Position numbers and translations under genes: made by a program. A model generated the notes under the pieces. The model did no database searches. It saw nothing but the letters and a program-made list of their open reading frames with translations, and was not told where the DNA came from. Shown in pieces: positions 1 to 64,000 of a stretch of 64,000 nt of DNA (its first letter is position 1; every line of letters begins with the position of its first letter). Source of the DNA: Candidatus Stoquefichus sp. SB1 (GTDB lineage: Bacteria > Bacillota_I > Bacilli_A > Erysipelotrichales > Coprobacillaceae). The stretch is from positions 837,158 to 901,157 of the forward strand of contig NZ_LN852695.1 of the NCBI RefSeq assembly GCF_001244545.1, in the 5' to 3' direction.

Positions 1-2
1 TA

Positions 3-323
3 TCACTTTTTCAAGATGAAGCACCAACTGTTAATCAATTATCAGAGGTTATGGGAAGTTCGCATCAAAATGTTAAACAGTTGATTAATAAACTTGAAGA
101 AAAAGGGTTTCTTCAAACAGTAAGTGATCAAGTGGATAAACGCAAAATGAGAATTATTCAAACAGATAAAATGGCTGAATTAAAAGTAAAATATGAAAAA
201 CAGGAATTGGCATTTATGGAACAGTTATACAGTGGTTTAACACCACAACAAATAGCAAGTACATTACAAGTTATCAAGATTATGGAAAATAATCTGATGA
301 AAATCAAGGAGAATGGAAAATGA
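3..323 (+). CDS. MarR-family transcriptional regulator, C-terminal part (5' truncated by window edge)
   Basis: The frame is open from the window edge, so the N-terminus lies upstream. The visible part holds the recognition helix and wing of a MarR-type winged helix (TVNQLSEVMGSSHQNVKQLI, then a DKRKMRIIQTD wing) followed by a helical dimerisation tail. MarR proteins are dimeric repressors that respond to small ligands or oxidation. The stop overlaps the next start as ATGA, so this gene and the flavodoxin-like gene are probably co-transcribed, and the regulator may control that operon. The ligand cannot be told from the fragment. Confidence 0.85.
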   Translation, partial: SLFQDEAPTVNQLSEVMGSSHQNVKQLINKLEEKGFLQTVSDQVDKRKMRIIQTDKMAELKVKYEKQELAFMEQLYSGLTPQQIASTLQVIKIMENNLMKIKENGK

Positions 324-829
324 AAATAATCGTTGTTTATAAAAGTAAAACAGGTTTTTCTAAACAATATGCAAAATGGATTCAATCATCATTAAATTGT
401 GATATGCTTTCTTTGAATCAAGTCAAAACTTTGGATGGATATGATATGGTAATTTATGGTGCAGGATTGATGGCAGGGCAAATCAATGGATTAAAAAAGT
501 TTCAGTCATATATAAAGAATCAAAAAATTGTTATTTTTGCAACAGGAGCTATTTCAAAAGAAGCAACAGAGATTATTGAAAAAGTGAAAAAAGATAATCT
601 GTCTTTATTTAATCAAGATGTTCCATTTTATTATTTTGAAGCGGGTTTGAATTATGATAAAATGGGCTTTTTTTCAAAAAGGATGTTAAAAATGATGTAT
701 CATTCATTAAAGAAAAAAACAGAAAAAACAATGGAAGAAGAGGAAATGATGATAGCACTTGCTAAGAGTCATAATCATGCAAAACAAAGTGATATTTTAC
801 CACTTATAGAAACTATAAAGCAGAGTTAG
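320..829 (+). CDS. Flavodoxin-domain protein (Flavodoxin_5/HemG-like)
   Basis: A 169-residue protein that opens with a beta strand and a phosphate-binding-type loop (IVVYKSKTGFSKQYAKWI), followed by YGAGLMAGQINGLKKF and VIFATGAIS. This arrangement is typical of flavodoxin-fold proteins of the Flavodoxin_5 group, which bind FMN and transfer electrons. The family includes the HemG protoporphyrinogen oxidase, but no heme genes are nearby, so a general redox role is safer. The start overlaps the stop of the MarR gene (ATGA), which implies translational coupling and MarR control. It ends inside a bidirectional terminator. Confidence 0.75.
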   Translation: MKIIVVYKSKTGFSKQYAKWIQSSLNCDMLSLNQVKTLDGYDMVIYGAGLMAGQINGLKKFQSYIKNQKIVIFATGAISKEATEIIEKVKKDNLSLFNQDVPFYYFEAGLNYDKMGFFSKRMLKMMYHSLKKKTEKTMEEEEMMIALAKSHNHAKQSDILPLIETIKQS

Positions 830-845
830 TATTTAACTCTGCTTT
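818..845. terminator. Bidirectional Rho-independent terminator
   Basis: A perfect 12-bp inverted repeat (818-829 with 834-845, loop GTAT) is flanked by A/T runs on both sides. The stop codons of the two convergent genes (829 on plus, 833 on minus) lie within it, so it can end both transcripts. Confidence 0.85.
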
Positions 846-1138
846 TCTTCGATATAGTAATCAACGGATACACTAGAAGTTCTAACTTCATGCATATGTT
901 TTTTAACAACATCACAATGATAGGGATCATTTTGATAAGCTGCTAGTGCAGCTTCATCAGCGACAATTGTTTCTAGGATAATATCGTAAGATCTTTCACT
1001 ATGTAAAAAATCAATGCCTACCTGGATATCTATAAGTGTATCAACTCTTCCTTTCATAGACATAAGAATGTCACGTGCTTTTTGACAGTTTTCTAAACTG
1101 TTATCTTTTAATTTGAAACAAACGATATGTTTAATCAT
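833..1138 (-). CDS. Dabb-domain (stress-responsive alpha/beta barrel) protein
   Basis: A 101-residue protein beginning MIKHIVCFKLKD, with a central VGIDFLHSERSYDIILETIVAD and a C-terminal HMHEVRTSSVSVDYY. This is the dimeric alpha-beta barrel (Dabb, ferredoxin-like) pattern. Members are small cytosolic proteins, some stress-induced, some with uncharacterised enzyme roles. A strong AAGGAGGAAATAAAGC ribosome site precedes the start, and a TATAAT (1166-1171 on the minus strand) lies upstream. It is convergent with the flavodoxin-like gene. The substrate is unknown. Confidence 0.8.
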   Translation of the reverse strand: MIKHIVCFKLKDNSLENCQKARDILMSMKGRVDTLIDIQVGIDFLHSERSYDIILETIVADEAALAAYQNDPYHCDVVKKHMHEVRTSSVSVDYYIEEKQS

Positions 1139-1267
1139 GCTTTATTTCCTCCTTATTATGAAATGATTATATACGAAAAACAAAAACTTTACTACTTTTT
1201 CACATAGTTTTTTGATTATTTCCATGCATTCATTTCATAAACTAAAAGTGTAAAAGGAGGAATGGAA

Positions 1268-2722
1268 ATGATTAAAAATGCGATGTTAAGTATTAAGAAA
1301 AATCTGGGGAAAACAATGTTATTATTCGTCTTAATGTGTGTCATTGCAAACTTAGTTATTGCAGGATTGTCTATTAAGAGTGCAACAACGAAATCAATGG
1401 AACAAGTGAGAACATCTTTAGGAAGTGATGTAACCCTTTCTTATAACATGCAAAATATGATGCAAAATAGAGATAAGGGTGCCACAATGGATGAAGCAAT
1501 TAGTCATATAACGGTATCTATGGCTGATCAACTGAAAACATTAAAGTATGTAGATAGTTATAATTATACAATAAATGTTGGAGTGACAAGTGATGATATT
1601 GATCCAGTTGCAATGAGTTCAGATTCTGAGTCATCAACTAAAACTCGCCAAGGACCACAGAACAATGGAGACCAGCCAAAAATGTTAGATGATAATGATT
1701 TTACTGTTGTTGGTAATACAACAATGGCTCATTTATCAGACTTTACAGAAGGAAACTATGTTTTAAAAAGTGGTCGTTTATTAACAAGTGATGATGAAAA
1801 GAGTACAAATTGTGTCGTTGAAACAAATTTAGCAAAGGATAATGATTTAGCTGTAGGTGATCAATTAACAGTTACATCAACAAATGATGATAATGAGGAG
1901 ATTTCTGTTCAATTAACAATTGTTGGTATTTATGAAATTGAAACATCAAGTCAAATGGGTGGCATGATGAGTAATCGTCAAAACCCAATTAATCAAATTT
2001 ACACGGGCTTAACAACTGCTCAAAAGCTTAATGATAGTACAACGGAAATATCAAGTGCAACTTATTATTTAGATGATCCTGAACATATTGATACATTTAA
2101 AGCACTTGCTAAATCATCAACAGATATTGACTTTGAAACTTATACATTAGATGCGAATGATCAAGTCTATCAAAGAAGTATATCATCTTTAGAAAATATG
2201 GAACAATTTGCAACTATTTTCTTATGGGTTGTTGTGGGGGCAGGTAGTGCCATCTTATGCCTTATTCTTATCTTAACAATGCGTAGCCGTTTTTATGAGT
2301 TTGGAGTGTTATTATCTTTAGGACAAGCCAAAATTAAAATTATGTTGCAACAGTTAATAGAAGTATTGATGATTGCTATTGTGGCATTTGGATTGTCTTT
2401 AGGAACAGGTAAAATGGTCTCTAATGTTGTGAGTTCAATGCTTGAGTCTACACAAAATAATCAACAACAAATGGTTATGGAAATGCCAGGAAACAATCAA
2501 GAAACAGAAAATGAAAAAGCAGATAGTCAAAAATCATCTCGTTTCTTAGATAAAGCAATGCAATCACCAGAAAATGCAGAACTTGATGTTTCCTTAACAA
2601 CACAAACCATTATTCAACTTGGAGAAATCACTAGTTTGATTTGGCTAGTATCAGTTGTTTTACCATCAATTTATATTTTAAGATTATCACCAAGAGAAAT
2701 TCTGGTTAAAAAGGAGGGGTAA
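1268..2722 (+). CDS. ABC transporter permease, FtsX/MacB type
   Basis: A 484-residue membrane protein. There is one N-terminal transmembrane segment (about residues 15-38), a large extracytoplasmic domain, and an FtsX-like C-terminal core with three transmembrane segments (around 319-337, 367-387 and 456-474), ending SPREILVKKEG. This is the MacB/FtsX layout used for lipoprotein, peptide or antibiotic export or for signalling. The start at 1268 is preferred over the ATG at 1262 because AAAGGAGG ends only 1 nt before 1262 but 7 nt before 1268. The extracytoplasmic part and the loop before the last segment are rich in Met, Gln and Asn. The ATPase gene follows one base after the stop. Confidence 0.85.
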   Translation: MIKNAMLSIKKNLGKTMLLFVLMCVIANLVIAGLSIKSATTKSMEQVRTSLGSDVTLSYNMQNMMQNRDKGATMDEAISHITVSMADQLKTLKYVDSYNYTINVGVTSDDIDPVAMSSDSESSTKTRQGPQNNGDQPKMLDDNDFTVVGNTTMAHLSDFTEGNYVLKSGRLLTSDDEKSTNCVVETNLAKDNDLAVGDQLTVTSTNDDNEEISVQLTIVGIYEIETSSQMGGMMSNRQNPINQIYTGLTTAQKLNDSTTEISSATYYLDDPEHIDTFKALAKSSTDIDFETYTLDANDQVYQRSISSLENMEQFATIFLWVVVGAGSAILCLILILTMRSRFYEFGVLLSLGQAKIKIMLQQLIEVLMIAIVAFGLSLGTGKMVSNVVSSMLESTQNNQQQMVMEMPGNNQETENEKADSQKSSRFLDKAMQSPENAELDVSLTTQTIIQLGEITSLIWLVSVVLPSIYILRLSPREILVKKEG

Positions 2723-2723
2723 T

Positions 2724-3404
2724 ATGGATGAAAAAATTGTATTAACATTTAAAAATGTTTGTTATCATTATAAAGATGGATCAAGACAAGTAAATATTTT
2801 AAAAGAAGCAAATTATTTATTTGAAAAAGGAAAAACATATGCTATTGTTGGAGCAAGCGGAAGTGGTAAAACAACATCGCTAGTTTTAGCAGGGGGATTA
2901 GATAGTCCTAAAAGTGGTAGAATTCTGTATAAAGGTGAAGATATTTCAAAAATAGGTTTAACAAAATATCGTCGTAATCATGTTTCTATTGTTTTTCAAT
3001 CTTATAATTTGATTAATTATATGAATGCTATTCAAAATGTTGAAAGTGCTATGGATATTTCAGGAATTCATGTTCCTCATAAAAAACAATATGCATTCAA
3101 TATTTTAAAAGAATTAGGATTGAGTGAAGAAGAGAGTAAACGTGATATTCGTAAATTATCAGGTGGACAGCAACAAAGAATTGCCATTGCAAGAGCAATG
3201 GCAAAGGATGTTGATTTGATTCTTTGTGATGAACCTACTGGAAATCTGGATCAGGAAACATCACAGGGAATTATTCAAACATTTATTCAATTGGCTCATG
3301 ATAAAAATAAATGCGTGATTGTAGTGACGCATTCAAAGGATTTTGCTAAAGAACTAGATGTTCAGTTACAAATCAATCAGGGGAAATTAGAGAGAATTGA
3401 ATAG
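2724..3404 (+). CDS. ABC transporter ATP-binding protein, MacB/LolD type
   Basis: A 226-residue ATPase with Walker A GASGSGKT, a Q-loop in FQSYNLINY, the signature LSGGQQQR, Walker [13 protein letters not shown] and the H-loop VVTHS. The sequence is closest to the LolD/MacB exporter class that pairs with FtsX-type permeases. It sits directly behind the permease, so together they would make one exporter or mechanotransmitter. The cargo is unknown, and there is no neighbouring two-component system or MacA-like subunit to suggest it. Confidence 0.93.
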
Positions 3405-3442
3405 TGTTCACAGAAAATTCATATCAAGATTGTATGATATAA

Positions 3443-3546
3443 GTGTCTTAAGAAAGACACATAATACAAACTATAGACGACCCCTCTCCCTAAATATAAA
3501 TTCGTCTATAATTCAAAAAGAACGTTTCCCCACGTTCTTTTTTCTT
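3443..3546 (+). ncRNA. Possible small RNA: three tandem hairpins with C-rich loops
   Basis: Three non-overlapping inverted repeats follow the ABC operon: 3443-3449/3454-3460 (7 bp), 3472-3480/3502-3510 (9 bp), and a terminator at 3515-3525/3532-3542 (11 bp). The second loop contains CCCCTCTCCC and the terminator loop is TTTCCCC. Single-stranded C-rich loops that can pair with Shine-Dalgarno sequences are typical of Firmicute sRNAs such as RsaE/RoxS. A TATGAT box at 3433-3438 lacks a convincing -35, so it could also be a processed 3' UTR product. This is a structural inference only. Confidence 0.35.
3515..3546 (+). terminator. Rho-independent terminator after the ABC exporter operon
   Basis: An 11-bp perfect stem (3515-3525 with 3532-3542) with a six-base loop (TTCCCC) is followed by a T-rich run. 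It ends transcription from the exporter operon and the putative small RNA. Confidence 0.85.
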
Positions 3547-3591
3547 TTTTATAAAATCAACAATAAATGCTACAACGGATGATAAAGGATG

Positions 3592-4602
3592 TTAAAATGA
3601 ATGTGTAAGCTCATTAGCGGTATTCCTATATTCCTTGGGTGTCATACCATACATAGCATGGAATTTCTTATAGAAGTAATTAATATTATTACAACCAACT
3701 TTGTATACAATTTCATTAATTGTGAGTTGAGAATTGGTAAGGAGAAAGGCTCCTTCAGTTAATTGCTGTGCTGTTTTGATTTCAATAAAAGACATCCCAG
3801 TTTTTTTCTTAAGAAGATTACTAAGATAATTAGGATTATAACCAAACTTTTTAGAAACATCTTCTAATTTACAATGTGTATAATTTTCTTCGATATAATT
3901 TAAAATAGGAATGAGAGTCTCCTGACTCATTTTATCATTATAATTTGTATCTTGAGAATCATATAATGTATTGATCAATTCAAGAAATATGGCTGAAACA
4001 TAAGTTTGCATCAACTCATTAAAACAACGGCTAGGACCAAAGTATTCACAAAGTAAAAATTGAATAAGTGTATGAAGTTTAAAATTATTTTGAGTATTAA
4101 AAATAATATATTGATTATGTTGTCGATTCTTAGATATTGCATTAAGTAAAAATGTCGTAATAATGCCTTTTTGGGATAAACGACTTAAAAAGACACTGTT
4201 AAAAAATTCTTTTTTAAAAACAATATTAATAACAATATCATGAGCAGATTTATAACTTGTCGCACTGTGAATAACATTTGTATCAAGAATACATAAATCG
4301 CCTTGTGTCATTGTGACTTCTTTTCCATTAATAATAAAAGTACAGGTTCCTTCATATATGTAGTTTAATTCCATATCTTTATGATAATGAGGAGGGATAG
4401 TTGTGTATCTTGATTCTTTGACAACACCAATACGTTCAGTTTTTAATGTATTCGCAAAGTCAAAACAATAACATTGCATGTTATGATAATTGTGAAGTGG
4501 TAAGTTTGCATAAAATGGACTCAGTTCACCTGGATGTTTTAAATGCCATCTCTCACCAGAAGTATCAATATGTAAGAACTCATCTAAATCTTGAATATTC
4601 AT
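3592..4602 (-). CDS. AraC-family transcriptional regulator with cupin sensor domain
   Basis: A 336-residue protein. Residues about 75-150 form an AraC-type cupin (PPHYHKDMELNYIYEGTCTF, then VTMTQGDLCILDTNVIHS). The last 100 residues form two helix-turn-helix motifs (LEDVSKKFGYNPNYLSNLLKK and INEIVYKVGCNNINYFYKKF, then GMTPKEYR). Such proteins bind a sugar or its phosphate and activate catabolic promoters. It is divergent from the GH1/PTS pair at 4724-7986, with a 12-bp palindrome between them, so it most likely controls that operon. A TTAGGAG ribosome site precedes the ATG. Confidence 0.9.
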   Translation of the reverse strand: MNIQDLDEFLHIDTSGERWHLKHPGELSPFYANLPLHNYHNMQCYCFDFANTLKTERIGVVKESRYTTIPPHYHKDMELNYIYEGTCTFIINGKEVTMTQGDLCILDTNVIHSATSYKSAHDIVINIVFKKEFFNSVFLSRLSQKGIITTFLLNAISKNRQHNQYIIFNTQNNFKLHTLIQFLLCEYFGPSRCFNELMQTYVSAIFLELINTLYDSQDTNYNDKMSQETLIPILNYIEENYTHCKLEDVSKKFGYNPNYLSNLLKKKTGMSFIEIKTAQQLTEGAFLLTNSQLTINEIVYKVGCNNINYFYKKFHAMYGMTPKEYRNTANELTHSF

Positions 4603-4651
4603 AATTTTCTCCTAACTGTGAAAATGATATAAATAATATAATAATGTGACA

Positions 4652-4680
4652 TTTTCAAATGTATCTTCTCTTGTTATAAT
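4652..4680 (+). promoter_or_regulatory. Promoter of the beta-glucoside operon (extended -10)
   Basis: A TGT-TATAAT extended -10 (TATAAT at 4675-4680) has only a weak -35 (TTTTCA at 4652-4657, spacer 17). A weak -35 with an extended -10 fits an activator-dependent promoter served by the divergent AraC protein. Confidence 0.55.
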
Positions 4681-4689
4681 AACATCGAA

Positions 4690-6190
<1,501 letters not shown>

Positions 6191-6195
6191 ATAAA

Positions 6196-7986
6196 ATGAC
6201 AAATAAAGAACTGGCAAAACAAATTGTTTCTCTTTTAGGTGGCCGTGATAATATAACAACTGCTTTACATTGTGTGACAAGATTAAGATTTAATTTAAAA
6301 GATAATAGTTTAGCAAATATGAAATCTATTGAAAATCTGGAAGGTGTTATCGGAACACAAATTAAAAATGGCCAATATCAAATTATTATAGGACCTATGG
6401 TTGCTGATGTTTTTATTGAAGTAGAAGCTCTCTTAGGTGATATGAGCAATAACGAAATAAAATCAACTCAAAAATTTGATGTCAATAAAATTCTTGATGT
6501 TATTACTGGTATCTTTTCTCCTATTTTACCTGCTTTAGTGGCAGGTGGAATGCTAAAAGGTATTATAGCAATGATTGATGGTTTTGGTTGGATTGCTACT
6601 GAGAGTGGAACTTTTGTTATTTTGAATTTAATTTCAGATATTCCCTTTTATTTCTTACCGTTTTTGTTAGCTATTTCTTCTTCGCGTAAGTTCAAAGTAA
6701 ATGAATATCTAGGTATTTGTGTTGCAGGAGCTTTGATGTATCCTACTTTTGTTGCAGCAGTGGATGCTACAAGCAGTCCGTTTACTTTCTTAGGTTTTGT
6801 GATTCCCGTCTTTAAGTATGCTGATTCAGTATTTCCAGTTATTTTAGGTGTTGGATTGCTTGCTGTGGTTTATCGTTTTATTGATAAATTTATTCCAAAT
6901 GTTCTTAAAATGGTTATTGTTCCAACGATGTCATTACTTGTGACAATACCTTTGATATATTTGATTTTAGCACCAATAGGCGCTTATGGTGGTATTTATC
7001 TCGCTGATGGGATTGTGTGGATGTTTAATACTTTTGGTGTATTTGCTGGATTTTTGCTTGGCTTCTTTATGCCGCTTATTGTATTGTGTGGTATGCACCA
7101 ATCAACATCACCAATTCAAATTACAAATATAACAACACTTGGTTATGATTACTTATTACCTATTTCATTTTGTCATAATATGGCTGAATCTGGAGCATCT
7201 TTAGGTGCAGCTTTACATATGAAGGATAGTAAAATGAGAGCAGCTGCTCTTACAACAAGCTTCTCAGCATTTCTTGGAATTTCAGAACCAGCATTATTCA
7301 CAGTCAATGTTGTGAACAAAACACCATTGATTGCTGCTATGATAGCAAATGGAATCGGTGGTGCATTGACAACACTTTTAGGAGCAAAATGTTTTGCTTT
7401 CGTTATGCCTGGAATTACATCATTACCAGTTTATGCAAATCCTGATGGAACAATTGGAAATTTATTATTAATGTGTGTTTGTATTATCAGTACTTTTCTT
7501 ATTGCAGCAGTATTAAGTTATCTTTTAGGGATGCGTAAAGTTAAGACATCTGATCTTGTTATAGAAATGCCTGTAAAAGGAGAAATGATTTCCTTAAATA
7601 AGGTAAATGATGAAATGTTCGCTAAAGAAAAGATGGGAAAAGGCTATGCCATTATTCCAAATGATCAATATATTTATGCACCATGTGATGGAACAGTTGT
7701 TGTTCTTGCACAAACAAAGCATGCTATTGGACTACAGGCAAAACAAGGTGAAGAATTGTTAATTCATATTGGTATTGATACAGTAGAATTAAATGGTCAA
7801 TATTTTGAAAGTTATGTTAAACAAGGAGATAAAGTGAAAAAAGGCGATCGATTAATGAAAGTTGATTTTCAAAATATTCAAAAAGCTGGCTATGATATAA
7901 CAATTCCGGTGATTTGTACAAATAGTCAAAACTATCAACAAATTACTGTTGATAAAGAACACAAAACTATGACTATAAAAAAATAA
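6196..7986 (+). CDS. Beta-glucoside-type PTS permease, EIIBCA fusion
   Basis: A 596-residue three-domain PTS transporter. The N-terminal EIIB has phospho-Cys26 in ALHCVTRLRF. A multi-span EIIC domain (about 100-460) contains the GMHQS and ISEPALF motifs. The C-terminal EIIA (about 480-596) has the phospho-acceptor His524 in LIHIGIDTV. This domain order is that of the Bgl/Scr family that imports and phosphorylates beta-glucosides, sucrose or trehalose. The coupled 6-phospho-beta-glucosidase points to beta-glucosides. It has its own EIIA and EIIB, unlike the other PTS locus in this window. Confidence 0.93.
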   Translation: MTNKELAKQIVSLLGGRDNITTALHCVTRLRFNLKDNSLANMKSIENLEGVIGTQIKNGQYQIIIGPMVADVFIEVEALLGDMSNNEIKSTQKFDVNKILDVITGIFSPILPALVAGGMLKGIIAMIDGFGWIATESGTFVILNLISDIPFYFLPFLLAISSSRKFKVNEYLGICVAGALMYPTFVAAVDATSSPFTFLGFVIPVFKYADSVFPVILGVGLLAVVYRFIDKFIPNVLKMVIVPTMSLLVTIPLIYLILAPIGAYGGIYLADGIVWMFNTFGVFAGFLLGFFMPLIVLCGMHQSTSPIQITNITTLGYDYLLPISFCHNMAESGASLGAALHMKDSKMRAAALTTSFSAFLGISEPALFTVNVVNKTPLIAAMIANGIGGALTTLLGAKCFAFVMPGITSLPVYANPDGTIGNLLLMCVCIISTFLIAAVLSYLLGMRKVKTSDLVIEMPVKGEMISLNKVNDEMFAKEKMGKGYAIIPNDQYIYAPCDGTVVVLAQTKHAIGLQAKQGEELLIHIGIDTVELNGQYFESYVKQGDKVKKGDRLMKVDFQNIQKAGYDITIPVICTNSQNYQQITVDKEHKTMTIKK

Positions 7987-8031
7987 ATTATTTAAAAACC
8001 TATTTGTAAGTCAAATAGGTTTTTAAATAAT
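7987..8031. terminator. Bidirectional terminator, 20-bp perfect stem
   Basis: Positions 7987-8006 and 8012-8031 are perfect inverted complements around a five-base loop. Each arm contains a T-run in one orientation. It separates the PTS operon from the convergent HAD gene and overlaps that gene's last codons. Confidence 0.9.
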
Positions 8032-8811
8032 TTTGAAATGTTTTAAAGCATTTTCAATACCATTATCTCTAATATCAGTTGTAATAAATGTCACAACATC
8101 AAACAAAAGTGGATTGCTATTTCCCATTGCAACAGATTCTTTCGTAAATTCTAACATAGGTAAATCATTGGTAGAATCACCAATACTGATTGCATTTTCA
8201 ACAGGTATATTTAAGTAGTCTGCAATCATTTGAATACCTGTGGCTTTGGAATATCCAAGTGGGATGATTTCTAAAAAATCGACATCACGTTGGATAAAAT
8301 CAAAGTCTTTTTGTAAAGCTTCTTTAAAAGTGTCAACATCAGAATGTTCATCATACCATGAAGCGTATTTATCAAAAGGAACAATATCGTGCTGATTATA
8401 TTTAAATACAGGGAATTTTTGTTCGATATATCTTTGTTCAACTCCACCTACAAAAGGGTGAAAAGTTTTGTGAGGAAAATAAACACCATTTCTTCCCTCT
8501 AAAACAGTATCAATATGACATTCATAAGATTTTTCAATCACAAGTTTTTGTTTTTCTGCTGGAATCTCTACATGAAAAATAGGTTTTCCCTGATACTCAA
8601 TATAAGTTCCACAACCACAAATATATCCATCAAAAGGAATATCAGTAATAACTTTATCAATTGTTGAAATTGGACGGCCAGTATTAATAAAGCATAAATG
8701 TCCATTTGCTTGTGCTTTAGCGATAGCTTGTTGAGTTGACGTAGGAACACAGAAAGTTTCTTCATCTAATAATGTTCCGTCTATATCAAAAAATATAAGT
8801 TTTGTTTCCAT
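8023..8811 (-). CDS. Cof-type HAD-IIB family sugar-phosphate phosphatase
   Basis: A 262-residue HAD phosphatase with motif I FFDIDGTLLDEE at the N-terminus, motif II INTGRP and motif III/IV GDSTNDLPML near residue 210. These place it in the Cof/YidA subfamily with a C2 cap. Relatives dephosphorylate sugar phosphates, phosphoramidates or PLP. It sits convergent to a beta-glucoside PTS operon, so a role in relieving sugar-phosphate stress is possible but only inferred. It has its own transcription unit. Confidence 0.9.
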   Translation of the reverse strand: METKLIFFDIDGTLLDEETFCVPTSTQQAIAKAQANGHLCFINTGRPISTIDKVITDIPFDGYICGCGTYIEYQGKPIFHVEIPAEKQKLVIEKSYECHIDTVLEGRNGVYFPHKTFHPFVGGVEQRYIEQKFPVFKYNQHDIVPFDKYASWYDEHSDVDTFKEALQKDFDFIQRDVDFLEIIPLGYSKATGIQMIADYLNIPVENAISIGDSTNDLPMLEFTKESVAMGNSNPLLFDVVTFITTDIRDNGIENALKHFKII

Positions 8812-8923
8812 AGTTTTTCCTCACTTCTTTTTTTCTATCATACATAGAAAAATGGAAATGGTCAAGATGGAGATGGCTATGATATAAAAAGTATGATAAA
8901 ATATATGCAAAGGAGGAGGTATA

Positions 8924-9559
8924 ATGAGTATTCAAAGACCTATTCAGCCTGCTTTAATCAAACCAGTTCATTTAAATACGCCTTATATTGAAACAAAACG
9001 TTTGATATTAAGAAAAATGACTGAAGAAGATTTACAAGCTGTTTTTATGATTTATAAAGATCAAGCTGTCAATGAATTTTTACCATGGTTTCCTCTTCAC
9101 ACGCTTGAAGAAGCCAAAATATTATTAGAAAATAAATATTTAAAAGCCTATCAATTACCAAGAGGATATATGTATGCGATTTGTTTGAAAAGTGATAATA
9201 TTCCTATTGGTTATGTTCATATTGAAATGGATGAGAGCTATGATTTAGGCTATGGTTTAAGAAAAGAGTTTTGGCATCAGGGAATAACGACTGAAGCAGT
9301 TCAGGCAGTTTTAAAACAGGCACAAGAAGATGGACTGCCTTATGTGACTGCTACTCATGATATCAATAATATAAATAGTGGTAAAGTCATGAAGAAGTTA
9401 CAGATGAACTATCAATATTCATATGAAGAATTGTGGCAACCCAAAAATAAAATGGTTACTTTTCGAATGTATCAATTGAACCTTGATGGTAATCAAAAAA
9501 GAGTTTATAAAAAATATTGGGATATGTATCCTAATCATTATATTGAAGAGAATATTTAA
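8924..9559 (+). CDS. GNAT-family N-acetyltransferase, RimJ/RimL-like
   Basis: A 211-residue protein. The N-terminal strand TPYIETKRLILRKMTEEDL and the segment GYGLRKEFWHQGITTEAVQAVL (acetyl-CoA pyrophosphate loop region), followed by INNINSGKVMKKL, are typical of the RimJ/RimL group of GNAT enzymes. Members acetylate protein N-termini, aminoglycosides or small amines. The substrate cannot be predicted. A GGAGGAGG ribosome site precedes the start, and the gene stands alone with a terminator behind it. Confidence 0.88.
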   Translation: MSIQRPIQPALIKPVHLNTPYIETKRLILRKMTEEDLQAVFMIYKDQAVNEFLPWFPLHTLEEAKILLENKYLKAYQLPRGYMYAICLKSDNIPIGYVHIEMDESYDLGYGLRKEFWHQGITTEAVQAVLKQAQEDGLPYVTATHDINNINSGKVMKKLQMNYQYSYEELWQPKNKMVTFRMYQLNLDGNQKRVYKKYWDMYPNHYIEENI

Positions 9560-9590
9560 AAAGATGAACCGGTGGGTTCATCTTTTTAAA
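9555..9590. terminator. Bidirectional terminator
   Basis: A perfect 16-bp stem (9555-9570 with 9575-9590) with loop GGTG lies between the convergent acetyltransferase and peptidase genes. T-runs occur in both orientations. Confidence 0.9.
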
Positions 9591-11259
9591 AATCTTTTTT
9601 GATTTGTTTTGCAATTTCTTGAATAATTTGACTTGTAAATGGATTGCTTAGATTGGCATTTTTTAAAGCATCTAAGTAATCAACATTAATTGTATTTTGA
9701 GTCATATTTCGATAAGTAAGGATTGCTTCATCACGATCTTGTTGACTGAGCATCCATATTTCTAAGGCAGAAACAGCACTTGTTGCATAACTGATATAAT
9801 AGAATGGTGATTCAAAATGATGATGAATATCAACCCATTCATATGTCATTTCATATCCATAGTATTTTTTACTAATTTGCGCATGCAAAGCATTCATTTC
9901 ATCTATTGACATATCAGGATTTTCATAAACTTTTTGTTGGAATTCATCTTCTGCTGCACCTTGAATAATGCTGCTTAACATTTCAATGATTGAATTAACT
10001 TCAAAAAGTTGAGCATCATCTTTAAAAATATCTTGATAATATTTGAACATTAAGAGTTCTAAGCCTTGAGAATGAATTTCAGCAATATCTAAATTGTTAG
10101 AATCATTCCAGATTGTCTTTCCCATAAGATAAAAGTTATAATAATGACCAAATTCATGGAAGACAGTGTCTGGCGTTTTATAATCATTGGCATTAATAAA
10201 CATGAATGGACTTGAGCCAAGCAAAGTTGTAAAACCAGCATGTTGAGTATTTTTATCATTGCTGAAATGATAAAGCTGATATTTTTGCATATAGGTAAGT
10301 GCTTCTTGCATGGCTTGTGGAAACTCTTTTTTCAGTGCATCTTCAAGATAAGATATTCCACTTTCAAGTGAATATGGAGTTTTATCTAATTGACTTATTT
10401 TATTTTGATATTTCATTGATAGTGAAAGATATAAAGGTGTGACTGTTTCAAGAACGTTCTTTTCAAATTTTTGTGCATCTTCTTTAGTAAAATCACGTCC
10501 TAATACATCATAGGCATAATCAGCATAACTGTCATAACCAAGTTTCTTTGCTATTTGGATTCTGATTTTCACAAGCTGACTATAAATCGTAGCTAACTCT
10601 TTATTTTTATTTTGATAAATACGATAATAGGCATCAATATCATCTTGCTTACTAAAGTCTAAATCATCCATAGTCACTGTTTTACCCTTGATTTCAGTTG
10701 TATATTCTTTTGATAATAATGTGTTGTATTGATTGACAAGTGCTGTTTCCTGCTCTGAAAGTTCTTCAATTTCAGGTGAATTTAATTTTGCATTTTTTTG
10801 ATAACGTTCAATGAAGTCTTGACCCATTTTATTTGTGAAAGCATCTTTATATTGGGATTCAAGAATTGTTTTGGTTAAAGAATTCATTTGATTGTCAAGT
10901 TTTGTATAACTATTACTTAAAAATTGACTTTCATTATCATAATATTGACTTGTAACATCTATACTGTAAAAGACGTTTGCTAGTGATGACATATAATCAA
11001 TATTATAGAGATCATCAAGAATATCCTGATAAGCATTTAAGACATCAGCATCTTTGTTACTGTTTTGAGAAAGCTTCATAAGGTCTTCAATCTTTTGATT
11101 GGTTGCGTCAATATCAGGACGCTGATATTTCATGTCTTTAAAGGCAATATTGTCATGAGGAGGAATTGTTTCTTCATGAACCTTGGTTGTTGAAGTACAG
11201 CCACTTAATAAAAGTGCTAAAGTTACAAATAAGATAGCTATTGATTTAAATTTTTTCAT
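9586..11259 (-). CDS. Lipoprotein M3-family metallopeptidase (oligoendopeptidase F-like)
   Basis: A 557-residue protein with a lipoprotein signal (hydrophobic stretch, then lipobox LLSGC at about residues 17-21). The long helical body carries the zinc motif HEFGH at residues 368-372 and a downstream glutamate-rich segment (DIAEIHSQGLE) that supplies the third zinc ligand. M3 peptidases such as PepF cleave short peptides and are usually cytosolic. Here the signal places the enzyme on the outer face of the membrane, where it could trim peptides for uptake. It is monocistronic. Confidence 0.9.
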   Translation of the reverse strand: MKKFKSIAILFVTLALLLSGCTSTTKVHEETIPPHDNIAFKDMKYQRPDIDATNQKIEDLMKLSQNSNKDADVLNAYQDILDDLYNIDYMSSLANVFYSIDVTSQYYDNESQFLSNSYTKLDNQMNSLTKTILESQYKDAFTNKMGQDFIERYQKNAKLNSPEIEELSEQETALVNQYNTLLSKEYTTEIKGKTVTMDDLDFSKQDDIDAYYRIYQNKNKELATIYSQLVKIRIQIAKKLGYDSYADYAYDVLGRDFTKEDAQKFEKNVLETVTPLYLSLSMKYQNKISQLDKTPYSLESGISYLEDALKKEFPQAMQEALTYMQKYQLYHFSNDKNTQHAGFTTLLGSSPFMFINANDYKTPDTVFHEFGHYYNFYLMGKTIWNDSNNLDIAEIHSQGLELLMFKYYQDIFKDDAQLFEVNSIIEMLSSIIQGAAEDEFQQKVYENPDMSIDEMNALHAQISKKYYGYEMTYEWVDIHHHFESPFYYISYATSAVSALEIWMLSQQDRDEAILTYRNMTQNTINVDYLDALKNANLSNPFTSQIIQEIAKQIKKDF

Positions 11260-11350
11260 AATTTTTCTCCTTTTATTTATTATATATGGAATAAAGATTT
11301 ATTGCAATTTCTTTAGGGAAAGGGTAAATATAATATGAAAAATTGTGATA

Positions 11351-11379
11351 TTGCGGAAAATAGGATGTTGTGTTATAAT
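11351..11379 (+). promoter_or_regulatory. Promoter of the nfnAB operon
   Basis: TTGCGG (11351-11356), a 17-bp spacer and TATAAT (11374-11379) with an upstream TGT (extended -10). It lies about 30 nt before the nfnA start, giving a short leader. Confidence 0.65.
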
Positions 11380-11408
11380 CAATTCAATATAAAGAGGGGA
11401 TGATGTGG

Positions 11409-12257
11409 ATGTATAAGATTTTACGTAAAGAAACATTGAATGATGTTGTTGAATTAATGGAAATTCATGCACCATTTGTAGCTAGAAAATGTGAACCAGG
11501 TCAATTTATTATTTTGCGTGTTGGTGAGGATGGAGAAAGAATTCCATTAACAATTGCAGATTTTGATAGAGAAAAAGAAACAATTACAATTATTTATCAG
11601 ATTGTTGGTTACTCAACAAAAGCTTTAGCGGCTTTAAATGAGGGTGATGAATTAACTGATTTTGTTGGACCATTAGGAGAACCAACGAAGTTGCATCAAT
11701 CAAAACATGTAGTGGGTGTTGCTGGTGGTGTTGGTAGTGCTCCATTATTTCCACAATTAAGAGCGTTAGCGAATATGGGTGTTGATGTTGATGTCATTAT
11801 TGGTGGAAGAGAAGCTCAATATGTTTTATGGGCTGATGAATTTAGAAAGTTTTGTAAAAATGTTTATATTACAACTGATGATGGATCATTGGGACGTCAA
11901 GGATTTGTTACTCAAGTATTAGCTGAAATGATTGAAAAAGGGGAAAACATTGATGAAGTGATTGCGATTGGTCCTGTACCAATGATGAAAGCTGTTGTTG
12001 GTGTGACAAAACCACATAATATCAAAACATCTGTTTCTTTAAATCCTATTATGATTGATGGAACTGGAATGTGTGGATGTTGTCGTGTAAGTGTGGATGG
12101 AAAAATTAAATTTGCTTGTGTTGATGGACCGGATTTTGATGGTTTACAAGTTGATTTTGATGAATTAATATCACGTCAAAGAATGTTTAAAGAAGAAGAA
12201 CATGAGGTTATGGAAAATGCTAACCGTATGTGTAATTTAATGGGAGGTGCCAAATAA
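11409..12257 (+). CDS. nfnA: NfnA-type FAD/NAD-binding, [2Fe-2S] subunit of ferredoxin-NADP+ transhydrogenase
   Basis: A 282-residue ferredoxin reductase-like protein. An FAD-binding barrel (RVGEDGERIPLTIAD) is followed by an NAD domain (VVGVAGGVGSAPLFPQLRAL) and a C-terminal Cys cluster (GTGMCGCCRVSVDG...FACVDGP) for a [2Fe-2S] centre. It matches the small subunit of NfnAB, with the PyrK-like electron transfer protein as the nearest alternative. The third in-frame ATG at 11409 is chosen because AGAGGGG ends 9 nt before it, while it abuts the ATG at 11400. It overlaps the large-subunit gene by one base. Confidence 0.85.
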   Translation: MYKILRKETLNDVVELMEIHAPFVARKCEPGQFIILRVGEDGERIPLTIADFDREKETITIIYQIVGYSTKALAALNEGDELTDFVGPLGEPTKLHQSKHVVGVAGGVGSAPLFPQLRALANMGVDVDVIIGGREAQYVLWADEFRKFCKNVYITTDDGSLGRQGFVTQVLAEMIEKGENIDEVIAIGPVPMMKAVVGVTKPHNIKTSVSLNPIMIDGTGMCGCCRVSVDGKIKFACVDGPDFDGLQVDFDELISRQRMFKEEEHEVMENANRMCNLMGGAK

Positions 12258-13651
12258 TGCCTAACATGTCATTAGAAAAGGTGAAAATACCTGAACAAGA
12301 ACCAAATGTCAGAAATAAAAATTTTGAAGAAGTTTCATTAGGATATACAAAAGAACAGGCAATGGAAGAAGCAACTCGTTGCTTAAATTGTAAACATCAG
12401 CCATGTAAACAAGGTTGTCCAGTAGGTGTACCAATTCCTGAATTTATTGCAGAAGTGGCGCAAGGACATTTTGAAGAAGCTTATGAAATTATTACTCAAG
12501 AAAATGCTTTACCAGCTATTTGCGGACGTGTTTGTCCTCAAGAAAATCAATGTGAGGGAAAATGTGTACGTGGGATTAAAGGTGAATCAGTAGGAATTGG
12601 TCGTTTAGAAAGATTTGTTGCTGATTATCATAGAGAACATGGACAAAAGAAAAACATTCAAATAGAAAAAAATGGTAAGAAAGTGGCAGTTGTTGGAAGT
12701 GGGCCAGCTGGAATTACTTGTGCTGGTGAATTGGCTAAAAAAGGCTATGATGTCACTGTGTTTGAAGCATTGCACAAAACAGGAGGAGTGCTTTCTTATG
12801 GTATTCCTGAGTTCCGTTTGCCAAAAGCTTTGGTACAAAGTGAGGTTGATGGTGTTGCTGAACTTGGCGTCGATTTCCAAACAAATGTTGTTGTTGGAAG
12901 ATCAATTACAATTGATGAATTACAGCAACAAGGCTATGAGGCTATATTTGTAGGAAGTGGAGCTGGGTTACCAAGATTCCAAGGTATTCCAGGTGAAAAC
13001 TTAAATGGTGTTTATGCTGCAAATGAATTCTTGACACGTGTGAATTTGATGAAAGGTTATCAATTTCCAAATCATCCAACACCTGTTAAAATTAGTGATA
13101 CAGTTTGTGTCATTGGGGCAGGAAATGTGGCAATGGATGCTGCGAGAACAGCAAAACGTTTAGGCGCAAAAGATGTCTATATTGTTTATCGTCGTGGAGC
13201 AGAAGAGGTGCCAGCACGAGCTGAGGAAGTTCATCATGCTAAAGAAGAAGGCATCATCTTTAAGTTATTAACAAATCCAGTGAAAATTGAAGGTGAAGAT
13301 GGCTGGGTAAAATCAATGGAATGTGTTGAGATGGAACTTGGTGAACCAGATGATAGTGGTAGAAGAAGACCAGTTGTGAAAGAGGGATCAAATTTCACAA
13401 TTGAAACAGGTACAGTCATTGTATCTATTGGTCAAAGTCCAAATCCATTAATCAGAACAACAACTCCTGGTTTAGATACACAAAAATGGGGTGGAATCAT
13501 TGTTGATGAAGAAACAATGAAGACTTCTAAAGATGGTGTTTATGCTGGTGGAGACGTTGTAACTGGAGCAGCAACTGTTATTTTAGCAATGGGAGCTGGA
13601 AAAACAGCTGCTAAAGCTATTGATGAAGCTTTAAAACAAAAAGATAAATAA
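12257..13651 (+). CDS. nfnB: NfnB-type large subunit / GltD-like NADPH oxidoreductase
   Basis: A 464-residue protein with N-terminal Cys clusters for [4Fe-4S] centres (CLNCKHQPCKQGCPVG and CGRVCPQENQCEGKCVRG). An FAD Rossmann motif (VVGSGPAGITCAGEL) and an NADPH Rossmann motif (VIGAGNVAMDAART) follow. It is homologous to the glutamate synthase small subunit. The partner gene is the FAD/[2Fe-2S] subunit rather than a GltB large subunit, so NfnB of the electron-bifurcating NADH-dependent reduced ferredoxin:NADP+ oxidoreductase is the best call. That complex balances NADH, NADPH and ferredoxin in fermenting anaerobes. GGGAGGT precedes the start. Confidence 0.87.
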   Translation: MPNMSLEKVKIPEQEPNVRNKNFEEVSLGYTKEQAMEEATRCLNCKHQPCKQGCPVGVPIPEFIAEVAQGHFEEAYEIITQENALPAICGRVCPQENQCEGKCVRGIKGESVGIGRLERFVADYHREHGQKKNIQIEKNGKKVAVVGSGPAGITCAGELAKKGYDVTVFEALHKTGGVLSYGIPEFRLPKALVQSEVDGVAELGVDFQTNVVVGRSITIDELQQQGYEAIFVGSGAGLPRFQGIPGENLNGVYAANEFLTRVNLMKGYQFPNHPTPVKISDTVCVIGAGNVAMDAARTAKRLGAKDVYIVYRRGAEEVPARAEEVHHAKEEGIIFKLLTNPVKIEGEDGWVKSMECVEMELGEPDDSGRRRPVVKEGSNFTIETGTVIVSIGQSPNPLIRTTTPGLDTQKWGGIIVDEETMKTSKDGVYAGGDVVTGAATVILAMGAGKTAAKAIDEALKQKDK

Positions 13652-13677
13652 TTTCTTGTTATAAATTATTATAAAAG

Positions 13678-13717
13678 CTTATTCTTATGGAATTTTCCTT
13701 TAAGAATAAGTTTTTTT
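13678..13717 (+). terminator. Terminator after nfnAB
   Basis: A ten-base stem (CTTATTCTTA at 13678-13687 with TAAGAATAAG at 13701-13710) is followed by seven T. Confidence 0.85.
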
Positions 13718-13735
13718 AATAGAGTATGGAATGTA

Positions 13736-13763
13736 TTGACAATTTTTAAATATATGTTATATT
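13736..13763 (+). promoter_or_regulatory. Promoter of the GntR-controlled sugar locus (first gene)
   Basis: TTGACA (13736-13741), a 16-bp spacer and TATATT (13758-13763) lie 54 nt before the GH1 start. A GntR-type palindrome follows directly, so a bound repressor would block initiation or elongation. Confidence 0.75.
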
Positions 13764-13770
13764 ATAGTCA

Positions 13771-13786
13771 TAATGTTATAACATTA
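13771..13786. promoter_or_regulatory. GntR operator 1, TAATGTTATAACATTA
   Basis: A perfect 16-bp palindrome just downstream of the -10 box. Its ATGTTATAACAT core recurs at 16028-16039 and 16092-16103 around the EIIC promoter. The locus encodes one GntR/UTRA regulator, which is the obvious candidate binder. Confidence 0.75.
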
Positions 13787-13816
13787 CAAAAATTAACATT
13801 ATGAGAGGACAAAATT

Positions 13817-15202
13817 ATGAAATATGAATTTCCAAAGAATTTTAAGTGGGGTAGTGCAGTATGGGCTCAAGGAACAGAAGGAGCATTTGATAAGGATGGA
13901 AAAGCACCAACAGTATGGGATGAATACTATCGTTTATCACCTGAACGCTTCTATAATGAAGTAGGTCCTAGTGAGACATTAAATTGGTATGAGGATTATG
14001 AGAGATATGCTCAATTAGCCAAGGATATTGGTCATAACAGTTTTAGAACTTCTATTTTATGGGCTAGATTATTGCCTGATGGAAAAAATGTCAATGAAAA
14101 GGCAGTAGAGTTCTATACAAACATGTTTAAATCTTTTAAAGAAAAGGGTATGGAATTGTCTATTGTTTTGTATTGGTTTGATATGCCATTGTTGTTTGAG
14201 AAACAAGGTGGATTTACAAAACGTGATGTGATTGAGCCATTTGCTTATTATTGTCAGAAATGTTTTGAATTATTTGATGGGTTGGTAGATATTTGGTATA
14301 TCTATAATGAACCAATTGTCGATGTGATGTTTAAGTATCAAAATGATATGTGCTATCCAAATTTATTAGATTGGAATTTAGCAAATAATGCAATTTATCA
14401 CATGGTTGTAGCACATGCGAAGGTTGTAGAAGTCTTTAAGAATGGGAATTATCAAGGAAAAATAGGATCAGTATTGAATCATGGACATATTTATGCAAGA
14501 AGTGAGCATCCTGCTGATCTTTTAGCAAAACATCGTGTTGAATTGATGATGCAGTTATCTTATGAAGAACCATTGTTACTTGGTAAAGTCAATGAAGAGT
14601 GGTTAGCATTTGTAAAAGAGTATGGTGCTCAAATAGATGTTTATGAAGAAGATGCTCAATTAATTGCGGATAATACAATATCAGTGTTAGGATTAAATAT
14701 TTATAGTCCAGAAAGAGTTAAGTGCCTTTCATATCAAAGAAATCCAGAAGCACCAATTACATTTGATTCGTTTAGTGAACCTTATATCATGCATGGTCGT
14801 CAAATGAATAGCGATCGAGGTTGGGAAATTTATCCAAAATGCCTTTATGATACATTAATGTTAATGAAGGAAGAATATGGAAATCCTGAGATGAGAATTA
14901 CAGAGAATGGTATGGGTATTCAAAATGAATATCGTTTTAGAAATAAAGAAGGGCAAATCCAAGATGATTATCGTATAGATTATGTTAAGAAACATTTAAT
15001 TTGGGCTTACAAAGCTATTCAGGAAGGTGTTCATCTCGTTGGTTATAACATGTGGTCATTTGTTGATTTATGGTCACCATCAAATCAATTTAAAAACTGT
15101 TATGGTTTCTATGAATATGATTTAAAATCTGGAGAAACAAAACGTAAAAAGAGTGCGGATTGGTTCGAATATGTAACGAAAGTTAACGGTTTTGAAGAAT
15201 AA
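13817..15202 (+). CDS. Glycoside hydrolase family 1 protein with a non-standard phosphate-binding loop
   Basis: A 461-residue GH1 enzyme with acid/base Glu165 (YNEPIVD) and nucleophile Glu363 (ITENGMG). The N-terminal glycone motif WAQGTEGAF is normal. In the C-terminal loop, where 6-phospho-glycosidases have a Ser with a Lys-Arg-Tyr signature, this protein reads SPSNQFKNCYG. Ser and Tyr align, but Asn takes the usual Lys position and the Lys is one residue early. It may therefore use unphosphorylated or unusual glycosides. It is first in the GntR-controlled sugar locus and directly under an operator. Confidence 0.88.
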   Translation: MKYEFPKNFKWGSAVWAQGTEGAFDKDGKAPTVWDEYYRLSPERFYNEVGPSETLNWYEDYERYAQLAKDIGHNSFRTSILWARLLPDGKNVNEKAVEFYTNMFKSFKEKGMELSIVLYWFDMPLLFEKQGGFTKRDVIEPFAYYCQKCFELFDGLVDIWYIYNEPIVDVMFKYQNDMCYPNLLDWNLANNAIYHMVVAHAKVVEVFKNGNYQGKIGSVLNHGHIYARSEHPADLLAKHRVELMMQLSYEEPLLLGKVNEEWLAFVKEYGAQIDVYEEDAQLIADNTISVLGLNIYSPERVKCLSYQRNPEAPITFDSFSEPYIMHGRQMNSDRGWEIYPKCLYDTLMLMKEEYGNPEMRITENGMGIQNEYRFRNKEGQIQDDYRIDYVKKHLIWAYKAIQEGVHLVGYNMWSFVDLWSPSNQFKNCYGFYEYDLKSGETKRKKSADWFEYVTKVNGFEE

Positions 15203-15212
15203 TACATGATAG

Positions 15213-15242
15213 TTTACAAAATTTGGTAATATAGTGTATAAT
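15213..15242 (+). promoter_or_regulatory. Promoter of the gntR gene
   Basis: TTTACA (15213-15218), an 18-bp spacer and TATAAT (15237-15242), with the gntR ribosome site about 20 nt later. No copy of the palindromic operator lies here, so the regulator may be expressed constitutively. Confidence 0.6.
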
Positions 15243-15274
15243 GAAAAGAAGTTATAATGAAGAGAGGGAGTAAC

Positions 15275-15988
15275 ATGAAATTAAGTTTTCAAAGTGGACA
15301 AAAGCCATTATGGAGTCAGCTTTATGACATATTGGAATCACGTATTCTTAATGGTGATTACCAGGAAGGTGAAGTTTTACCAAGCGAGATGGCTTTAATG
15401 GAAGAGTTTGAGGTTTCTAGAGTGACAGTACGTCAAGCGATGGATAAACTGATCAATGCTAAACTGATTTCTAGAAAAAGAGGAAAAGGGACTATTGTTT
15501 TAAAACGTGAAAATACTGTGGCAACTTCTTTTCAATCTTCTTTTAATGGTGTGGAAGAAAAAAATAATGCAAACGATAGACGCGTTATTAGTGTAGAATA
15601 TGCCTCGCCGCCTATTGATGTTGCTTATTTCTTTGGTGTTTCAGTCAATCGTCCAGTTTTAAAGTTAACTCGACAGACATATGTAGATGGGAAACCTGTA
15701 ACTCATTATGAGTCTTATATTAATCCTATTGTGCCAGTAGATGATCAAACTGATTTTAGTGGATCTATGTATGCAAAATTAGAACAAGCTGGTTACCCTA
15801 TTACACATGTTAAAGAAAAAATCACAGCTGCGCTTATGACAGCTAAAGAAAAAGAAATGTTTGGTGTGACAAAGAATGAAGCACTTATGAATCGTATTAG
15901 AATGGGAAGTTCTGAAGATATTCCAATTGAGTATACATATTCAAGATATGTTGCAAATGGATATGAACTGGTCATAGATTTGAAATAG
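15275..15988 (+). CDS. GntR-family regulator with UTRA effector domain
   Basis: A 237-residue HutC-subfamily protein. The N-terminal winged helix (LWSQLYDILESRILNGDYQ, then PSEMALMEEFEVSRVTVRQAMDKL and KRGKGTIV) is followed by a UTRA ligand domain (about 95-235). Such proteins repress sugar operons and are released by sugar phosphates. The start at 15275 is chosen because AGAGGGAG lies just before it; the upstream ATG at 15257 has no ribosome site. Three palindromes sharing ATGTTATAACAT flank its neighbours and are its likely targets. Confidence 0.92.
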   Translation: MKLSFQSGQKPLWSQLYDILESRILNGDYQEGEVLPSEMALMEEFEVSRVTVRQAMDKLINAKLISRKRGKGTIVLKRENTVATSFQSSFNGVEEKNNANDRRVISVEYASPPIDVAYFFGVSVNRPVLKLTRQTYVDGKPVTHYESYINPIVPVDDQTDFSGSMYAKLEQAGYPITHVKEKITAALMTAKEKEMFGVTKNEALMNRIRMGSSEDIPIEYTYSRYVANGYELVIDLK

Positions 15989-16015
15989 ATAAGGTACAAT
16001 GTATCTTATCTTTTA

Positions 16016-16051
16016 TTTTATGTTAGAATGTTATAACATTCTAACATAAAA
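16016..16051. promoter_or_regulatory. GntR operator 2: 36-bp perfect palindrome
   Basis: Positions 16016-16033 and 16034-16051 are exact inverted complements with no loop, centred on GTTATAAC. The site lies immediately upstream of the EIIC promoter -35 box and shares its core with operators 1 and 3. There is no T-run after it on the plus strand, so it is better read as an operator than a terminator. Confidence 0.7.
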
Positions 16052-16054
16052 GTG

Positions 16055-16082
16055 TTGCATTCTCTAAAAGTTGTGCTATAAT
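16055..16082 (+). promoter_or_regulatory. Promoter of the EIIC-isomerase operon
   Basis: TTGCAT (16055-16060), a 16-bp spacer and TATAAT (16077-16082) with an extended TGC. It is bracketed by palindromic operators 2 and 3, an arrangement suited to tight repression or looping. Confidence 0.8.
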
Positions 16083-16091
16083 AACATTGTA

Positions 16092-16103
16092 ATGTTATAA
16101 CAT
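16092..16103. promoter_or_regulatory. GntR operator 3, ATGTTATAACAT
   Basis: A perfect 12-bp palindrome just downstream of the -10 box, about 60 bp centre-to-centre from operator 2 and identical to the core of operator 1. Confidence 0.7.
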
Positions 16104-16124
16104 ATAAGGATGAGGAGGATAAAA

Positions 16125-17402
16125 ATGAATAAGTTTCAAGAAAAACTAGAAGGCATATTAATGCCTATAGGGAGTAAGATTGCGAATAACAAGTATCTTA
16201 AAGTTTTACAAAAATCATTTATTGCTGTTATGCCATTGACGATTGCTGGGTCAATTGCATTGATTATTTCGTATTTTCCATTTATTGATTATGTCGTACC
16301 TGCTGATGTTTTGAATGAGATTATCACTTTCTTGGATGCAATGTCAAGTGCAACATTAAGTATTGTCGCTTTATTCTTGGCTGGAGTTATTGGATATTAT
16401 TATACACGTCAAGAAGAACATGAAGGTATTTTTGGAGCTATTGTTATGATCTGCTGTTTCTTAATAGTGACTCCAATGGGTTGGAATGAAGAAGGTGCGT
16501 TTGCATATATTCCAATGACTTGGTTAGGTGGACAAGGTTTATTAACTGCTATGATTGTTGGTTTTGGTGGTAGTATTCTTTATAACAAATTTATGAATTC
16601 TAAAATGACAATTAAATTACCAGAGTCAGTCCCACCAATGGTTGCTGAACCATTTAAAATGTTAGTACCTGCATTAGTGACATTCATTACTTTTGCTGCA
16701 GTAAGATATGGTATGTCATTTACATCTTATGGAGATATCCATACATTATTGTTTAATGTTTTCCAAACACCATTAATGGCTTTGGGAACAAGTTTACCTG
16801 CTTCGATTATTATTGTTGTCTTTATTCAGGCATTATGGTTTATGGGATTGCATGGACAGAATATTGCTGGTTCTGTTATGACACCAATTTGGAATGCAGC
16901 TATGATTGCTAACTTAACTGCTGTACAGAATGGGCAATCACCTCAATATATTTTTACTGGTCAATTCTTTACAGGATTTATTTGGATGCAATTTGTATCA
17001 CTTATTGTTGCTTGTTTAATAAGTGCTAAGAGTGAGCAATTAAAGGCGGTAGGAAAATTGTCAGTTGGTTCTGCTTGTTTTAATATTTCTGAACCAATTG
17101 TCTTTGGATCACCAGTTGTTTTGAACTTTATGTTATTGATTCCATGGATTGTAACAATGGCAGTCTATGTTCTTGTGACTTGGGGATTTATGAAATCTGG
17201 ATTATGTCCTTATCCATTAGGAGCAGATATTCCTTGGACAACACCTCCACTTATTTCAGGTTGGTTAATTACTGGTTCACCGATGGGAGCAGTTGTTCAA
17301 ATTGTCAATGTTATTATTGGAACATGTATCTATTTACCATTTGTAAAAATGTATGATAAGCAATTGGTTAAACAAGAACAAGAAGGACAAATTGAGGCTT
17401 AA
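16125..17402 (+). CDS. PTS EIIC permease, cellobiose/lactose (CelB/LacE) family
   Basis: A 425-residue polytopic membrane protein opening MNKFQEKLEGILMPIGSKIA and containing NISEPIVFGSP, the pattern of the lactose/cellobiose EIIC family. It transports the sugar while EIIB phosphorylates it. No EIIA or EIIB gene lies in this locus, so it must borrow them from elsewhere or act without phosphorylation. The start at 16125 follows GAGGAGG by 6 nt; the ATG at 16110 lies before that site. It heads a tightly packed operon. Confidence 0.9.
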   Translation: MNKFQEKLEGILMPIGSKIANNKYLKVLQKSFIAVMPLTIAGSIALIISYFPFIDYVVPADVLNEIITFLDAMSSATLSIVALFLAGVIGYYYTRQEEHEGIFGAIVMICCFLIVTPMGWNEEGAFAYIPMTWLGGQGLLTAMIVGFGGSILYNKFMNSKMTIKLPESVPPMVAEPFKMLVPALVTFITFAAVRYGMSFTSYGDIHTLLFNVFQTPLMALGTSLPASIIIVVFIQALWFMGLHGQNIAGSVMTPIWNAAMIANLTAVQNGQSPQYIFTGQFFTGFIWMQFVSLIVACLISAKSEQLKAVGKLSVGSACFNISEPIVFGSPVVLNFMLLIPWIVTMAVYVLVTWGFMKSGLCPYPLGADIPWTTPPLISGWLITGSPMGAVVQIVNVIIGTCIYLPFVKMYDKQLVKQEQEGQIEA

Positions 17403-17404
17403 TT

Positions 17405-18181
17405 ATGAAATTTGATCCTGGATTTGATATTCAACCAATATATGAACCATTAGGATTTCAATATGGTGAACATGTTTTTGGACCTGAAGTAGAAAATAGA
17501 AGTTTAGATGCAATAAGAAAAAATCTTATGGATCCTCATTGTGAGGGTCCTCAGGTTGTTTATTCAATTGCGATGGATGTAGGAAATGAACAAGATAAAC
17601 CTCATATGTTAGAACGTAATCTTTTATATGGTGCTGTGACATATGCAAAAGGAACATTGGGAAAAGAACCTGTTCGTTCGCAAGGACATATTCATGCTGT
17701 ATCACCATCTTGTGGCATGTCAACTTGTGAGGTTTATGAGATTTGGAGTGGAGCTGCTTATATTTATATGCAGGAAACAGCACTTGATAATCCTGGCAGA
17801 TGCTTTGCTGTTTATGCAAAACCAGGTGACGTTGTGATTGTTCCACCAGGTTGGGCACATGCAACTATTGTTGCTGATATAACCCAGAATTTAACTTTTG
17901 GAGCTTGGTGTGTGAGAGATTATGGTTTTGACTATGATGATGTCAGAACTCATAAAGGGGTGGCCTGGTTCCCAATTGTGAATGAAAATAAAATTGATTT
18001 TATAGCTAACCAGTTTTATCAAGAAAGTCAGTTGGTTGTGAAAGAACCAAGAATATATAAGGAATTTGGGATTCGTAAAGGTGTTCCTATCTATCAGCAA
18101 TTTGTTGAAAATCCAGATTTGTTCTTATTTGTCTCTCAACCACAAATCGCAAAAGAGAAGTGGGAAAACTTTATCCCCTAG
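17405..18181 (+). CDS. Cupin-type glucose-6-phosphate isomerase-like protein, long form
   Basis: A 258-residue cupin. It carries the metal motif of the archaeal-type phosphoglucose isomerase family (SQGHIHAVSPSC...CEVYEIW), then GDVVIVPPGWAHATI with the second-half histidine. In that family a metal ion held by these residues interconverts glucose-6-phosphate and fructose-6-phosphate. It lies 2 bp after the EIIC gene and 9 bp before a second, shorter cupin of the same type. The N- and C-terminal extensions are not seen in the short archaeal enzymes. The true substrate is uncertain. Confidence 0.75.
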   Translation: MKFDPGFDIQPIYEPLGFQYGEHVFGPEVENRSLDAIRKNLMDPHCEGPQVVYSIAMDVGNEQDKPHMLERNLLYGAVTYAKGTLGKEPVRSQGHIHAVSPSCGMSTCEVYEIWSGAAYIYMQETALDNPGRCFAVYAKPGDVVIVPPGWAHATIVADITQNLTFGAWCVRDYGFDYDDVRTHKGVAWFPIVNENKIDFIANQFYQESQLVVKEPRIYKEFGIRKGVPIYQQFVENPDLFLFVSQPQIAKEKWENFIP

Positions 18182-18190
18182 GAGGTATAT

Positions 18191-18733
18191 ATGAAAGTCA
18201 TTGAACCATCAGTGATACATCATATTCAAAATGGTGTATTAGAAGGTAAAGATGTAGAAAGTTACACAAAAAAATATCATGAAGTGAAATATCTTTATGA
18301 AAATCAAAGAGATGATGACCCTGTTGTTTATGAGGTTTATTCATATTCAAAAGGGGCAGATGTTTTAGGAAATCTAAACTGGGGATTAACAGTATTAAAA
18401 CCGGTTTATTCTCATGATGAATGTAATATGACAAAAGGTCATTTTCATTCTTTAAAAGATTGTGCAGAAATTTATTTTGGAATTGCTGGTCAGGGTCTTT
18501 TGTTATTGATGGATGATACAGGGTATACATGGGCTGAAAAGGTTTATGAAGGTTCTTTGCATCATATTGATGGAACAATTGCCCATAGACTCGTCAATAT
18601 TGGTGAAGAGGATTTAAAAGTTGGTGCCTGTTGGCCAACATCAGCGGGACATGATTACGCTGCTATAGAAACAAGAGAATTTGGTTATAGAGTTTTTAAG
18701 AAAAATGGTCAGATAGAATTTAAAGAAAGATAG
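18191..18733 (+). CDS. Cupin-type glucose-6-phosphate isomerase-like protein, short form
   Basis: A 180-residue protein close in size to the archaeal cupin phosphoglucose isomerases. It has GHFHSLKDCAEIYFGIAGQG (two His and Glu ligands) and SLHHIDGTIAHRLVN in the second cupin half. It presumably isomerises a hexose-6-phosphate released by the GH1 enzymes of the locus. It is preceded by AGGAGGT. Two cupin isomerase-like genes in tandem may act on different sugars or as one complex. Confidence 0.8.
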   Translation: MKVIEPSVIHHIQNGVLEGKDVESYTKKYHEVKYLYENQRDDDPVVYEVYSYSKGADVLGNLNWGLTVLKPVYSHDECNMTKGHFHSLKDCAEIYFGIAGQGLLLLMDDTGYTWAEKVYEGSLHHIDGTIAHRLVNIGEEDLKVGACWPTSAGHDYAAIETREFGYRVFKKNGQIEFKER

Positions 18734-18745
18734 GAATGAGAATTT

Positions 18746-20461
18746 ATGAATTATGATAAATATCCAGAAACTAAAATTGTAGGTTTTGATAAAGATGTAT
18801 TTTCTGATGAGAAGGCAATTGCCCAAGAATTATCTGATTTAAATAAAAAAACTGATTATTGTTTGACAGTCGAATGTTATCCTGGTGTTAATGATGAAGT
18901 TTTAGAAATGATTCAAAATATTTATGATCCTGAAATTATTATTTGCAGTGAAGATATTTTCTATGATAAAGATACTTTAAATCGCTTGATGAAATCACAT
19001 TTGACTGAGGATCGTGTGCGAGGTGTGATGTACTATGGACAAATGGAAGACTTTGTGGATATTCAAAAACAAAATGAGATAAAGAAAGTTCTATCATCAC
19101 ATAAGCGTATTCTTGTATATGGTGTAGGAGCAAGTTTGATTTCACAAGGAGATACGTACATTTATTGTGATATGGCTCGCTGGGAAATTCAATGTCGATA
19201 TCGTCAAGGGATGCCAAACTTTAAGCAGGATAATCAGAATGAAGATGCATTAAAGAAAAATAAACGTGGATTCTTTATAGAATGGCGTATTGCTGATAAG
19301 CAAAAAATGAAAATGTTTGATAAGGTGGATTATTTCATTGACAGTAATATAATTGGAAAACCAAAAATGGTGACTGGTCAAGCACTCAGAGAAGGATTGA
19401 AACAAATCGTTAAGCGTCCATTTCGATTGGTTCCATACTTTGATCCAGGTGTTTGGGGTGGTCAATGGATGAAAGAAGTTTGTGGTCTTGATCAATCTGC
19501 TGATAATTTTGCTTGGAGTTTTGATGGTGTCCCAGAAGAAAATAGTTTATATTTACGATTTGGTGATACACGTATTGAAGTTCCTGCCATGGATTTGGTT
19601 TTATACCAACCAAAAGAACTTTTAGGAATGAAGAATTATTGTCGTTTTGGGGCTGAATTTCCTATTCGATTTGATTTTCTAGATACAATAGGAGGACAAA
19701 ACTTGAGTTTACAAGTTCATCCTTTAACAGAATATATTAAATCCCATTTTGGGATGACTTATACTCAAGATGAAAGTTATTATATTTTAGATAGTCAGCC
19801 AGGTGGTGGTGTGTATTTAGGACAGAAGGAAAATATTGATCCAGAAAAGATGATTGATGATTTAAAACAAGCACAAAAAGGAGAAAAAACTTTTGATGCT
19901 GATCAGTATATAAACTTCTTTGAAGCAAAAAAACATGATCATTTTCTCATTCCTGCAGGAACAGTCCATTGTTCATCTTCAAACTGTATGGTTTTAGAAA
20001 TTAGTGCGACACCATATATTTTTACTTTTAAATTATGGGATTGGGATCGATTAGGATTGGACGGCCTCCCTCGTCCTATTCATATCGATGATGGTGAAAA
20101 AAATATTCAGTGGGATCGCACAACACCATGGGTAGAAGAAAATCTTGTGAATAATATTCAAGTCATCCATGATAGTGATGATTATTTAGAAGAAAAAACA
20201 GGTTTGCATGAGTTGGAATTTATAGAGACAAGACGATTTACAACGCAGCAAAAAACATATCACCAGTGTCAAGAAGGGGTGCATGTGCTTAATCTTGTGG
20301 AAGGAACACAGGCGGTTATCGAAAGTCCTACCCAAGCTTTTGAACCATTTGTTGTGCATTATGCTGAAACATTTATTCTTCCAAGTGCTGTACAAGAATA
20401 TACAATACGACCTTATGATAGTGAAGAAACAATTAAATTTATTAAAGCTTATGTGAGATAG
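18746..20461 (+). CDS. Two-domain class I mannose-6-phosphate isomerase-like protein
   Basis: A 571-residue protein. Residues about 220-571 resemble class I phosphomannose isomerase, with zinc-site motifs LSLQVHP (Gln323, His325), DESYYIL and IPAGTVHC. The first ~220 residues form a separate conserved-looking domain (RILVYGVGASLI, then CDMARWEIQCRYRQG and RGFFIEWRIADKQK) resembling a nucleoside-kinase or phosphotransferase fold without a recognisable P-loop. The core reaction would be mannose-6-phosphate to fructose-6-phosphate. The function of the N-terminal part is unknown. It is the third isomerase-type gene in a row. Confidence 0.8.
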   Translation: MNYDKYPETKIVGFDKDVFSDEKAIAQELSDLNKKTDYCLTVECYPGVNDEVLEMIQNIYDPEIIICSEDIFYDKDTLNRLMKSHLTEDRVRGVMYYGQMEDFVDIQKQNEIKKVLSSHKRILVYGVGASLISQGDTYIYCDMARWEIQCRYRQGMPNFKQDNQNEDALKKNKRGFFIEWRIADKQKMKMFDKVDYFIDSNIIGKPKMVTGQALREGLKQIVKRPFRLVPYFDPGVWGGQWMKEVCGLDQSADNFAWSFDGVPEENSLYLRFGDTRIEVPAMDLVLYQPKELLGMKNYCRFGAEFPIRFDFLDTIGGQNLSLQVHPLTEYIKSHFGMTYTQDESYYILDSQPGGGVYLGQKENIDPEKMIDDLKQAQKGEKTFDADQYINFFEAKKHDHFLIPAGTVHCSSSNCMVLEISATPYIFTFKLWDWDRLGLDGLPRPIHIDDGEKNIQWDRTTPWVEENLVNNIQVIHDSDDYLEEKTGLHELEFIETRRFTTQQKTYHQCQEGVHVLNLVEGTQAVIESPTQAFEPFVVHYAETFILPSAVQEYTIRPYDSEETIKFIKAYVR

Positions 20462-20468
20462 AGATAAA

Positions 20469-21095
20469 ATGAAGAAATACTTTATAATAAGTTTGGGATT
20501 TATAATTGTAGGAATTGGTTTTGCTTTTACATTAAAAGCAAATGTTGGAGTTGGAGCATGGGATGCGTTGAGCGCATCCCTAAACTCTCTTACTGGTATT
20601 GAAGTTGGAACGTTAGGAATGATTTTAAATATTGCTTGTGTTTTTGGTCAAATGATTATCTTAAGAAAAGAATTTAAACTTATTCAAATCTTACAAATTC
20701 CTTTCAGTATTTTACTTGGAATAGTCATTAACTATGTCCTATATGATATTCTTATATTTCCATTTGATTCTTTTGCTGGTGGGATTGTTATGTATATTGT
20801 CTCTACTGAGATATGTGTAATTGGAGTTGCTTTAATTATGGTGTTAGATGAAGTCACTTTTGCTTTAGAAGGATTTTGTAATGCACTCACAAAAGTGATT
20901 CCATTACAATTTCATGTGATTAGACAATTTGCTGATATCTTTTCGCTTGTTGTGATTATCATAATGACTCTTCTTATGGATATTCCTTGGTCAATAGGCG
21001 TTGGAACGGTTATAGGCATGATTATATTTGGACCAAGTTTAGGAATGTTTATGAAGTTATTTCAAAAGATACTTATAAAAGAGATAAGCGTATAA
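20469..21095 (+). CDS. YczE/YyaS/YitT-like membrane protein
   Basis: A 208-residue integral membrane protein with about five to six hydrophobic segments. The opening IVGIGFAFTLKANVGVGAWDAL and the later GVGTVIGMIIFGPSLG are typical of the YczE/YitT group. The family has no firmly established transport substrate. Being inside the sugar operon (7 bp after the isomerase, 11 bp before a GH1 gene), it could be an accessory permease. Function is not assigned. Confidence 0.8.
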   Translation: MKKYFIISLGFIIVGIGFAFTLKANVGVGAWDALSASLNSLTGIEVGTLGMILNIACVFGQMIILRKEFKLIQILQIPFSILLGIVINYVLYDILIFPFDSFAGGIVMYIVSTEICVIGVALIMVLDEVTFALEGFCNALTKVIPLQFHVIRQFADIFSLVVIIIMTLLMDIPWSIGVGTVIGMIIFGPSLGMFMKLFQKILIKEISV

Positions 21096-21106
21096 AGGAG
21101 AAGAAT

Positions 21107-22537
21107 ATGATACATAAAACATTAACAAAATTTCCGTGTGATTTTCTATGGGGTGCGAGTACTTCTGCTTATCAAGTAGAGGGCGCTAATCTTGTTGATG
21201 GTAAAGGTCCATCATGTCAAGATGTGAAAGAAGTTCCAGAAGGAACATCGGATTTAACAGTTTGTTCTGATCACTATCACCGTTATAAAGATGATATAGC
21301 TTTAATGGCACAAATGGGGTTGAAAACATATCGTTTTTCAATTTCGTGGTCGAGAATTTTACCAGAAGGTACTGGTAAAATTAATCCTAAAGGAATAGAA
21401 TTCTATAATCATTTGATAGATGAATGTTTAAAATATAATATTATTCCATTTGTGACAATGTTTCATTTTGATATGCCTGCGGCACTTGATGAAAAAGGAA
21501 GTTGGAGTTGCCCAGAGTCTGTAGAATGGTTTGTTGAATTTGCAAGAGTCCTCTTTAAAAACTTTGGTGATAGGGTCAAATATTGGCTGACAATCAATGA
21601 ACAAAACATGCTGACTTTAGCGGGTTCGGTGATTGGAACACTGCGTTTGCCAAAAGGATGCACAAATGTAATGAAAGAAATTTATCAACAAAATCATCAT
21701 ATGCTAGTTGCTCAGGCAAAAGTGATGGCTTTATGTCATGAAATGCTTCCTGATGCAAAAATTGGTCCAGCACCAAATATCTCATTAGTATATCCTGCAA
21801 CATGTAAACCAGAAGATGTGATTGCTGCGCAAAATTGTAATGCTATTAGGAATTGGTTATATCTAGATGCAGCAGTTTATGGCATTTATAATAATCTTGT
21901 ATGGGCATATCTTGAAGAAAATGATGCTTGTCCTCAATTTGCTGTTGGTGATGAGGAGGCACTCAAGAATGGACATCCAGATTTTATTGGCTTTAACTAT
22001 TATAATACAGCAACTTGTCAAGAAAGTGATGGAACAGAAACTGAGGATCCTGTTGCTAATCAACAAACGACAGGTGGCGTTGCAGGGTTATATCGTGCTT
22101 ATAGGAATGAACATTTACCAAAGACAGAGTTTGGTTGGGAAATAGATCCGGTCGGTTTTAGAGGAACAATTCGTGAAATGTATTCTCGATATAGATTGCC
22201 AATGCTTGTCTGTGAAAATGGTATTGGTGCTTATGATCGATTGATTAATGGGAGAATCCATGATGTTTATCGCATTCAATATCTTAGGGAACATATTAAA
22301 CAAATTCAATTAGTAATGAGTGATGGTTGTGAAATGATGGGATATTGTCCTTGGTCAGCAATTGATTTGATTTCGACACATGAAGGTATGGTGAAGCGTT
22401 ATGGTTTCATCTATGTAGATAGAGATGAATTTGATTTGAAGACATTAGAACGTTATAAAAAAGATTCGTTTTATTGGTATAGGAAGGTCATTACAACGCA
22501 AGGTCAAGATTTAACAGATGATTTTGAGGTGGAATAG
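21107..22537 (+). CDS. 6-phospho-beta-glucosidase/galactosidase, glycoside hydrolase family 1
   Basis: A 476-residue GH1 enzyme with LWGASTSAYQVEGA, acid/base Glu165 (TINEQNML), nucleophile Glu370 (VCENGIGA), and the full 6-phosphate signature STHEGMVKRYGFIYVD (Ser, Lys, Tyr spaced as in LacG). It would cleave phosphorylated beta-glycosides in the cytoplasm. The start at 21107 follows AAAGGAG; the upstream in-frame extension overlaps the membrane protein gene and is not coding. It is the second GH1 of the locus, and the one with the canonical phosphate pocket. Confidence 0.93.
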   Translation: MIHKTLTKFPCDFLWGASTSAYQVEGANLVDGKGPSCQDVKEVPEGTSDLTVCSDHYHRYKDDIALMAQMGLKTYRFSISWSRILPEGTGKINPKGIEFYNHLIDECLKYNIIPFVTMFHFDMPAALDEKGSWSCPESVEWFVEFARVLFKNFGDRVKYWLTINEQNMLTLAGSVIGTLRLPKGCTNVMKEIYQQNHHMLVAQAKVMALCHEMLPDAKIGPAPNISLVYPATCKPEDVIAAQNCNAIRNWLYLDAAVYGIYNNLVWAYLEENDACPQFAVGDEEALKNGHPDFIGFNYYNTATCQESDGTETEDPVANQQTTGGVAGLYRAYRNEHLPKTEFGWEIDPVGFRGTIREMYSRYRLPMLVCENGIGAYDRLINGRIHDVYRIQYLREHIKQIQLVMSDGCEMMGYCPWSAIDLISTHEGMVKRYGFIYVDRDEFDLKTLERYKKDSFYWYRKVITTQGQDLTDDFEVE

Positions 22538-23446
22538 ATGGATGAAAAAATATATTTAACATTAGATATAGGTGGTAGTGCAATTAAATATGCACTAATG
22601 GATGATCACATAATTTTTTTAGAGAAAGGAAGTATATCAGCCCCTCGTGAAAGTTTGAATGAATTTTTAGAATCTATTGATTCAATCTATAAAAGATATA
22701 AAGATCAAATTTGTGGTATAGGTATCTCTATGCCAGGCGTAATTAATCCGAAAATAGGTTTTGCAAAAACCGGTGGAGCTTTTTCCTTTATTAAAAATAT
22801 GAATCTTGTTGAAATGTTGCAAAAAAGAATACCTTTGCCAATCACAATTGGAAATGATGCGAAATGTGCAGCTAATGCAGAAATTGGATTTGGATGTTTG
22901 CAGGGGATAGATGATGCTGTGGTAATTGTTCTTGGAACTGGTATAGGTGGGTGTTTAGTCATTGATGGAAAAATTCATATTGGCAAATCGTTCGCTTCAG
23001 GAGAATTTTCATGCATTAGTACATCGAAATACTGTATAGAGTCTGACATAGATGATTGGTGTCAGGAAAATGGAGTTACTGGATTGCTACATTCAGTACA
23101 AAAGTCAATGAACACAACACAGGAATATACTGGAAAAGAAATATTTGAAATGGCTAATCATAACAATTTTGATGTTTTAAAAGGAATTGATGATTTTTGT
23201 AATAAGCTAGTGCGTCAAATATTTAACTTACAGGCAATATTTGATCCACAAGTGATAGCTATTGGAGGAGGTATTTCTCAGCAATCCATATTAAGAGAAT
23301 GTATAAATAAGCATATTGATAGAATGTATAACTATTATCAAAATAATGGGTACCCATTGAATAAGCCGGAAGTTGTGATATGTCATTTTGGTAATGATGC
23401 AAATCTTATAGGTGCACTGTTCCAACTTCAAAGTATAATAAAATAA
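22538..23446 (+). CDS. ROK-family sugar kinase
   Basis: A 302-residue ROK protein with the phosphate loop LTLDIGGSAIKYALMD, the sugar-binding ITIGNDAKCAANAE (catalytic Asp) and the ATP-binding VVIVLGTGIGGCLVIDG. The usual ROK zinc motif (CxCGxxGCxE) is absent; the region reads GEFSCISTSKYCIES. Candidates are a beta-glucoside kinase (BglK type) or a glucokinase for sugar freed by the GH1 enzymes. It starts directly after the stop of the GH1 gene, with GAGGTGG upstream. It is the last gene of the operon. Confidence 0.85.
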   Translation: MDEKIYLTLDIGGSAIKYALMDDHIIFLEKGSISAPRESLNEFLESIDSIYKRYKDQICGIGISMPGVINPKIGFAKTGGAFSFIKNMNLVEMLQKRIPLPITIGNDAKCAANAEIGFGCLQGIDDAVVIVLGTGIGGCLVIDGKIHIGKSFASGEFSCISTSKYCIESDIDDWCQENGVTGLLHSVQKSMNTTQEYTGKEIFEMANHNNFDVLKGIDDFCNKLVRQIFNLQAIFDPQVIAIGGGISQQSILRECINKHIDRMYNYYQNNGYPLNKPEVVICHFGNDANLIGALFQLQSIIK

Positions 23447-23472
23447 TTAACTTGTCATGCGAAAGTCTATAT

Positions 23473-23506
23473 ACATCTTGTGTTTACACAAGATGTGTTT
23501 TTTTTT
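23473..23506 (+). terminator. Terminator of the sugar locus
   Basis: An 11-bp stem (23473-23483 with 23486-23496) is followed by a run of nine T. The T-run leads straight into the first TTTAGTAAA site of the gal promoter region. Confidence 0.9.
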
Positions 23507-23556
23507 AGTAAATAAATCAAAATAATTTACTAATAAAGTATAATTATTTTACTAAA
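23504..23556. promoter_or_regulatory. Three operator-like sites (TTTACTAAA/TTTAGTAAA) at exact 22-bp spacing
   Basis: TTTAGTAAA (23504), TTTACTAAT (23526) and TTTACTAAA (23548) start precisely 22 bp apart, about two helical turns, just upstream of the galT promoter. Same-face spacing suggests cooperative binding by a dimeric regulator, perhaps a LacI/GalR protein encoded elsewhere. Confidence 0.5.
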
Positions 23557-23561
23557 TATTA

Positions 23562-23589
23562 TTGACTTTGTTTATTGACATGATAAAAT
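23562..23589 (+). promoter_or_regulatory. Promoter of galT-galM-galK
   Basis: TTGACT (23562-23567), a 16-bp spacer and TAAAAT (23584-23589) with an extended TGA. A second TTGACA at 23575 is too close to the ribosome site to serve. Confidence 0.65.
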
Positions 23590-23616
23590 AATAATGAGAA
23601 AAAGGAGTGAGGAAGA

Positions 23617-25122
23617 ATGATTCAGTTTGAAATCAATAGGTTAATTCGTTTTGGGTTAGATCATGAAATGATTGAGCAAGAAGATGTTGATTATTCTGTT
23701 AATTTATTATTAGATTTATTTCAATTAGATAGCTTTGAAAAACAAGAGGTTCATGAATTTTTACCTGAAGCAACACCAATATTAGAAAAAATGTTAGATT
23801 ATGCTGTTGAAAAAGGATTGATTGAAAATAATATGACAGCTAAAGATTTATTTGATACACGTATTATGAATTGCATTATGCCTAGACCAAGTGAAGTGAT
23901 TAAAAAATTTAATGAATTGTATCAACAAAATCCTGAACTTGCAACAAATCATTATTATCAGTTATCCATAGCATCAAATTATATTCGTAAAAGTCGTACT
24001 GATAAAAATATTCGTTTTAAAAAATTTTATAAATATGGACAATATGAAATCACTATTAATTTATCTAAACCTGAAAAAGATCCACAAGAGATAGCAAAAG
24101 CTAAATTAGTCAAATCAAGTGGATATCCACAGTGTTTGTTATGTAAAGAAAATGTTGGATTTAGTGGTGATTTCAATCGAGCAGCCAGACAAACACATCG
24201 TATCATTCCAGTGATGTTAGACAATAGTCAATATTATATACAATATTCGCCATATGTTTATTATAATGAACATTGTATTGTTTTAAACAAAGAACATCAG
24301 CCAATGGTTATCAATAAAGAGACATTTACTCATTTGCTGACTTTTATTGAACAGTTTCCTCATTATATGTTAGGGTCTAATGCTGATTTACCTATTGTAG
24401 GAGGTTCTATTTTATCGCACGATCATTTTCAAGGTGGCAGATATACATTTCCTATTGAAGGAGCAGAAGTGATTCAAACAATGAAGTTTGCTCAATATCC
24501 AAATTTAAGAATTGAAATTATGCGATGGCCATTATCTACTATTCGTATGACATCGCCAAGTAAACAGGAAATGATTGATTTTGCAAATAAAACACTAAAT
24601 TGCTGGAAAAACTATTCGAATCCAGATTTAAATATTATATCTCATAGTGGTAAAGTCTCTCATAATACAATTACACCTATTGCAAGAATGAAAAAAGGCG
24701 AATATCAAATGGAGCTGGTTTTACGTAATAATCGAACAACAGAAGAATATCCTGATGGTATTTTTCACCCACATCAAAATCTTCATCACATTAAAAAAGA
24801 AAATATTGGTTTAATAGAAGTCATGGGATTAGCGATTTTGCCAGCTCGATTAAAAGATGAACTTTTCTTACTAAGAGAATGTTTGCTTGGTAAAAAGAAT
24901 ATCAATGATTATGAAATTTTACAAAAACATCGATTATGGTATGAAGATATTAAAGAAAATAATATAATAAAAGAAGAAAGTATTGATGATCTTTTGGCGG
25001 ATGAATTAACGAAGAAATTTGTTTGTGTTTTAGAAGATGCAGGCGTTTTTAAAATGAATGAGGAAGGAATTGATTCGTTTATTCATTTTGTGAAATCAAT
25101 TGATGAATGGGAGGAAAAATAA
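23617..25122 (+). CDS. galT: Galactose-1-phosphate uridylyltransferase, Firmicute class II
   Basis: A 501-residue enzyme of the GalT class found in Firmicutes, longer than the ~350-residue E. coli type. The active-site motif ILSHDHFQGG has the histidine pair at residues 268 and 270. CLLCKENVGFSGD provides a Cys-rich segment. It transfers UMP from UDP-glucose to galactose-1-phosphate in the Leloir pathway. Its stop overlaps the galM start by one base. A separate galE would be needed and is not in the window. Confidence 0.95.
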   Translation: MIQFEINRLIRFGLDHEMIEQEDVDYSVNLLLDLFQLDSFEKQEVHEFLPEATPILEKMLDYAVEKGLIENNMTAKDLFDTRIMNCIMPRPSEVIKKFNELYQQNPELATNHYYQLSIASNYIRKSRTDKNIRFKKFYKYGQYEITINLSKPEKDPQEIAKAKLVKSSGYPQCLLCKENVGFSGDFNRAARQTHRIIPVMLDNSQYYIQYSPYVYYNEHCIVLNKEHQPMVINKETFTHLLTFIEQFPHYMLGSNADLPIVGGSILSHDHFQGGRYTFPIEGAEVIQTMKFAQYPNLRIEIMRWPLSTIRMTSPSKQEMIDFANKTLNCWKNYSNPDLNIISHSGKVSHNTITPIARMKKGEYQMELVLRNNRTTEEYPDGIFHPHQNLHHIKKENIGLIEVMGLAILPARLKDELFLLRECLLGKKNINDYEILQKHRLWYEDIKENNIIKEESIDDLLADELTKKFVCVLEDAGVFKMNEEGIDSFIHFVKSIDEWEEK

Positions 25123-26138
25123 TGATTAAAGTAATAGAAAGATTAGCAGATGGTATTGATATTCTTTCAATGAAAAGTGAACAAATAGAAGTTGTTGTTT
25201 CTAATTATGGTTGTACAATTATGAAAGTTTATATGCAAGATAAACATGGACATATTGATGATGTTGTTTTAGGATATGATGATTTTACATGTTATCAGAC
25301 ATTAGATGCTTATTTAGGTGCATTGGTTGGAAGAATTGCCAATCGCATTGGAAAAGGACAATTTTGCTTAAATGGTAAAGAATATCATTTGGCTATTAAT
25401 AATGGACCCAATCATTTACATGGAGGAATAAAAGGATTTAGTTATCAAATCTTTGATTATCAGATTGTTGATGAAAAGACAATTGTTTTCCATTATTTAT
25501 CAAAAGATGGTGAAGAAGGTTATCCAGGTGACTTAGATTTTAAAGCGATTTATCATCTAGAAGGAGATACACTTACTATCAGATACTTAGCAACAACTAG
25601 TCAAGATACAATTATTAATATTACAAACCATTCTTATTTTAACTTGTCTGGTAAACAGGAAAATATTTATCATCATTTATTAACAGTTCAGGCAGATCAA
25701 TTTGCTTGTATTGATGGTGATGGCTTACCAACTGGTGAAATAAGAGCAGTAAAAGATACGCCGTTTGATTTTAGAACTCCGGCTTTGATTGGAGAGCGTG
25801 TAGAGAAGCAAGATGAGCAATTGTTATTAGGAAAAGGTTTTGATCATCCTTTTCTCTTTACAGCAAAAGAAAATCAGGTTGTTTTAGAACATCAGCAAAC
25901 AGGTAGAAGATTAACAGTTTCAACGACATTACCTGGAGCACAAATATATACAGCAAATTACTTAGATGGTCGAATGGGTAAATATGGACAACATTATTTT
26001 GAAAGAGATGCAGTATGTATTGAAACTCAAAATCTACCAGATGCAATTCATTTAGAAAAAAATCCAACAACAATTTTAAAGAAAGGTGAAACTTATGATG
26101 AAACAACATCATATAAGTTTGAGGTTATTAAAGGATGA
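25122..26138 (+). CDS. galM: Aldose 1-epimerase (mutarotase)
   Basis: A 338-residue galactose mutarotase. Features include LGALVGRIANRIG with GPNHLHGGIKGF (catalytic His region), ITNHSYFNLSG, and the C-terminal AVCIETQNLPDAIH with the catalytic Glu. It converts beta- to alpha-D-galactose for galactokinase. The start is 25122, not the ATG at 25107, because GGGAGG at 25109-25114 is its ribosome site. The TAATG junction couples it to galT, and it overlaps galK by 4 bases. Confidence 0.95.
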   Translation: MIKVIERLADGIDILSMKSEQIEVVVSNYGCTIMKVYMQDKHGHIDDVVLGYDDFTCYQTLDAYLGALVGRIANRIGKGQFCLNGKEYHLAINNGPNHLHGGIKGFSYQIFDYQIVDEKTIVFHYLSKDGEEGYPGDLDFKAIYHLEGDTLTIRYLATTSQDTIINITNHSYFNLSGKQENIYHHLLTVQADQFACIDGDGLPTGEIRAVKDTPFDFRTPALIGERVEKQDEQLLLGKGFDHPFLFTAKENQVVLEHQQTGRRLTVSTTLPGAQIYTANYLDGRMGKYGQHYFERDAVCIETQNLPDAIHLEKNPTTILKKGETYDETTSYKFEVIKG

Positions 26139-27415
26139 AAAAAGCAAGTTTAGTCATTGAAGAAATAAAAGAAAATAAATATTGTGATGTCTTTAAGGAT
26201 GTTTATGTAGATGAGGATTTATTAGGTTATCAAACAAAAAGATATATTCAGGCTATTGAAAAATTTATTTCCTTATATGGTGATCAGGAGATAGAAATTT
26301 ATAGTACACCAGGAAGAAGTGAAGTTTGTGGAAATCATACTGATCATCAACATGGAGAAGTATTAGCAGCAGCGATTAATTTAGATATTATTGCAATTGT
26401 TGCTTTAGCAGATAAACAGATTAAAGTTTTATCTGATGATTATGATATTGAAGCTGTTATGATTGATGATTTAGATAAAAAAGATAAAGAAGTAGAAACA
26501 TCTGAAGGTTTAATTAGAGGTGTATGTGCAAGATATCAGCAATTAGGTTATCAGATAGGTGGCTTCAATGCTTATATGACAAGTGATGTATTGCAAGGGT
26601 CTGGTCTGTCTTCATCAGCAGCTTTTGAAGTGATTGTTGGAACAATTTTATCAGGACTATATAATGATATGCGTGTAAATCCTGTAACAATTGCACAAGT
26701 TGGACAATATAGTGAGAACGTTTATTTTGGAAAACCATGTGGTTTAATGGATCAATGTGCATGTTCAGTTGGAAGCTTGATTCATATTGATTTTAAAGAT
26801 AATGATCATCCAGTAGTGAATAAGATTGAAGTTGATTTTCCAGAGTTTAAACATAGTTTATGCATTGTTGATGTACATGCATCACATGCTGATTTAACAA
26901 ATGACTATGCATCTATTCCTTATGAAATGAAACAAGTTGCTCATTTCTTTGGAAAAGAATTTTTAAGAGATGTTTGTGAAAAAGACTTTTATGAAAAATT
27001 ACCTGAAATTAGAACAGCAACAAATGATCGTGCAGTTTTAAGAGCAATTCATTTGTTTGAAGAAAATAAACGTGTTGAAAAAGCTGTAAAAGCATTGAAT
27101 GATGAAGATTTTGAAACTTTTAAAGGTATCATTAAAGCATCAGGAGAAAGTTCATTTAAATATTTACAAAATATTTATTCTAATAATTATACAGATAGAC
27201 AGGCTGTTTCTATTGCTCTAGCATTATCAGAAGATATTTTACAGGATCATGGTGTATGTAGAGTTCATGGTGGTGGTTTTGCTGGAACAATTCAGGCATT
27301 TGTTGCTGATGATTATGTAGAGACTTATAAACAGGAAATAGAAAAATATTTTGGAAGTGGCTCTTGTCATGTTTTAAAAGTACGTAAATATGGTGGAATG
27401 AAGATTATTGCATAA
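26135..27415 (+). CDS. galK: Galactokinase
   Basis: A 426-residue GHMP kinase. It has the galactokinase signature in a slightly divergent form (TPGRSEVCGNHTDHQHG), the ATP loop VLQGSGLSSSAAFEV, and a C-terminal GHMP motif CRVHGGGFAGTIQAF. It phosphorylates alpha-D-galactose at C1. It is about 35 residues longer than E. coli GalK, mostly at the N-terminus. It overlaps galM by ATGA and closes the operon with a terminator at its stop codon. Confidence 0.95.
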   Translation: MKKASLVIEEIKENKYCDVFKDVYVDEDLLGYQTKRYIQAIEKFISLYGDQEIEIYSTPGRSEVCGNHTDHQHGEVLAAAINLDIIAIVALADKQIKVLSDDYDIEAVMIDDLDKKDKEVETSEGLIRGVCARYQQLGYQIGGFNAYMTSDVLQGSGLSSSAAFEVIVGTILSGLYNDMRVNPVTIAQVGQYSENVYFGKPCGLMDQCACSVGSLIHIDFKDNDHPVVNKIEVDFPEFKHSLCIVDVHASHADLTNDYASIPYEMKQVAHFFGKEFLRDVCEKDFYEKLPEIRTATNDRAVLRAIHLFEENKRVEKAVKALNDEDFETFKGIIKASGESSFKYLQNIYSNNYTDRQAVSIALALSEDILQDHGVCRVHGGGFAGTIQAFVADDYVETYKQEIEKYFGSGSCHVLKVRKYGGMKIIA

Positions 27416-27442
27416 AAGAAGACTGAAATAGTCTTTTTTTCT
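27415..27442 (+). terminator. Terminator after galK
   Basis: A short stem (AAGACT at 27419-27424 with AGTCTT at 27430-27435, extended by A-T pairs) ends in a run of T. Confidence 0.75.
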
Positions 27443-27490
27443 TTTCAATGAGATATTATTTTAGTACAATAATAACAGGAGGGGATATTT

Positions 27491-27892
27491 ATGTATTGTC
27501 ATCAATGTGGAAAAGAAGTGAATTCAGATGTCAAGTATTGTCCTTATTGTGGGGCACAGCTTGATGTACACGGACATGCAAATAATGGTGATTATCAACC
27601 AATTCAGCCTGGTCCAACTTATCAGCGTGAAGATGATGCACCTAATTTTGCATTTGCACTTTTATCTTTTTTTGTTCCAATTGTAGGATTGGTTTTGTAT
27701 ATTATTTGGAATAAAGAATACCCATTAAAAGCAAAATCTTGTTTAAAAGGATTTGTTGCTAATATTGTTTTATATGTTGTTGGTATATGCTGTTTTATGA
27801 GTGCGTTTGTAGGTATTGCATCAAATGAATATGATCATTATGATGGTGATATTTATTACAATGCTGTTGTACAAATTGTACCATATGAATAA
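27491..27892 (+). CDS. Zinc-ribbon membrane protein
   Basis: A 133-residue protein with an N-terminal zinc ribbon (MYCHQCGKEV...KYCPYCGAQL, two CxxC pairs). A Pro/Gln-rich linker and two hydrophobic segments (about 55-75 and 90-115) separated by a charged loop follow. Such zinc_ribbon/DUF4190-like proteins are common in Firmicutes and have no defined activity. AGGAGGGGATATTT precedes the start. Its end overlaps the next gene by 8 bases. Confidence 0.7.
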   Translation: MYCHQCGKEVNSDVKYCPYCGAQLDVHGHANNGDYQPIQPGPTYQREDDAPNFAFALLSFFVPIVGLVLYIIWNKEYPLKAKSCLKGFVANIVLYVVGICCFMSAFVGIASNEYDHYDGDIYYNAVVQIVPYE

Positions 27893-28250
27893 AATTATTA
27901 CGTTTTTAATAGAGCGTTTTTCACAATTTGGGAAAATACCAATGTGTAATGGCATTGCCAATCGTGCTCCCCATATTATGGGATTTTGTTTTCCATTATG
28001 TTATCGTTGCACTTTTATTGTTATTGTCTTTGTGATAGCATTATTGATTTTATATCGTTTCAAGATAAAGTTATCAATGAAAGGATTAGGAATATGTATG
28101 CTTCCAATGATTGTTGATGGAGGATTGCAGACATTTTTTGGAATAATGAGTAATAATTGGCGTAGAGCCATAACTGGTGGTATTTTTGGTTTTGGATTAG
28201 CGGGTATGATTGCTTTGTTGTATATGTATTTAGATGAAAGAACATGTTAA
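27885..28250 (+). CDS. DUF2085-family membrane protein
   Basis: A 121-residue protein with the DUF2085 pattern: a Cys/Asn/Arg cluster MCNGIANRAPHIMGFCFPLCYRCT followed by three hydrophobic helices. The ATG at 27885 lies inside the last codons of the zinc-ribbon gene and has no good ribosome site, so it is probably translationally coupled to it. Longer in-frame starts inside that gene give a Met-rich out-of-frame extension and are unlikely. Function is unknown. Confidence 0.65.
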   Translation: MNKIITFLIERFSQFGKIPMCNGIANRAPHIMGFCFPLCYRCTFIVIVFVIALLILYRFKIKLSMKGLGICMLPMIVDGGLQTFFGIMSNNWRRAITGGIFGFGLAGMIALLYMYLDERTC

Positions 28251-28260
28251 TGTTCTTTTC
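28236..28260 (+). terminator. Terminator overlapping the DUF2085 stop codon
   Basis: AAAGAACAT (28237-28245) pairs with ATGTTCTTT (28250-28258) around loop GTTA, followed by T/C. The stop codon lies at the loop. Confidence 0.7.
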
Positions 28261-28329
28261 TTCATATTGGAGCGCGAGATGTTTATTAAATAGTAAAAAA
28301 TTATTATTTATTATCATGATAAAAATACT

Positions 28330-28357
28330 ATGACTTTTTATTAATATAGTGTATAAT
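28330..28357 (+). promoter_or_regulatory. Promoter of the YheO-type regulator
   Basis: ATGACT (28330-28335), a 16-bp spacer and TATAAT (28352-28357) lie about 20 nt before the gene. The GTG that would extend the gene upstream overlaps this -10 box, which argues against that start. Confidence 0.55.
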
Positions 28358-28378
28358 GTCTATCGGAGGCGAAAAATC

Positions 28379-29038
28379 ATGTATAAATTATTAGAACCAT
28401 ACGGGAAATTAGTGGAATTTTTAGGTGAGGCATTAGGAGAGAATGTTGAAATTGCTTTGCATGACTTAACTTCTAAAGAACAGGAAATTGTAGCTATCGC
28501 AAATAGCCATATTTCTGGTAGAGAAGTGGGAGCCAAACTTTCTAATTTGTCTATTCATTATTTAGAAACAAAACAATATAAGGATCATGACTTTGTTATG
28601 AACTATAAAACAACAGGACCTGATGGAAAATTATTGCGTTCTGCCACTTATTTTATTAAGGAAGATCAAAAAGAAATGCCAATTGGTATGTTGTGTATAA
28701 ATGTGAATATTTCTGATTATGAATATTTAGAATCAACATTAAAAAGAATACTTGGAATTAAAGAAAGTAAAGATGTTGAGTTTAAATTAGATAATCCAAT
28801 TGAAATTCTTTCATCACCATTAGATGAAATGATAGATCTTTATATTAAGGAATGTTTAGAACAAATGGGATTCCCTAGTTATTTCTTAGTAGAAAGATTA
28901 AATGTAGAAGAAAAAATTAAAGTTGTTAAATATTTACAAGAAAAAGGGACATTTAAAGTGAAGGGTGCGATTGTATTGGTGGCTGAAAAATTAGCAGTGA
29001 GTGAGCCAACAATATATCGTTATTTAAAGAAGATGTAA
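28379..29038 (+). CDS. YheO-like PAS and helix-turn-helix transcriptional regulator
   Basis: A 219-residue protein. The N-terminal YheO-type PAS domain (LVEFLGEALGENVEIALHDL, with SATYFIKEDQKEMPIGMLCINVN) is followed by a C-terminal helix-turn-helix (VKGAIVLVAEKLAVSEPTIYRYLKKM). These regulators sense unknown ligands. The start at 28379 follows CGGAGGCG. The pyrophosphatase gene begins 11 bp later with its own GGAGG, so the two are probably co-transcribed and the regulator may autoregulate the pair. Confidence 0.85.
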   Translation: MYKLLEPYGKLVEFLGEALGENVEIALHDLTSKEQEIVAIANSHISGREVGAKLSNLSIHYLETKQYKDHDFVMNYKTTGPDGKLLRSATYFIKEDQKEMPIGMLCINVNISDYEYLESTLKRILGIKESKDVEFKLDNPIEILSSPLDEMIDLYIKECLEQMGFPSYFLVERLNVEEKIKVVKYLQEKGTFKVKGAIVLVAEKLAVSEPTIYRYLKKM

Positions 29039-29049
29039 GGAGGATAAAG

Positions 29050-30690
29050 ATGAAGGATATTGTTTTTGTAAGTGGTCATAAGAATCCTGATAGTGATTCA
29101 ATATGTAGTGCCATAGCTTATGCTGATTTCTTGTTTAGAATTGGGCGTTATAATGCAGTACCAGTGAGATTAGGTGAAGTTAATAAGGAAACTGAGTATA
29201 TTCTTAAAAAATTTGGAGTAGAGATTCCAGTTCTGTTAAAGACTGTTAAACAAAAAGTCGAAGATTTAGATTATGATAAAGTGACTGTTTTTTCTAAAGA
29301 ATTAACATTAAAAACAGCATGGTCTTTAATGAAACAACAAAATTTAAAGAGTGCACCAGTATTAGATGATCATAGTCAGTTATTAGGTTTGTTATCAACA
29401 TCTAATATTATTGAAGGTTACATGGATGATTGGGATAGTCAGATTTTACGTGAAGCCAATACACCTATTGAAAATGTTATTGATACATTGGATGCAAGTA
29501 TTCTTTATTTAGATAAAGGATTAAAAACAATTAAAGGTGAAGTACATATTGCGGCAATGACAGGTGAAGAAGCAATGAAACGTGTTCATGAAAATGATGT
29601 TGTTATTGTGGGTGGTGATCGTGATGAAGCGATTGAACATTTGATAAAAGCAAAAGTTTCATTAATCATTTTAACAGGATCTTTAACAATTTCAGAAGAT
29701 TTATTAACAGATTGTATTCATGAACATATTAGTATTATTTCAACACCATTTAATACATTCATGGCATCTCAACAAATTATTCAATCTATTCCTGTTGAAT
29801 ATGTTATGCAAAAAGGTGGATTAACAACTTTTTCAACTGATGATACAGTAGATTATGTAAAAGAAGTTATGAGTGAAACACGTTATAGAAGTTATCCGGT
29901 TTTAGATTTTATGGGAAGAGTTGTTGGATCTGTTTCACGTTTCCAAGTGTTAAATGGCATGAAGAAAAAAGTTATACAAGTTGATCATAATGAAAGAGCA
30001 CAGTCTATTGATGGTATTGAAGAAGCTGAAATTCTGGAAATTGTTGATCATCATAGAGTTGCAGATATTCAAACAATAGGACCAGTATTATTTAGAGCAG
30101 AACCAGTTGGTTGTACAGCTACAATTGTTGCAAAATGTTATAAAGAACATCAAATTGATATTCCTGCTGATATGGCTGGATTAATGTTGGGAGCTATTAT
30201 TAGTGATACTTTATTATTTAAATCTCCAACATGTACACCTACTGATACAAAGATAGCAAGAGAACTTGCTAAAATTGCTGGTGTTGATATTCAGGAATTT
30301 GGAATGGATATGTTTAAAGCTGGAACTTCTTTGGCTGGTAAAACAGTAGAAGAAATCTTTAATCAGGATTATAAGAAGTTTAGTTTTGGTGATTTATCTG
30401 TTGGAGTTGCACAAGTCAATACAATGGATATTGATGGATTTGCTGCTTATAAGGCTGAAATGCTTGATTATATGGAAGAAGTTGCCAAGAATAATCATAT
30501 GGAATTTGTGATGTTATTATTGACAGATGTGATTAATGCAACAAGTGAAGTGTTTGTTGCGGGACCACGTCCAGGATATGTGGAAACAGCATTTAAAGTT
30601 GAACTTGTTGAACAGCAGGCAAGTTTACCAGGCGTGATTTCAAGAAAAAAACAAGTTGTTCCTGTGATTACAGAAGCATTAACACAATAA
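29050..30690 (+). CDS. ppaC: Manganese-dependent inorganic pyrophosphatase with CBS-DRTGG-CBS insert
   Basis: A 546-residue family II pyrophosphatase. The DHH domain motifs are GHKNPDSDSICSAIAYA at the start, EIVDHHRVAD near residue 335 and GAIISDTLLFKSPTCTPTD. Between the first and later DHH motifs lie a CBS domain (VTVFSKELTLKTAWSLMKQ), a DRTGG-like domain and a second CBS domain (VEYVMQKGGLTTFSTDDTV). The enzyme hydrolyses PPi to drive biosynthesis. CBS forms are inhibited by AMP/ADP and activated by ATP or dinucleotide polyphosphates. The plain enzyme is about 310 residues; the extra length is the insert. Confidence 0.95.
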   Translation: MKDIVFVSGHKNPDSDSICSAIAYADFLFRIGRYNAVPVRLGEVNKETEYILKKFGVEIPVLLKTVKQKVEDLDYDKVTVFSKELTLKTAWSLMKQQNLKSAPVLDDHSQLLGLLSTSNIIEGYMDDWDSQILREANTPIENVIDTLDASILYLDKGLKTIKGEVHIAAMTGEEAMKRVHENDVVIVGGDRDEAIEHLIKAKVSLIILTGSLTISEDLLTDCIHEHISIISTPFNTFMASQQIIQSIPVEYVMQKGGLTTFSTDDTVDYVKEVMSETRYRSYPVLDFMGRVVGSVSRFQVLNGMKKKVIQVDHNERAQSIDGIEEAEILEIVDHHRVADIQTIGPVLFRAEPVGCTATIVAKCYKEHQIDIPADMAGLMLGAIISDTLLFKSPTCTPTDTKIARELAKIAGVDIQEFGMDMFKAGTSLAGKTVEEIFNQDYKKFSFGDLSVGVAQVNTMDIDGFAAYKAEMLDYMEEVAKNNHMEFVMLLLTDVINATSEVFVAGPRPGYVETAFKVELVEQQASLPGVISRKKQVVPVITEALTQ

Positions 30691-30696
30691 ACGTAA

Positions 30697-30726
30697 AGAA
30701 AAAGACAATTTGAATTGTCTTTTTCT
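30697..30726 (+). terminator. Terminator after the pyrophosphatase
   Basis: AGAAAAAGACAATT (30697-30710) pairs exactly with AATTGTCTTTTTCT (30713-30726). A/T runs on both sides mean it may also serve the convergent HAD gene, whose stop is at 30729. Confidence 0.85.
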
Positions 30727-30728
30727 AT

Positions 30729-31508
30729 TTAAATAATTTTATATTGAATAAGAGCATTCATGATACCATCTTCATCAATATCATCAGTCACATCATTAGC
30801 ATATTGTTTAACTTCATCACTTGCATTCCCCATCGCTATAGCTAATTCAACAAATTGAAACATATCAATATCATTTTGCCCATCACCAAAAGCCATTGTT
30901 TCATCTTGATGAATATGATAATGTTGAAGCACTTTTGATATTCCATTTTGTTTTCCACCATTGTTAGGAATAATATCAATAGCTAAATCATGCCAACGTG
31001 TTTTTTTACAATGGGGCATACATTGCATAATATCATCTTCTTGATGAATTGTGATATCATAAGGAATGACTTGATAAATAGGATGAGTTAAGCCTCTTTC
31101 AAGATTATTAATATCAGGGAGTGGTGTTGAAATTGCATCTTGAACAATTTGAACAGCGGGATTATGATAATTAATATACATGAGTTTATCTTCTACAAAA
31201 ATACAAGGAAAAGGTTTCTGATGAATTTTCTTTAAGATATTTTGAATATCATCTGAATGAATAGGAAGATCATAAATGACTTCCTGGTGATTGTAACAGT
31301 ATTGACCATTAAGGGTAATAAAACCTTCAAAGTCTAAATCTTGAATAGGAAGATCTTTCATTTCAGAAATATGTCTACCAGTTGCTATAAAGGTATAGAT
31401 ACCTTTTTCTTTTAAAAGATGTAAGGCTTTTTGAGTAGACTTAGGAACTGTTTTTGTTTTATGTGAGAGTATTGTACCATCAATATCAAAAAAGATTGCT
31501 TTAATCAT
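30729..31508 (-). CDS. Cof-type HAD-IIB family phosphatase
   Basis: A 259-residue HAD phosphatase with FFDIDGTILSHK, IATGRH and GDGQNDIDMF motifs and a C2-type cap. It is related to, but clearly different from, the other three HAD proteins in the window. The likely substrate class is sugar or cofactor phosphates. It is divergent from the glycerophosphodiesterase gene, sharing a 56-bp upstream region. Confidence 0.9.
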   Translation of the reverse strand: MIKAIFFDIDGTILSHKTKTVPKSTQKALHLLKEKGIYTFIATGRHISEMKDLPIQDLDFEGFITLNGQYCYNHQEVIYDLPIHSDDIQNILKKIHQKPFPCIFVEDKLMYINYHNPAVQIVQDAISTPLPDINNLERGLTHPIYQVIPYDITIHQEDDIMQCMPHCKKTRWHDLAIDIIPNNGGKQNGISKVLQHYHIHQDETMAFGDGQNDIDMFQFVELAIAMGNASDEVKQYANDVTDDIDEDGIMNALIQYKII

Positions 31509-31564
31509 TTGTTAAACCTCCAATTTGTAGTATAATCATTATATCATAAAGCGAGGGTTGAATG

Positions 31565-32254
31565 ATGAAAAAATTAGCACATAGGGGTTATAGTGCAAAA
31601 TATCCAGAAAATACCATGGAAGCATTTATTAAAGCATATGAACAAGGTTTTGATGGGGTAGAGACTGATGTTCATTTAACAAAAGATGGAGAGATGGTTT
31701 TAATTCATGATGAAAAGATTAATCGCACAAGTACAGGAAAAGGTTATGTGAATGATTATATACTTCAGGAATTAAGACAATTTAATTTTAATTATAAAGC
31801 ATATGGTCATTATGATATACCAACATTAAAAGAATTGTTGAGTTTTATTAAAGGAAAAGATTTTCTAGTCAATATTGAATTAAAAACAGATGTTATCCAT
31901 TATGAGGGTATTGAAGAAAAAGTTTATCAATTGGTTCAGGGATTAGGAGTTCAAGATCAAATTTATTATTCTTCATTTTATTTACCTTCAGTGCAAAAAA
32001 TAAAAGCATTAAATGTTCATAATTATGCTGGTTATTTAATGGAACATAGTTATAAAAAGAAATATCAGGAACTGTTAGATGCCCAGTTGACGGCTTTTCA
32101 TCCAAGATATAATTTTTTAAATGAAAAGCGAATTCAAAATCTTAAAGCAAATGGTATACAGATTGCAACATGGACAGTTCCAAATTTTAAGGAATATCAA
32201 CGTTTAATTGATTTAGGAGTGGACATAATAATATCAAACGAATATTTCAAGTGA
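31565..32254 (+). CDS. Glycerophosphodiester phosphodiesterase
   Basis: A 229-residue GDPD TIM-barrel protein. The motifs LAHRGYSAKYPENT, FDGVETDVHLTKDGEMVLIHD (metal and acid/base residues) and the C-terminal ATWTVPN...GVDIIISNE are all present. It hydrolyses glycerophosphodiesters to glycerol-3-phosphate and an alcohol. There is no signal peptide, so it is cytosolic. ATG 31565 is chosen over the adjacent ATG 31562 because GAGGG lies 7 nt before it. The spoVT gene begins 9 bp after its stop. Confidence 0.92.
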   Translation: MKKLAHRGYSAKYPENTMEAFIKAYEQGFDGVETDVHLTKDGEMVLIHDEKINRTSTGKGYVNDYILQELRQFNFNYKAYGHYDIPTLKELLSFIKGKDFLVNIELKTDVIHYEGIEEKVYQLVQGLGVQDQIYYSSFYLPSVQKIKALNVHNYAGYLMEHSYKKKYQELLDAQLTAFHPRYNFLNEKRIQNLKANGIQIATWTVPNFKEYQRLIDLGVDIIISNEYFK

Positions 32255-32263
32255 GGTACTATT

Positions 32264-32782
32264 ATGAAAACAACAGGTATGGTAAGAAGAATTGATGAAT
32301 TGGGAAGAATCGTTATTCCTAAAGAAATGAGAAAACAATTAATGATGAAGGAAGGAGAAAGTATTTCTTTTTCATTAGAAGATGATAAAATCATTTTAAC
32401 TAAATTTTCAATGTTAAATAAAATGGGACCAACAGTTCAAGTCCTTTTAGAAGGATTATATACAAAATATCATAATACATTTATGATATGTGATCGTCAA
32501 AATGTGATTGCGAGTTCATCTGATGGTTTAGCAAGATATCAAAGAAAAATGCTCCCAAAAGATTTAACTTTATTAATTGAACAACAAGAAAAACAAATAG
32601 AAATAACAATGGATTTCTTTGATGAATCTCAAAAAATAACAATTTATCCATTAATCAATGGTCAAGAATGTCAAGGTGCATTATTAATGATTACAAAACA
32701 AACACCTTATTATATGATGGATGAAACATTATTAGAGTTCGTTAATGAAGTCATTGAACAGGAGATAGAAGCATGCGTTTAG
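32264..32782 (+). CDS. spoVT: Stage V sporulation protein T (AbrB-like regulator)
   Basis: A 172-residue protein. The N-terminal swapped-hairpin AbrB domain (TTGMVRRIDELGRIVIPKEMRKQL) is followed by a GAF-like domain, the layout and length of SpoVT. In Bacillus it modulates sigma-G-dependent genes in the forespore. It is followed, with a 10-base overlap, by the S4-domain gene yabO/rqcP, as in the conserved spoVT region of spore formers. It supports the view that this organism sporulates. Confidence 0.92.
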   Translation: MKTTGMVRRIDELGRIVIPKEMRKQLMMKEGESISFSLEDDKIILTKFSMLNKMGPTVQVLLEGLYTKYHNTFMICDRQNVIASSSDGLARYQRKMLPKDLTLLIEQQEKQIEITMDFFDESQKITIYPLINGQECQGALLMITKQTPYYMMDETLLEFVNEVIEQEIEACV

Positions 32783-33045
32783 ATAAATTTTTAAAAGTAT
32801 CAAGAATTATTAAAAGAAGAACATTATCAAAAGAAATTAGTGAATCATCACGAGTTAAGGTCAATGGTAAGATTGCTAAACCTTCAACCCAATTAAAGAT
32901 TGGTGATGAAATAGAAATAGAATTTGGTCGTAGTATTTTGAGTGTAAGAGTAAAAGAACTTAAAGACCATGTTTTAAAAGATGATAGTTCAATGTTATAT
33001 GAAATTATAGATGAAAAGAAGAAAGAAGAGGTTTATACTGATTAA
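32773..33045 (+). CDS. rqcP: RqcP/YabO S4-domain RNA-binding protein
   Basis: A 90-residue S4 (Hsp15-like) protein opening MRLDKFLKVSRIIKRRTLSKEI, then VKVNGKIAKPSTQLKIGDEIEIEFG. RqcP works with RqcH on stalled 50S subunits to add alanine tails in ribosome quality control. Overlap with spoVT and the later yabP-yabQ-divIC order identify it as YabO. The stop codon sits inside a terminator stem, so the unit ends here instead of running into yabP as in Bacillus. Confidence 0.92.
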   Translation: MRLDKFLKVSRIIKRRTLSKEISESSRVKVNGKIAKPSTQLKIGDEIEIEFGRSILSVRVKELKDHVLKDDSSMLYEIIDEKKKEEVYTD

Positions 33046-33057
33046 ATCTCTTTTTTT
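33027..33057 (+). terminator. Terminator after rqcP
   Basis: AGAGGTTTA (33027-33035) pairs with TAAATCTCT (33043-33051) with one G-U pair, followed by seven T. It overlaps the rqcP stop codon. Confidence 0.75.
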
Positions 33058-33134
33058 GTCCGTTGAATATCCTATTTGTTAAAGCACTCCCAAAATTTAA
33101 TTAAAATGTTTTATAATTGAGTTAGTACAATAAT

Positions 33135-33243
33135 GTACACATTAGAAAATATAAAGAATTATGCACAAAAAAAGGAAATACCTAAATATTTTAGATAGAT
33201 CCTTCTATTAATGCTAAATGAAAGTCCGTTAATTAATGTGTAC
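33135..33243. repeat. 10-bp perfect inverted repeat flanking 89 bp upstream of the surface protein gene
   Basis: GTACACATTA at 33135-33144 and TAATGTGTAC at 33234-33243 are exact inverted complements. They enclose 89 bp in the leader of the BspA-like gene. They could form the closing stem of a structured leader or, less likely, mark an invertible segment. A TATAAT box at 33112-33117, without a clear -35, lies upstream. Nothing else recognisable was seen in this 224-bp gap. Confidence 0.5.
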
Positions 33244-33269
33244 CTTTACGCACAAAAGGAGGGAAACAA

Positions 33270-36200
33270 ATGAAATATCATTTAAAAGGGAAGTATAGAT
33301 TAAAAGTGAATGCATTTTTAGTTAAGCAGTTTAAGATATGGTGTAGTGTATTACTAGTCATTGCTGGTTCATCATATATGCTTAAGAATGCTTATGCAGA
33401 AGAAACTACAACTACACATTGGGACATATCAGATACATCGACTCCTAACACAGTTTCAGCTGATTATGCTGATGGAACACTTACTATTAGTGGTGAAGGA
33501 ACAATGGGAAAACTGTATAAAGTTATTGACAATAATAGGGAAAAAGAATCTTTATGGAATGATTATCGCTTTGACATAACAAATGTCGTTATTAAAGAGA
33601 ATGTAATTGCAACTGATTTAAGTTATATGTTTTATAAATTGGCAAAAGTAACAACAATCAGTGGTTTAGATAAAATAGATACAACTAATGTAACTGATAT
33701 GTCAAATATGTTTTATTACTGTCTAAAGTTAAATAGTATTGATTTATCAAAATTTAAAACTGTAAATGTTACTAATATGGAGAATATGTTTTATGCATGC
33801 GAAGGTTTAATTGAACTGGATGTATCCAAGTTTAATACAAGTCGCGTCACTAATATGAGTGATATGTTTTATGATTGTCAGTCTTTAACTGAATTAGATG
33901 TCTCTCAGTTTGATACAAGCCAAGTGACTAATATGAATGATATGTTTTCTTGTTGCTATGGTTTAACTGAATTGGATGTATCCAAATTGAACACAAGCCA
34001 AGTGACTAATATGGAAGGAATGTTTTCTTATTGTAATAAATTAAAGCAATTAGATATATCTATGTTAAAAACAAGTCAAGTCACTAATATGCAAAGTATG
34101 TTTAGAAATTGCAATGATTTAGTTAATTTGAATTTTAGTGGTATTGATACAAGCAAAGTCTCTACAATGTTTGCGATGTTTAGTGGGTGTAAGAGTTTGA
34201 CTGGATTGGATGTATCTAGTCTCAACACAGGGCAAGTCACTAATATGAGTAGAATGTTTGAAGATTGTCAGTCTTTAACCAGTTTAGATTTATCATGTTT
34301 CGATACAAGCAACGTAAAGACTATGGATTCTATGTTTGCTGATTGTCAGTCTTTAACCAGTTTAGATTTATCACGTTTCAATACAAGCAATGTCACTGTA
34401 ATGTCATATATGTTTATGGATTGTCAAGCGTTAACTACATTGGACGTATCTTATTTCGATACAAGCAAAGTATACGGTTTCAATGATATGTTTAATGGTT
34501 GTCTATCTTTAGTTAAAATAAAAGGATTAGCTATTTCTATAGATGATTGTATGATTGATAACGTTTTTACTGCAACACCAAATTTATCTGAAATTCAAGT
34601 CAAAACAAAAGTGTCATTAGATATTCCTTATATTGATGATAATCATAGATGGTATGATGATCAAGGTAATCAATTAATCAGTGATGGAGATAATGCAGTT
34701 ATTCCTGTATCTGAGACTTATGTGACTTATACATTAAAACCTGGTATTTCTTATGACATTATTTATAACTTATATGGTGGAGTTTTACCAGATGATGCTC
34801 AAGATCAATTTGAAATCTTAGGTGAGTATGAATTACCTATGCCTACAAAGAATGGTTATATCTTTGATGGCTGGTATGATAGTGAAGATTTTAATCATGC
34901 TATAACAAAGATTGAAAAGAACACTACAAAAGATATGACTGTTTATGCTAAGTGGATAGGAAAGACAGCTATAAAAGCAGATGACTTTAAAGTAGAATTA
35001 TCAAGTGAGACTTATACGGGAAATGAAATCACTTATACAATAACATCTTCACTTGATGGTGTTGGTACATTTCAAGTAAAAAAACTTGAAAAAGATGGTA
35101 TTGAAGTGAGCAAAGTTAAAGAAGCAGGTACATATAAAATGACATTTGATGTGGCTGAGGCTGATCAGTATAAGTCAGCGACAGTAACAAAGGAATTTAA
35201 AATATCACAGGCAACAAATAGCTGGAAAGATGAACTTCATATAGAAAACTGGACTTATGGTGAAAAGGCAAATGTACCAACTTCACAAGTTAGTTTTGGA
35301 GAAGTCAAATATACTTACAGTTCAAGCAAGAATGGTAAATTCACTGAAAATAAGCCAACAGATGCAGGAACATGGTATGTCAAGGCACAAGTCAATGAAA
35401 CAAGTAACTATACAGGATTGGAAGAAGTGAAGGAATTCAATATCAATAAAGCAATTCCAACAGTTGAATTGCCAACCAATCTAAGAGGTATAGAAGATCA
35501 GTTGCTTTCAACAGTTACTCTATCAAAAGGTTGGACATGGGCTGATGGAGATATTGTGCTTAGTGTTCAAAATGGTGGCTATAAAGCAAGACTTATCATT
35601 GATGATACAAATTATGACTATACTGGTGTAGAAGGATACAATAAAGAGAATCATTATGTGGAAAGAACGTTGAATGTTTCTATTGCAAGTAAAGAAGCAG
35701 GAAGTATACAAAAGGAAGTTAAGAAAGGGAATAATGCACCAGATATAAAGATACCTATCACTGAAAGTCAACTTGCCAATATTGTTTTAACGGATGAAGA
35801 AAAGAAGGCAGTAGAAAAAGGCAATGATATAAAGATTGTTCTGACAGTTGATGATGCCTCAGGACAAATTAGTATCAAAGATAAGACAGTTGTAGAATCA
35901 GTGTTAGGAAAAATGAAGATAGGACAGTATCTGGATGTCAGTCTGTTAAAGATCATTGATCATGAAGAAAGCAGGATAAGTCAAACAAGAGGAACTATTA
36001 AAATCACAATAGAGATACCAGAAAGCTTAAGGAAGGCAAACAGAGAATTTGTGATGATACGCGTCCATGATGGAGTGGCAACAATTCTAAAGGATTTAGA
36101 TACTGATGCGAATACAATAACGATTGAGACAGATCGATTCTCTACATATGCTATTGCATATCAGGATAAACAAAGCAATATAGCAGAAACTGAAGACAGA

Positions 36201-36281
36201 ACAGTCATAGGAGGATATATAATTCTTGTAGGACTTACAGGAATGTTATTGTTCATCAACAGAAAGCAAAAAAGGATATAA
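33270..36281 (+). CDS. BspA-like (DUF285) leucine-rich repeat surface protein
   Basis: A 1003-residue secreted protein. The N-terminal signal peptide (hydrophobic core about 26-40, predicted cut after AYA) is followed by eleven 26-residue BspA/DUF285 repeats (138-423; pattern TSxVTNMxxMFxxCxxL). A Listeria-Bacteroides repeat (YNLYGG...GYIFDGWY...VYAKW, about 495-565) and several Ig/MBG-like domains come next. The C-terminus has a hydrophobic helix and RKQKR tail, but no LPxTG motif. Such proteins are host- or matrix-binding adhesins. It has GGAGGG before the start and its own terminator, and lies inside a sporulation gene cluster. Confidence 0.9.
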   Translation: MKYHLKGKYRLKVNAFLVKQFKIWCSVLLVIAGSSYMLKNAYAEETTTTHWDISDTSTPNTVSADYADGTLTISGEGTMGKLYKVIDNNREKESLWNDYRFDITNVVIKENVIATDLSYMFYKLAKVTTISGLDKIDTTNVTDMSNMFYYCLKLNSIDLSKFKTVNVTNMENMFYACEGLIELDVSKFNTSRVTNMSDMFYDCQSLTELDVSQFDTSQVTNMNDMFSCCYGLTELDVSKLNTSQVTNMEGMFSYCNKLKQLDISMLKTSQVTNMQSMFRNCNDLVNLNFSGIDTSKVSTMFAMFSGCKSLTGLDVSSLNTGQVTNMSRMFEDCQSLTSLDLSCFDTSNVKTMDSMFADCQSLTSLDLSRFNTSNVTVMSYMFMDCQALTTLDVSYFDTSKVYGFNDMFNGCLSLVKIKGLAISIDDCMIDNVFTATPNLSEIQVKTKVSLDIPYIDDNHRWYDDQGNQLISDGDNAVIPVSETYVTYTLKPGISYDIIYNLYGGVLPDDAQDQFEILGEYELPMPTKNGYIFDGWYDSEDFNHAITKIEKNTTKDMTVYAKWIGKTAIKADDFKVELSSETYTGNEITYTITSSLDGVGTFQVKKLEKDGIEVSKVKEAGTYKMTFDVAEADQYKSATVTKEFKISQATNSWKDELHIENWTYGEKANVPTSQVSFGEVKYTYSSSKNGKFTENKPTDAGTWYVKAQVNETSNYTGLEEVKEFNINKAIPTVELPTNLRGIEDQLLSTVTLSKGWTWADGDIVLSVQNGGYKARLIIDDTNYDYTGVEGYNKENHYVERTLNVSIASKEAGSIQKEVKKGNNAPDIKIPITESQLANIVLTDEEKKAVEKGNDIKIVLTVDDASGQISIKDKTVVESVLGKMKIGQYLDVSLLKIIDHEESRISQTRGTIKITIEIPESLRKANREFVMIRVHDGVATILKDLDTDANTITIETDRFSTYAIAYQDKQSNIAETEDRTVIGGYIILVGLTGMLLFINRKQKRI
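33681..34538 (+). repeat. Eleven tandem 78-bp coding repeats (BspA leucine-rich repeats)
   Basis: In-frame 78-bp units encode 26-residue repeats. The units at 34263 and 34341 share a nearly identical stretch of about 40 bp (beginning GATTGTCAGTCTTTAACC), and the same opening recurs near 33875. This indicates recent duplication or gene conversion. Copy number could vary between strains. Confidence 0.85.
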
Positions 36282-36290
36282 ATATCAATG

Positions 36291-36324
36291 AAGACAATGG
36301 TCAAATGACTGTTGTCTTTTCTTA
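36291..36324 (+). terminator. Terminator after the BspA-like gene
   Basis: A 13-bp stem (36291-36303 with 36306-36318, two G-U pairs) is followed by T-rich sequence. Confidence 0.75.
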
Positions 36325-36376
36325 TGAGGTTCTAATCAATTATTGAGGTGCATATGTTGATGTAGGAGGTAAGATT

Positions 36377-36670
36377 ATGGATAATAATTTACATTTTGAA
36401 CAGACACCTTATCATCATATTTGTTTAAAAGATCGTAAGAGTCTTGAGTTGACTGGTGTTAAAAAGATAGAGAGTTTTGATTCATATGAATTTTTAATTG
36501 AAACATCATTAGGGTATTTAAATATTACAGGTAGTGATTTGACTTTGGTGAGGCTTGATCAAGATCAAAATGAAGTGAGTATTAAGGGGAATATTGATAG
36601 TATGAGTTATGTTTCTGAAAAGAAAAAAACACATCAGAAAGATAAAATGTTTAATAAATTATTGAAATAA
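36377..36670 (+). CDS. yabP: Sporulation protein YabP
   Basis: A 97-residue YabP/YqfC-family protein (LKDRKSLELTGVKKIESFDSYEFLIETSLGYLNITG...VSIKGNIDSMSYV). In Bacillus it is made in the mother cell under sigma-E and is needed for spore cortex formation. AGGAGGT precedes the start. It overlaps yabQ by one base. Downstream yabQ and divIC and upstream rqcP and spoVT confirm the identity. Confidence 0.92.
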   Translation: MDNNLHFEQTPYHHICLKDRKSLELTGVKKIESFDSYEFLIETSLGYLNITGSDLTLVRLDQDQNEVSIKGNIDSMSYVSEKKKTHQKDKMFNKLLK

Positions 36671-37092
36671 TGAATTTATTAGTACAGTTTCAATGTTTAT
36701 TTTATTCTTTTGGGTATGGTTTTGTAATGAGTGGGGTCTATCATATTATCAATCGATTTTTATGGAAAGTGCCTTTATTCATTCGTTATCTATTTCAGAT
36801 AGTTATTGGATGTTTATTTGGTGTTCTTTATTTTTATGGTTTGGTTATTTTAAATGATGGGATATTAAGGCTTTATTTCTTTATTATGGTTTTTTTAGGA
36901 TATTTATTTTATCAGAAATATTATGCCTACTATCTTTTGTATCATTTAGAGATAATTGTTCGTATTTTGAAAAGAATAATCGCACCTTTTATCTTCTTTT
37001 TTCGTTATATTAATGGTATAATACAAAAAAGAGTAAAGAAGGTGAAGTTAAAATGGCAAAAACGAAAGAACCAAGATATAAAAAATTCTTAG
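36670..37092 (+). CDS. yabQ: Spore cortex biosynthesis protein YabQ
   Basis: A 140-residue membrane protein with four hydrophobic helices (about 5-25, 35-60, 62-85, 100-118) and a very basic tail (KRVKKVKLKWQKRK). This matches YabQ, a mother-cell membrane protein needed for cortex assembly. It overlaps yabP by one base and divIC by 40 bases in another frame, a close coupling also seen in relatives. Confidence 0.9.
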   Translation: MNLLVQFQCLFYSFGYGFVMSGVYHIINRFLWKVPLFIRYLFQIVIGCLFGVLYFYGLVILNDGILRLYFFIMVFLGYLFYQKYYAYYLLYHLEIIVRILKRIIAPFIFFFRYINGIIQKRVKKVKLKWQKRKNQDIKNS

Positions 37093-37346
37093 GTCTTATA
37101 TATATTGGCATTTCCGCTGTTTTAATTTATACATTAACAATGAATGCTTTTCGTGTTATGAATCAAAGAGAACAATTAACACGTTTACAAACACAAAAGG
37201 CAGAATTAGAAAAAGAGAAAAAGGCTCTATCTGAAAAGGTTGATTTACTCACAGATGATGATTATGCAGCAAGATATGCTAGAGATGAGTATATTTTTCC
37301 TAAAGATGGAGAAGAAGTTGTGAGATTGCCAGATACAAAGAAATAA
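37053..37346 (+). CDS. divIC: Septum formation initiator DivIC/FtsB-like
   Basis: A 97-residue bitopic protein. A basic N-terminus is followed by one transmembrane helix (about 13-33) and a coiled coil (NQREQLTRLQTQKAELEKEKKALSEK). The motif DDDYAARYARDEYIFPKDGE is typical of DivIC/FtsB. It joins FtsL and DivIB/FtsQ to promote septal wall synthesis. Position after yabQ is the Bacillus order. The start lies 40 bases inside yabQ. The stop codon overlaps a terminator. Confidence 0.93.
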   Translation: MAKTKEPRYKKFLGLIYIGISAVLIYTLTMNAFRVMNQREQLTRLQTQKAELEKEKKALSEKVDLLTDDDYAARYARDEYIFPKDGEEVVRLPDTKK

Positions 37347-37364
37347 GCTTGCGCTTATTTTTTT
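37341..37364 (+). terminator. Terminator after divIC
   Basis: AAATAAGC (37341-37348) pairs with GCTTATTT (37353-37360), followed by T. It includes the divIC stop codon. Confidence 0.8.
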
Positions 37365-37386
37365 GTGCTATATAAGGAGGAAGGTT

Positions 37387-38163
37387 ATGATTGTATCATT
37401 TCGTTTTGATATGGATGAATTGAAAAGAGATCGTAAAATAACTGTTTATTTGCCTGATGATTATTATCAGCAGAAGAAACGTTATCCTGTTTTGTATATT
37501 CAAGATGGACAAAATGCGTTTTTTGATCGTTTATCTTTTTGTGGAGTCAGTTGGGGATTTTTGGATTATGTAAAGATGATGGAATTAGATATTATTATGG
37601 TAGCTATTCCATGTAATTTTACTGGTTTTAAAAGAATGGATGAGTATGGACCATGGCGTATTAATCAGGAATTATCTTATCAGGAAACTCAGATTAAAGG
37701 AAAGATTATTGGTGGTGAAGGAATTAAATATGTTGAATGGATGGTTCATCAGTTGAAACCATATATTGATTGTCGTTTTCGTACTTTAAGTGATGATACA
37801 GCAATTGTAGGAAGTTCAATGGGTGGTGTTATTAGCGCTTATGCTGCGCTAGCTTATCCTGAAGTGTTTAAAAAATGTGCGGCTTTATCAACAGCTTTTT
37901 GGTTTTATATGGATGAATTTGCAGAAGTGATTGAAAGTCATGACTATTCTTTGGATAATCGATTTTATTTTGATTTAGGTGAATTTGAAGGTTGTGGTGA
38001 TGATGTTATTGATGAGTGGTATATTGAAAGTAATAATATGATTTATAGCATGTTAAAAGACAAAATGGAAAATTTAGAGTATCATTATTTCGAGGGTGCT
38101 CAACATAATGAAAGTGAATGGCGTAAGAGAGTTCCGATGTTTATGGACTTTTTATACCAGTAA
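37387..38163 (+). CDS. Alpha/beta-hydrolase esterase (Esterase D / Fes-like)
   Basis: A 258-residue hydrolase with a beta-strand-rich start (RKITVYLPDDYY...RYPVLYIQDGQNAFFD), the nucleophile elbow VGSSMGGVISAYAAL (catalytic Ser) and a late His in EGAQHNESEW. This is the PF00756 esterase pattern found in feruloyl, enterochelin and S-formylglutathione esterases. No signal peptide is present, so it is cytosolic. The start at 37387 follows AAGGAGGAAGG; the longer frame begins inside the terminator. The substrate is unknown. Confidence 0.88.
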   Translation: MIVSFRFDMDELKRDRKITVYLPDDYYQQKKRYPVLYIQDGQNAFFDRLSFCGVSWGFLDYVKMMELDIIMVAIPCNFTGFKRMDEYGPWRINQELSYQETQIKGKIIGGEGIKYVEWMVHQLKPYIDCRFRTLSDDTAIVGSSMGGVISAYAALAYPEVFKKCAALSTAFWFYMDEFAEVIESHDYSLDNRFYFDLGEFEGCGDDVIDEWYIESNNMIYSMLKDKMENLEYHYFEGAQHNESEWRKRVPMFMDFLYQ

Positions 38164-38176
38164 GAGGGTGGAAAAA

Positions 38177-39010
38177 ATGTATAAAATGATATTATCTGAT
38201 TTAGATGAAACGTTATTGGTGAATCATCACGTACCTGAATTAAATCAGCAGGCAGTGAAATCTTTACAAAATAAAGATGTGAAATTTGTTCCAGCAACTG
38301 GAAGAGCATTTAATATGATTGGAGAAATTTTACAGGAATTAGGGACTTATCAGCAAAAAGATGAATATTCTATTTGTTTTAATGGTGGATTGATTGTGGA
38401 AAATAAAGATGATCATATTCTTTATTTTAATGGATTAACATTTGAGGAAACAAAAGAATTATTTGAGGCTGGGGCAAAGTATGATGTTTGTGTTTTGATT
38501 TTTACTTTGGATTGTTGTTATATTTTTAATGCTGATCCTGATGAAGTTGAAAGAAAAACGGTTCAAAAAGCACCATTTAAGGTAATTGATGAATATAATA
38601 TGGATTTTTTAAAGGGTGATAAAATAGCAAAAATTTTATTTGAAAGACGTGATATGCCTTATTTAAAGAGTATTGAACAAGAATTATTACCAATTATTGA
38701 AGGACGTTTTGCAGCAAGTTATTCTTCTTATCGTTATTTAGAATTTAATCCATTGGGAGTGAGTAAAGGAGCTGCATTAAAATGGTTAGCCAATTATTTA
38801 CATATTGAAATTCCTGAGACGATTGCAATTGGTGATAATTATAATGATACATCTATGATTGAAGTGGCTGGTTTAGGAGTTTGTGTTGCAGGGGCAACTG
38901 ATGATATTAAGGCAATGTCTGATTATGTGACGTCAGTGGATTATGATCAGGGAGCAGTTAAAGAAGTGATTGAGAAGTTTATTGGAGAGGGTGAAAGTCA
39001 TGGTGTATAA
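38177..39010 (+). CDS. Cof-type HAD-IIB phosphatase, tandem paralog 1
   Basis: A 277-residue HAD protein with LSDLDETLLVNH, PATGRAF and GDNYNDTSMI motifs. Its closest relative in the window is the next gene, with many shared stretches (KFVPATGR, SYSSxRYxEFN, IAxGDNYND), so the pair arose by duplication. Motif I has Glu where Gly is usual (DxDET rather than DxDGT), a variant seen in some Cof proteins. The start at 38177 follows GAGGGTGG. It overlaps the next gene by 11 bases. Confidence 0.9.
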   Translation: MYKMILSDLDETLLVNHHVPELNQQAVKSLQNKDVKFVPATGRAFNMIGEILQELGTYQQKDEYSICFNGGLIVENKDDHILYFNGLTFEETKELFEAGAKYDVCVLIFTLDCCYIFNADPDEVERKTVQKAPFKVIDEYNMDFLKGDKIAKILFERRDMPYLKSIEQELLPIIEGRFAASYSSYRYLEFNPLGVSKGAALKWLANYLHIEIPETIAIGDNYNDTSMIEVAGLGVCVAGATDDIKAMSDYVTSVDYDQGAVKEVIEKFIGEGESHGV

Positions 39011-39818
39011 GGTCATAGCAAGTGATATGGATGAGACTTTGTTGAATGATCAACATGCGATTTGTCAAAGAAATATTGATTTGATTCAAAAAGCAAAAGA
39101 AAAAGGTGTGAAATTTGTGCCAGCTACTGGACGTGGTTTTATGTCTATTCAACATGATTTGAAAACGTTAGGGCTTTATGATGAAGAAAATGAATATGTT
39201 CTTTCTTTTAATGGTGGAGCTTTAACTGAAAATAAAAATAATCGCTTGCTCTTTTTTGAAGGATTATCTTTTGAAAAAACAAAAGAGATTTTTGAGTTTG
39301 GATTACATTGTAATGTCTGTCAGCATGTTTATACTAAAGATAAGGTTTATGTTTTTAATCTTTCTGAATCTGAAGCTGAAAGAATTAAAAATCAAAAAGT
39401 TGAATGTGTCATTATGGATGAAAATTCAATTGATTTCTTAAAAGATGAACCAATTTCTAAGATCCTTTATCAAAATACAGATGTTCCTTATTTAATGAGT
39501 CTTGAACCTCAAATGAAAGAAATTTGGGAAGGTCATTGTGCTGTAAGTTATTCTTCTAATCGATATATGGAATTTAATAAGATTGGAATTGATAAAGGAG
39601 CAGGATTAAAGCATTTGGCTGATGTTTTGGGTGTTGATATAAGTGAATGTATTGCAGTTGGGGATAATTATAATGATTTGCCAATGCTGCGTGTTGCTGG
39701 TTTATCAGTGGCTGCTGCGAATGCTGTTGAGGATGTTAAAAAGGTTTGTGATGTGACAACGCAAGCAGATAATAATCAAGGTGTGATTGCTGAAATTATT
39801 GAAAGGTATATTTTGTAG
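39000..39818 (+). CDS. Cof-type HAD-IIB phosphatase, tandem paralog 2
   Basis: A 272-residue HAD protein with ASDMDETLLNDQ, PATGRGF and GDNYNDLPML motifs, clearly paralogous to the preceding gene. The start at 39000 lies inside the end of that gene, after GGAGAGGG; earlier in-frame starts lack a ribosome site. Both are probably sugar- or cofactor-phosphate phosphatases. The ung gene follows with a 2-bp gap. Confidence 0.9.
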   Translation: MVYKVIASDMDETLLNDQHAICQRNIDLIQKAKEKGVKFVPATGRGFMSIQHDLKTLGLYDEENEYVLSFNGGALTENKNNRLLFFEGLSFEKTKEIFEFGLHCNVCQHVYTKDKVYVFNLSESEAERIKNQKVECVIMDENSIDFLKDEPISKILYQNTDVPYLMSLEPQMKEIWEGHCAVSYSSNRYMEFNKIGIDKGAGLKHLADVLGVDISECIAVGDNYNDLPMLRVAGLSVAAANAVEDVKKVCDVTTQADNNQGVIAEIIERYIL

Positions 39819-39820
39819 TT

Positions 39821-40474
39821 ATGGATTTTAAGACAATTATTAATCAGGAAAGGCAACAGCCTTACTATAAAGAACTAGAGAGTTTTGTGAATCAGGAATA
39901 TCACAGCAAAACCATTTATCCCCCTAAAAATAGAATTTTCCATTGTTTTAATTTTAAAGATTATAATGATATTAAAGTTGTTATTATAGGTCAGGATCCG
40001 TATCATGAAGAACATCAGGCAAATGGACTGGCATTTAGTGTTGAACGTGGTGTACAAATTCCACCTAGTCTTGTGAATATTTATAAAGAAGCACATGATG
40101 ATGTTGGAATTGATATTCCTTCTCATGGTGATTTATCATCATGGGCTCATCAAGGTGTCTTGTTATTAAATACTGTTTTGACAGTTCAGGCGCATCGTGC
40201 GAATTCGCATAAAGATAAAGGATGGGAAACTTTTACAAATCATATTATTGAAGTTATGAATCAAAGAGAAAAACCGCTGGTTTTTATTCTTTGGGGAAGA
40301 CAGGCCATTGATAAAGCAAGAATGATTGATCAAAGGAAACATTGTGTGATTACAAGTCCACATCCATCACCTTTATCAGCATATCGTGGTTTTTTTGGTT
40401 CAAAACCATTTTCAAAAACGAATCAGTTTTTGATGAGTCAAGGTATTGAACCAATAGATTGGAGGATTCAGTGA
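39821..40474 (+). CDS. ung: Uracil-DNA glycosylase
   Basis: A 217-residue family 1 UDG. It has the water-activating motif VIIGQDPYHEEHQANGLAFSV, the region LLNTVLTVQAHRANSH, and the DNA-intercalation loop HPSPLSAYRGFFGSKPFSKTN. It removes uracil from DNA to start base excision repair. It has no strong ribosome site of its own and is probably coupled to the HAD gene upstream. It overlaps folC by one base (TGATG). Confidence 0.96.
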   Translation: MDFKTIINQERQQPYYKELESFVNQEYHSKTIYPPKNRIFHCFNFKDYNDIKVVIIGQDPYHEEHQANGLAFSVERGVQIPPSLVNIYKEAHDDVGIDIPSHGDLSSWAHQGVLLLNTVLTVQAHRANSHKDKGWETFTNHIIEVMNQREKPLVFILWGRQAIDKARMIDQRKHCVITSPHPSPLSAYRGFFGSKPFSKTNQFLMSQGIEPIDWRIQ

Positions 40475-41682
40475 TGTTTGAACATATTGAGGAAGCAATT
40501 GCATACATAGAATCAAAAAGAAGTAAAAGAACAATAGATGAATTTAGAGATACTTTAAATAAATGTCATATTTCAATGAAACAAAAGAATATGATTCATA
40601 TTGCTGGAACAAATGGAAAAGGTTCAACAGTTAATTATTTAAGAAGTATTTTAAATGCACATGGATATACTGTAGGAACTTTTACATCACCATATCTTAT
40701 TTGTCATAATGATCGTATTCGTGTTGATGATAGACCTATTAGTGATGAAGAACTATTAGCTTATATCAATCAATATTATGATGTGATTGAAGAAGATAGT
40801 TTATCAATGTTTGAAATTGATGTATTGATTATGCTGGCTTATTTTCAGTCATTAGATTTGGATTATCGTATTATTGAAACAGGTATTGGTGGTTTGCATG
40901 ATAAAACAAATGTTATTGATCCAATCATTAGTGCGATTACAAATATTGGTATGGATCATCAAAAACAGTTAGGTGATAGTATCTATGATATTATCAATGA
41001 AAAAATGGGTGTGATTAAGCCACATCAGATGTTTATCACAAGTGAAACAAAGGGAACAATTTTAGCCCGTTTACAAGAACAATGTGATGTAATGGAAGCC
41101 ATTATGTATGTTGTACCAGAATATCAGGTATCACGTTATCCTTTCCATTTCCGTTATCGTGATATGGCATTTACGTTGAAGAATCAGGGTATATATCAAG
41201 TCACAAATGCTCGCTTGGCGTTGACGATTGCTTCAAAGCTGATTCAGCTTGATTCAACACTAACAACAAATGCGATTGAAAATGCTTCATGGAAAGGACG
41301 TTATGAGACTTTGCCTTATCAAAATGGAACAGTAGAAATTGATGGGGCACATAATTTACCAGGTATTAAGGCTTTGATTCAAACACTAAGAGTAAAAAAA
41401 GAACAAAATATTAGCATTATTTTTTCTTGTCTTAATGATAAAGACATTAATCCAATGTTGGATTTAATGCTTAAAGAAGGATATACTGTTTATTTGACAA
41501 CATTTAATGATGAAAGAGCTATTGATTTATCAAGTGTTGATGCGAGACCTCATCTATTGATTGTTGATAGTTTTATTGAAGCCTTGCAGGCAGCATATAT
41601 TAAGAAAAATCATATTGTGATTACAGGATCACTACATTTTATTTCAAAAGTTCGTAAATATCTTGTTGATATGAATAAATAA
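40474..41682 (+). CDS. folC: Folylpolyglutamate synthase / dihydrofolate synthase
   Basis: A 402-residue Mur-ligase-type enzyme. It has the P-loop HIAGTNGKGSTVNYLRSIL, the folate loop GTFTSPYL, the Mg-binding RIIETGIGGLHDKTNV and the C-terminal ligase domain start GAHNLPGIKAL. It adds glutamate to folates, and in many bacteria also makes dihydrofolate. The start at 40474 lies 8 nt after GGAGG and overlaps the ung stop. It closes the operon with a terminator. Confidence 0.94.
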   Translation: MFEHIEEAIAYIESKRSKRTIDEFRDTLNKCHISMKQKNMIHIAGTNGKGSTVNYLRSILNAHGYTVGTFTSPYLICHNDRIRVDDRPISDEELLAYINQYYDVIEEDSLSMFEIDVLIMLAYFQSLDLDYRIIETGIGGLHDKTNVIDPIISAITNIGMDHQKQLGDSIYDIINEKMGVIKPHQMFITSETKGTILARLQEQCDVMEAIMYVVPEYQVSRYPFHFRYRDMAFTLKNQGIYQVTNARLALTIASKLIQLDSTLTTNAIENASWKGRYETLPYQNGTVEIDGAHNLPGIKALIQTLRVKKEQNISIIFSCLNDKDINPMLDLMLKEGYTVYLTTFNDERAIDLSSVDARPHLLIVDSFIEALQAAYIKKNHIVITGSLHFISKVRKYLVDMNK

Positions 41683-41708
41683 AGGGATTGATTTCAACCC
41701 CTTTTTTT
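41681..41708 (+). terminator. Terminator after folC
   Basis: AAAGGG (41681-41686) pairs with CCCTTT (41699-41704), with a possible inner TTGA/TCAA helix, followed by a T-run. It lies between convergent folC and gerQ. Confidence 0.7.
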
Positions 41709-41710
41709 GC

Positions 41711-42013
41711 TTATCGCGTATTATAGTGAATAGGTTCATCAAATTCTGCCCAATCGAAATAAACGAATTGAAAAATATAATATTTCTGATTTTTTGGGTC
41801 ACGAACAATAAAGTGATCTCTTCCGACTTGTTCGATAATTCCTTTATATGCACGATCACGCCAATCTGTACTTCCAGTATAGGTAAAATAAAAAGTTCCT
41901 AATTTACCAATGTTGAGACGTAAAATGTTTTCTAAATATGTTTGTTCAGAAATAGGTGTTGGTAATGAGGAAGTTTGACTTCCTTGTAAAATAGATTGAT
42001 TATTTGTATCCAT
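41711..42013 (-). CDS. gerQ: Spore coat protein GerQ
   Basis: A 100-residue protein whose core (YLENILRLNIGKLGTFYFTYTG, IIEQVGRDHFIVRDP, YYIFQFVYFDWAEFDEPI) matches GerQ, the coat/cortex-interface protein that anchors and activates CwlJ in germination. The N-terminal region is short, and no Lys occurs before residue 37, while Bacillus GerQ has Lys residues there for transglutaminase crosslinking. It lies 8 bp after cwlJ on the same strand, the bicistronic order known from the Bacillus cereus group. Confidence 0.92.
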   Translation of the reverse strand: MDTNNQSILQGSQTSSLPTPISEQTYLENILRLNIGKLGTFYFTYTGSTDWRDRAYKGIIEQVGRDHFIVRDPKNQKYYIFQFVYFDWAEFDEPIHYNTR

Positions 42014-42021
42014 AGACCCTC

Positions 42022-42444
42022 CTACAAGTCACAATTTAATTTTGCCCCAGGGGCATAAAAACAATGATTTTTGTATCGTCCTGTTAATTCTCCATAAAAA
42101 GTATCAGGACAAGCAGTTTTTGAACCAGGATTTTTAAACCATAATGCATTGGTTGCTGGTTCAACTCGATAACCATCAATATTCCGTAAAGCTAATTCTC
42201 TTTCTTTGGCATTGACGGGTTGATTAAATAAAGGCTGTCCAACGCCTGAAAAAGCATTCTTTTGATAAACAACCTCCGAAATGGTTCGTGTGTTTTTAAA
42301 AACATCACAATTTGCGACGACGCGATTGACAATGACATTACCAACCATCAGCATGCCTTCGTCACCTTCACCTAAAGCTTCCGCTTTCATAATACGGGCG
42401 AGTAATTCGACGTCAGAGTCGTTAAATGAAATTCTTGGGGACAA
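42022..42444 (-). CDS. cwlJ: Cell wall hydrolase CwlJ (SleB family)
   Basis: About 140 residues of a SleB-type Hydrolase_2 domain (VELLARIMKAEALGEGDEGMLMVGNVIVNRV, catalytic Glu in KAEA; late NHCFYAP). CwlJ is a cortex-lytic enzyme at the spore surface, activated by Ca-DPA. Start: AAAGGAGGTGATG places the GTG (42453) and ATG (42450) inside or 2 nt after the Shine-Dalgarno sequence, while the TTG at 42444 is 8 nt away and is preferred. No signal peptide is visible, as is usual for CwlJ. GerQ follows. Confidence 0.9.
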   Translation of the reverse strand: MSPRISFNDSDVELLARIMKAEALGEGDEGMLMVGNVIVNRVVANCDVFKNTRTISEVVYQKNAFSGVGQPLFNQPVNAKERELALRNIDGYRVEPATNALWFKNPGSKTACPDTFYGELTGRYKNHCFYAPGAKLNCDL

Positions 42445-42616
42445 CTTCATCACCTCCTTTTAATATATGTGATAAACTGGAAAAGTTGCTAAAATGTGAA
42501 AAAGATTGTTTTATTCAATGATATTTTGATTATTATGAAAATTGGTAAAATTTTCTTTTTGAAAATGACATGAAATTGTATTTTTTTAAAATGCTTTGTG
42601 TTAAAATAAAGATATA

Positions 42617-42630
42617 GGTAAGCACTTTCA
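42617..42630. promoter_or_regulatory. cre-like site before glgC
   Basis: GGTAAGCACTTTCA resembles the CcpA catabolite-response element (TGWAANCGNTNWCA), with a G at the first position and an A in the central CG. It lies 26 bp before the glgC start, close to the ribosome site, where it could act as a roadblock. No convincing promoter hexamers could be fixed in the 200-bp gap upstream. Confidence 0.4.
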
Positions 42631-42655
42631 CATTCAAAGTTTAGGAGGAAAAATT

Positions 42656-43783
42656 ATGAGTAAAGAAATTGTTGCGATGATCTTAGCAGGTGGTCGAGGG
42701 ACACGTCTTGAAGCTTTAACAGCTAAAGTTGCGAAACCTGCTGTCTATTTTGGAGGAAAGTATAGAATTATTGATTTTCCTTTGAGTAATTGTGCAAACT
42801 CTGGTATTGATATTGTTGGAGTTTTGACACAATATGAATCAGTCTTATTAGGTACTTATGTTGGTGCTGGTTCTAAGTGGGGATTGGATGGAAACAAATC
42901 ATTGGCGGCTATTTTACCTGCCCGTGAAAGAGGAGAAGTTGGAGCAACTTGGTATGCTGGTACAGCAGATGCGATTTACCAGAATATTGGGTTCTTAGAT
43001 CAACATGCTCCTGAGTATGTATTGATTTTATCAGGTGACCATATTTATAAAATGGATTATGCTGATATGTTAGCAGCTCACAAGGCTAAAGGGGCTGATT
43101 TAACAGTTGCAGTTTTAAATGTTTCTTTAAAAGAAGCAAGTCGTTTTGGAATTATGAATACAAATAAAGATGGTACAATTTATGAGTTTGAAGAAAAACC
43201 TGAAAAGCCTAAATCTACTTTAGCTTCTATGGGAATTTATATCTTCACTTATAAAGAATTAAGAAAATATTTAATTGAAGATGCAAAAGATGAAAATAGT
43301 AAACATGATTTTGGTATGAATATTATTCCAATGATGTTAAATGATGGTAAGAAATTGTATGCTTATGAATTTGATGGATATTGGAAAGATGTTGGAACTG
43401 TTGAAAGTTTATGGCAGGCCAATATGGATTTGTTAGATGATAAAGAATTAGATCTTTATAATATTAAAAGAGACTGGAAGATTTACACAGAAGATACATT
43501 AAGTAAACCTCAGATTATCGGTGAAGAAGCAAGCGTTAAAAATTCCCTTGTTACACAAGGATGTATTGTTAATGGTGATGTTAAAGGTTCTGTATTGTTC
43601 AACAATGTTTATATTGGTGAAGGTGCAAAAGTTGTTGATTCAGTTCTGATGCCAGGTGTTTTGGTAGAAGAAGGCGCAGAAATCTATAAATCTATCGTTG
43701 ATGAAGGTGTTGTTATTAAAGCTAAGAAAGTTGTCAACAAGGAAGCTAAAGAAGTCGAACTTGTTAGTGACAATACGAAATAG
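42656..43783 (+). CDS. glgC: Glucose-1-phosphate adenylyltransferase, catalytic subunit
   Basis: A 375-residue ADP-glucose pyrophosphorylase with the nucleotide motif [12 protein letters not shown], substrate-loop [19 protein letters not shown] and [10 protein letters not shown], and a left-handed beta-helix C-terminus (about 290-365). It makes ADP-glucose for glycogen. Firmicutes of this type use a GlgC/GlgD heterotetramer, and glgD follows after 12 bp. TAGGAGG precedes the start. A cre-like site upstream suggests carbon catabolite control. Confidence 0.96.
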
Positions 43784-43795
43784 GGGGTTAATGAG

Positions 43796-44902
43796 ATGGC
43801 AAAAGTAGTTGGTTTAGTAAATTTACATTCTGATGTTTCTTATAAGGGCTTAACTGAAAGACGTCCAGTAGCTTCTGTGAGTTTTTTAGGACGTTATGGA
43901 ATTATTGATTTTGTTTTATCAAATATGTCAAATTCAAATGTAGATACTGTTGGTGTTTTAATTAAAGAAAAACCAAGATCTCTATTTAAACATTTAGGTA
44001 ATGGAAATTCATGGAATTTTAACTCTAAATCTGGTGGGGTTTCATTACTTTATAATGAAAAATATGCAAATAATACAATGTATAATCATGATATTAATAA
44101 TTTGGTAGAAAATATTGCTTTTATTGAAAAAGCAAAAGCTGAATATGTTGTGATTGCTCCAGCACATATTATTACAACAATGAATTATGCTGAAGTTGTT
44201 GATGCACATGCAAGATCTGGTGCTGAAATTACAATGGTTTACCAAAGAATTAATAATGCTCATGAGACTTTTGTGGGATCAGATTATTTACGATTAAAAG
44301 GTAAACAAGTGACAGAAATCAAACAAAATAAAGGAAATCGTAAAGAAAGAAATATTTCTTTGGAAACATATGTTATTAATACAAAGGTTTTATTACAATT
44401 AATTGGATATGCGAAAAAGATTAGTTCGTTCTTTGATTTAAAAGATACATTGGCTTATCTATGTGATGAAAGAAAGATTATGGCATATGAATATAAAGGT
44501 TTTGCAAGATGTATTGATTCATATGATGCTTATTATAAAGTAAGTATGGAATTCTTAGACATGGATGTTTCTACACAAGTCTTTAAGAGTACATGGCCAA
44601 TCTTTACAAATACAAATGATACACCACCAACAAAATATTTAAAGAATGCACAAGTAAAGAAATCATTTGTTGCAAATGGAGCTATTATTGATGGTGAAGT
44701 TGAAGGAAGTATTTTATCTCGTAATGTAACGATTGGTAAGAATGCAATTGTTAAAAATTGTGTTATTTTAAATGGTTCTAAGGTAAGTCCTGGGGCACAT
44801 TTGGAAAATGTAATTATTGATAAAGATGCTCGTATTGAAAAGAAAACAGAATTAATTGGAGATAGTGAACCGCTTTATGTTAAAGAAGGAGATGTTGTTT
44901 AA
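43796..44902 (+). CDS. glgD: Glucose-1-phosphate adenylyltransferase regulatory subunit GlgD
   Basis: A 368-residue GlgC paralog. It keeps the fold (SFLGRYGIIDFVLSNMSNSNVDTVGVL and the C-terminal beta-helix GSILSRNVTIGKNAIVKNCVI) but lacks the GGRGTRL pyrophosphorylase loop. That is typical of GlgD, which is not catalytic and raises the activity of GlgC. It overlaps glgA by one base (TAATG), so the three genes are coupled. Confidence 0.94.
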   Translation: MAKVVGLVNLHSDVSYKGLTERRPVASVSFLGRYGIIDFVLSNMSNSNVDTVGVLIKEKPRSLFKHLGNGNSWNFNSKSGGVSLLYNEKYANNTMYNHDINNLVENIAFIEKAKAEYVVIAPAHIITTMNYAEVVDAHARSGAEITMVYQRINNAHETFVGSDYLRLKGKQVTEIKQNKGNRKERNISLETYVINTKVLLQLIGYAKKISSFFDLKDTLAYLCDERKIMAYEYKGFARCIDSYDAYYKVSMEFLDMDVSTQVFKSTWPIFTNTNDTPPTKYLKNAQVKKSFVANGAIIDGEVEGSILSRNVTIGKNAIVKNCVILNGSKVSPGAHLENVIIDKDARIEKKTELIGDSEPLYVKEGDVV

Positions 44903-46329
44903 TGAGAATTGTTTTTGCAACAAGTGAAGCAAATCCTTTTATCAAGTCTGGTGGTTTGGCAGATGTTCTTGGTTCTTTGCCAAAAGCTTTGGTACAAAAA
45001 GGACATGAATGTATTGTTGTTTTACCAAAATATCAGGATATGAAGCATGCTGATACATTAGAGTATGTAACAAGTTATGATATTTGGGTTGGTTGGAGAA
45101 AATGCTATTGTGGCGTTTTTAAGACTGAATTTGATGGTGTAACTTATTACTTCATTGATAATGAACAATATTTTAGAAGACCAGGTCTTTATGGATATGA
45201 TGATGATAATGAAAGATTTGCATATTTTGATTTTGCTGTTTTGGAATTAATGTCACATGTTGATATTAAGCCAGATATTCTTCATTTGCATGACTGGCAA
45301 ACAGCAATGATTGCCACACTTTATAAAGAAAGATATGCTTATTATGAATATTATCAGGGTATTAAAGTTGTCTTTACAATTCATAATATTGCTTATCAGG
45401 GAAAATGTGATCCAGCATTATTGAGTGATCATTTTGGTTTAGATAATTATCTATATTATAATGGAAATTGTCGTAATGATGGATGTTTCAATATGATGAA
45501 AGCAGCTATTTTCTATAGTGATGTGATTACAACAGTATCACCAACATATGCGCAGGAAATCTTAACAGATAGTTATGGTGAAGGTTTGCAGAGTATTTTA
45601 CAGATGCGTAGACATGATCTATATGGTATCTTAAATGGTATTGATTATGAAACAATTAATCCAGCAACAGATCCTGAAATTGTTGAACATTTTGATGTTG
45701 ATACAGTGGATGAGAAAAAAGTGCTGAATAAATTGGCATTACAAAAAGAATGTGGTTTACCAGTCAATCCAGATATTCCATTAATTGGTATTGTCACAAG
45801 ATTGACATGGCAAAAAGGTTTGGATTTAATTATTAATCGTATGGATGAATTAATGAAACGTGATGTTCAGATTGTTATTCTTGGTGCTGGTGATCAAAAA
45901 TATGAAGAACCACTAAAAGCAATTGCTGCTTACCATAATCAGAAATTATCACTTAATTTAAAATATGATTTAGGTTTATCTAGCCGTATTTATGCAAGCT
46001 GTGATATGTTCTTAATGCCATCATTGTTTGAACCTTGTGGGTTATCACAAATGATGTCATTACGTTATGGAACAATTCCAATCGTACGTGAAACGGGTGG
46101 ATTAAAGGATAGTGTTGAACCATTTAATGAATTTGAAAACACAGGAACTGGATTTAGTTTTACAAACTATAATGCACATGAAATGATGAGTATTATTGAT
46201 TATGCATTAGAAGTTTATAAAGATAAAGAGAAATGGCAAGGTTTAGTGCATCGTGCAATGAATGCTAAGCTTGATTGGGACAAAAGTGCTGATGCCTATT
46301 TGAAAGTTTTTAATTCATTGCTTGATTAG
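44902..46329 (+). CDS. glgA: Glycogen synthase (ADP-glucose)
   Basis: A 475-residue GT5 glycosyltransferase. The N-terminal ADP-glucose motif KSGGLADVLGSLP, the central DWQTAMIATL and IHNIAYQG, and the C-terminal PSLFEPCGLSQMMSLRYG (catalytic Glu region) with RETGGLKDSVEP are all intact. It extends alpha-1,4-glucan chains. No branching enzyme, phosphorylase or debranching gene is in the window. The start overlaps the glgD stop. A hairpin follows. Confidence 0.96.
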   Translation: MRIVFATSEANPFIKSGGLADVLGSLPKALVQKGHECIVVLPKYQDMKHADTLEYVTSYDIWVGWRKCYCGVFKTEFDGVTYYFIDNEQYFRRPGLYGYDDDNERFAYFDFAVLELMSHVDIKPDILHLHDWQTAMIATLYKERYAYYEYYQGIKVVFTIHNIAYQGKCDPALLSDHFGLDNYLYYNGNCRNDGCFNMMKAAIFYSDVITTVSPTYAQEILTDSYGEGLQSILQMRRHDLYGILNGIDYETINPATDPEIVEHFDVDTVDEKKVLNKLALQKECGLPVNPDIPLIGIVTRLTWQKGLDLIINRMDELMKRDVQIVILGAGDQKYEEPLKAIAAYHNQKLSLNLKYDLGLSSRIYASCDMFLMPSLFEPCGLSQMMSLRYGTIPIVRETGGLKDSVEPFNEFENTGTGFSFTNYNAHEMMSIIDYALEVYKDKEKWQGLVHRAMNAKLDWDKSADAYLKVFNSLLD

Positions 46330-46331
46330 CG

Positions 46332-46359
46332 AAAAGAGATAGGGGGACCTATCTCTTTT
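46332..46359 (+). terminator. Terminator after glgA
   Basis: AAAAGAGATAGG (46332-46343) pairs exactly with CCTATCTCTTTT (46348-46359) around loop GGGA. The T-run is short and part of the stem. Confidence 0.75.
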
Positions 46360-46429
46360 GCATGAAATTGATTTTTATTTGCTTTCTTTTCTTGAGTCTA
46401 GTACAATAGATGAGTGAGGAGGAGATATA

Positions 46430-46945
46430 ATGCGAACAAAATTAAAAATTTTCACAGTTATTTTGCTTGTTTTCAGTTTTTTTGCATGTGGAAAAAAAGA
46501 TAAGATTGTTTCTTTGGAAAAAGAAGGAACTGAATATAAGATTGCAGATATTGCCTCATTCTATTATCCTAATGATTTTGAATTGGATACAAAATCAAAC
46601 AATCAGCAGATTGTCCGTTTTGTAAAGAAGGAAGAAGTTGTTTTCTATACAACCATGCAAGATGACACAGATAATCAGCTTGATGATTTACCAGAATTAT
46701 ATGCTGGACAATTAGAAGAAGATGGGGCACAAGATGTTGCTTTTAAAAATATTAAAATTGAAAGTGGATTAAATTGTCAAGAGTTTACTGGGAAGTACCC
46801 TGCTACTGGTATTAAATTTGAACATATGGTATATTTTACAGATGATGCAGCTTATGTTTTTGCCTATCAGGCACCAGAAGAAACTTATGATGAAAACATT
46901 AAGATTATTACGCAGTACTTACAATCGTTGACTGTGCATCATTAA
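46430..46945 (+). CDS. Small lipoprotein of unknown function
   Basis: A 171-residue protein with a lipoprotein signal (basic start, hydrophobic core, lipobox SFFAC with Cys20). The mature part begins with a Lys/Asp-rich linker and has alternating strands (YKIADIASFYYPNDFELD, IVRFVKKEEVVFYTTM) ending YLQSLTVHH. This looks like a PsbP/Mog1-type alpha-beta fold seen in several Firmicute lipoproteins, but no family can be named. GAGGAG precedes the start. It lies alone between the glg operon and the cysS leader. Confidence 0.7.
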   Translation: MRTKLKIFTVILLVFSFFACGKKDKIVSLEKEGTEYKIADIASFYYPNDFELDTKSNNQQIVRFVKKEEVVFYTTMQDDTDNQLDDLPELYAGQLEEDGAQDVAFKNIKIESGLNCQEFTGKYPATGIKFEHMVYFTDDAAYVFAYQAPEETYDENIKIITQYLQSLTVHH

Positions 46946-46984
46946 TCTTGATTAATAAATATGAATTTGGTATAGTATAATAAA

Positions 46985-47175
46985 TTATAGGTAAGAATGA
47001 AGAAAGAATGAAATTGATAGAGAGAGCTTGTTGGTGGAAATAGCTTAATGGATGATTTTGGATGCCCTTATCTGAGTCTTTTGAAAAGAAAGAACGTTAA
47101 CTTGCGTTAAAAGTAAAGTGTAAGCATATGATAAAGTGGATAGCACAAGGTGTTCTTTATCATTTGCTTTTTTAT
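46985..47175 (+). promoter_or_regulatory. T-box riboswitch (Cys) in the cysS leader
   Basis: The leader has a Stem I region with AGAGAGC and GGTGG (47021-47036), a candidate Cys specifier TGC (47063-47065), and a T-box core AAAGTGGATAGCAC (47134-47147). The TGGA bulge would pair with a tRNA acceptor end with U73, as in tRNA-Cys. A hairpin (AGCATATGATAAAG from about 47123, with CTTTATCATTTGCT) followed by TTTTTT forms the terminator. Uncharged tRNA-Cys would prevent termination and switch on cysS. A TATAAT box at 46976-46981 lies upstream. The exact antiterminator pairing is not settled. Confidence 0.8.
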
Positions 47176-47189
47176 TTGAAGGAGGAGCT

Positions 47190-48527
47190 ATGAAAGTATT
47201 TAATACATTAACAAACAAAAAGGAAGAATTTGTTCCTATTAAACCTAATGAAGTGAGTATTTATGTCTGTGGACCAACTGTTTATAATTATGTTCATATT
47301 GGGAATACACGTCCAATGATTGTTTTTGATGTTTTAAGGAGAACATTTGAGTATTTAGGTTATAAAGTGACTTTTGTTTCTAATTTCACTGATGTTGATG
47401 ATAAGATTATTAAGGCAGCAAAAGAGGAAGGTGTAAGTGAAAAAGAACTGACTGATAAGTATATTAAGGCATATGAGGATGTCCGTAGGGGCTTGAATTT
47501 ATTGTTTCCAACATATGCCCCACGGGTAACAGAAACAATGCAGCCAATCATTGATTTTATTAAAGAGTTAGTTGATCAAGGTTATGCTTATGAAATTGAT
47601 GGGGATGTTTATTTTAGGGTTACAAAAATTAAAGAATATGGAATGTTATCAGGAATTAAGGTTGAAGATTTGATTGCTGGAGCAAGTGAACGTGTTGATG
47701 AGAATGACAAAAAAGAAAGTTCAACTGATTTTGCATTGTGGAAAAAAACAGATGAAGGCATTCAGTTTGAGAGTCCATGGTCTAAAGGGAGACCAGGATG
47801 GCATACAGAATGTGTTGTTATGATTAATGATATTTTTGATAATGGACGTATTGATATTCATGGGGGTGGACAGGATTTGAAGTTCCCACATCATGAAAAT
47901 GAAATTGCTCAATCGATGGCTTGTCATCATCATCCAATTGCAAATGTTTGGATGCATAATCAAATGATTAATATTAATAATCAAAAGATGTCAAAATCTT
48001 TAGGAAATGTTTTATGGGCTAAAGATTTATTGAATGAATTAGGATGTAATGTCTATAAATGGCTAATGTTATCAACACATTATCGTAATCCATTGAATTT
48101 TACAGATGAAGTTTTAGCAAGTGTAAAAAAAGAAGTGGAAAAAGTGGAAAATGTATTAAAACAAACATCTTTGTACTTACAGGTGAATCATTGTTTGAAG
48201 GAAGATTATTGCCAAGATAGTGTGGATACTATGGTGGAAGCATTGGCTGATGATTTGAATACATCTTTGGCTTTAACACAGATTTTAGGACAAGTGAAAG
48301 TTTTAAATCAGGCAATGCGTGTCAAAGAGAAAGATGATTCTATGATTTCAATGGGATATCAGACTTTAGTACGTATGCTGGATGTGATGGGCTTTGTTCA
48401 TGATGTGAAAGTGTTAAGTGAAGAAGATATTTCTTTATATCAAGCATGGTTGAATGAAAAAGCTGTGAAGAATTTTGAAAAAGCAGATCAATTAAGAGCA
48501 CAGCTTCAGGAAAAAGGAATTATCTAA
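47190..48527 (+). CDS. cysS: Cysteinyl-tRNA synthetase
   Basis: A 445-residue class I synthetase with zinc-ligand Cys in CGPTVYNYVHIGN (HIGN signature), WHTECVVM and FPHHENEIAQS, and the KMSKS loop QKMSKSLGN. The C-terminal anticodon region is slightly shorter than in E. coli. The start at 47190 follows GGAGG; an upstream in-frame extension runs back into the T-box terminator and is not coding. It is followed 1 bp later by mrnC, the standard Firmicute order. Confidence 0.96.
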   Translation: MKVFNTLTNKKEEFVPIKPNEVSIYVCGPTVYNYVHIGNTRPMIVFDVLRRTFEYLGYKVTFVSNFTDVDDKIIKAAKEEGVSEKELTDKYIKAYEDVRRGLNLLFPTYAPRVTETMQPIIDFIKELVDQGYAYEIDGDVYFRVTKIKEYGMLSGIKVEDLIAGASERVDENDKKESSTDFALWKKTDEGIQFESPWSKGRPGWHTECVVMINDIFDNGRIDIHGGGQDLKFPHHENEIAQSMACHHHPIANVWMHNQMININNQKMSKSLGNVLWAKDLLNELGCNVYKWLMLSTHYRNPLNFTDEVLASVKKEVEKVENVLKQTSLYLQVNHCLKEDYCQDSVDTMVEALADDLNTSLALTQILGQVKVLNQAMRVKEKDDSMISMGYQTLVRMLDVMGFVHDVKVLSEEDISLYQAWLNEKAVKNFEKADQLRAQLQEKGII

Positions 48528-48528
48528 C

Positions 48529-48921
48529 ATGAGACCTGAATTAATCAATCCTTTAGCTTTGGCTTATTTAGGTGATGCTATATTTGAAGTTTATGTAAGG
48601 GAATATCTGATTGTTGAAAAAGAAATCACAAAACCTGATTTGTTACAAAAGGAAGCTATTGCTTTTGTAAGTGCAGTTGCACAGGCTGGTTTTATGAAAG
48701 AGGCCATTGAGAATGAATGGGTAAGTGAAGAGGAAATCAGAATTTATAAAAGAGGACGTAATGCGAAAAGTCGTCGTGTAATGAAAAATACGAGTGTGAT
48801 TACACATAATCAATCTTCTGGTTTTGAAGCTTTGATTGGTCATTTGCATTTATTAAAAGATGAAAAGCGTATTTTAGAGTTATTTGAATTATATAAAGAT
48901 TATGTTATGAGAAATTCATGA
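48529..48921 (+). CDS. mrnC: Mini-ribonuclease III
   Basis: A 130-residue RNase III catalytic domain without a dsRNA-binding domain (NPLALAYLGDAIFEVYVREYL, with the acidic catalytic region, and GFEALIGHLHLL). MrnC matures 23S rRNA ends in Firmicutes. It lies between cysS and rlmB, as in Bacillus. Its stop lies at the beginning of a short TGAGAC direct-repeat tract. Confidence 0.95.
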   Translation: MRPELINPLALAYLGDAIFEVYVREYLIVEKEITKPDLLQKEAIAFVSAVAQAGFMKEAIENEWVSEEEIRIYKRGRNAKSRRVMKNTSVITHNQSSGFEALIGHLHLLKDEKRILELFELYKDYVMRNS

Positions 48922-48951
48922 GACAAAAATGAGACAAATTTGAGACGCACA
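48919..48951 (+). repeat. Three 11-bp direct repeats (TGAGAC...) between mrnC and rlmB
   Basis: TGAGAC begins at 48919, 48930 and 48941, an exact 11-bp period. A fourth TGAGAC lies at the rlmB start (48965). The period is near one helical turn. It could be an operator-like array or a slippage product; no function is known. Confidence 0.5.
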
Positions 48952-48963
48952 AAGGGGTAAAGT

Positions 48964-49695
48964 ATGAGACAATATATTTATGGAAAAAATACTGTTTTAC
49001 AATCTTTAAAGGGAGATAAACCAGTTTATGAGATTTATCTGATGAAGAATGTAAAAGATGATAAGTTAATATCGCTTGCAAAGGCAAAAAATGTAAAGGT
49101 GAATATAGTAGCTCATAAAGGTGTTCTCAATCAATTGGTTGGAAATGTTGTTCATCAAGGTATTGTGGCTGAGGTGGAAGGTTATGATTATTATGAAATT
49201 GATGAAATTTTAGAAAGTATTCCTGCTGGTAAACAGCCATTATTATTGATGCTTGATGGATTGGAAGATCCTCATAACTTAGGTGCTATTTTGAGAACCT
49301 GTGATGCTATTGAAGTGGATGGTGTCATTATTGGAAAAAATCGTAGTGTTGGATTGACACCAACAGTTGCAAAAGTTTCTACTGGAGCTATTGATTTTGT
49401 TAAGGTTGCGCAGGTGACCAATTTATCAAGAACTTTAGAACAACTAAAATCAAAAGGTTTTTGGGTTGTCGGTTGTGATTTGAATGAATCTCAAGATTAT
49501 CGTGCAATTGACTATAATATGCCTGTTGTGATTGTGATTGGATCTGAAGGTTTTGGTATCTCAAGACTTGTCAAAGCACATTGTGATATGAATGTTGTTT
49601 TACCAATGAATGGCCATGTCACATCTTTGAATGCTTCAGTTGCAACAGCGCTTATTCTCTATCAGGTTTACAATTCTCGTCATCCTTTAAAGTAG
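48964..49695 (+). CDS. rlmB: 23S rRNA (guanosine-2'-O)-methyltransferase RlmB
   Basis: A 243-residue SPOUT methyltransferase. An N-terminal L30e-like substrate domain is followed by LDGLEDPHNLGAILRTCDA and the knot motifs VVIVIGSEGFGISRLV and NASVATALILYQV. It 2'-O-methylates a guanosine in 23S rRNA domain V. The start follows AAAGGGG. It lies 12 bp before the sigma-factor gene; the NYN-domain yacP gene that often lies between the two is absent. Confidence 0.93.
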   Translation: MRQYIYGKNTVLQSLKGDKPVYEIYLMKNVKDDKLISLAKAKNVKVNIVAHKGVLNQLVGNVVHQGIVAEVEGYDYYEIDEILESIPAGKQPLLLMLDGLEDPHNLGAILRTCDAIEVDGVIIGKNRSVGLTPTVAKVSTGAIDFVKVAQVTNLSRTLEQLKSKGFWVVGCDLNESQDYRAIDYNMPVVIVIGSEGFGISRLVKAHCDMNVVLPMNGHVTSLNASVATALILYQVYNSRHPLK

Positions 49696-49707
49696 AAGGG
49701 AGGTAAC

Positions 49708-50322
49708 GTGGAGCGTTACATAAATGATGATGAATTGATCTATATGGCTCGCTGTGGAAGTCAGGCGGCAGAAGAAATTTTATATCAGCGTTATTATCGT
49801 TTGGTGAAGAGATGGATTAAACCGTTTTGTTATCACCGTATTGAAAGTTGGGATGATGAAGATTATCTACAATTTGCTATGATGATGTTTTCAACAATTA
49901 TGGATAGTTATCGTATTGATCAAAAAACGAGCTTAAAAACTTTTATGAAACAATCTTTAATAAGACGCATTTTAAGTTTGATTAGAGTCGGTAAAGATGA
50001 AGCTCTAGCAACCTCACAATTGCCAGTTTCTTTGGATTGTTTTATTGGAGATGATGAAAGAATGCGTTTTGAAGAGATTGTGGGCGATCCACTCAAACGT
50101 GATTACCCAGATTTGGTTTTAAGAATAAAAGAAACAGAGACTTGTTATGATAGTGAGGTTTATAAAAGAACTTCACTTCGAGAACGTGAAGTGATGGCCT
50201 ATAAAAAAGCGGGCTATGATGAAAAAGAAATTGCAAATAGACTGGATATTTCAATTAAAAGTGTGTATAATGCAGTTTATCGTTATCATCAAAAGATGCT
50301 TGCCATTGACGAGTTAAAATAA
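49708..50322 (+). CDS. sigH: RNA polymerase sigma factor, SigH/Spo0H-like
   Basis: A 204-residue sigma-70-family factor. Region 2 includes [17 protein letters not shown] and [17 protein letters not shown]. Region 4 is [42 protein letters not shown]. Its place after rlmB and before rpmG-secE-nusG is that of Spo0H, which drives transition-state and early sporulation genes. GTG start after GGGAGGT. Sequence alone would also allow another alternative sigma factor; synteny decides. Confidence 0.85.
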
Positions 50323-50360
50323 ATGTGTTAAATTATAAGAACGGAAAAGGAGTGATAGGC

Positions 50361-50510
50361 ATGAAACAAAAAGTCATTTTAGTATGTACAGAATGTTTAT
50401 CACGTAATTATTCAGTCACAAAAAATAAACGTGTAAATGTTGAAAGATTAGAGCTTAGAAAGTATTGTAAAAAGTGTGGAAAACACACTCTACATAAAGA
50501 AACAAAATAG
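50361..50510 (+). CDS. rpmG: 50S ribosomal protein L33 (zinc-binding form)
   Basis: A 49-residue L33 with two CxxC pairs ([11 protein letters not shown] and [17 protein letters not shown]), the zinc-binding C+ form. The start is the ATG at 50361, with AAGGAG upstream; the in-frame extension from 50325 is outside the conserved protein. It lies between sigH and secE, as in Bacillus. Confidence 0.94.
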
Positions 50511-50520
50511 GAGGTAGGTC

Positions 50521-50709
50521 ATGAAGATCAAAGAATGGTGTACACTTCAGGGTGTACGTGCTGAAATCAAGAATATTCATTGGTTGACAAAAAAAGAATT
50601 AGCATATAATTCAATGATTGTTTTGGTTTTCTGTTTTTTATTTGGAGTTTACTTTTACGGTAGCGATGCCATCATCGCAATTATATTAAAAGCATTGGGG
50701 ATGAATTAG
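50521..50709 (+). CDS. secE: Preprotein translocase subunit SecE
   Basis: A 62-residue protein with the short amphipathic helix EIKNIHWLTKKELAYNSMIVLVFC and a single transmembrane segment (about 29-53), the minimal Firmicute SecE. It stabilises SecY in the Sec translocase. AGGAGGT precedes the start. nusG begins 1 bp after its stop. Confidence 0.93.
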   Translation: MKIKEWCTLQGVRAEIKNIHWLTKKELAYNSMIVLVFCFLFGVYFYGSDAIIAIILKALGMN

Positions 50710-50710
50710 T

Positions 50711-51268
50711 ATGCCAGGAATGAATGAAGAAGGTAGACGTTGGTATGTTGTCAATACATACTCAGGTCATGAAAACAAAGTTAAAGAAAATTTAGAGAAA
50801 CGTGTTGAATCAATGGGGTTACAAGATTGCTTATTTAATATTGTGATTCCTGAACATGTTGAAACAGAAATAAAAGATGGTAAGAAAATCAATAAAACAA
50901 AGAATATGTTTCCTGGTTATGTTCTTGTAGAGATGATTATGACTGATGAAGCGTGGTATGTTGTTCGTAATACCTCAGGAGTTACAGGATTTATTGGTTC
51001 TTCAGGTGGAGGTGCAAAACCTTTCCCATTACAGAATCATGAAATTGATCCTATTTTGAAAAAGATGGGTATCCAAACTTCTAAAATTGAAGTGAATTTT
51101 GAAGTAGGAGATGAAGTGAAAGTTTTATCTGGACCATTTGCAGGTAAACAGGGAAAAGTTGAATCAATTGACCAAGAAAAAGAAGTTGCAACTGTTTTGG
51201 TTGATTTCTTGGGAAATTCAACACCAATGGAAGTTGAATTAATTCAATTAGAAAAAGCAGATTTATAA
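50711..51268 (+). CDS. nusG: Transcription termination/antitermination protein NusG
   Basis: A 185-residue NusG. The NGN domain (RRWYVVNTYSGHENKVKENL, FPGYVLVEMIM, VRNTSGVTGFIG) is followed by a KOW domain (VGDEVKVLSGPFAGKQGKVESID). It binds RNA polymerase and modulates pausing and termination. It is likely coupled to secE, as its own ribosome site is weak. A terminator follows. Confidence 0.96.
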   Translation: MPGMNEEGRRWYVVNTYSGHENKVKENLEKRVESMGLQDCLFNIVIPEHVETEIKDGKKINKTKNMFPGYVLVEMIMTDEAWYVVRNTSGVTGFIGSSGGGAKPFPLQNHEIDPILKKMGIQTSKIEVNFEVGDEVKVLSGPFAGKQGKVESIDQEKEVATVLVDFLGNSTPMEVELIQLEKADL

Positions 51269-51269
51269 T

Positions 51270-51298
51270 AAAAGGTCAAATCGACCTTTTTCTTTTTT
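51270..51298 (+). terminator. Terminator after nusG
   Basis: AAAAGGTC (51270-51277) pairs with GACCTTTT (51283-51290), followed by TCTTTTTT. Confidence 0.88.
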
Positions 51299-51330
51299 GC
51301 AAAAAAGTTTGATAAATTCAATAAAAAGCC

Positions 51331-51358
51331 TTGCAATATTGAAAAGAGTGTGTATAAT
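51331..51358 (+). promoter_or_regulatory. Promoter of rplK-rplA
   Basis: TTGCAA (51331-51336), a 16-bp spacer and TATAAT (51353-51358), giving a leader of about 85 nt before rplK. Confidence 0.75.
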
Positions 51359-51365
51359 AATTAAT

Positions 51366-51435
51366 CGACGCAATATGTGTTACTATGCGTGGGAGGATTG
51401 ACATCCAACTGACCACAGCACGGACAAATTTTAAT
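51366..51435 (+). promoter_or_regulatory. rplK (L11) operon leader RNA
   Basis: The leader contains a hairpin-prone segment (ACGCAATA...TATGCGT) and the stretch GGGAGGATTGACATCC followed by ACTGACCACAGCACGGAC. This resembles the conserved leader before rplK in Firmicutes, where L1 is thought to bind a 23S rRNA-like site to repress translation. The assignment is from pattern and position. Confidence 0.55.
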
Positions 51436-51449
51436 AGGAGGTGTGTCGC

Positions 51450-51869
51450 GTGAGCAAGAAAGTCGTAAGAGTTATGAAAATTCAATTCCCAGCTGGTGGG
51501 GCAAAACCAGGTCCAGCATTAGCAGGTGCTGGTATTCAAATGCCAAAGTTCTGTACAGCTTTCAATGATCAAACAAAAGATCGTATGGGAGAAACTGTAC
51601 CAGTTGTTTTGACAATTTATGAAGATAAGAGTTTTGATTTTGTATTAAAGACTGCTCCAACTGCTGAAATGATTAAAAAAGCATGTGGAATTAAAAAAGC
51701 TGCTTCTGATGCTAAACAAACAGTTGCAACTTTATCAGCTGATAAATTAAAAGAAATCGCTGAATACAAATTAAAAGATCTTAATGCAAATGATTTAGAA
51801 GGTGCAATGAAAATTGTTGCTGGTACTGCTCGTAATATGGGTGTAAAAGTTGAAGGCTTAGATGCCTAA
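51450..51869 (+). CDS. rplK: 50S ribosomal protein L11 (divergent N-terminal loop)
   Basis: A 139-residue L11 beginning MSKKVVRVMKIQFPAGGAKPGPALAGAGI. In most bacteria this segment reads GKANPAPPVGPALGQ; here four residues (APPV) are missing, including prolines that face the thiostrepton-binding cleft. The rest (FVLKTAPTAEMIKKACGI, MKIVAGTARNMGVKVEG) is standard. L11 shapes the GTPase-associated centre and is needed for RelA activation. GTG start at 51450, 8 nt after GGAGG; the GTG at 51441 overlaps that site. The native length is about 141. Confidence 0.95.
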   Translation: MSKKVVRVMKIQFPAGGAKPGPALAGAGIQMPKFCTAFNDQTKDRMGETVPVVLTIYEDKSFDFVLKTAPTAEMIKKACGIKKAASDAKQTVATLSADKLKEIAEYKLKDLNANDLEGAMKIVAGTARNMGVKVEGLDA

Positions 51870-51892
51870 TTTAATGAAGAGGAGAAAAGAAA

Positions 51893-52573
51893 ATGGCTAA
51901 AAAAGGTAAAAGATATCAAGAAGCCGCTGCTCTTATTGAAAAAGGTAAAGCTTACCCAATTGAAGAAGCAGTTGCTTTAGTAAAGAAAACAAGTAATTTA
52001 AAATTTGATGCAAGTGTTGATGTTGTCTTTAAATTAGGATTAGACACAAGACATGCTGATCAACAATTACGTGGTGCTGTTGTATTACCACACGGTACTG
52101 GTAAAACAAAAAAAGTATTAGTTATCACTCAAGGAGCTAAAGTTGAAGAAGCAAAAGCTGCTGGAGCTGATATTGTTGGTGGAAAAGAAATCTTAGAAGA
52201 TATCCAAAAAGGATGGTTGGATTTCGAAGTTATGATTGCTACACCAGATATGATGGCTGAATTAGGAAAATTAGGACGTATTTTAGGACCTAAAGGTTTA
52301 ATGCCTAACCCTAAAACAGGAACTGTAACTATGGATGTTGCAAAAGCTGTTCAAGAAACAAAAGCTGGTAAAGTGACTTATCGTACTGACAAAGATGGTA
52401 ATGTTCATATGCCAATTGGTAAAGTATCATTTGATGATGAAAAATTAGCTGAAAACTTCAGAACAGTATTTGATTTATTAGTAAAATCAAAACCAGCTTC
52501 TGCTAAAGGAACTTATATGAAAAACGTTGTGATCTCAACGACTATGGGACCAAGCGTAAAAGTTCAAGGATAA
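51893..52573 (+). CDS. rplA: 50S ribosomal protein L1
   Basis: A 226-residue L1 ([74 protein letters not shown]). It forms the mobile L1 stalk that moves E-site tRNA and represses its own operon through a leader site. It follows rplK by 23 bp, with AGAGGAG upstream. Confidence 0.97.
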
Positions 52574-52579
52574 GAAGCA

Positions 52580-52697
52580 AACAAAAAAGGCGCAATCAAT
52601 ATACCGTAGACAGCAACGGGGAAACCTTAATTATGTTGCCGAGGTGATATTGTCAACTCACATTGACAAACTCCCTCGTTTTTACGTGGGAGTTTTT
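52580..52697 (+). promoter_or_regulatory. L10 leader RNA with terminator (rplJ attenuator)
   Basis: The segment has the hallmark parts of the ribosomal L10 leader: CCGTAGACAGC, an ACCTTAAT stretch and TGCCGAGG, all before rplJ. It ends in a hairpin (AAACTCCC at 52668-52675 with GGGAGTTT at 52688-52695) and a T-run. A competing stem (TTGTCAA at 52650-52656 with TTGACAA at 52663-52669) overlaps that arm. Excess L10-L7/L12 would bind the leader to shut down its own synthesis. Confidence 0.88.
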
Positions 52698-52743
52698 AAC
52701 GGATATATTGTTGCATATATAAAATTTTATAGGAGGTGTAACA

Positions 52744-53259
52744 ATGTCAAAAGAAATTTTAGAGGCAAAACAACAAGTTGTAGCTGAAATTGCTGAAAAC
52801 TTAAAAAATTCACAATCAACTGTTATTGTTGAATATCGTGGATTAACTGTTGCTGATGTTACTGAATTACGTAGAACTTTAAGAGCAGAAAATGTTGGAT
52901 TTAAAGTTTACAAAAACAAATTAGTACAAAGAGCTACAGAAGAAGCAGGAATGAGCGAACTTAATGAATATCTTGTTGGTCCTAACGCAATTGCTTTTGG
53001 GCATGAAGATGCAGTGGCTCCTGCTAGAATTTTAGCAGAGTTCGCAAAAAAACACGAAGCTTTACAAATTAAAGCTGGTTATGTTGAAGGTAAATTCTTA
53101 CCTCAAGAAGAAGTTATGGCAGTAGCAAAATTACCTAATCGTGAAGGTATGTACTCAATGTTACTTGCATGTATGAAAGAACCAGTTGCAAAAGTGGCAA
53201 GAGTTATTCAAGCTGTTGCTGATGCACAAGGTGGAGACGCAGCTGAAGCTGCACAATAG
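52744..53259 (+). CDS. rplJ: 50S ribosomal protein L10
   Basis: A 171-residue L10. The N-terminal rRNA-binding part (STVIVEYRGLTVADVTELRRTLR, FKVYKNKLVQRA) is followed by a C-terminal helix that holds L7/L12 dimers. It forms the base of the GTPase stalk. AGGAGGTG precedes the start. rplL follows after 33 bp, and an L10 leader controls the pair. Confidence 0.97.
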   Translation: MSKEILEAKQQVVAEIAENLKNSQSTVIVEYRGLTVADVTELRRTLRAENVGFKVYKNKLVQRATEEAGMSELNEYLVGPNAIAFGHEDAVAPARILAEFAKKHEALQIKAGYVEGKFLPQEEVMAVAKLPNREGMYSMLLACMKEPVAKVARVIQAVADAQGGDAAEAAQ

Positions 53260-53292
53260 TTAATTTATAAAATATAAATGGAGGAAAATAAA

Positions 53293-53664
53293 ATGGCAAA
53301 ATTAACACATGAAGATATCTTAGCTTACTTAGAAGAAGCTACAATTTTAGAATTAAATGATTTAGTAAAAGCAATTGAAGAAAAATTTGATGTAACTGCT
53401 GCTGCACCTGTAGCTGTAGTTGCTAGTGATGCTGGAGCAGAAGCTGCTGCACCTGCTAATGTAACTGTTACATTAACTGATGTTGGAGCTACTAAAGTTG
53501 CAGTTATCAAAGCTGTAAGAGAAATCACAGGTTTAGGATTAGTTGAAGCTAAAGGTTTAGTTGACAAAACACCTGCTGAAATCAAAAAAGATGTTCCTGC
53601 TGAAGAAGGAGCTAAGATTAAAGAACAATTAGAAGCTGCTGGAGCAACTGTAGAAGTTAAATAA
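53293..53664 (+). CDS. rplL: 50S ribosomal protein L7/L12
   Basis: A 123-residue L7/L12 with an N-terminal dimer domain ([24 protein letters not shown]), an Ala-rich hinge and the factor-binding C-terminal domain ([23 protein letters not shown]). The start at 53293 is used because the earlier ATG at 53278 lies just before the GGAGG that serves it. A strong terminator follows. Confidence 0.97.
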
Positions 53665-53677
53665 TTGTTGAATGAAT

Positions 53678-53703
53678 AGAGCCCTTATCAAGGGCTCTTT
53701 TTT
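53678..53703 (+). terminator. Terminator after rplL
   Basis: AGAGCCCTT (53678-53686) pairs with AAGGGCTCT (53690-53698), loop ATC, then T6. The strong GC stem is typical. Confidence 0.93.
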
Positions 53704-53714
53704 AAGGAGAAAAA

Positions 53715-54308
53715 ATGGCACACTATTATACAAATAATGTCGATTTAAAATCTCAAGAAACACATATTCCTTTTCTTTATCGAAAACATCAATTGACTTT
53801 CATAAGTGATTTTGGTGTTTTCTCTAAGGAACGGGTAGATTATGGATCACGTGTTCTTCTAGAAAGCATAAATATATCTCAGCAACAATTAACATTATTA
53901 GATGTTGGATGTGGATATGGAACATTGGGAATTGCTTTAAAAAAAGAATATCCTTGGCTAAATGTTCAGATGGTTGATGTGAATGAGAGAGCTATTCATC
54001 TTGCTAAAGAATCCGCAAAATATAATGGAGTAGATGATGTAAGTATTTATTTAAGCCATTGTTATGAAAATGTTCATGATTCATTTGATGTGATTGTTTC
54101 TAATCCGCCTATTAGAGCGGGGAAGAAAGTTGTTTTTGAAATTTTAGAAAAGGCATATGATCATTTGAATCCTGATGGTGAATTAATTGTTGTGATTCAA
54201 AAAAAGCAAGGAGCACCTTCAGCGAAAAAGAAGATGGAAGATGTTTTTGGAAATTGTGAGATTTTAAAGAGAGATAAAGGCTATTTTGTTTTAAAAGCCG
54301 TGAAATAA
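53715..54308 (+). CDS. RsmC/YbxB-like class I methyltransferase
   Basis: A 197-residue SAM-dependent methyltransferase with motif I LLDVGCGYGTLGIAL, acidic motif II VDVNERAIHLA and the NPPI motif (VIVSNPPIRAGKKVV) of N-methyltransferases acting on guanine or adenine. YbxB/RsmC relatives modify 16S rRNA. It lies between rplL and rpoB, exactly where ybxB lies in Bacillus. AAGGAG precedes the start. Transcription is probably by read-through past the rplL terminator. Confidence 0.92.
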   Translation: MAHYYTNNVDLKSQETHIPFLYRKHQLTFISDFGVFSKERVDYGSRVLLESINISQQQLTLLDVGCGYGTLGIALKKEYPWLNVQMVDVNERAIHLAKESAKYNGVDDVSIYLSHCYENVHDSFDVIVSNPPIRAGKKVVFEILEKAYDHLNPDGELIVVIQKKQGAPSAKKKMEDVFGNCEILKRDKGYFVLKAVK

Positions 54309-54346
54309 CACTACTTTTTATATGTTCAAAAGAAATTTTGAAATTT

Positions 54347-54389
54347 TTGATTTGGTATTGACTTCAACTAGTCTCTATGCTAGTATAAT
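54347..54389 (+). promoter_or_regulatory. Probable rpoB promoter region
   Basis: TATAAT lies at 54384-54389. The TTGACT at 54358-54363 is 20 bp upstream, longer than usual, so the true -35 is uncertain. The stretch TTTGGTATTGACTTCAACTA nearly repeats the rpsL promoter spacer (TTTGGTATTGATTCAACTA). A small inverted repeat ACTAG/CTAGT surrounds the gap. Confidence 0.5.
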
Positions 54390-54475
54390 ACAATGCCTAC
54401 TCATGTATAAAAAGCAGTGTTTTTCATTATGCTTTGAAGTGGAGATAGAGATAATTAATAAGGAGTGAAGCGGAC

Positions 54476-57400
54476 TTGGAAAAGAATGTAACTCAAGTAA
54501 AAAGTCGTATTAATCGTCGCAATTATTCGAGAATTAGTGGTTCTTTAGAATTACCTAATTTGGTAGAAATTCAGACAAATTCTTATGATTGGTTTAAGAA
54601 TGAGGGAATTAAAGAAGTTTTTAATGATGTTTATCCAATTAGCAATTTCAATGAAACATTAACTTTGGAATTTGTTGATTGCCGTTTTGATGAGCCAAAA
54701 TATTCAGTGGATGAAGCAAAGGATAGAGATGCTAACTACTCAGCACCAATTCGTGCGACTCTTCGTTTGGTTAATAACGGAACAGGAGAAATTAAAGAAA
54801 ATGAAGTATTTATGGGTGATTTCCCATTAATGACAGATTCAGGAACTTTTATTATCAATGGTGCAGAACGTGTTATTGTTTCACAATTAGTACGTTCACC
54901 AGGAGCCTATTTTGCTGATGCAATGGATAAAAGTGGGAAAACTGTGTTTACAGGAAGTGTTATTCCTTCAAGAGGAACATGGTTAGAATTTGAAAATGAT
55001 GCAAAAGATGTTTTAAATGTACGTATTGACCGTACACGTAAGATTCCTGGAACAATTCTTTTGCGTGCTTTAGGATTAAGCAGTGATGAAGAAATTATTG
55101 AAGTTTTAGGTGATCATGAGTTTATCAGAAATACCTTAGCAAAAGATACAACTCATAACACTGATGAAGCATTAATTGAAATTTATAACAAATTAAGACC
55201 TGGTGAACCAGCAACATTAGAGGGTGCAAATACGCTATTATTTGCAAAGTTTTTTGATGCTAAAAGATATGATCTTGCGCGTGCTGGACGTTTTAAGCTA
55301 GGTAAAAAATTAAGTTTATTAGATCGTATTACAAATCGTGTTTTGGCTGAGGATGTTAAGGATGTAGATGGTCACGTTGTGATGAGTGAAGGAACTTTAT
55401 TAACAAAAGATAAAGTTGACATTTTAGCACCAGTTTTTGCAGCGGGAGCACATTGTGTTGATGTTAAAACAAATGATTTCTTAGAGTCTCATGGAAGAAT
55501 TCAAGTGATTGAAGTCTATGTAGATGAGTCTAAATCAAAGAAAATGAAAGTTGTGGGAACGGATTTATCATTGGATTGTAAATTTATTACAATTTCAGAT
55601 ATGTTAGCAGCTTATTCATATATGCTTAATCTTGTTGATATTTATGATTCATTGGATTTAGCGAGTGACGATAGAGTCAATTTAATGAGCCGTATTGGTT
55701 TATTAGATGATATTGATCATTTAGGAAATAGACGTGTTCGTTCTGTTGGTGAGTTAATTCAAAATCAATTTAGAATTGGTTTATCAAGAATGGAAAGAGT
55801 TGTTAAAGAAAGAATGTCATTATCAGAAGTTGATAGTGTAACACCACAATCATTAACAAACATTCGTCCTTTAACAGCGGCTATGAAAGAGTTCTTTTCA
55901 TCTTCACAATTATCTCAGTTTATGGATCAAATCAATCCATTAGCTGAGTTAACAAATAAACGTCGTTTATCTGCATTAGGTCCTGGTGGTTTATCAAGAG
56001 ATCGTGCTGGATATGAAGTCCGTGATGTCCATGCATCTCACTATGGACGTATTTGTCCAATTGAAACACCTGAAGGTCCTAACATCGGGCTGATTTCAAC
56101 ATTGGCTTCTTATGCAAAAATAAATAAATATGGATTTATTGAAACACCTTATCGTAAAGTTAACGATAGTATTATTGACGAAAGTGATGTACGTTATTTA
56201 ACAGCTGATGAGGAAAAGAATTATATTATTGCCCAAGCAAAGGTGAAAATTGGGGAAAATGGAGAAATCTTAGATGAACAGGTTATTGCTCGTCATTTAG
56301 GTGAAAACATTATGGCTAAGCCTAGTGAAGTTGATTTTATTGACATTTCTCCAAAACAGATCGTTTCAGTTGCAACTTCATGTATTCCATTCTTGGAAAA
56401 CGATGATGCGACACGTGCCTTAATGGGTGCCAACATGCAACGTCAGGCAGTTCCATTATTAAAACCACATACACCATTTGTTGGAACAGGTATGGAATAT
56501 CAGGCTGCAAGAGATTCAGGAGCAGCAGTTGTTGCTAAAAAAGATGGTATTGTCACATATGTTGATGCAAAGAAAATTATCGTTGAAGAAGATACTGGAC
56601 CACATCGTTATCGTTTGACTAAATTTGCGATTTCAAATGCTGGAACATGTATTAATCATCGACCAATTGTTAAAACTGGTGATAAGGTATTGAAAGGTCA
56701 GATTCTTGCTGATGGTCCATCTATGGAACAGGGAGAATTAGCATTAGGTCAAAACGTTTTAGTTGGTTTCATGACATGGAATGGATATAATTATGAAGAT
56801 GCTGTTATCATGTCTGAAAGATTAGTTAAAGAAGATGTTTATACATCTGTTCATATTGAAGAATATAGTATTGAATGTCGTGATACAAAGTTAGGCCCAG
56901 AAGAAATCACAAGAGATATTCCTAACGTTGGTGAAGAAGCTCGTAAAAATCTTAATAGTGAAGGTATTATTATGATTGGGGCTGAGGTAAAAGAAGGAGA
57001 TATCTTAGTTGGTAAGGTGACTCCAAAAGGACAAGCGGAATTATCTGCAGAAGAAAAATTGTTATTGGCAATCTTTGGTGAAAAGTCAAGAGAAGTCAAA
57101 GATAATTCATTAAGAGTTCCACATGGTGGTGCTGGTATTGTTCATGATATTAAAGTGTTTGAAAGAAAAAAAGGTGATGAATTACAGCCAGGTGTTAATA
57201 AGGTTGTAAAAGTCTACATCGTTCAAAAACGTAAAATCTCTGAAGGGGATAAAATGGCTGGTCGTCATGGTAATAAAGGGGTTATCTCTAAAATATTACC
57301 AATCGAAGATATGCCTCATTTAGAAGATGGAACTGTTTTGGATATTATGTTAAATCCATTAGGGGTACCATCTCGTATGAACATTGGACAAGTTCTTGAG

Positions 57401-58138
57401 TTGCATTTAGGTTATGCAGCAAGAGAATTAGGAATGTATTTTGCAACACCTGCCTTTGATGGTATTAATGCCAAAGATTTGGAAAACATCATGAAAGAAG
57501 CAGGAATGCCAGTGGATGGAAAACAACCTGTTATTTCTGGTCGTACTGGTGAATATTTTGATTCTAAGGTTTCTGTTGGTGTTATGTATATGATTAAATT
57601 GGCTCACATGGTTGATGATAAATTACATGCAAGATCAGTTGGACCATACTCATTAGTTACACAACAGCCACTTGGTGGTAAAGCTCAAAATGGTGGGCAA
57701 AGATTTGGAGAAATGGAAGTTTGGGCTCTTGAAGCATATGGTGCTGCTTACACATTACGCGAAATCTTGACTGTGAAGTCAGATGATGTTGTTGGACGTG
57801 TGAAAACATATGAAGCCATTGTCAAGGGACAAAAATTACCAGAACCAGGATTACCAGAATCATTTAGAGTTTTAAAGAAAGAATTACAAGCCTTAGCATT
57901 AGACATTCAAATGTTAGATGAAGAAGGTCATGAATTAGATGAAAGAAAGATTGAAGATGAAGAACGTCGTTTCCCTACTTCAATTGATACAACTCCAGAA
58001 CCTGAAGAAGCAACTCAAGAAGTTGTGGAAGAAGAGGTTGAAGGAGATTTCACTGAAGAAGATGAATCATTTGATGATTTAGATTCAGTCATCGATGATC
58101 TCTTTACTGATGATGAAGAAGAAAGTAACGAAGAATAG
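54476..58138 (+). CDS. rpoB: RNA polymerase beta subunit
   Basis: A 1220-residue beta subunit. Conserved blocks include the rifampicin region [18 protein letters not shown], then [44 protein letters not shown] and [25 protein letters not shown]. Within the rifampicin site, residue 494 is Asn, where E. coli has His526. The C-terminus is a long acidic tail. TTG start preceded by AGGAGTG at 9 nt. rpoC starts 13 bp after the stop. The catalytic core is complete. Confidence 0.97.
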
Positions 58139-58151
58139 GAGGAAACAATGA

Positions 58152-61100
58152 ATGGCAGATGTCAATAACTTTTCAGCAATCCAAATTGGATTAGCTTCTC
58201 CAGAAAAAATTCGTGAATGGTCTTATGGTGAAGTTAAAAAACCTGAAACTATTAATTATCGTTCTCAAAAACCAGAAAAAGATGGTCTATTCTGTGAAAG
58301 AATCTTTGGACCATCTAAGGATTGGGAATGTAGTTGTGGAAAATATAAGAAAGTCAGATATAAAGGTGTAGTCTGTGATCGTTGCGGTGTTGAAGTTACA
58401 AAATCTTCAGTGCGTCGTGAACGAATGGGACATATTGAATTAGCAACACCAGTTGCTCATATCTGGTATTTAAAGGGGATTCCTTCAAGAATGGGACTTA
58501 TTCTTGATATGTCTCCAAAACAATTAGAGGAAATTATTTATTTCGTATCTTATGTTGTGACTGATAAAGGAAGTACTCCATTAGAGTATAAACAAGTTTT
58601 ATCAGAAAGAGATTATCGTAACTGTTATGAAAAATTCGGACATCAGTTTGAAGCAAAGACTGGTGCAGAAGCGATTAAGATTTTACTTCAAAAAGTTGAT
58701 CTTGATGAAGAATTTGAAACTGTTACAAAAGAACTAAAAGAAGCACAAGGGCAAAGACGTGCAAAATTATTAAAGAGATTAGAGGCTATTGAAGCTTTTA
58801 GAACTTCTCAAAATCAACCTGAATGGATGATTCTTGATGTTCTTCCAGTTATACCACCTGATTTACGTCCAATGTTACAGTTGGATGGTGGACGTTTTGC
58901 AACAAGTGATTTAAATGATTTATATAGACGTGTTATTACACGTAATAATCGTTTAAAGAAATTATTAGAACTTGGAACACCATCAATTATCGTACAAAAT
59001 GAAAAACGTATGTTACAAGAAGCTGTTGATGCTTTGATTGATAATGGTCGTCGTTCTAAACCAATCACTGGTGCTGGTGGTAGACCTTTAAAATCTTTAA
59101 GTCATACATTAAAAGGAAAACAAGGTCGTTTCCGTCAAAACTTACTTGGAAAACGTGTTGACTATTCAGGACGTTCAGTTATCGCAGTTGGTCCAGATTT
59201 AAAAATGTATCAATGTGGTATTCCACGTGAAATGGCATTGAATTTATTTAAACCATTTGTTATTAGTGGATTAGTAAGAGAACAGATTGCTACAAATATT
59301 AAGGCTGCTGAGCGTTTAATTGATAAAATGGATGATGCGATTTGGCCAATCGTTGAAGAAGTTATTAAAGAACATCCAGTCTTATTGAACCGTGCGCCAA
59401 CACTTCATAGATTAGGTATCCAAGCATTCGAACCTAAATTAGTAGAAGGACGTGCAATTCGTTTGCACCCATTGGTTACACCAGCATTCAATGCCGATTT
59501 CGATGGTGACCAAATGGCTGTCCATGTACCTTTAGGTGAGGAAGCAATTCAAGAAGCAAGACAATTAATGTTAGGATCAGGAAATATCTTAGGTCCTAAA
59601 GATGGAAAACCAATCGTTACACCTTCTCAGGATATGGTGTTAGGAAATTATTACTTAACATTAGAAGAAGCTGGTAAGATTGGTGAAGGAACTGTTTTTG
59701 CAGATGTGAATGAAGCTTTAATGGCATATGATGCAAAAGCTGTTCATTTACACACAAGAGTTGCTATTAGAGGAAAATCTTTAAATAATAAAACATTTAA
59801 TGATGTTCAAAATAATAGTTACTTAATTACAACTGTTGGAAAGATTATCTTTAATCAGATCTTTGATGGGAATTTCCCATTTATCAACGATCCAAGTAAA
59901 GAAAACTTAGAAGCAACACCAGATAAATATTTTGTTCCAATGGGAACTGATATTAAGCAACATATTGCTCAGCAACCTATTATTAAACCATTAGGTAAAA
60001 AAGCATTAGGAAATATTATTGATGAAGCTTTCAAATTAAATAAAACAACTGAAATTACTGCGATGCTTGATAAATTAAAAGATCAGGGATTCTATTATTC
60101 TACTATTGCCGGAATTACTGTTTCTGTTTATGATATTCAAGTTCCACAAAGTAAGTATGTTTTATTTGAAAAAGCTGATGATAAACTAGAAGTGATTAAA
60201 AAATTATATCGTAAAGGTAAATTAACAGAAGAAGAAAGAAAGAATACAGTCGTTAAACTTTGGGAAAGTGTTAAAGATGAAGTTCAAGGTGTCGTTAAAG
60301 AAGAATTCGAAGCTGATACTAAGAATCCAATCTTCATCATGTCTGACTCAGGAGCCCGTGGTAATATCTCTAACTTTACACAGTTGGTAGGTATGCGTGG
60401 ATTGATGTCAAACCCTAAAGGGGAAACAATTGAGTTGCCTATTAAATCTTCATTTAGAGAAGGTTTAACAGCATCAGAATTCTTTATTTCTACCCATGGT
60501 GCCCGTAAAGGTTCTACTGATACTGCCTTAAAGACTGCCGATTCAGGATATTTAACAAGACGTTTAGTAGACGTTGCACAAGAAGTTATTATTACAGAAG
60601 ATGACTGTGGAACAGACCGTGGATTTATGGTTACTGAATTATATAACACATCAGATAATTCAATTATCGTACCTTTATATGATAGATTGGTTGGACGTTA
60701 TTCTCAAAAAGATATTGTTCATCCAGTTACTGGTGAAATTATCATTAAAGCTGGCGAAATTATGACGGAAACAACTGCTAAAGATGTCACTGATGCAGGA
60801 ATCAAAGAAGTGGAAATAAGATCTGTTCTTGGATGTAAAGCTAAAGGTGGAATCTGTAGAAAATGTTATGGTCGTAACTTAGCAACTGGTGAAAAAGTAG
60901 AATTAGGTGAAGCTATTGGTATTATGGCTGCCCAATCTATTGGTGAACCAGGTACACAGTTAACAATGCGTACATTCCACATGGGTGGAGTTGCTGGTGG
61001 TGCTGATATTACTCAAGGTTTACCACGTATTCAAGAGTTGTTTGAAGCAAGAAATCCAAAAGCAAAATCTATTATTTCTGAAATTGAAGGTGAAGTTTCT

Positions 61101-61847
61101 AATATCATTGATAACAATGGACGTGCTGAAGTTGTTGTCTCTAACTTACTTGAAACAAAGAGTTACTTGGCTCCATATGGTGCTAAATTAAGAGTTTCTG
61201 TAGGAGATAGTGTTGGTATTGGTTCTAAGATTACTGAAGGATCTATTGATCCTAAAGAGTTATTAGCAGTTGCTGATGTCGAAGCTGTTGAAAATTATAT
61301 CTTAAAAGAAGTTCAAAAGGTTTATCGTTTACAAGGTATTGAAATTTCTGATAAACATATCGAAGTTATCATTCGTCAAATGTTGAAGAAAATTCGTATT
61401 GTTGAAGGCGGAGATACTGGGGCTTTACCAGGAACTCATGTCAATGTTCAAAAATTTACAGAATTAAATAAAGATGTTTTAAAGAATGGAAAACATCCAG
61501 CTGTAGGTAGACCTATCTTATTAGGTATTACAAAAGCATCATTGGAAACAGAATCATTCTTATCTGCCGCATCATTCCAGGAAACAACAAAAATCTTAAC
61601 TGATGCAGCAATCAAAGGTAAAGTTGATACATTAACTGGTCTTAAAGAAAATGTTATTATTGGTAAATTATTACCAGCAGGTACAGGTTTAAGAGGACCA
61701 TTAAAATCTCCTGAAACAATTGCTAGAGAAGAAGAGGAAGCACGTAAGGAAAAAGAATTGGAAGAAGCTGAAAAATTAGAAGCGGAAACACTTTCTGAAG
61801 ACTTATTGAGTACTGATTCAGAAGAGCAATTTGCAGGTATGGAATAA
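58152..61847 (+). CDS. rpoC: RNA polymerase beta-prime subunit
   Basis: A 1231-residue beta-prime subunit. It has the N-terminal zinc ribbon ([20 protein letters not shown]), the catalytic loop [12 protein letters not shown], the second zinc motif (CGTDRG...[14 protein letters not shown]) and the trigger-loop region [16 protein letters not shown]. It ends in an acidic, Glu-rich tail. It starts at the ATG at 58152, with GGAGG upstream, and closes the rpoBC operon with a terminator. The L7Ae-like gene usually found between rpoC and rpsL is missing. Confidence 0.97.
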
Positions 61848-61852
61848 CACAT

Positions 61853-61885
61853 AAAGAGTAAGGTGACTTACTCTTTTGTTATTTT
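61853..61885 (+). terminator. Terminator after rpoC
   Basis: AAAGAGTAAG (61853-61862) pairs with CTTACTCTTT (61867-61876) around GTGA, followed by a T-rich stretch. Confidence 0.85.
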
Positions 61886-61917
61886 TGTTGATGAATTCAA
61901 TATTTTTTAAAAAACTG

Positions 61918-61946
61918 TTGACATTTGGTATTGATTCAACTATAAT
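61918..61946 (+). promoter_or_regulatory. Strong rpsL (str operon) promoter
   Basis: A perfect TTGACA (61918-61923), a 17-bp spacer and a perfect TATAAT (61941-61946). The leader to rpsL is about 85 nt and holds no recognised motif. Confidence 0.9.
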
Positions 61947-62037
61947 CATCTTCGGTGCTCGACAAAGAGTACATTTATTCTGATAAAAAATGAAACACCC
62001 GGAATTGTGTGTTAAGAAGAAAGGAAAGGAGAAAAAA

Positions 62038-62451
62038 ATGCCTACAATTAATCAATTAGTCAGAAAAGGACGTAGTGAAAAAACTTCAAAATCAAAATCA
62101 CCTGCGTTAAATAGAGGATATAACTCATTATTAAAGAAACCAACAAATATTAGTGCTCCTCAAAAACGTGGTGTATGTACACGTGTTGCCACTATGACAC
62201 CTAAGAAACCTAACTCGGCTTTACGTAAATATGCCCGTGTTCGTTTATCTAATGGTATGGAAGTTACTGCATATATCCCAGGAATTGGACATAACTTACA
62301 AGAACATAGTGTTGTTTTAATTCGTGGAGGACGTGTTAAAGACTTACCAGGGGTACGTTACCATATTATTCGTGGTACTATGGACTGTGCTGGTGTTAAA
62401 GATCGTATGCAAGGACGCTCTCGTTATGGAGCTAAAAAACCTAAAAAATAA
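62038..62451 (+). CDS. rpsL: 30S ribosomal protein S12
   Basis: A 137-residue S12. [17 protein letters not shown] and [17 protein letters not shown] are intact, with wild-type Lys residues at the streptomycin positions (about 42 and 88 in E. coli numbering). It is a decoding-centre protein. The start at 62038 follows AAAGGAG; the upstream in-frame extension is leader sequence. rpsG and fusA follow as the str operon. Confidence 0.97.
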
Positions 62452-62470
62452 GAGATAGGAGGAAAAACTG

Positions 62471-62941
62471 ATGTCAAGAAGAGGACGCGTAGCAAAAAGA
62501 GATGTACTACCAGATCCAATTTATAATTCTAAGGTAGTTACAAAATTAATTAACAATATCATGCTTGATGGAAAAAAAGGTGTTGCTCAAAACATCTTAT
62601 ATGAAGCATTTACAAAAGTTGAAGCAAAAACTGGAAATCCAGCAATGGAAGTATTTGATCAAGCTATCAATAACATCATGCCTGTACTTGAATTAAAGGT
62701 AAGACGTATTGGTGGAGCTAACTATCAAGTACCAGTTGAAGTATCTCCAGAAAGAAGAATGACATTAGGATTAAGATGGTTAGTTAACTATTCTCGTTTA
62801 AGAAACGAAAAGAATATGGTTGATCGTCTTGCTAATGAAATCATTGATGCTTCTAATGGAACAGGAGCTTCTGTAAAGAAGAAAGAAGATACTCATAAAA
62901 TGGCTGAAGCTAACAAAGCATTCGCACATTTCCGTTGGTAA
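62471..62941 (+). CDS. rpsG: 30S ribosomal protein S7
   Basis: A 156-residue S7 ([66 protein letters not shown]). It nucleates assembly of the 30S head. TAGGAGG precedes the start, 19 bp after rpsL. Confidence 0.97.
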
Positions 62942-62971
62942 TATAAAGAGACTATTTGAAAGGAGAAAATT

Positions 62972-64000
62972 ATGGCTCGTGAATTTTCGTTAGAAAACAC
63001 TCGTAATATTGGAATCATGGCTCATATTGATGCTGGTAAAACAACAACAACTGAACGTGTTCTTTATTACACAGGAAAAATTCATAAGATTGGTGAAACA
63101 CATGATGGTGCTTCACAAATGGACTGGATGGAGCAAGAACAAGAACGTGGTATCACAATCACTTCTGCAGCAACAACTGCACAGTGGAATGGACACCGTG
63201 TTAATATTATTGATACTCCGGGCCATGTAGACTTCACTGTAGAAGTAGAACGTTCATTACGTGTACTTGATGGTGCGGTTACTGTATTAGACTCTAAGGC
63301 TGGAGTTGAACCTCAAACTGAAACAGTTTGGCGTCAAGCAACAACTTATGGAGTACCTAGAATTGTATTCTGTAATAAAATGGATGCAACTGGTGCAGAC
63401 TTTATTATGTCAGTAGAATCAATTGGTAAGAGATTGGATGCAAATGCTGTTGCTATTCAATTACCAATCGGTGCTGAAGATACATTCGAAGGATTAATTG
63501 ACTTAATCAAAATGCAAGCTGTTCATTTTGAAGGAACAAAAGGGGAAAACGTTGTTTATTCTGAAATTCCTGAAAATATGAAAGCACAAGCAGAAGAATA
63601 TCGTCAAAAGATGATTGAAGCAGCTGCTTCATTCGATGATGATTTGATGATGAAGGTTTTAGAAGAAGATGACAGTATTACTGAAGAAGAAATCAAAGCT
63701 GCTATCCGTAAAGGTGTATTAGCTGTTGAATTATTCCCAGTATTATGTGGATCTGCATACAAAGATAAAGGTGTTCAATGTATGTTAGATGCTGTTATTG
63801 ATTTCTTACCTGCACCAACTGATGTTCCATCAATTAAAGGTGAAGATGAAGATGGTAATGAAGTGGAAAGACATCCTAGTGATGATGAACCATTCTCAGC
63901 ATTAGCATTCAAAATCATGGCTGATCCATTTGTTGGAAAATTAACTTTCTTCCGTGTTTATTCAGGAACTGTTGCATCAGGATCTTATATTTTAAACTCA
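62972..64000 (+). CDS. fusA: Elongation factor G, N-terminal part (3' end beyond window)
   Basis: The 343 visible residues cover the G domain and part of domain II. Seen are G1 [15 protein letters not shown], the switch region [11 protein letters not shown]3 DTPGHVDF, G4 CNKMD and G5 [13 protein letters not shown] drives translocation and ribosome recycling. The start follows AAAGGAG at 62960. The reading frame is still open at the window edge. Confidence 0.96.

Follow-up and report, generated by a model that had tools for sequence, protein, structure and literature searches.

Sequence comparison indicates that the surface-protein gene between yabO and yabP in the window (the whole 64,000-nt stretch of Candidatus Stoquefichus sp. 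SB1 DNA that was analysed) belongs to a cassette inserted in this lineage, and that this gene is probably phase variable through an invertible terminator of the CwpV type, as one locus of a dispersed set of four. We assign to this reading as a whole a probability of a little over three in four. The invertible-looking segment in the leader of the gene, together with its three further copies in the genome, was unexpected and lies outside the earlier interpretation of this DNA. The features considered are collected in Table 1.

Table 1. Features at the yabO-yabP junction of the window (positions are those of the window)
Feature	Position	Strand	Details
spoVT (AbrB-type regulator; SpoVT_C, AbrB/MazE), left flank	32264..32782	+	PF15714; TIGR02851 under its cut-off
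yabO-like S4-domain protein, left flank	32773..33045	+	PF01479
Terminator hairpin with T7 across the yabO 3′ end	33021..33057	+	-13.9 kcal/mol, z -4.9
Insert missing from relatives, 3.3 kb	33059..36350	+	left edge +/-1-2 bases, right edge a few bases
TATAAT-like box of a putative constant promoter, 5′ of the segment and not part of it	33112..33117	+	-35 weak (by eye)
Candidate invertible segment, 109 bp	33135..33243	.	perfect 10-bp inverted repeats GTACACATTA / TAATGTGTAC
Predicted terminator within the segment, read only when flipped	33167..33206	-	hairpin and T7
Surface-protein gene, 1003 aa	33270..36281	+	PF03382, TIGR02167, PF09479
Terminator hairpin 3′ of the surface-protein gene	36290..36319	+	-15.6 kcal/mol, z -5.4
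yabP sigma-E-type site	36330..36358	+	-10 CATATGTT (36351-36358) retained; -35 half is insert DNA, TTCTAAT, 4/7
yabP, right flank	36377..36670	+	TIGR02892 over cut-off
yabQ	36670..37092	+	TIGR02893 over cut-off
Extended -10 ahead of divIC, within yabQ	37014..37022	+	TGGTATAAT, pattern TGNTATA[AC]T
divIC	37053..37346	+	PF04977

All the genes that the earlier note had placed in this region, i.e. spoVT, yabO, the adhesin gene, yabP, yabQ and divIC, were found at the positions that it gave, and both terminators that it had claimed (at 33027 and 36291) were borne out, with folds more stable than those of dinucleotide shuffles; neither hairpin was listed by a simple terminator scanner. 3′ of divIC, ahead of the following gene (37340-37370), a further terminator-like hairpin with T7 was noticed by eye.

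The 1003-aa product of the inserted gene carries DUF285/PARCEL repeats, with matches over the cut-offs (PF03382, 1.2e-65; TIGR02167, 1.4e-96), and a single Flg_new repeat (PF09479). By eye, it has an N-terminal hydrophobic segment and a C-terminal hydrophobic segment with a basic tail; an LPxTG-like sortase signal was not found by eye at this C-terminus, which has AETEDRT where paralogues A and C, described below, have VETGD/VKTGD. The label BspA-like that had been given to this protein was loose: the DUF285/PARCEL models matched it, and LRR_5, which we take to be the BspA-type Pfam model, gave no match at E ≤ 0.001.

The junction was compared among relatives. A first search of 59 relatives located yabP in 28 (29 of 60 genomes when the one under study is counted), and a second search, of 42 relatives belonging to the same family, located it in 30 (31 of 43). 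Both yabO and yabP lay on one stretch in 23 of the 30 family relatives carrying yabP; yabO was not reached in the other seven (the G002 contig begins at yabP, and the upstream sequence covered was 1.5 kb in G062-G065 and about 10 kb in G004 and G035). Gap lengths were extrapolated from tblastn matches to the full gene ends. The yabO-yabP gap was ≤83 bp in 13 of the 23 relatives, in agreement with the statement that spoVT-yabO and yabP-yabQ-divIC normally lie close together, and >200 bp in the other 10; the same-genus genome G001 is an empty site, with 79 bp between the yabO and yabP matches. No tblastn match to the window adhesin (E ≤ 0.001) was found beside yabP in the 30 family relatives, the sequence covered being 1.5 kb upstream in G062-G065 and from yabP onwards in G002. 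Because of the short gaps in 13 of 23 relatives and the absence of the gene there from all the relatives examined, the 3.3-kb insert is, on sequence comparison, a lineage-specific insertion. The proposal of an accessory gene inserted at a tolerated point is thus supported, since at this place the gene is carried by none of the 30 relatives rather than by all of them. Judged by the empty sites, the insert has its left edge immediately 3′ of the yabO terminator (TTTTTTTG/TCCGTTG, 33058/33059), where the close homology to paralogue B also starts, and its right edge at about 36350/36351, ahead of CATATG. As to the target-site footprints that the earlier note had suggested looking for, no target-site duplication or transposon ends were seen by eye at the insert.

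That the adhesin gene is instead an ancient member of the cluster, lost by the relatives, we consider scarcely credible, and the empty sites led us to reject it. It was absent from this place in every relative examined, the sigma-E-type site of yabP is broken by the insert, and the top-scoring homologues of the adhesin are within its own genome; nothing was found in favour of this alternative, and the ten gaps longer than 200 bp hold other content.

The sigma-E-type pair that the insert interrupts is found in empty gaps, as GCATATT-14-CATAGGAT in G019 and GCATATT-14-CATATAGT in G001. Using a consensus taken from general knowledge and single-base shuffles, we observed that the score of the yabP site was reached by ≤5% of shuffles in 14 of the 27 relatives scored and in 8 of the 12 empty ones; the window score was reached by 14% of shuffles, and the site is weak in G029, G031 and G035, in which 17 to 52% of shuffles reach the score. 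In a published account, yabP and yabQ are assigned to sigma-E, and a sigma-E promoter is reported ahead of yabPQ in Epulopiscium (PMC3416734). The extended -10 before divIC is present in 31 of 33 relatives, three of which are related at the order level, and in 2.3% of single-base shuffles. The claim that the insertion forces yabP-yabQ-divIC to use a separate promoter is not supported, because both the yabP sigma-E-type pair and the divIC extended -10 also occur in relatives without the insert. As judged from the sequences, the insertion altered the -35 half of the yabP site and created no separate promoters, so that the adhesin gene appears to reside within a sporulation cluster whose promoters it has not taken over.

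The 109-bp segment in the leader ends 26 bp ahead of the adhesin ATG, and two such 10-mers were found in none of 100 shuffles of the window. Its hairpin has a folding energy of -18.1 kcal/mol (z -5.3) when flipped and of -8.5 kcal/mol (z -1.7), with no T run, as assembled.

A search of the same genome for the repeats with 70-100 bp between them gave four elements, all of 109 bp, at 16.2, 408.7, 414.7 and 870.3 kb of contig C5, and the backward control pattern gave none. No further copies were found in this genome at the 109-bp spacing with 3 mismatches allowed, and the switch element was found in 0 of 42 other family genomes. In a within-genome DNA comparison the window leader matched those of three further genes of its contig (A, B and C). 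Each of the four copies precedes an LRR/PARCEL surface-protein gene, the proteins having 1003 (window), 616 (A), about 1920 (B) and 676 (C) residues; those of the window, A and C match DUF285/TIGR02167, and that of B matches LRR_4 and MBG_3. The start codon lies 26-30 bp past the repeats in all four copies, and in all of them a TATAAT-like box lies outside the repeats (TATAAT in the window, A and B; TATACT in C). A hairpin ending in T7 is formed in one orientation only in every copy (-14.0 to -18.7 kcal/mol), the opposite orientation giving a weaker hairpin (-8.5 to -11.4 kcal/mol) with no T run. Considering the orientation of hairpin and T7, we predict that the window, A and C copies are ON and that B is OFF in the assembly. 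Copy B and the window are collinear in the outer flank; the reversal in B is confined to what lies between the repeats, ends exactly at them, and shows 94% identity.

Some results count against an invertible terminator. The two orientations were seen between paralogues and not within one locus, in one assembly, hence the reversal of B may be old and fixed. In the ON direction, too, the hairpins of A, B and C are more stable than those of shuffles (z -2.9 to -3.9), and C shows little difference between its two directions (-14.0 kcal/mol, z -3.2, versus -10.3 kcal/mol, z -2.9), so that the case for a terminator depends to a large extent on the T run. The -35 of the putative promoter is poor.

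Two alternatives concern the segment. One is an invertible promoter, borne on the segment, which flipping would turn so as to face the gene or to face the other way. Invertons are usually of the promoter type, and the G034 element at the same junction, described below, has TTGAAA-17-TATAAT between inverted repeats; however, no convincing promoter was seen by eye in the 109-bp segment in either direction, and in all four copies the TATAAT-like box is outside it, so we consider this alternative unlikely. The other is a static insertion, in which the hairpin is a plain attenuator or spacer, the repeats are relics, and the gene is constitutive or regulated by a protein. It would fit with two orientations not having been seen within one locus of the single assembly, but it is hard to reconcile with 10-bp repeats that are perfect in all four copies, even in C, the interior of which has diverged, and with the exact reversal of B at these repeats; we regard it as quite improbable.

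The exact repeat pattern was also searched outside the family set, with 3 matches in genome_contigs and 1 in viral_contigs, in scans that possibly do not contain the records of this genome; on ORF reading, the pattern matches at L104-L106 are not ahead of LRR-type genes. Leader homology in relatives was limited to short weak matches in G001, G006 and G016; that of G006 adjoins an integrase-like ORF, and such repeats were not found there. No similar switch was found ahead of the large surface ORFs of G001, G019 and G022, in 4 stretches (one partly masked) with an 11-bp repeat cut-off.

The invertible terminator that we favour would work as follows. A cassette made of promoter, invertible 109-bp segment, surface-protein gene and terminator would have entered the yabO-yabP gap at its terminator/promoter boundary. 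Transcription would begin at the constant promoter outside the inverted repeats; in the ON state, as assembled, the leader would have no terminator and the surface-protein gene would be read. A site-specific recombinase would flip the segment at the GTACACATTA repeats, and in the OFF state the hairpin followed by T7 would stand between promoter and start codon. The recombinase would act in trans, and it is perhaps one of two Mpi-like serine recombinases. The insert with its empty sites, the repeats, the four copies and the exact reversal of one of them are seen in the sequences themselves, and the orientation-dependent terminator is predicted from the folds; we infer a working promoter, actual termination, ongoing flipping and a trans-acting recombinase as its agent.

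The yabO-yabP gap is a place where insertion recurs. Gaps >200 bp, found there in 10 of 23 relatives, were observed in 0 of 30 between yabP and yabQ, 0 of 30 between yabQ and divIC, 0 of 28 between divIC and the next gene and 0 of 10 between spoVT and yabO. The ten long gaps span four genera and differ in content. In g7 there is a short ORF in four genomes (88 aa in G007, with similar DNA in the other three); in g11, a 312-aa PD-(D/E)XK-type ORF in G029 and a 109-aa ORF, by its look a part of it, in G023. In g4 (G027, G031 and G021; L081, L082 and L084) the gap is of 2.4-9.7 kb, with an aminopeptidase and a GrpB ORF in G031 (family-tested), look-alikes by eye in G021 and G027 and, in G027, also large secreted-looking proteins. 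Insertions at this junction are thus found in at least five lineages including the window, these counts being of related genomes and not of independent events. The boundary between transcription units does not alone explain them, because the boundary between divIC and the next gene, which is also terminator-like, has no gap >200 bp in 28 of 28 cases. In G034 the gap holds a 5.3-kb element (L077, about 4711-10000) with, by eye, long terminal inverted repeats and an 18-bp flanking direct repeat. It contains a 156-bp segment between perfect 18-bp inverted repeats, with TTGAAA-17-TATAAT inside (by eye), a 202-aa serine recombinase and a 1065-aa protein with Flg_new and Ig-like domains. By sequence, therefore, G034 has at the same junction a different phase-variable-looking surface gene, with a promoter rather than a terminator switch. 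The gap offers a place for studying recurrent insertion.

As candidates for the enzyme we considered the 19 recombinase matches of the genome under study (16 PF00589 and 3 PF00239). The full repeat motif was within 1.5 kb of none of the 19, a further point against the switch, with partial motifs near four, and a link between switch and recombinase by proximity was rejected on this basis. Two serine recombinases of about 200 aa match the NCBIfam Mpi-family model far under its cut-off (48.0 and 55.4 bits versus 272), and they are 50-53% identical to the G034 enzyme. GTACAC pairs in inverted order occur beside 2 of 30 serine-recombinase loci, those of G034 and G033, and beside 0 of 48 control loci; the 30 loci are 30 of 34 matches, two of them from the genome under study. 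As a link to an enzyme, the likeness of the GTACAC repeats is suggestive only, because a shared 6-mer between such repeats is, by a rough estimate, a few-percent event. In a grouping of 28 proteins from the 30 loci, the enzyme at C5:632.9 kb of the genome under study falls nearer those of G034 and G033 (support 0.935). Both of its serine recombinases have close sisters in the same-genus G001, a genome without the switch, which argues against a link between the C5:632.9 kb enzyme and the switch.

Two other loci were noted. In G033, a 131-bp segment with 15-bp inverted repeats containing GTGTAC adjoins a serine recombinase (L137, 1324-1454) and is likely an inverton. At C5, about 469 kb (L116, 1111-2625), a tyrosine recombinase is directly followed by a LoaP/UpxY-like antiterminator gene, under the model cut-offs; this is a possible phase-variable polysaccharide locus.

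The surface-gene cassettes seem to have exchanged DNA. The C-terminal third of the adhesin gene has 91% DNA identity to the end of gene B, and its leader is about 95% identical to that of gene A. The 3′-terminal bases of yabO and their terminator occur a second time between B and A (C5, about 414.6 kb; L097, 10562-10600), fused to the leader, at a distance of about 455 kb from yabO itself. Since this stretch belongs to yabO, we infer that DNA moved from yabO to the 414-kb cluster; a single crossover of a cassette-carrying circle would give that order, gene conversion with end joining being the alternative. Cassette C (676-aa DUF285 gene; L098, 6098-8128) lies at a second conserved site, between pstS and pstC of the phosphate-uptake operon (families confirmed). 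Of 36 relatives with a pstC match, 29 were examined; in these the pstS-pstC gap was ≤388 bp and no match to the 676-aa gene was found between the two genes. It is possible, though on balance doubtful, that the four genes form a surface regulon with one type of flippable terminator under one trans-acting enzyme, plausibly the Mpi-like one at C5:632.9 kb, and that the cassettes recombine between loci, as the yabO 3′ end stranded between surface-protein genes would indicate, and settle, with little harm, at terminator/promoter boundaries of conserved clusters (yabO/yabP and pstS/pstC).

Mpi switches are promoter switches. To our knowledge, cwpV of Clostridioides difficile is the main known case of phase variation through an intrinsic terminator that can be flipped. 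The cwpV report describes a single switch (Cdi1) of RecV, a tyrosine-type recombinase, with 195 bp between imperfect 21-bp repeats, with an upstream promoter, a segment having neither promoter nor coding part, and an intrinsic terminator proposed in the OFF transcript only (Emerson 2009, PMC2784873). Both systems have an inverted-repeat segment between a constant upstream promoter (putative here) and a large surface-protein gene, and a recombinase gene away from the switch. Unlike cwpV, the segment here has an outer length of 109 bp, 10-bp repeats, the shortness of which counts against our reading, and four copies at dispersed places that have the repeats, the segment and the promoter region in common; this comparison concerns the layout. 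In the flagellar switch of C. difficile, RecV inverts DNA upstream of an operon and, by the title of the report, Rho mediates phase variation (PMC7446863), whereas the stop predicted here is an intrinsic terminator.

As in Mpi-type global inversion in Bacteroides (PMC5903667), a single repeat type is found at several dispersed surface loci, which by analogy suggests one trans-acting enzyme. PARCEL/DUF285 proteins have 25-residue tandem repeats (TIGR02167) and are described as membrane-targeted, patchy and shuffled within genomes (Roske 2010, PMC2996958). The window adhesin has such tandem 25-residue repeats (TIGR02167, PF03382); the abstract of that report contains no inversion switch. A report of the switch described here was not found, by title and abstract start, among the papers listed from the open-access collection searched. 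In a gut-community survey, the median number of invertons per genome is 0 in Bacillus-like Firmicutes, and terminators are left to later work (PMC11892184). The segment resembles the invertons of that survey in being short and near surface genes, and differs from them in that four of one kind occur in a genome. If the host is Bacilli-like, the switch set would lie in a group with few reported invertons in the same survey. If the reading proposed here is true, four copies with shared repeats would mean that a switch of the cwpV type is able to spread in cassette form, perhaps with several surface proteins under a single enzyme.
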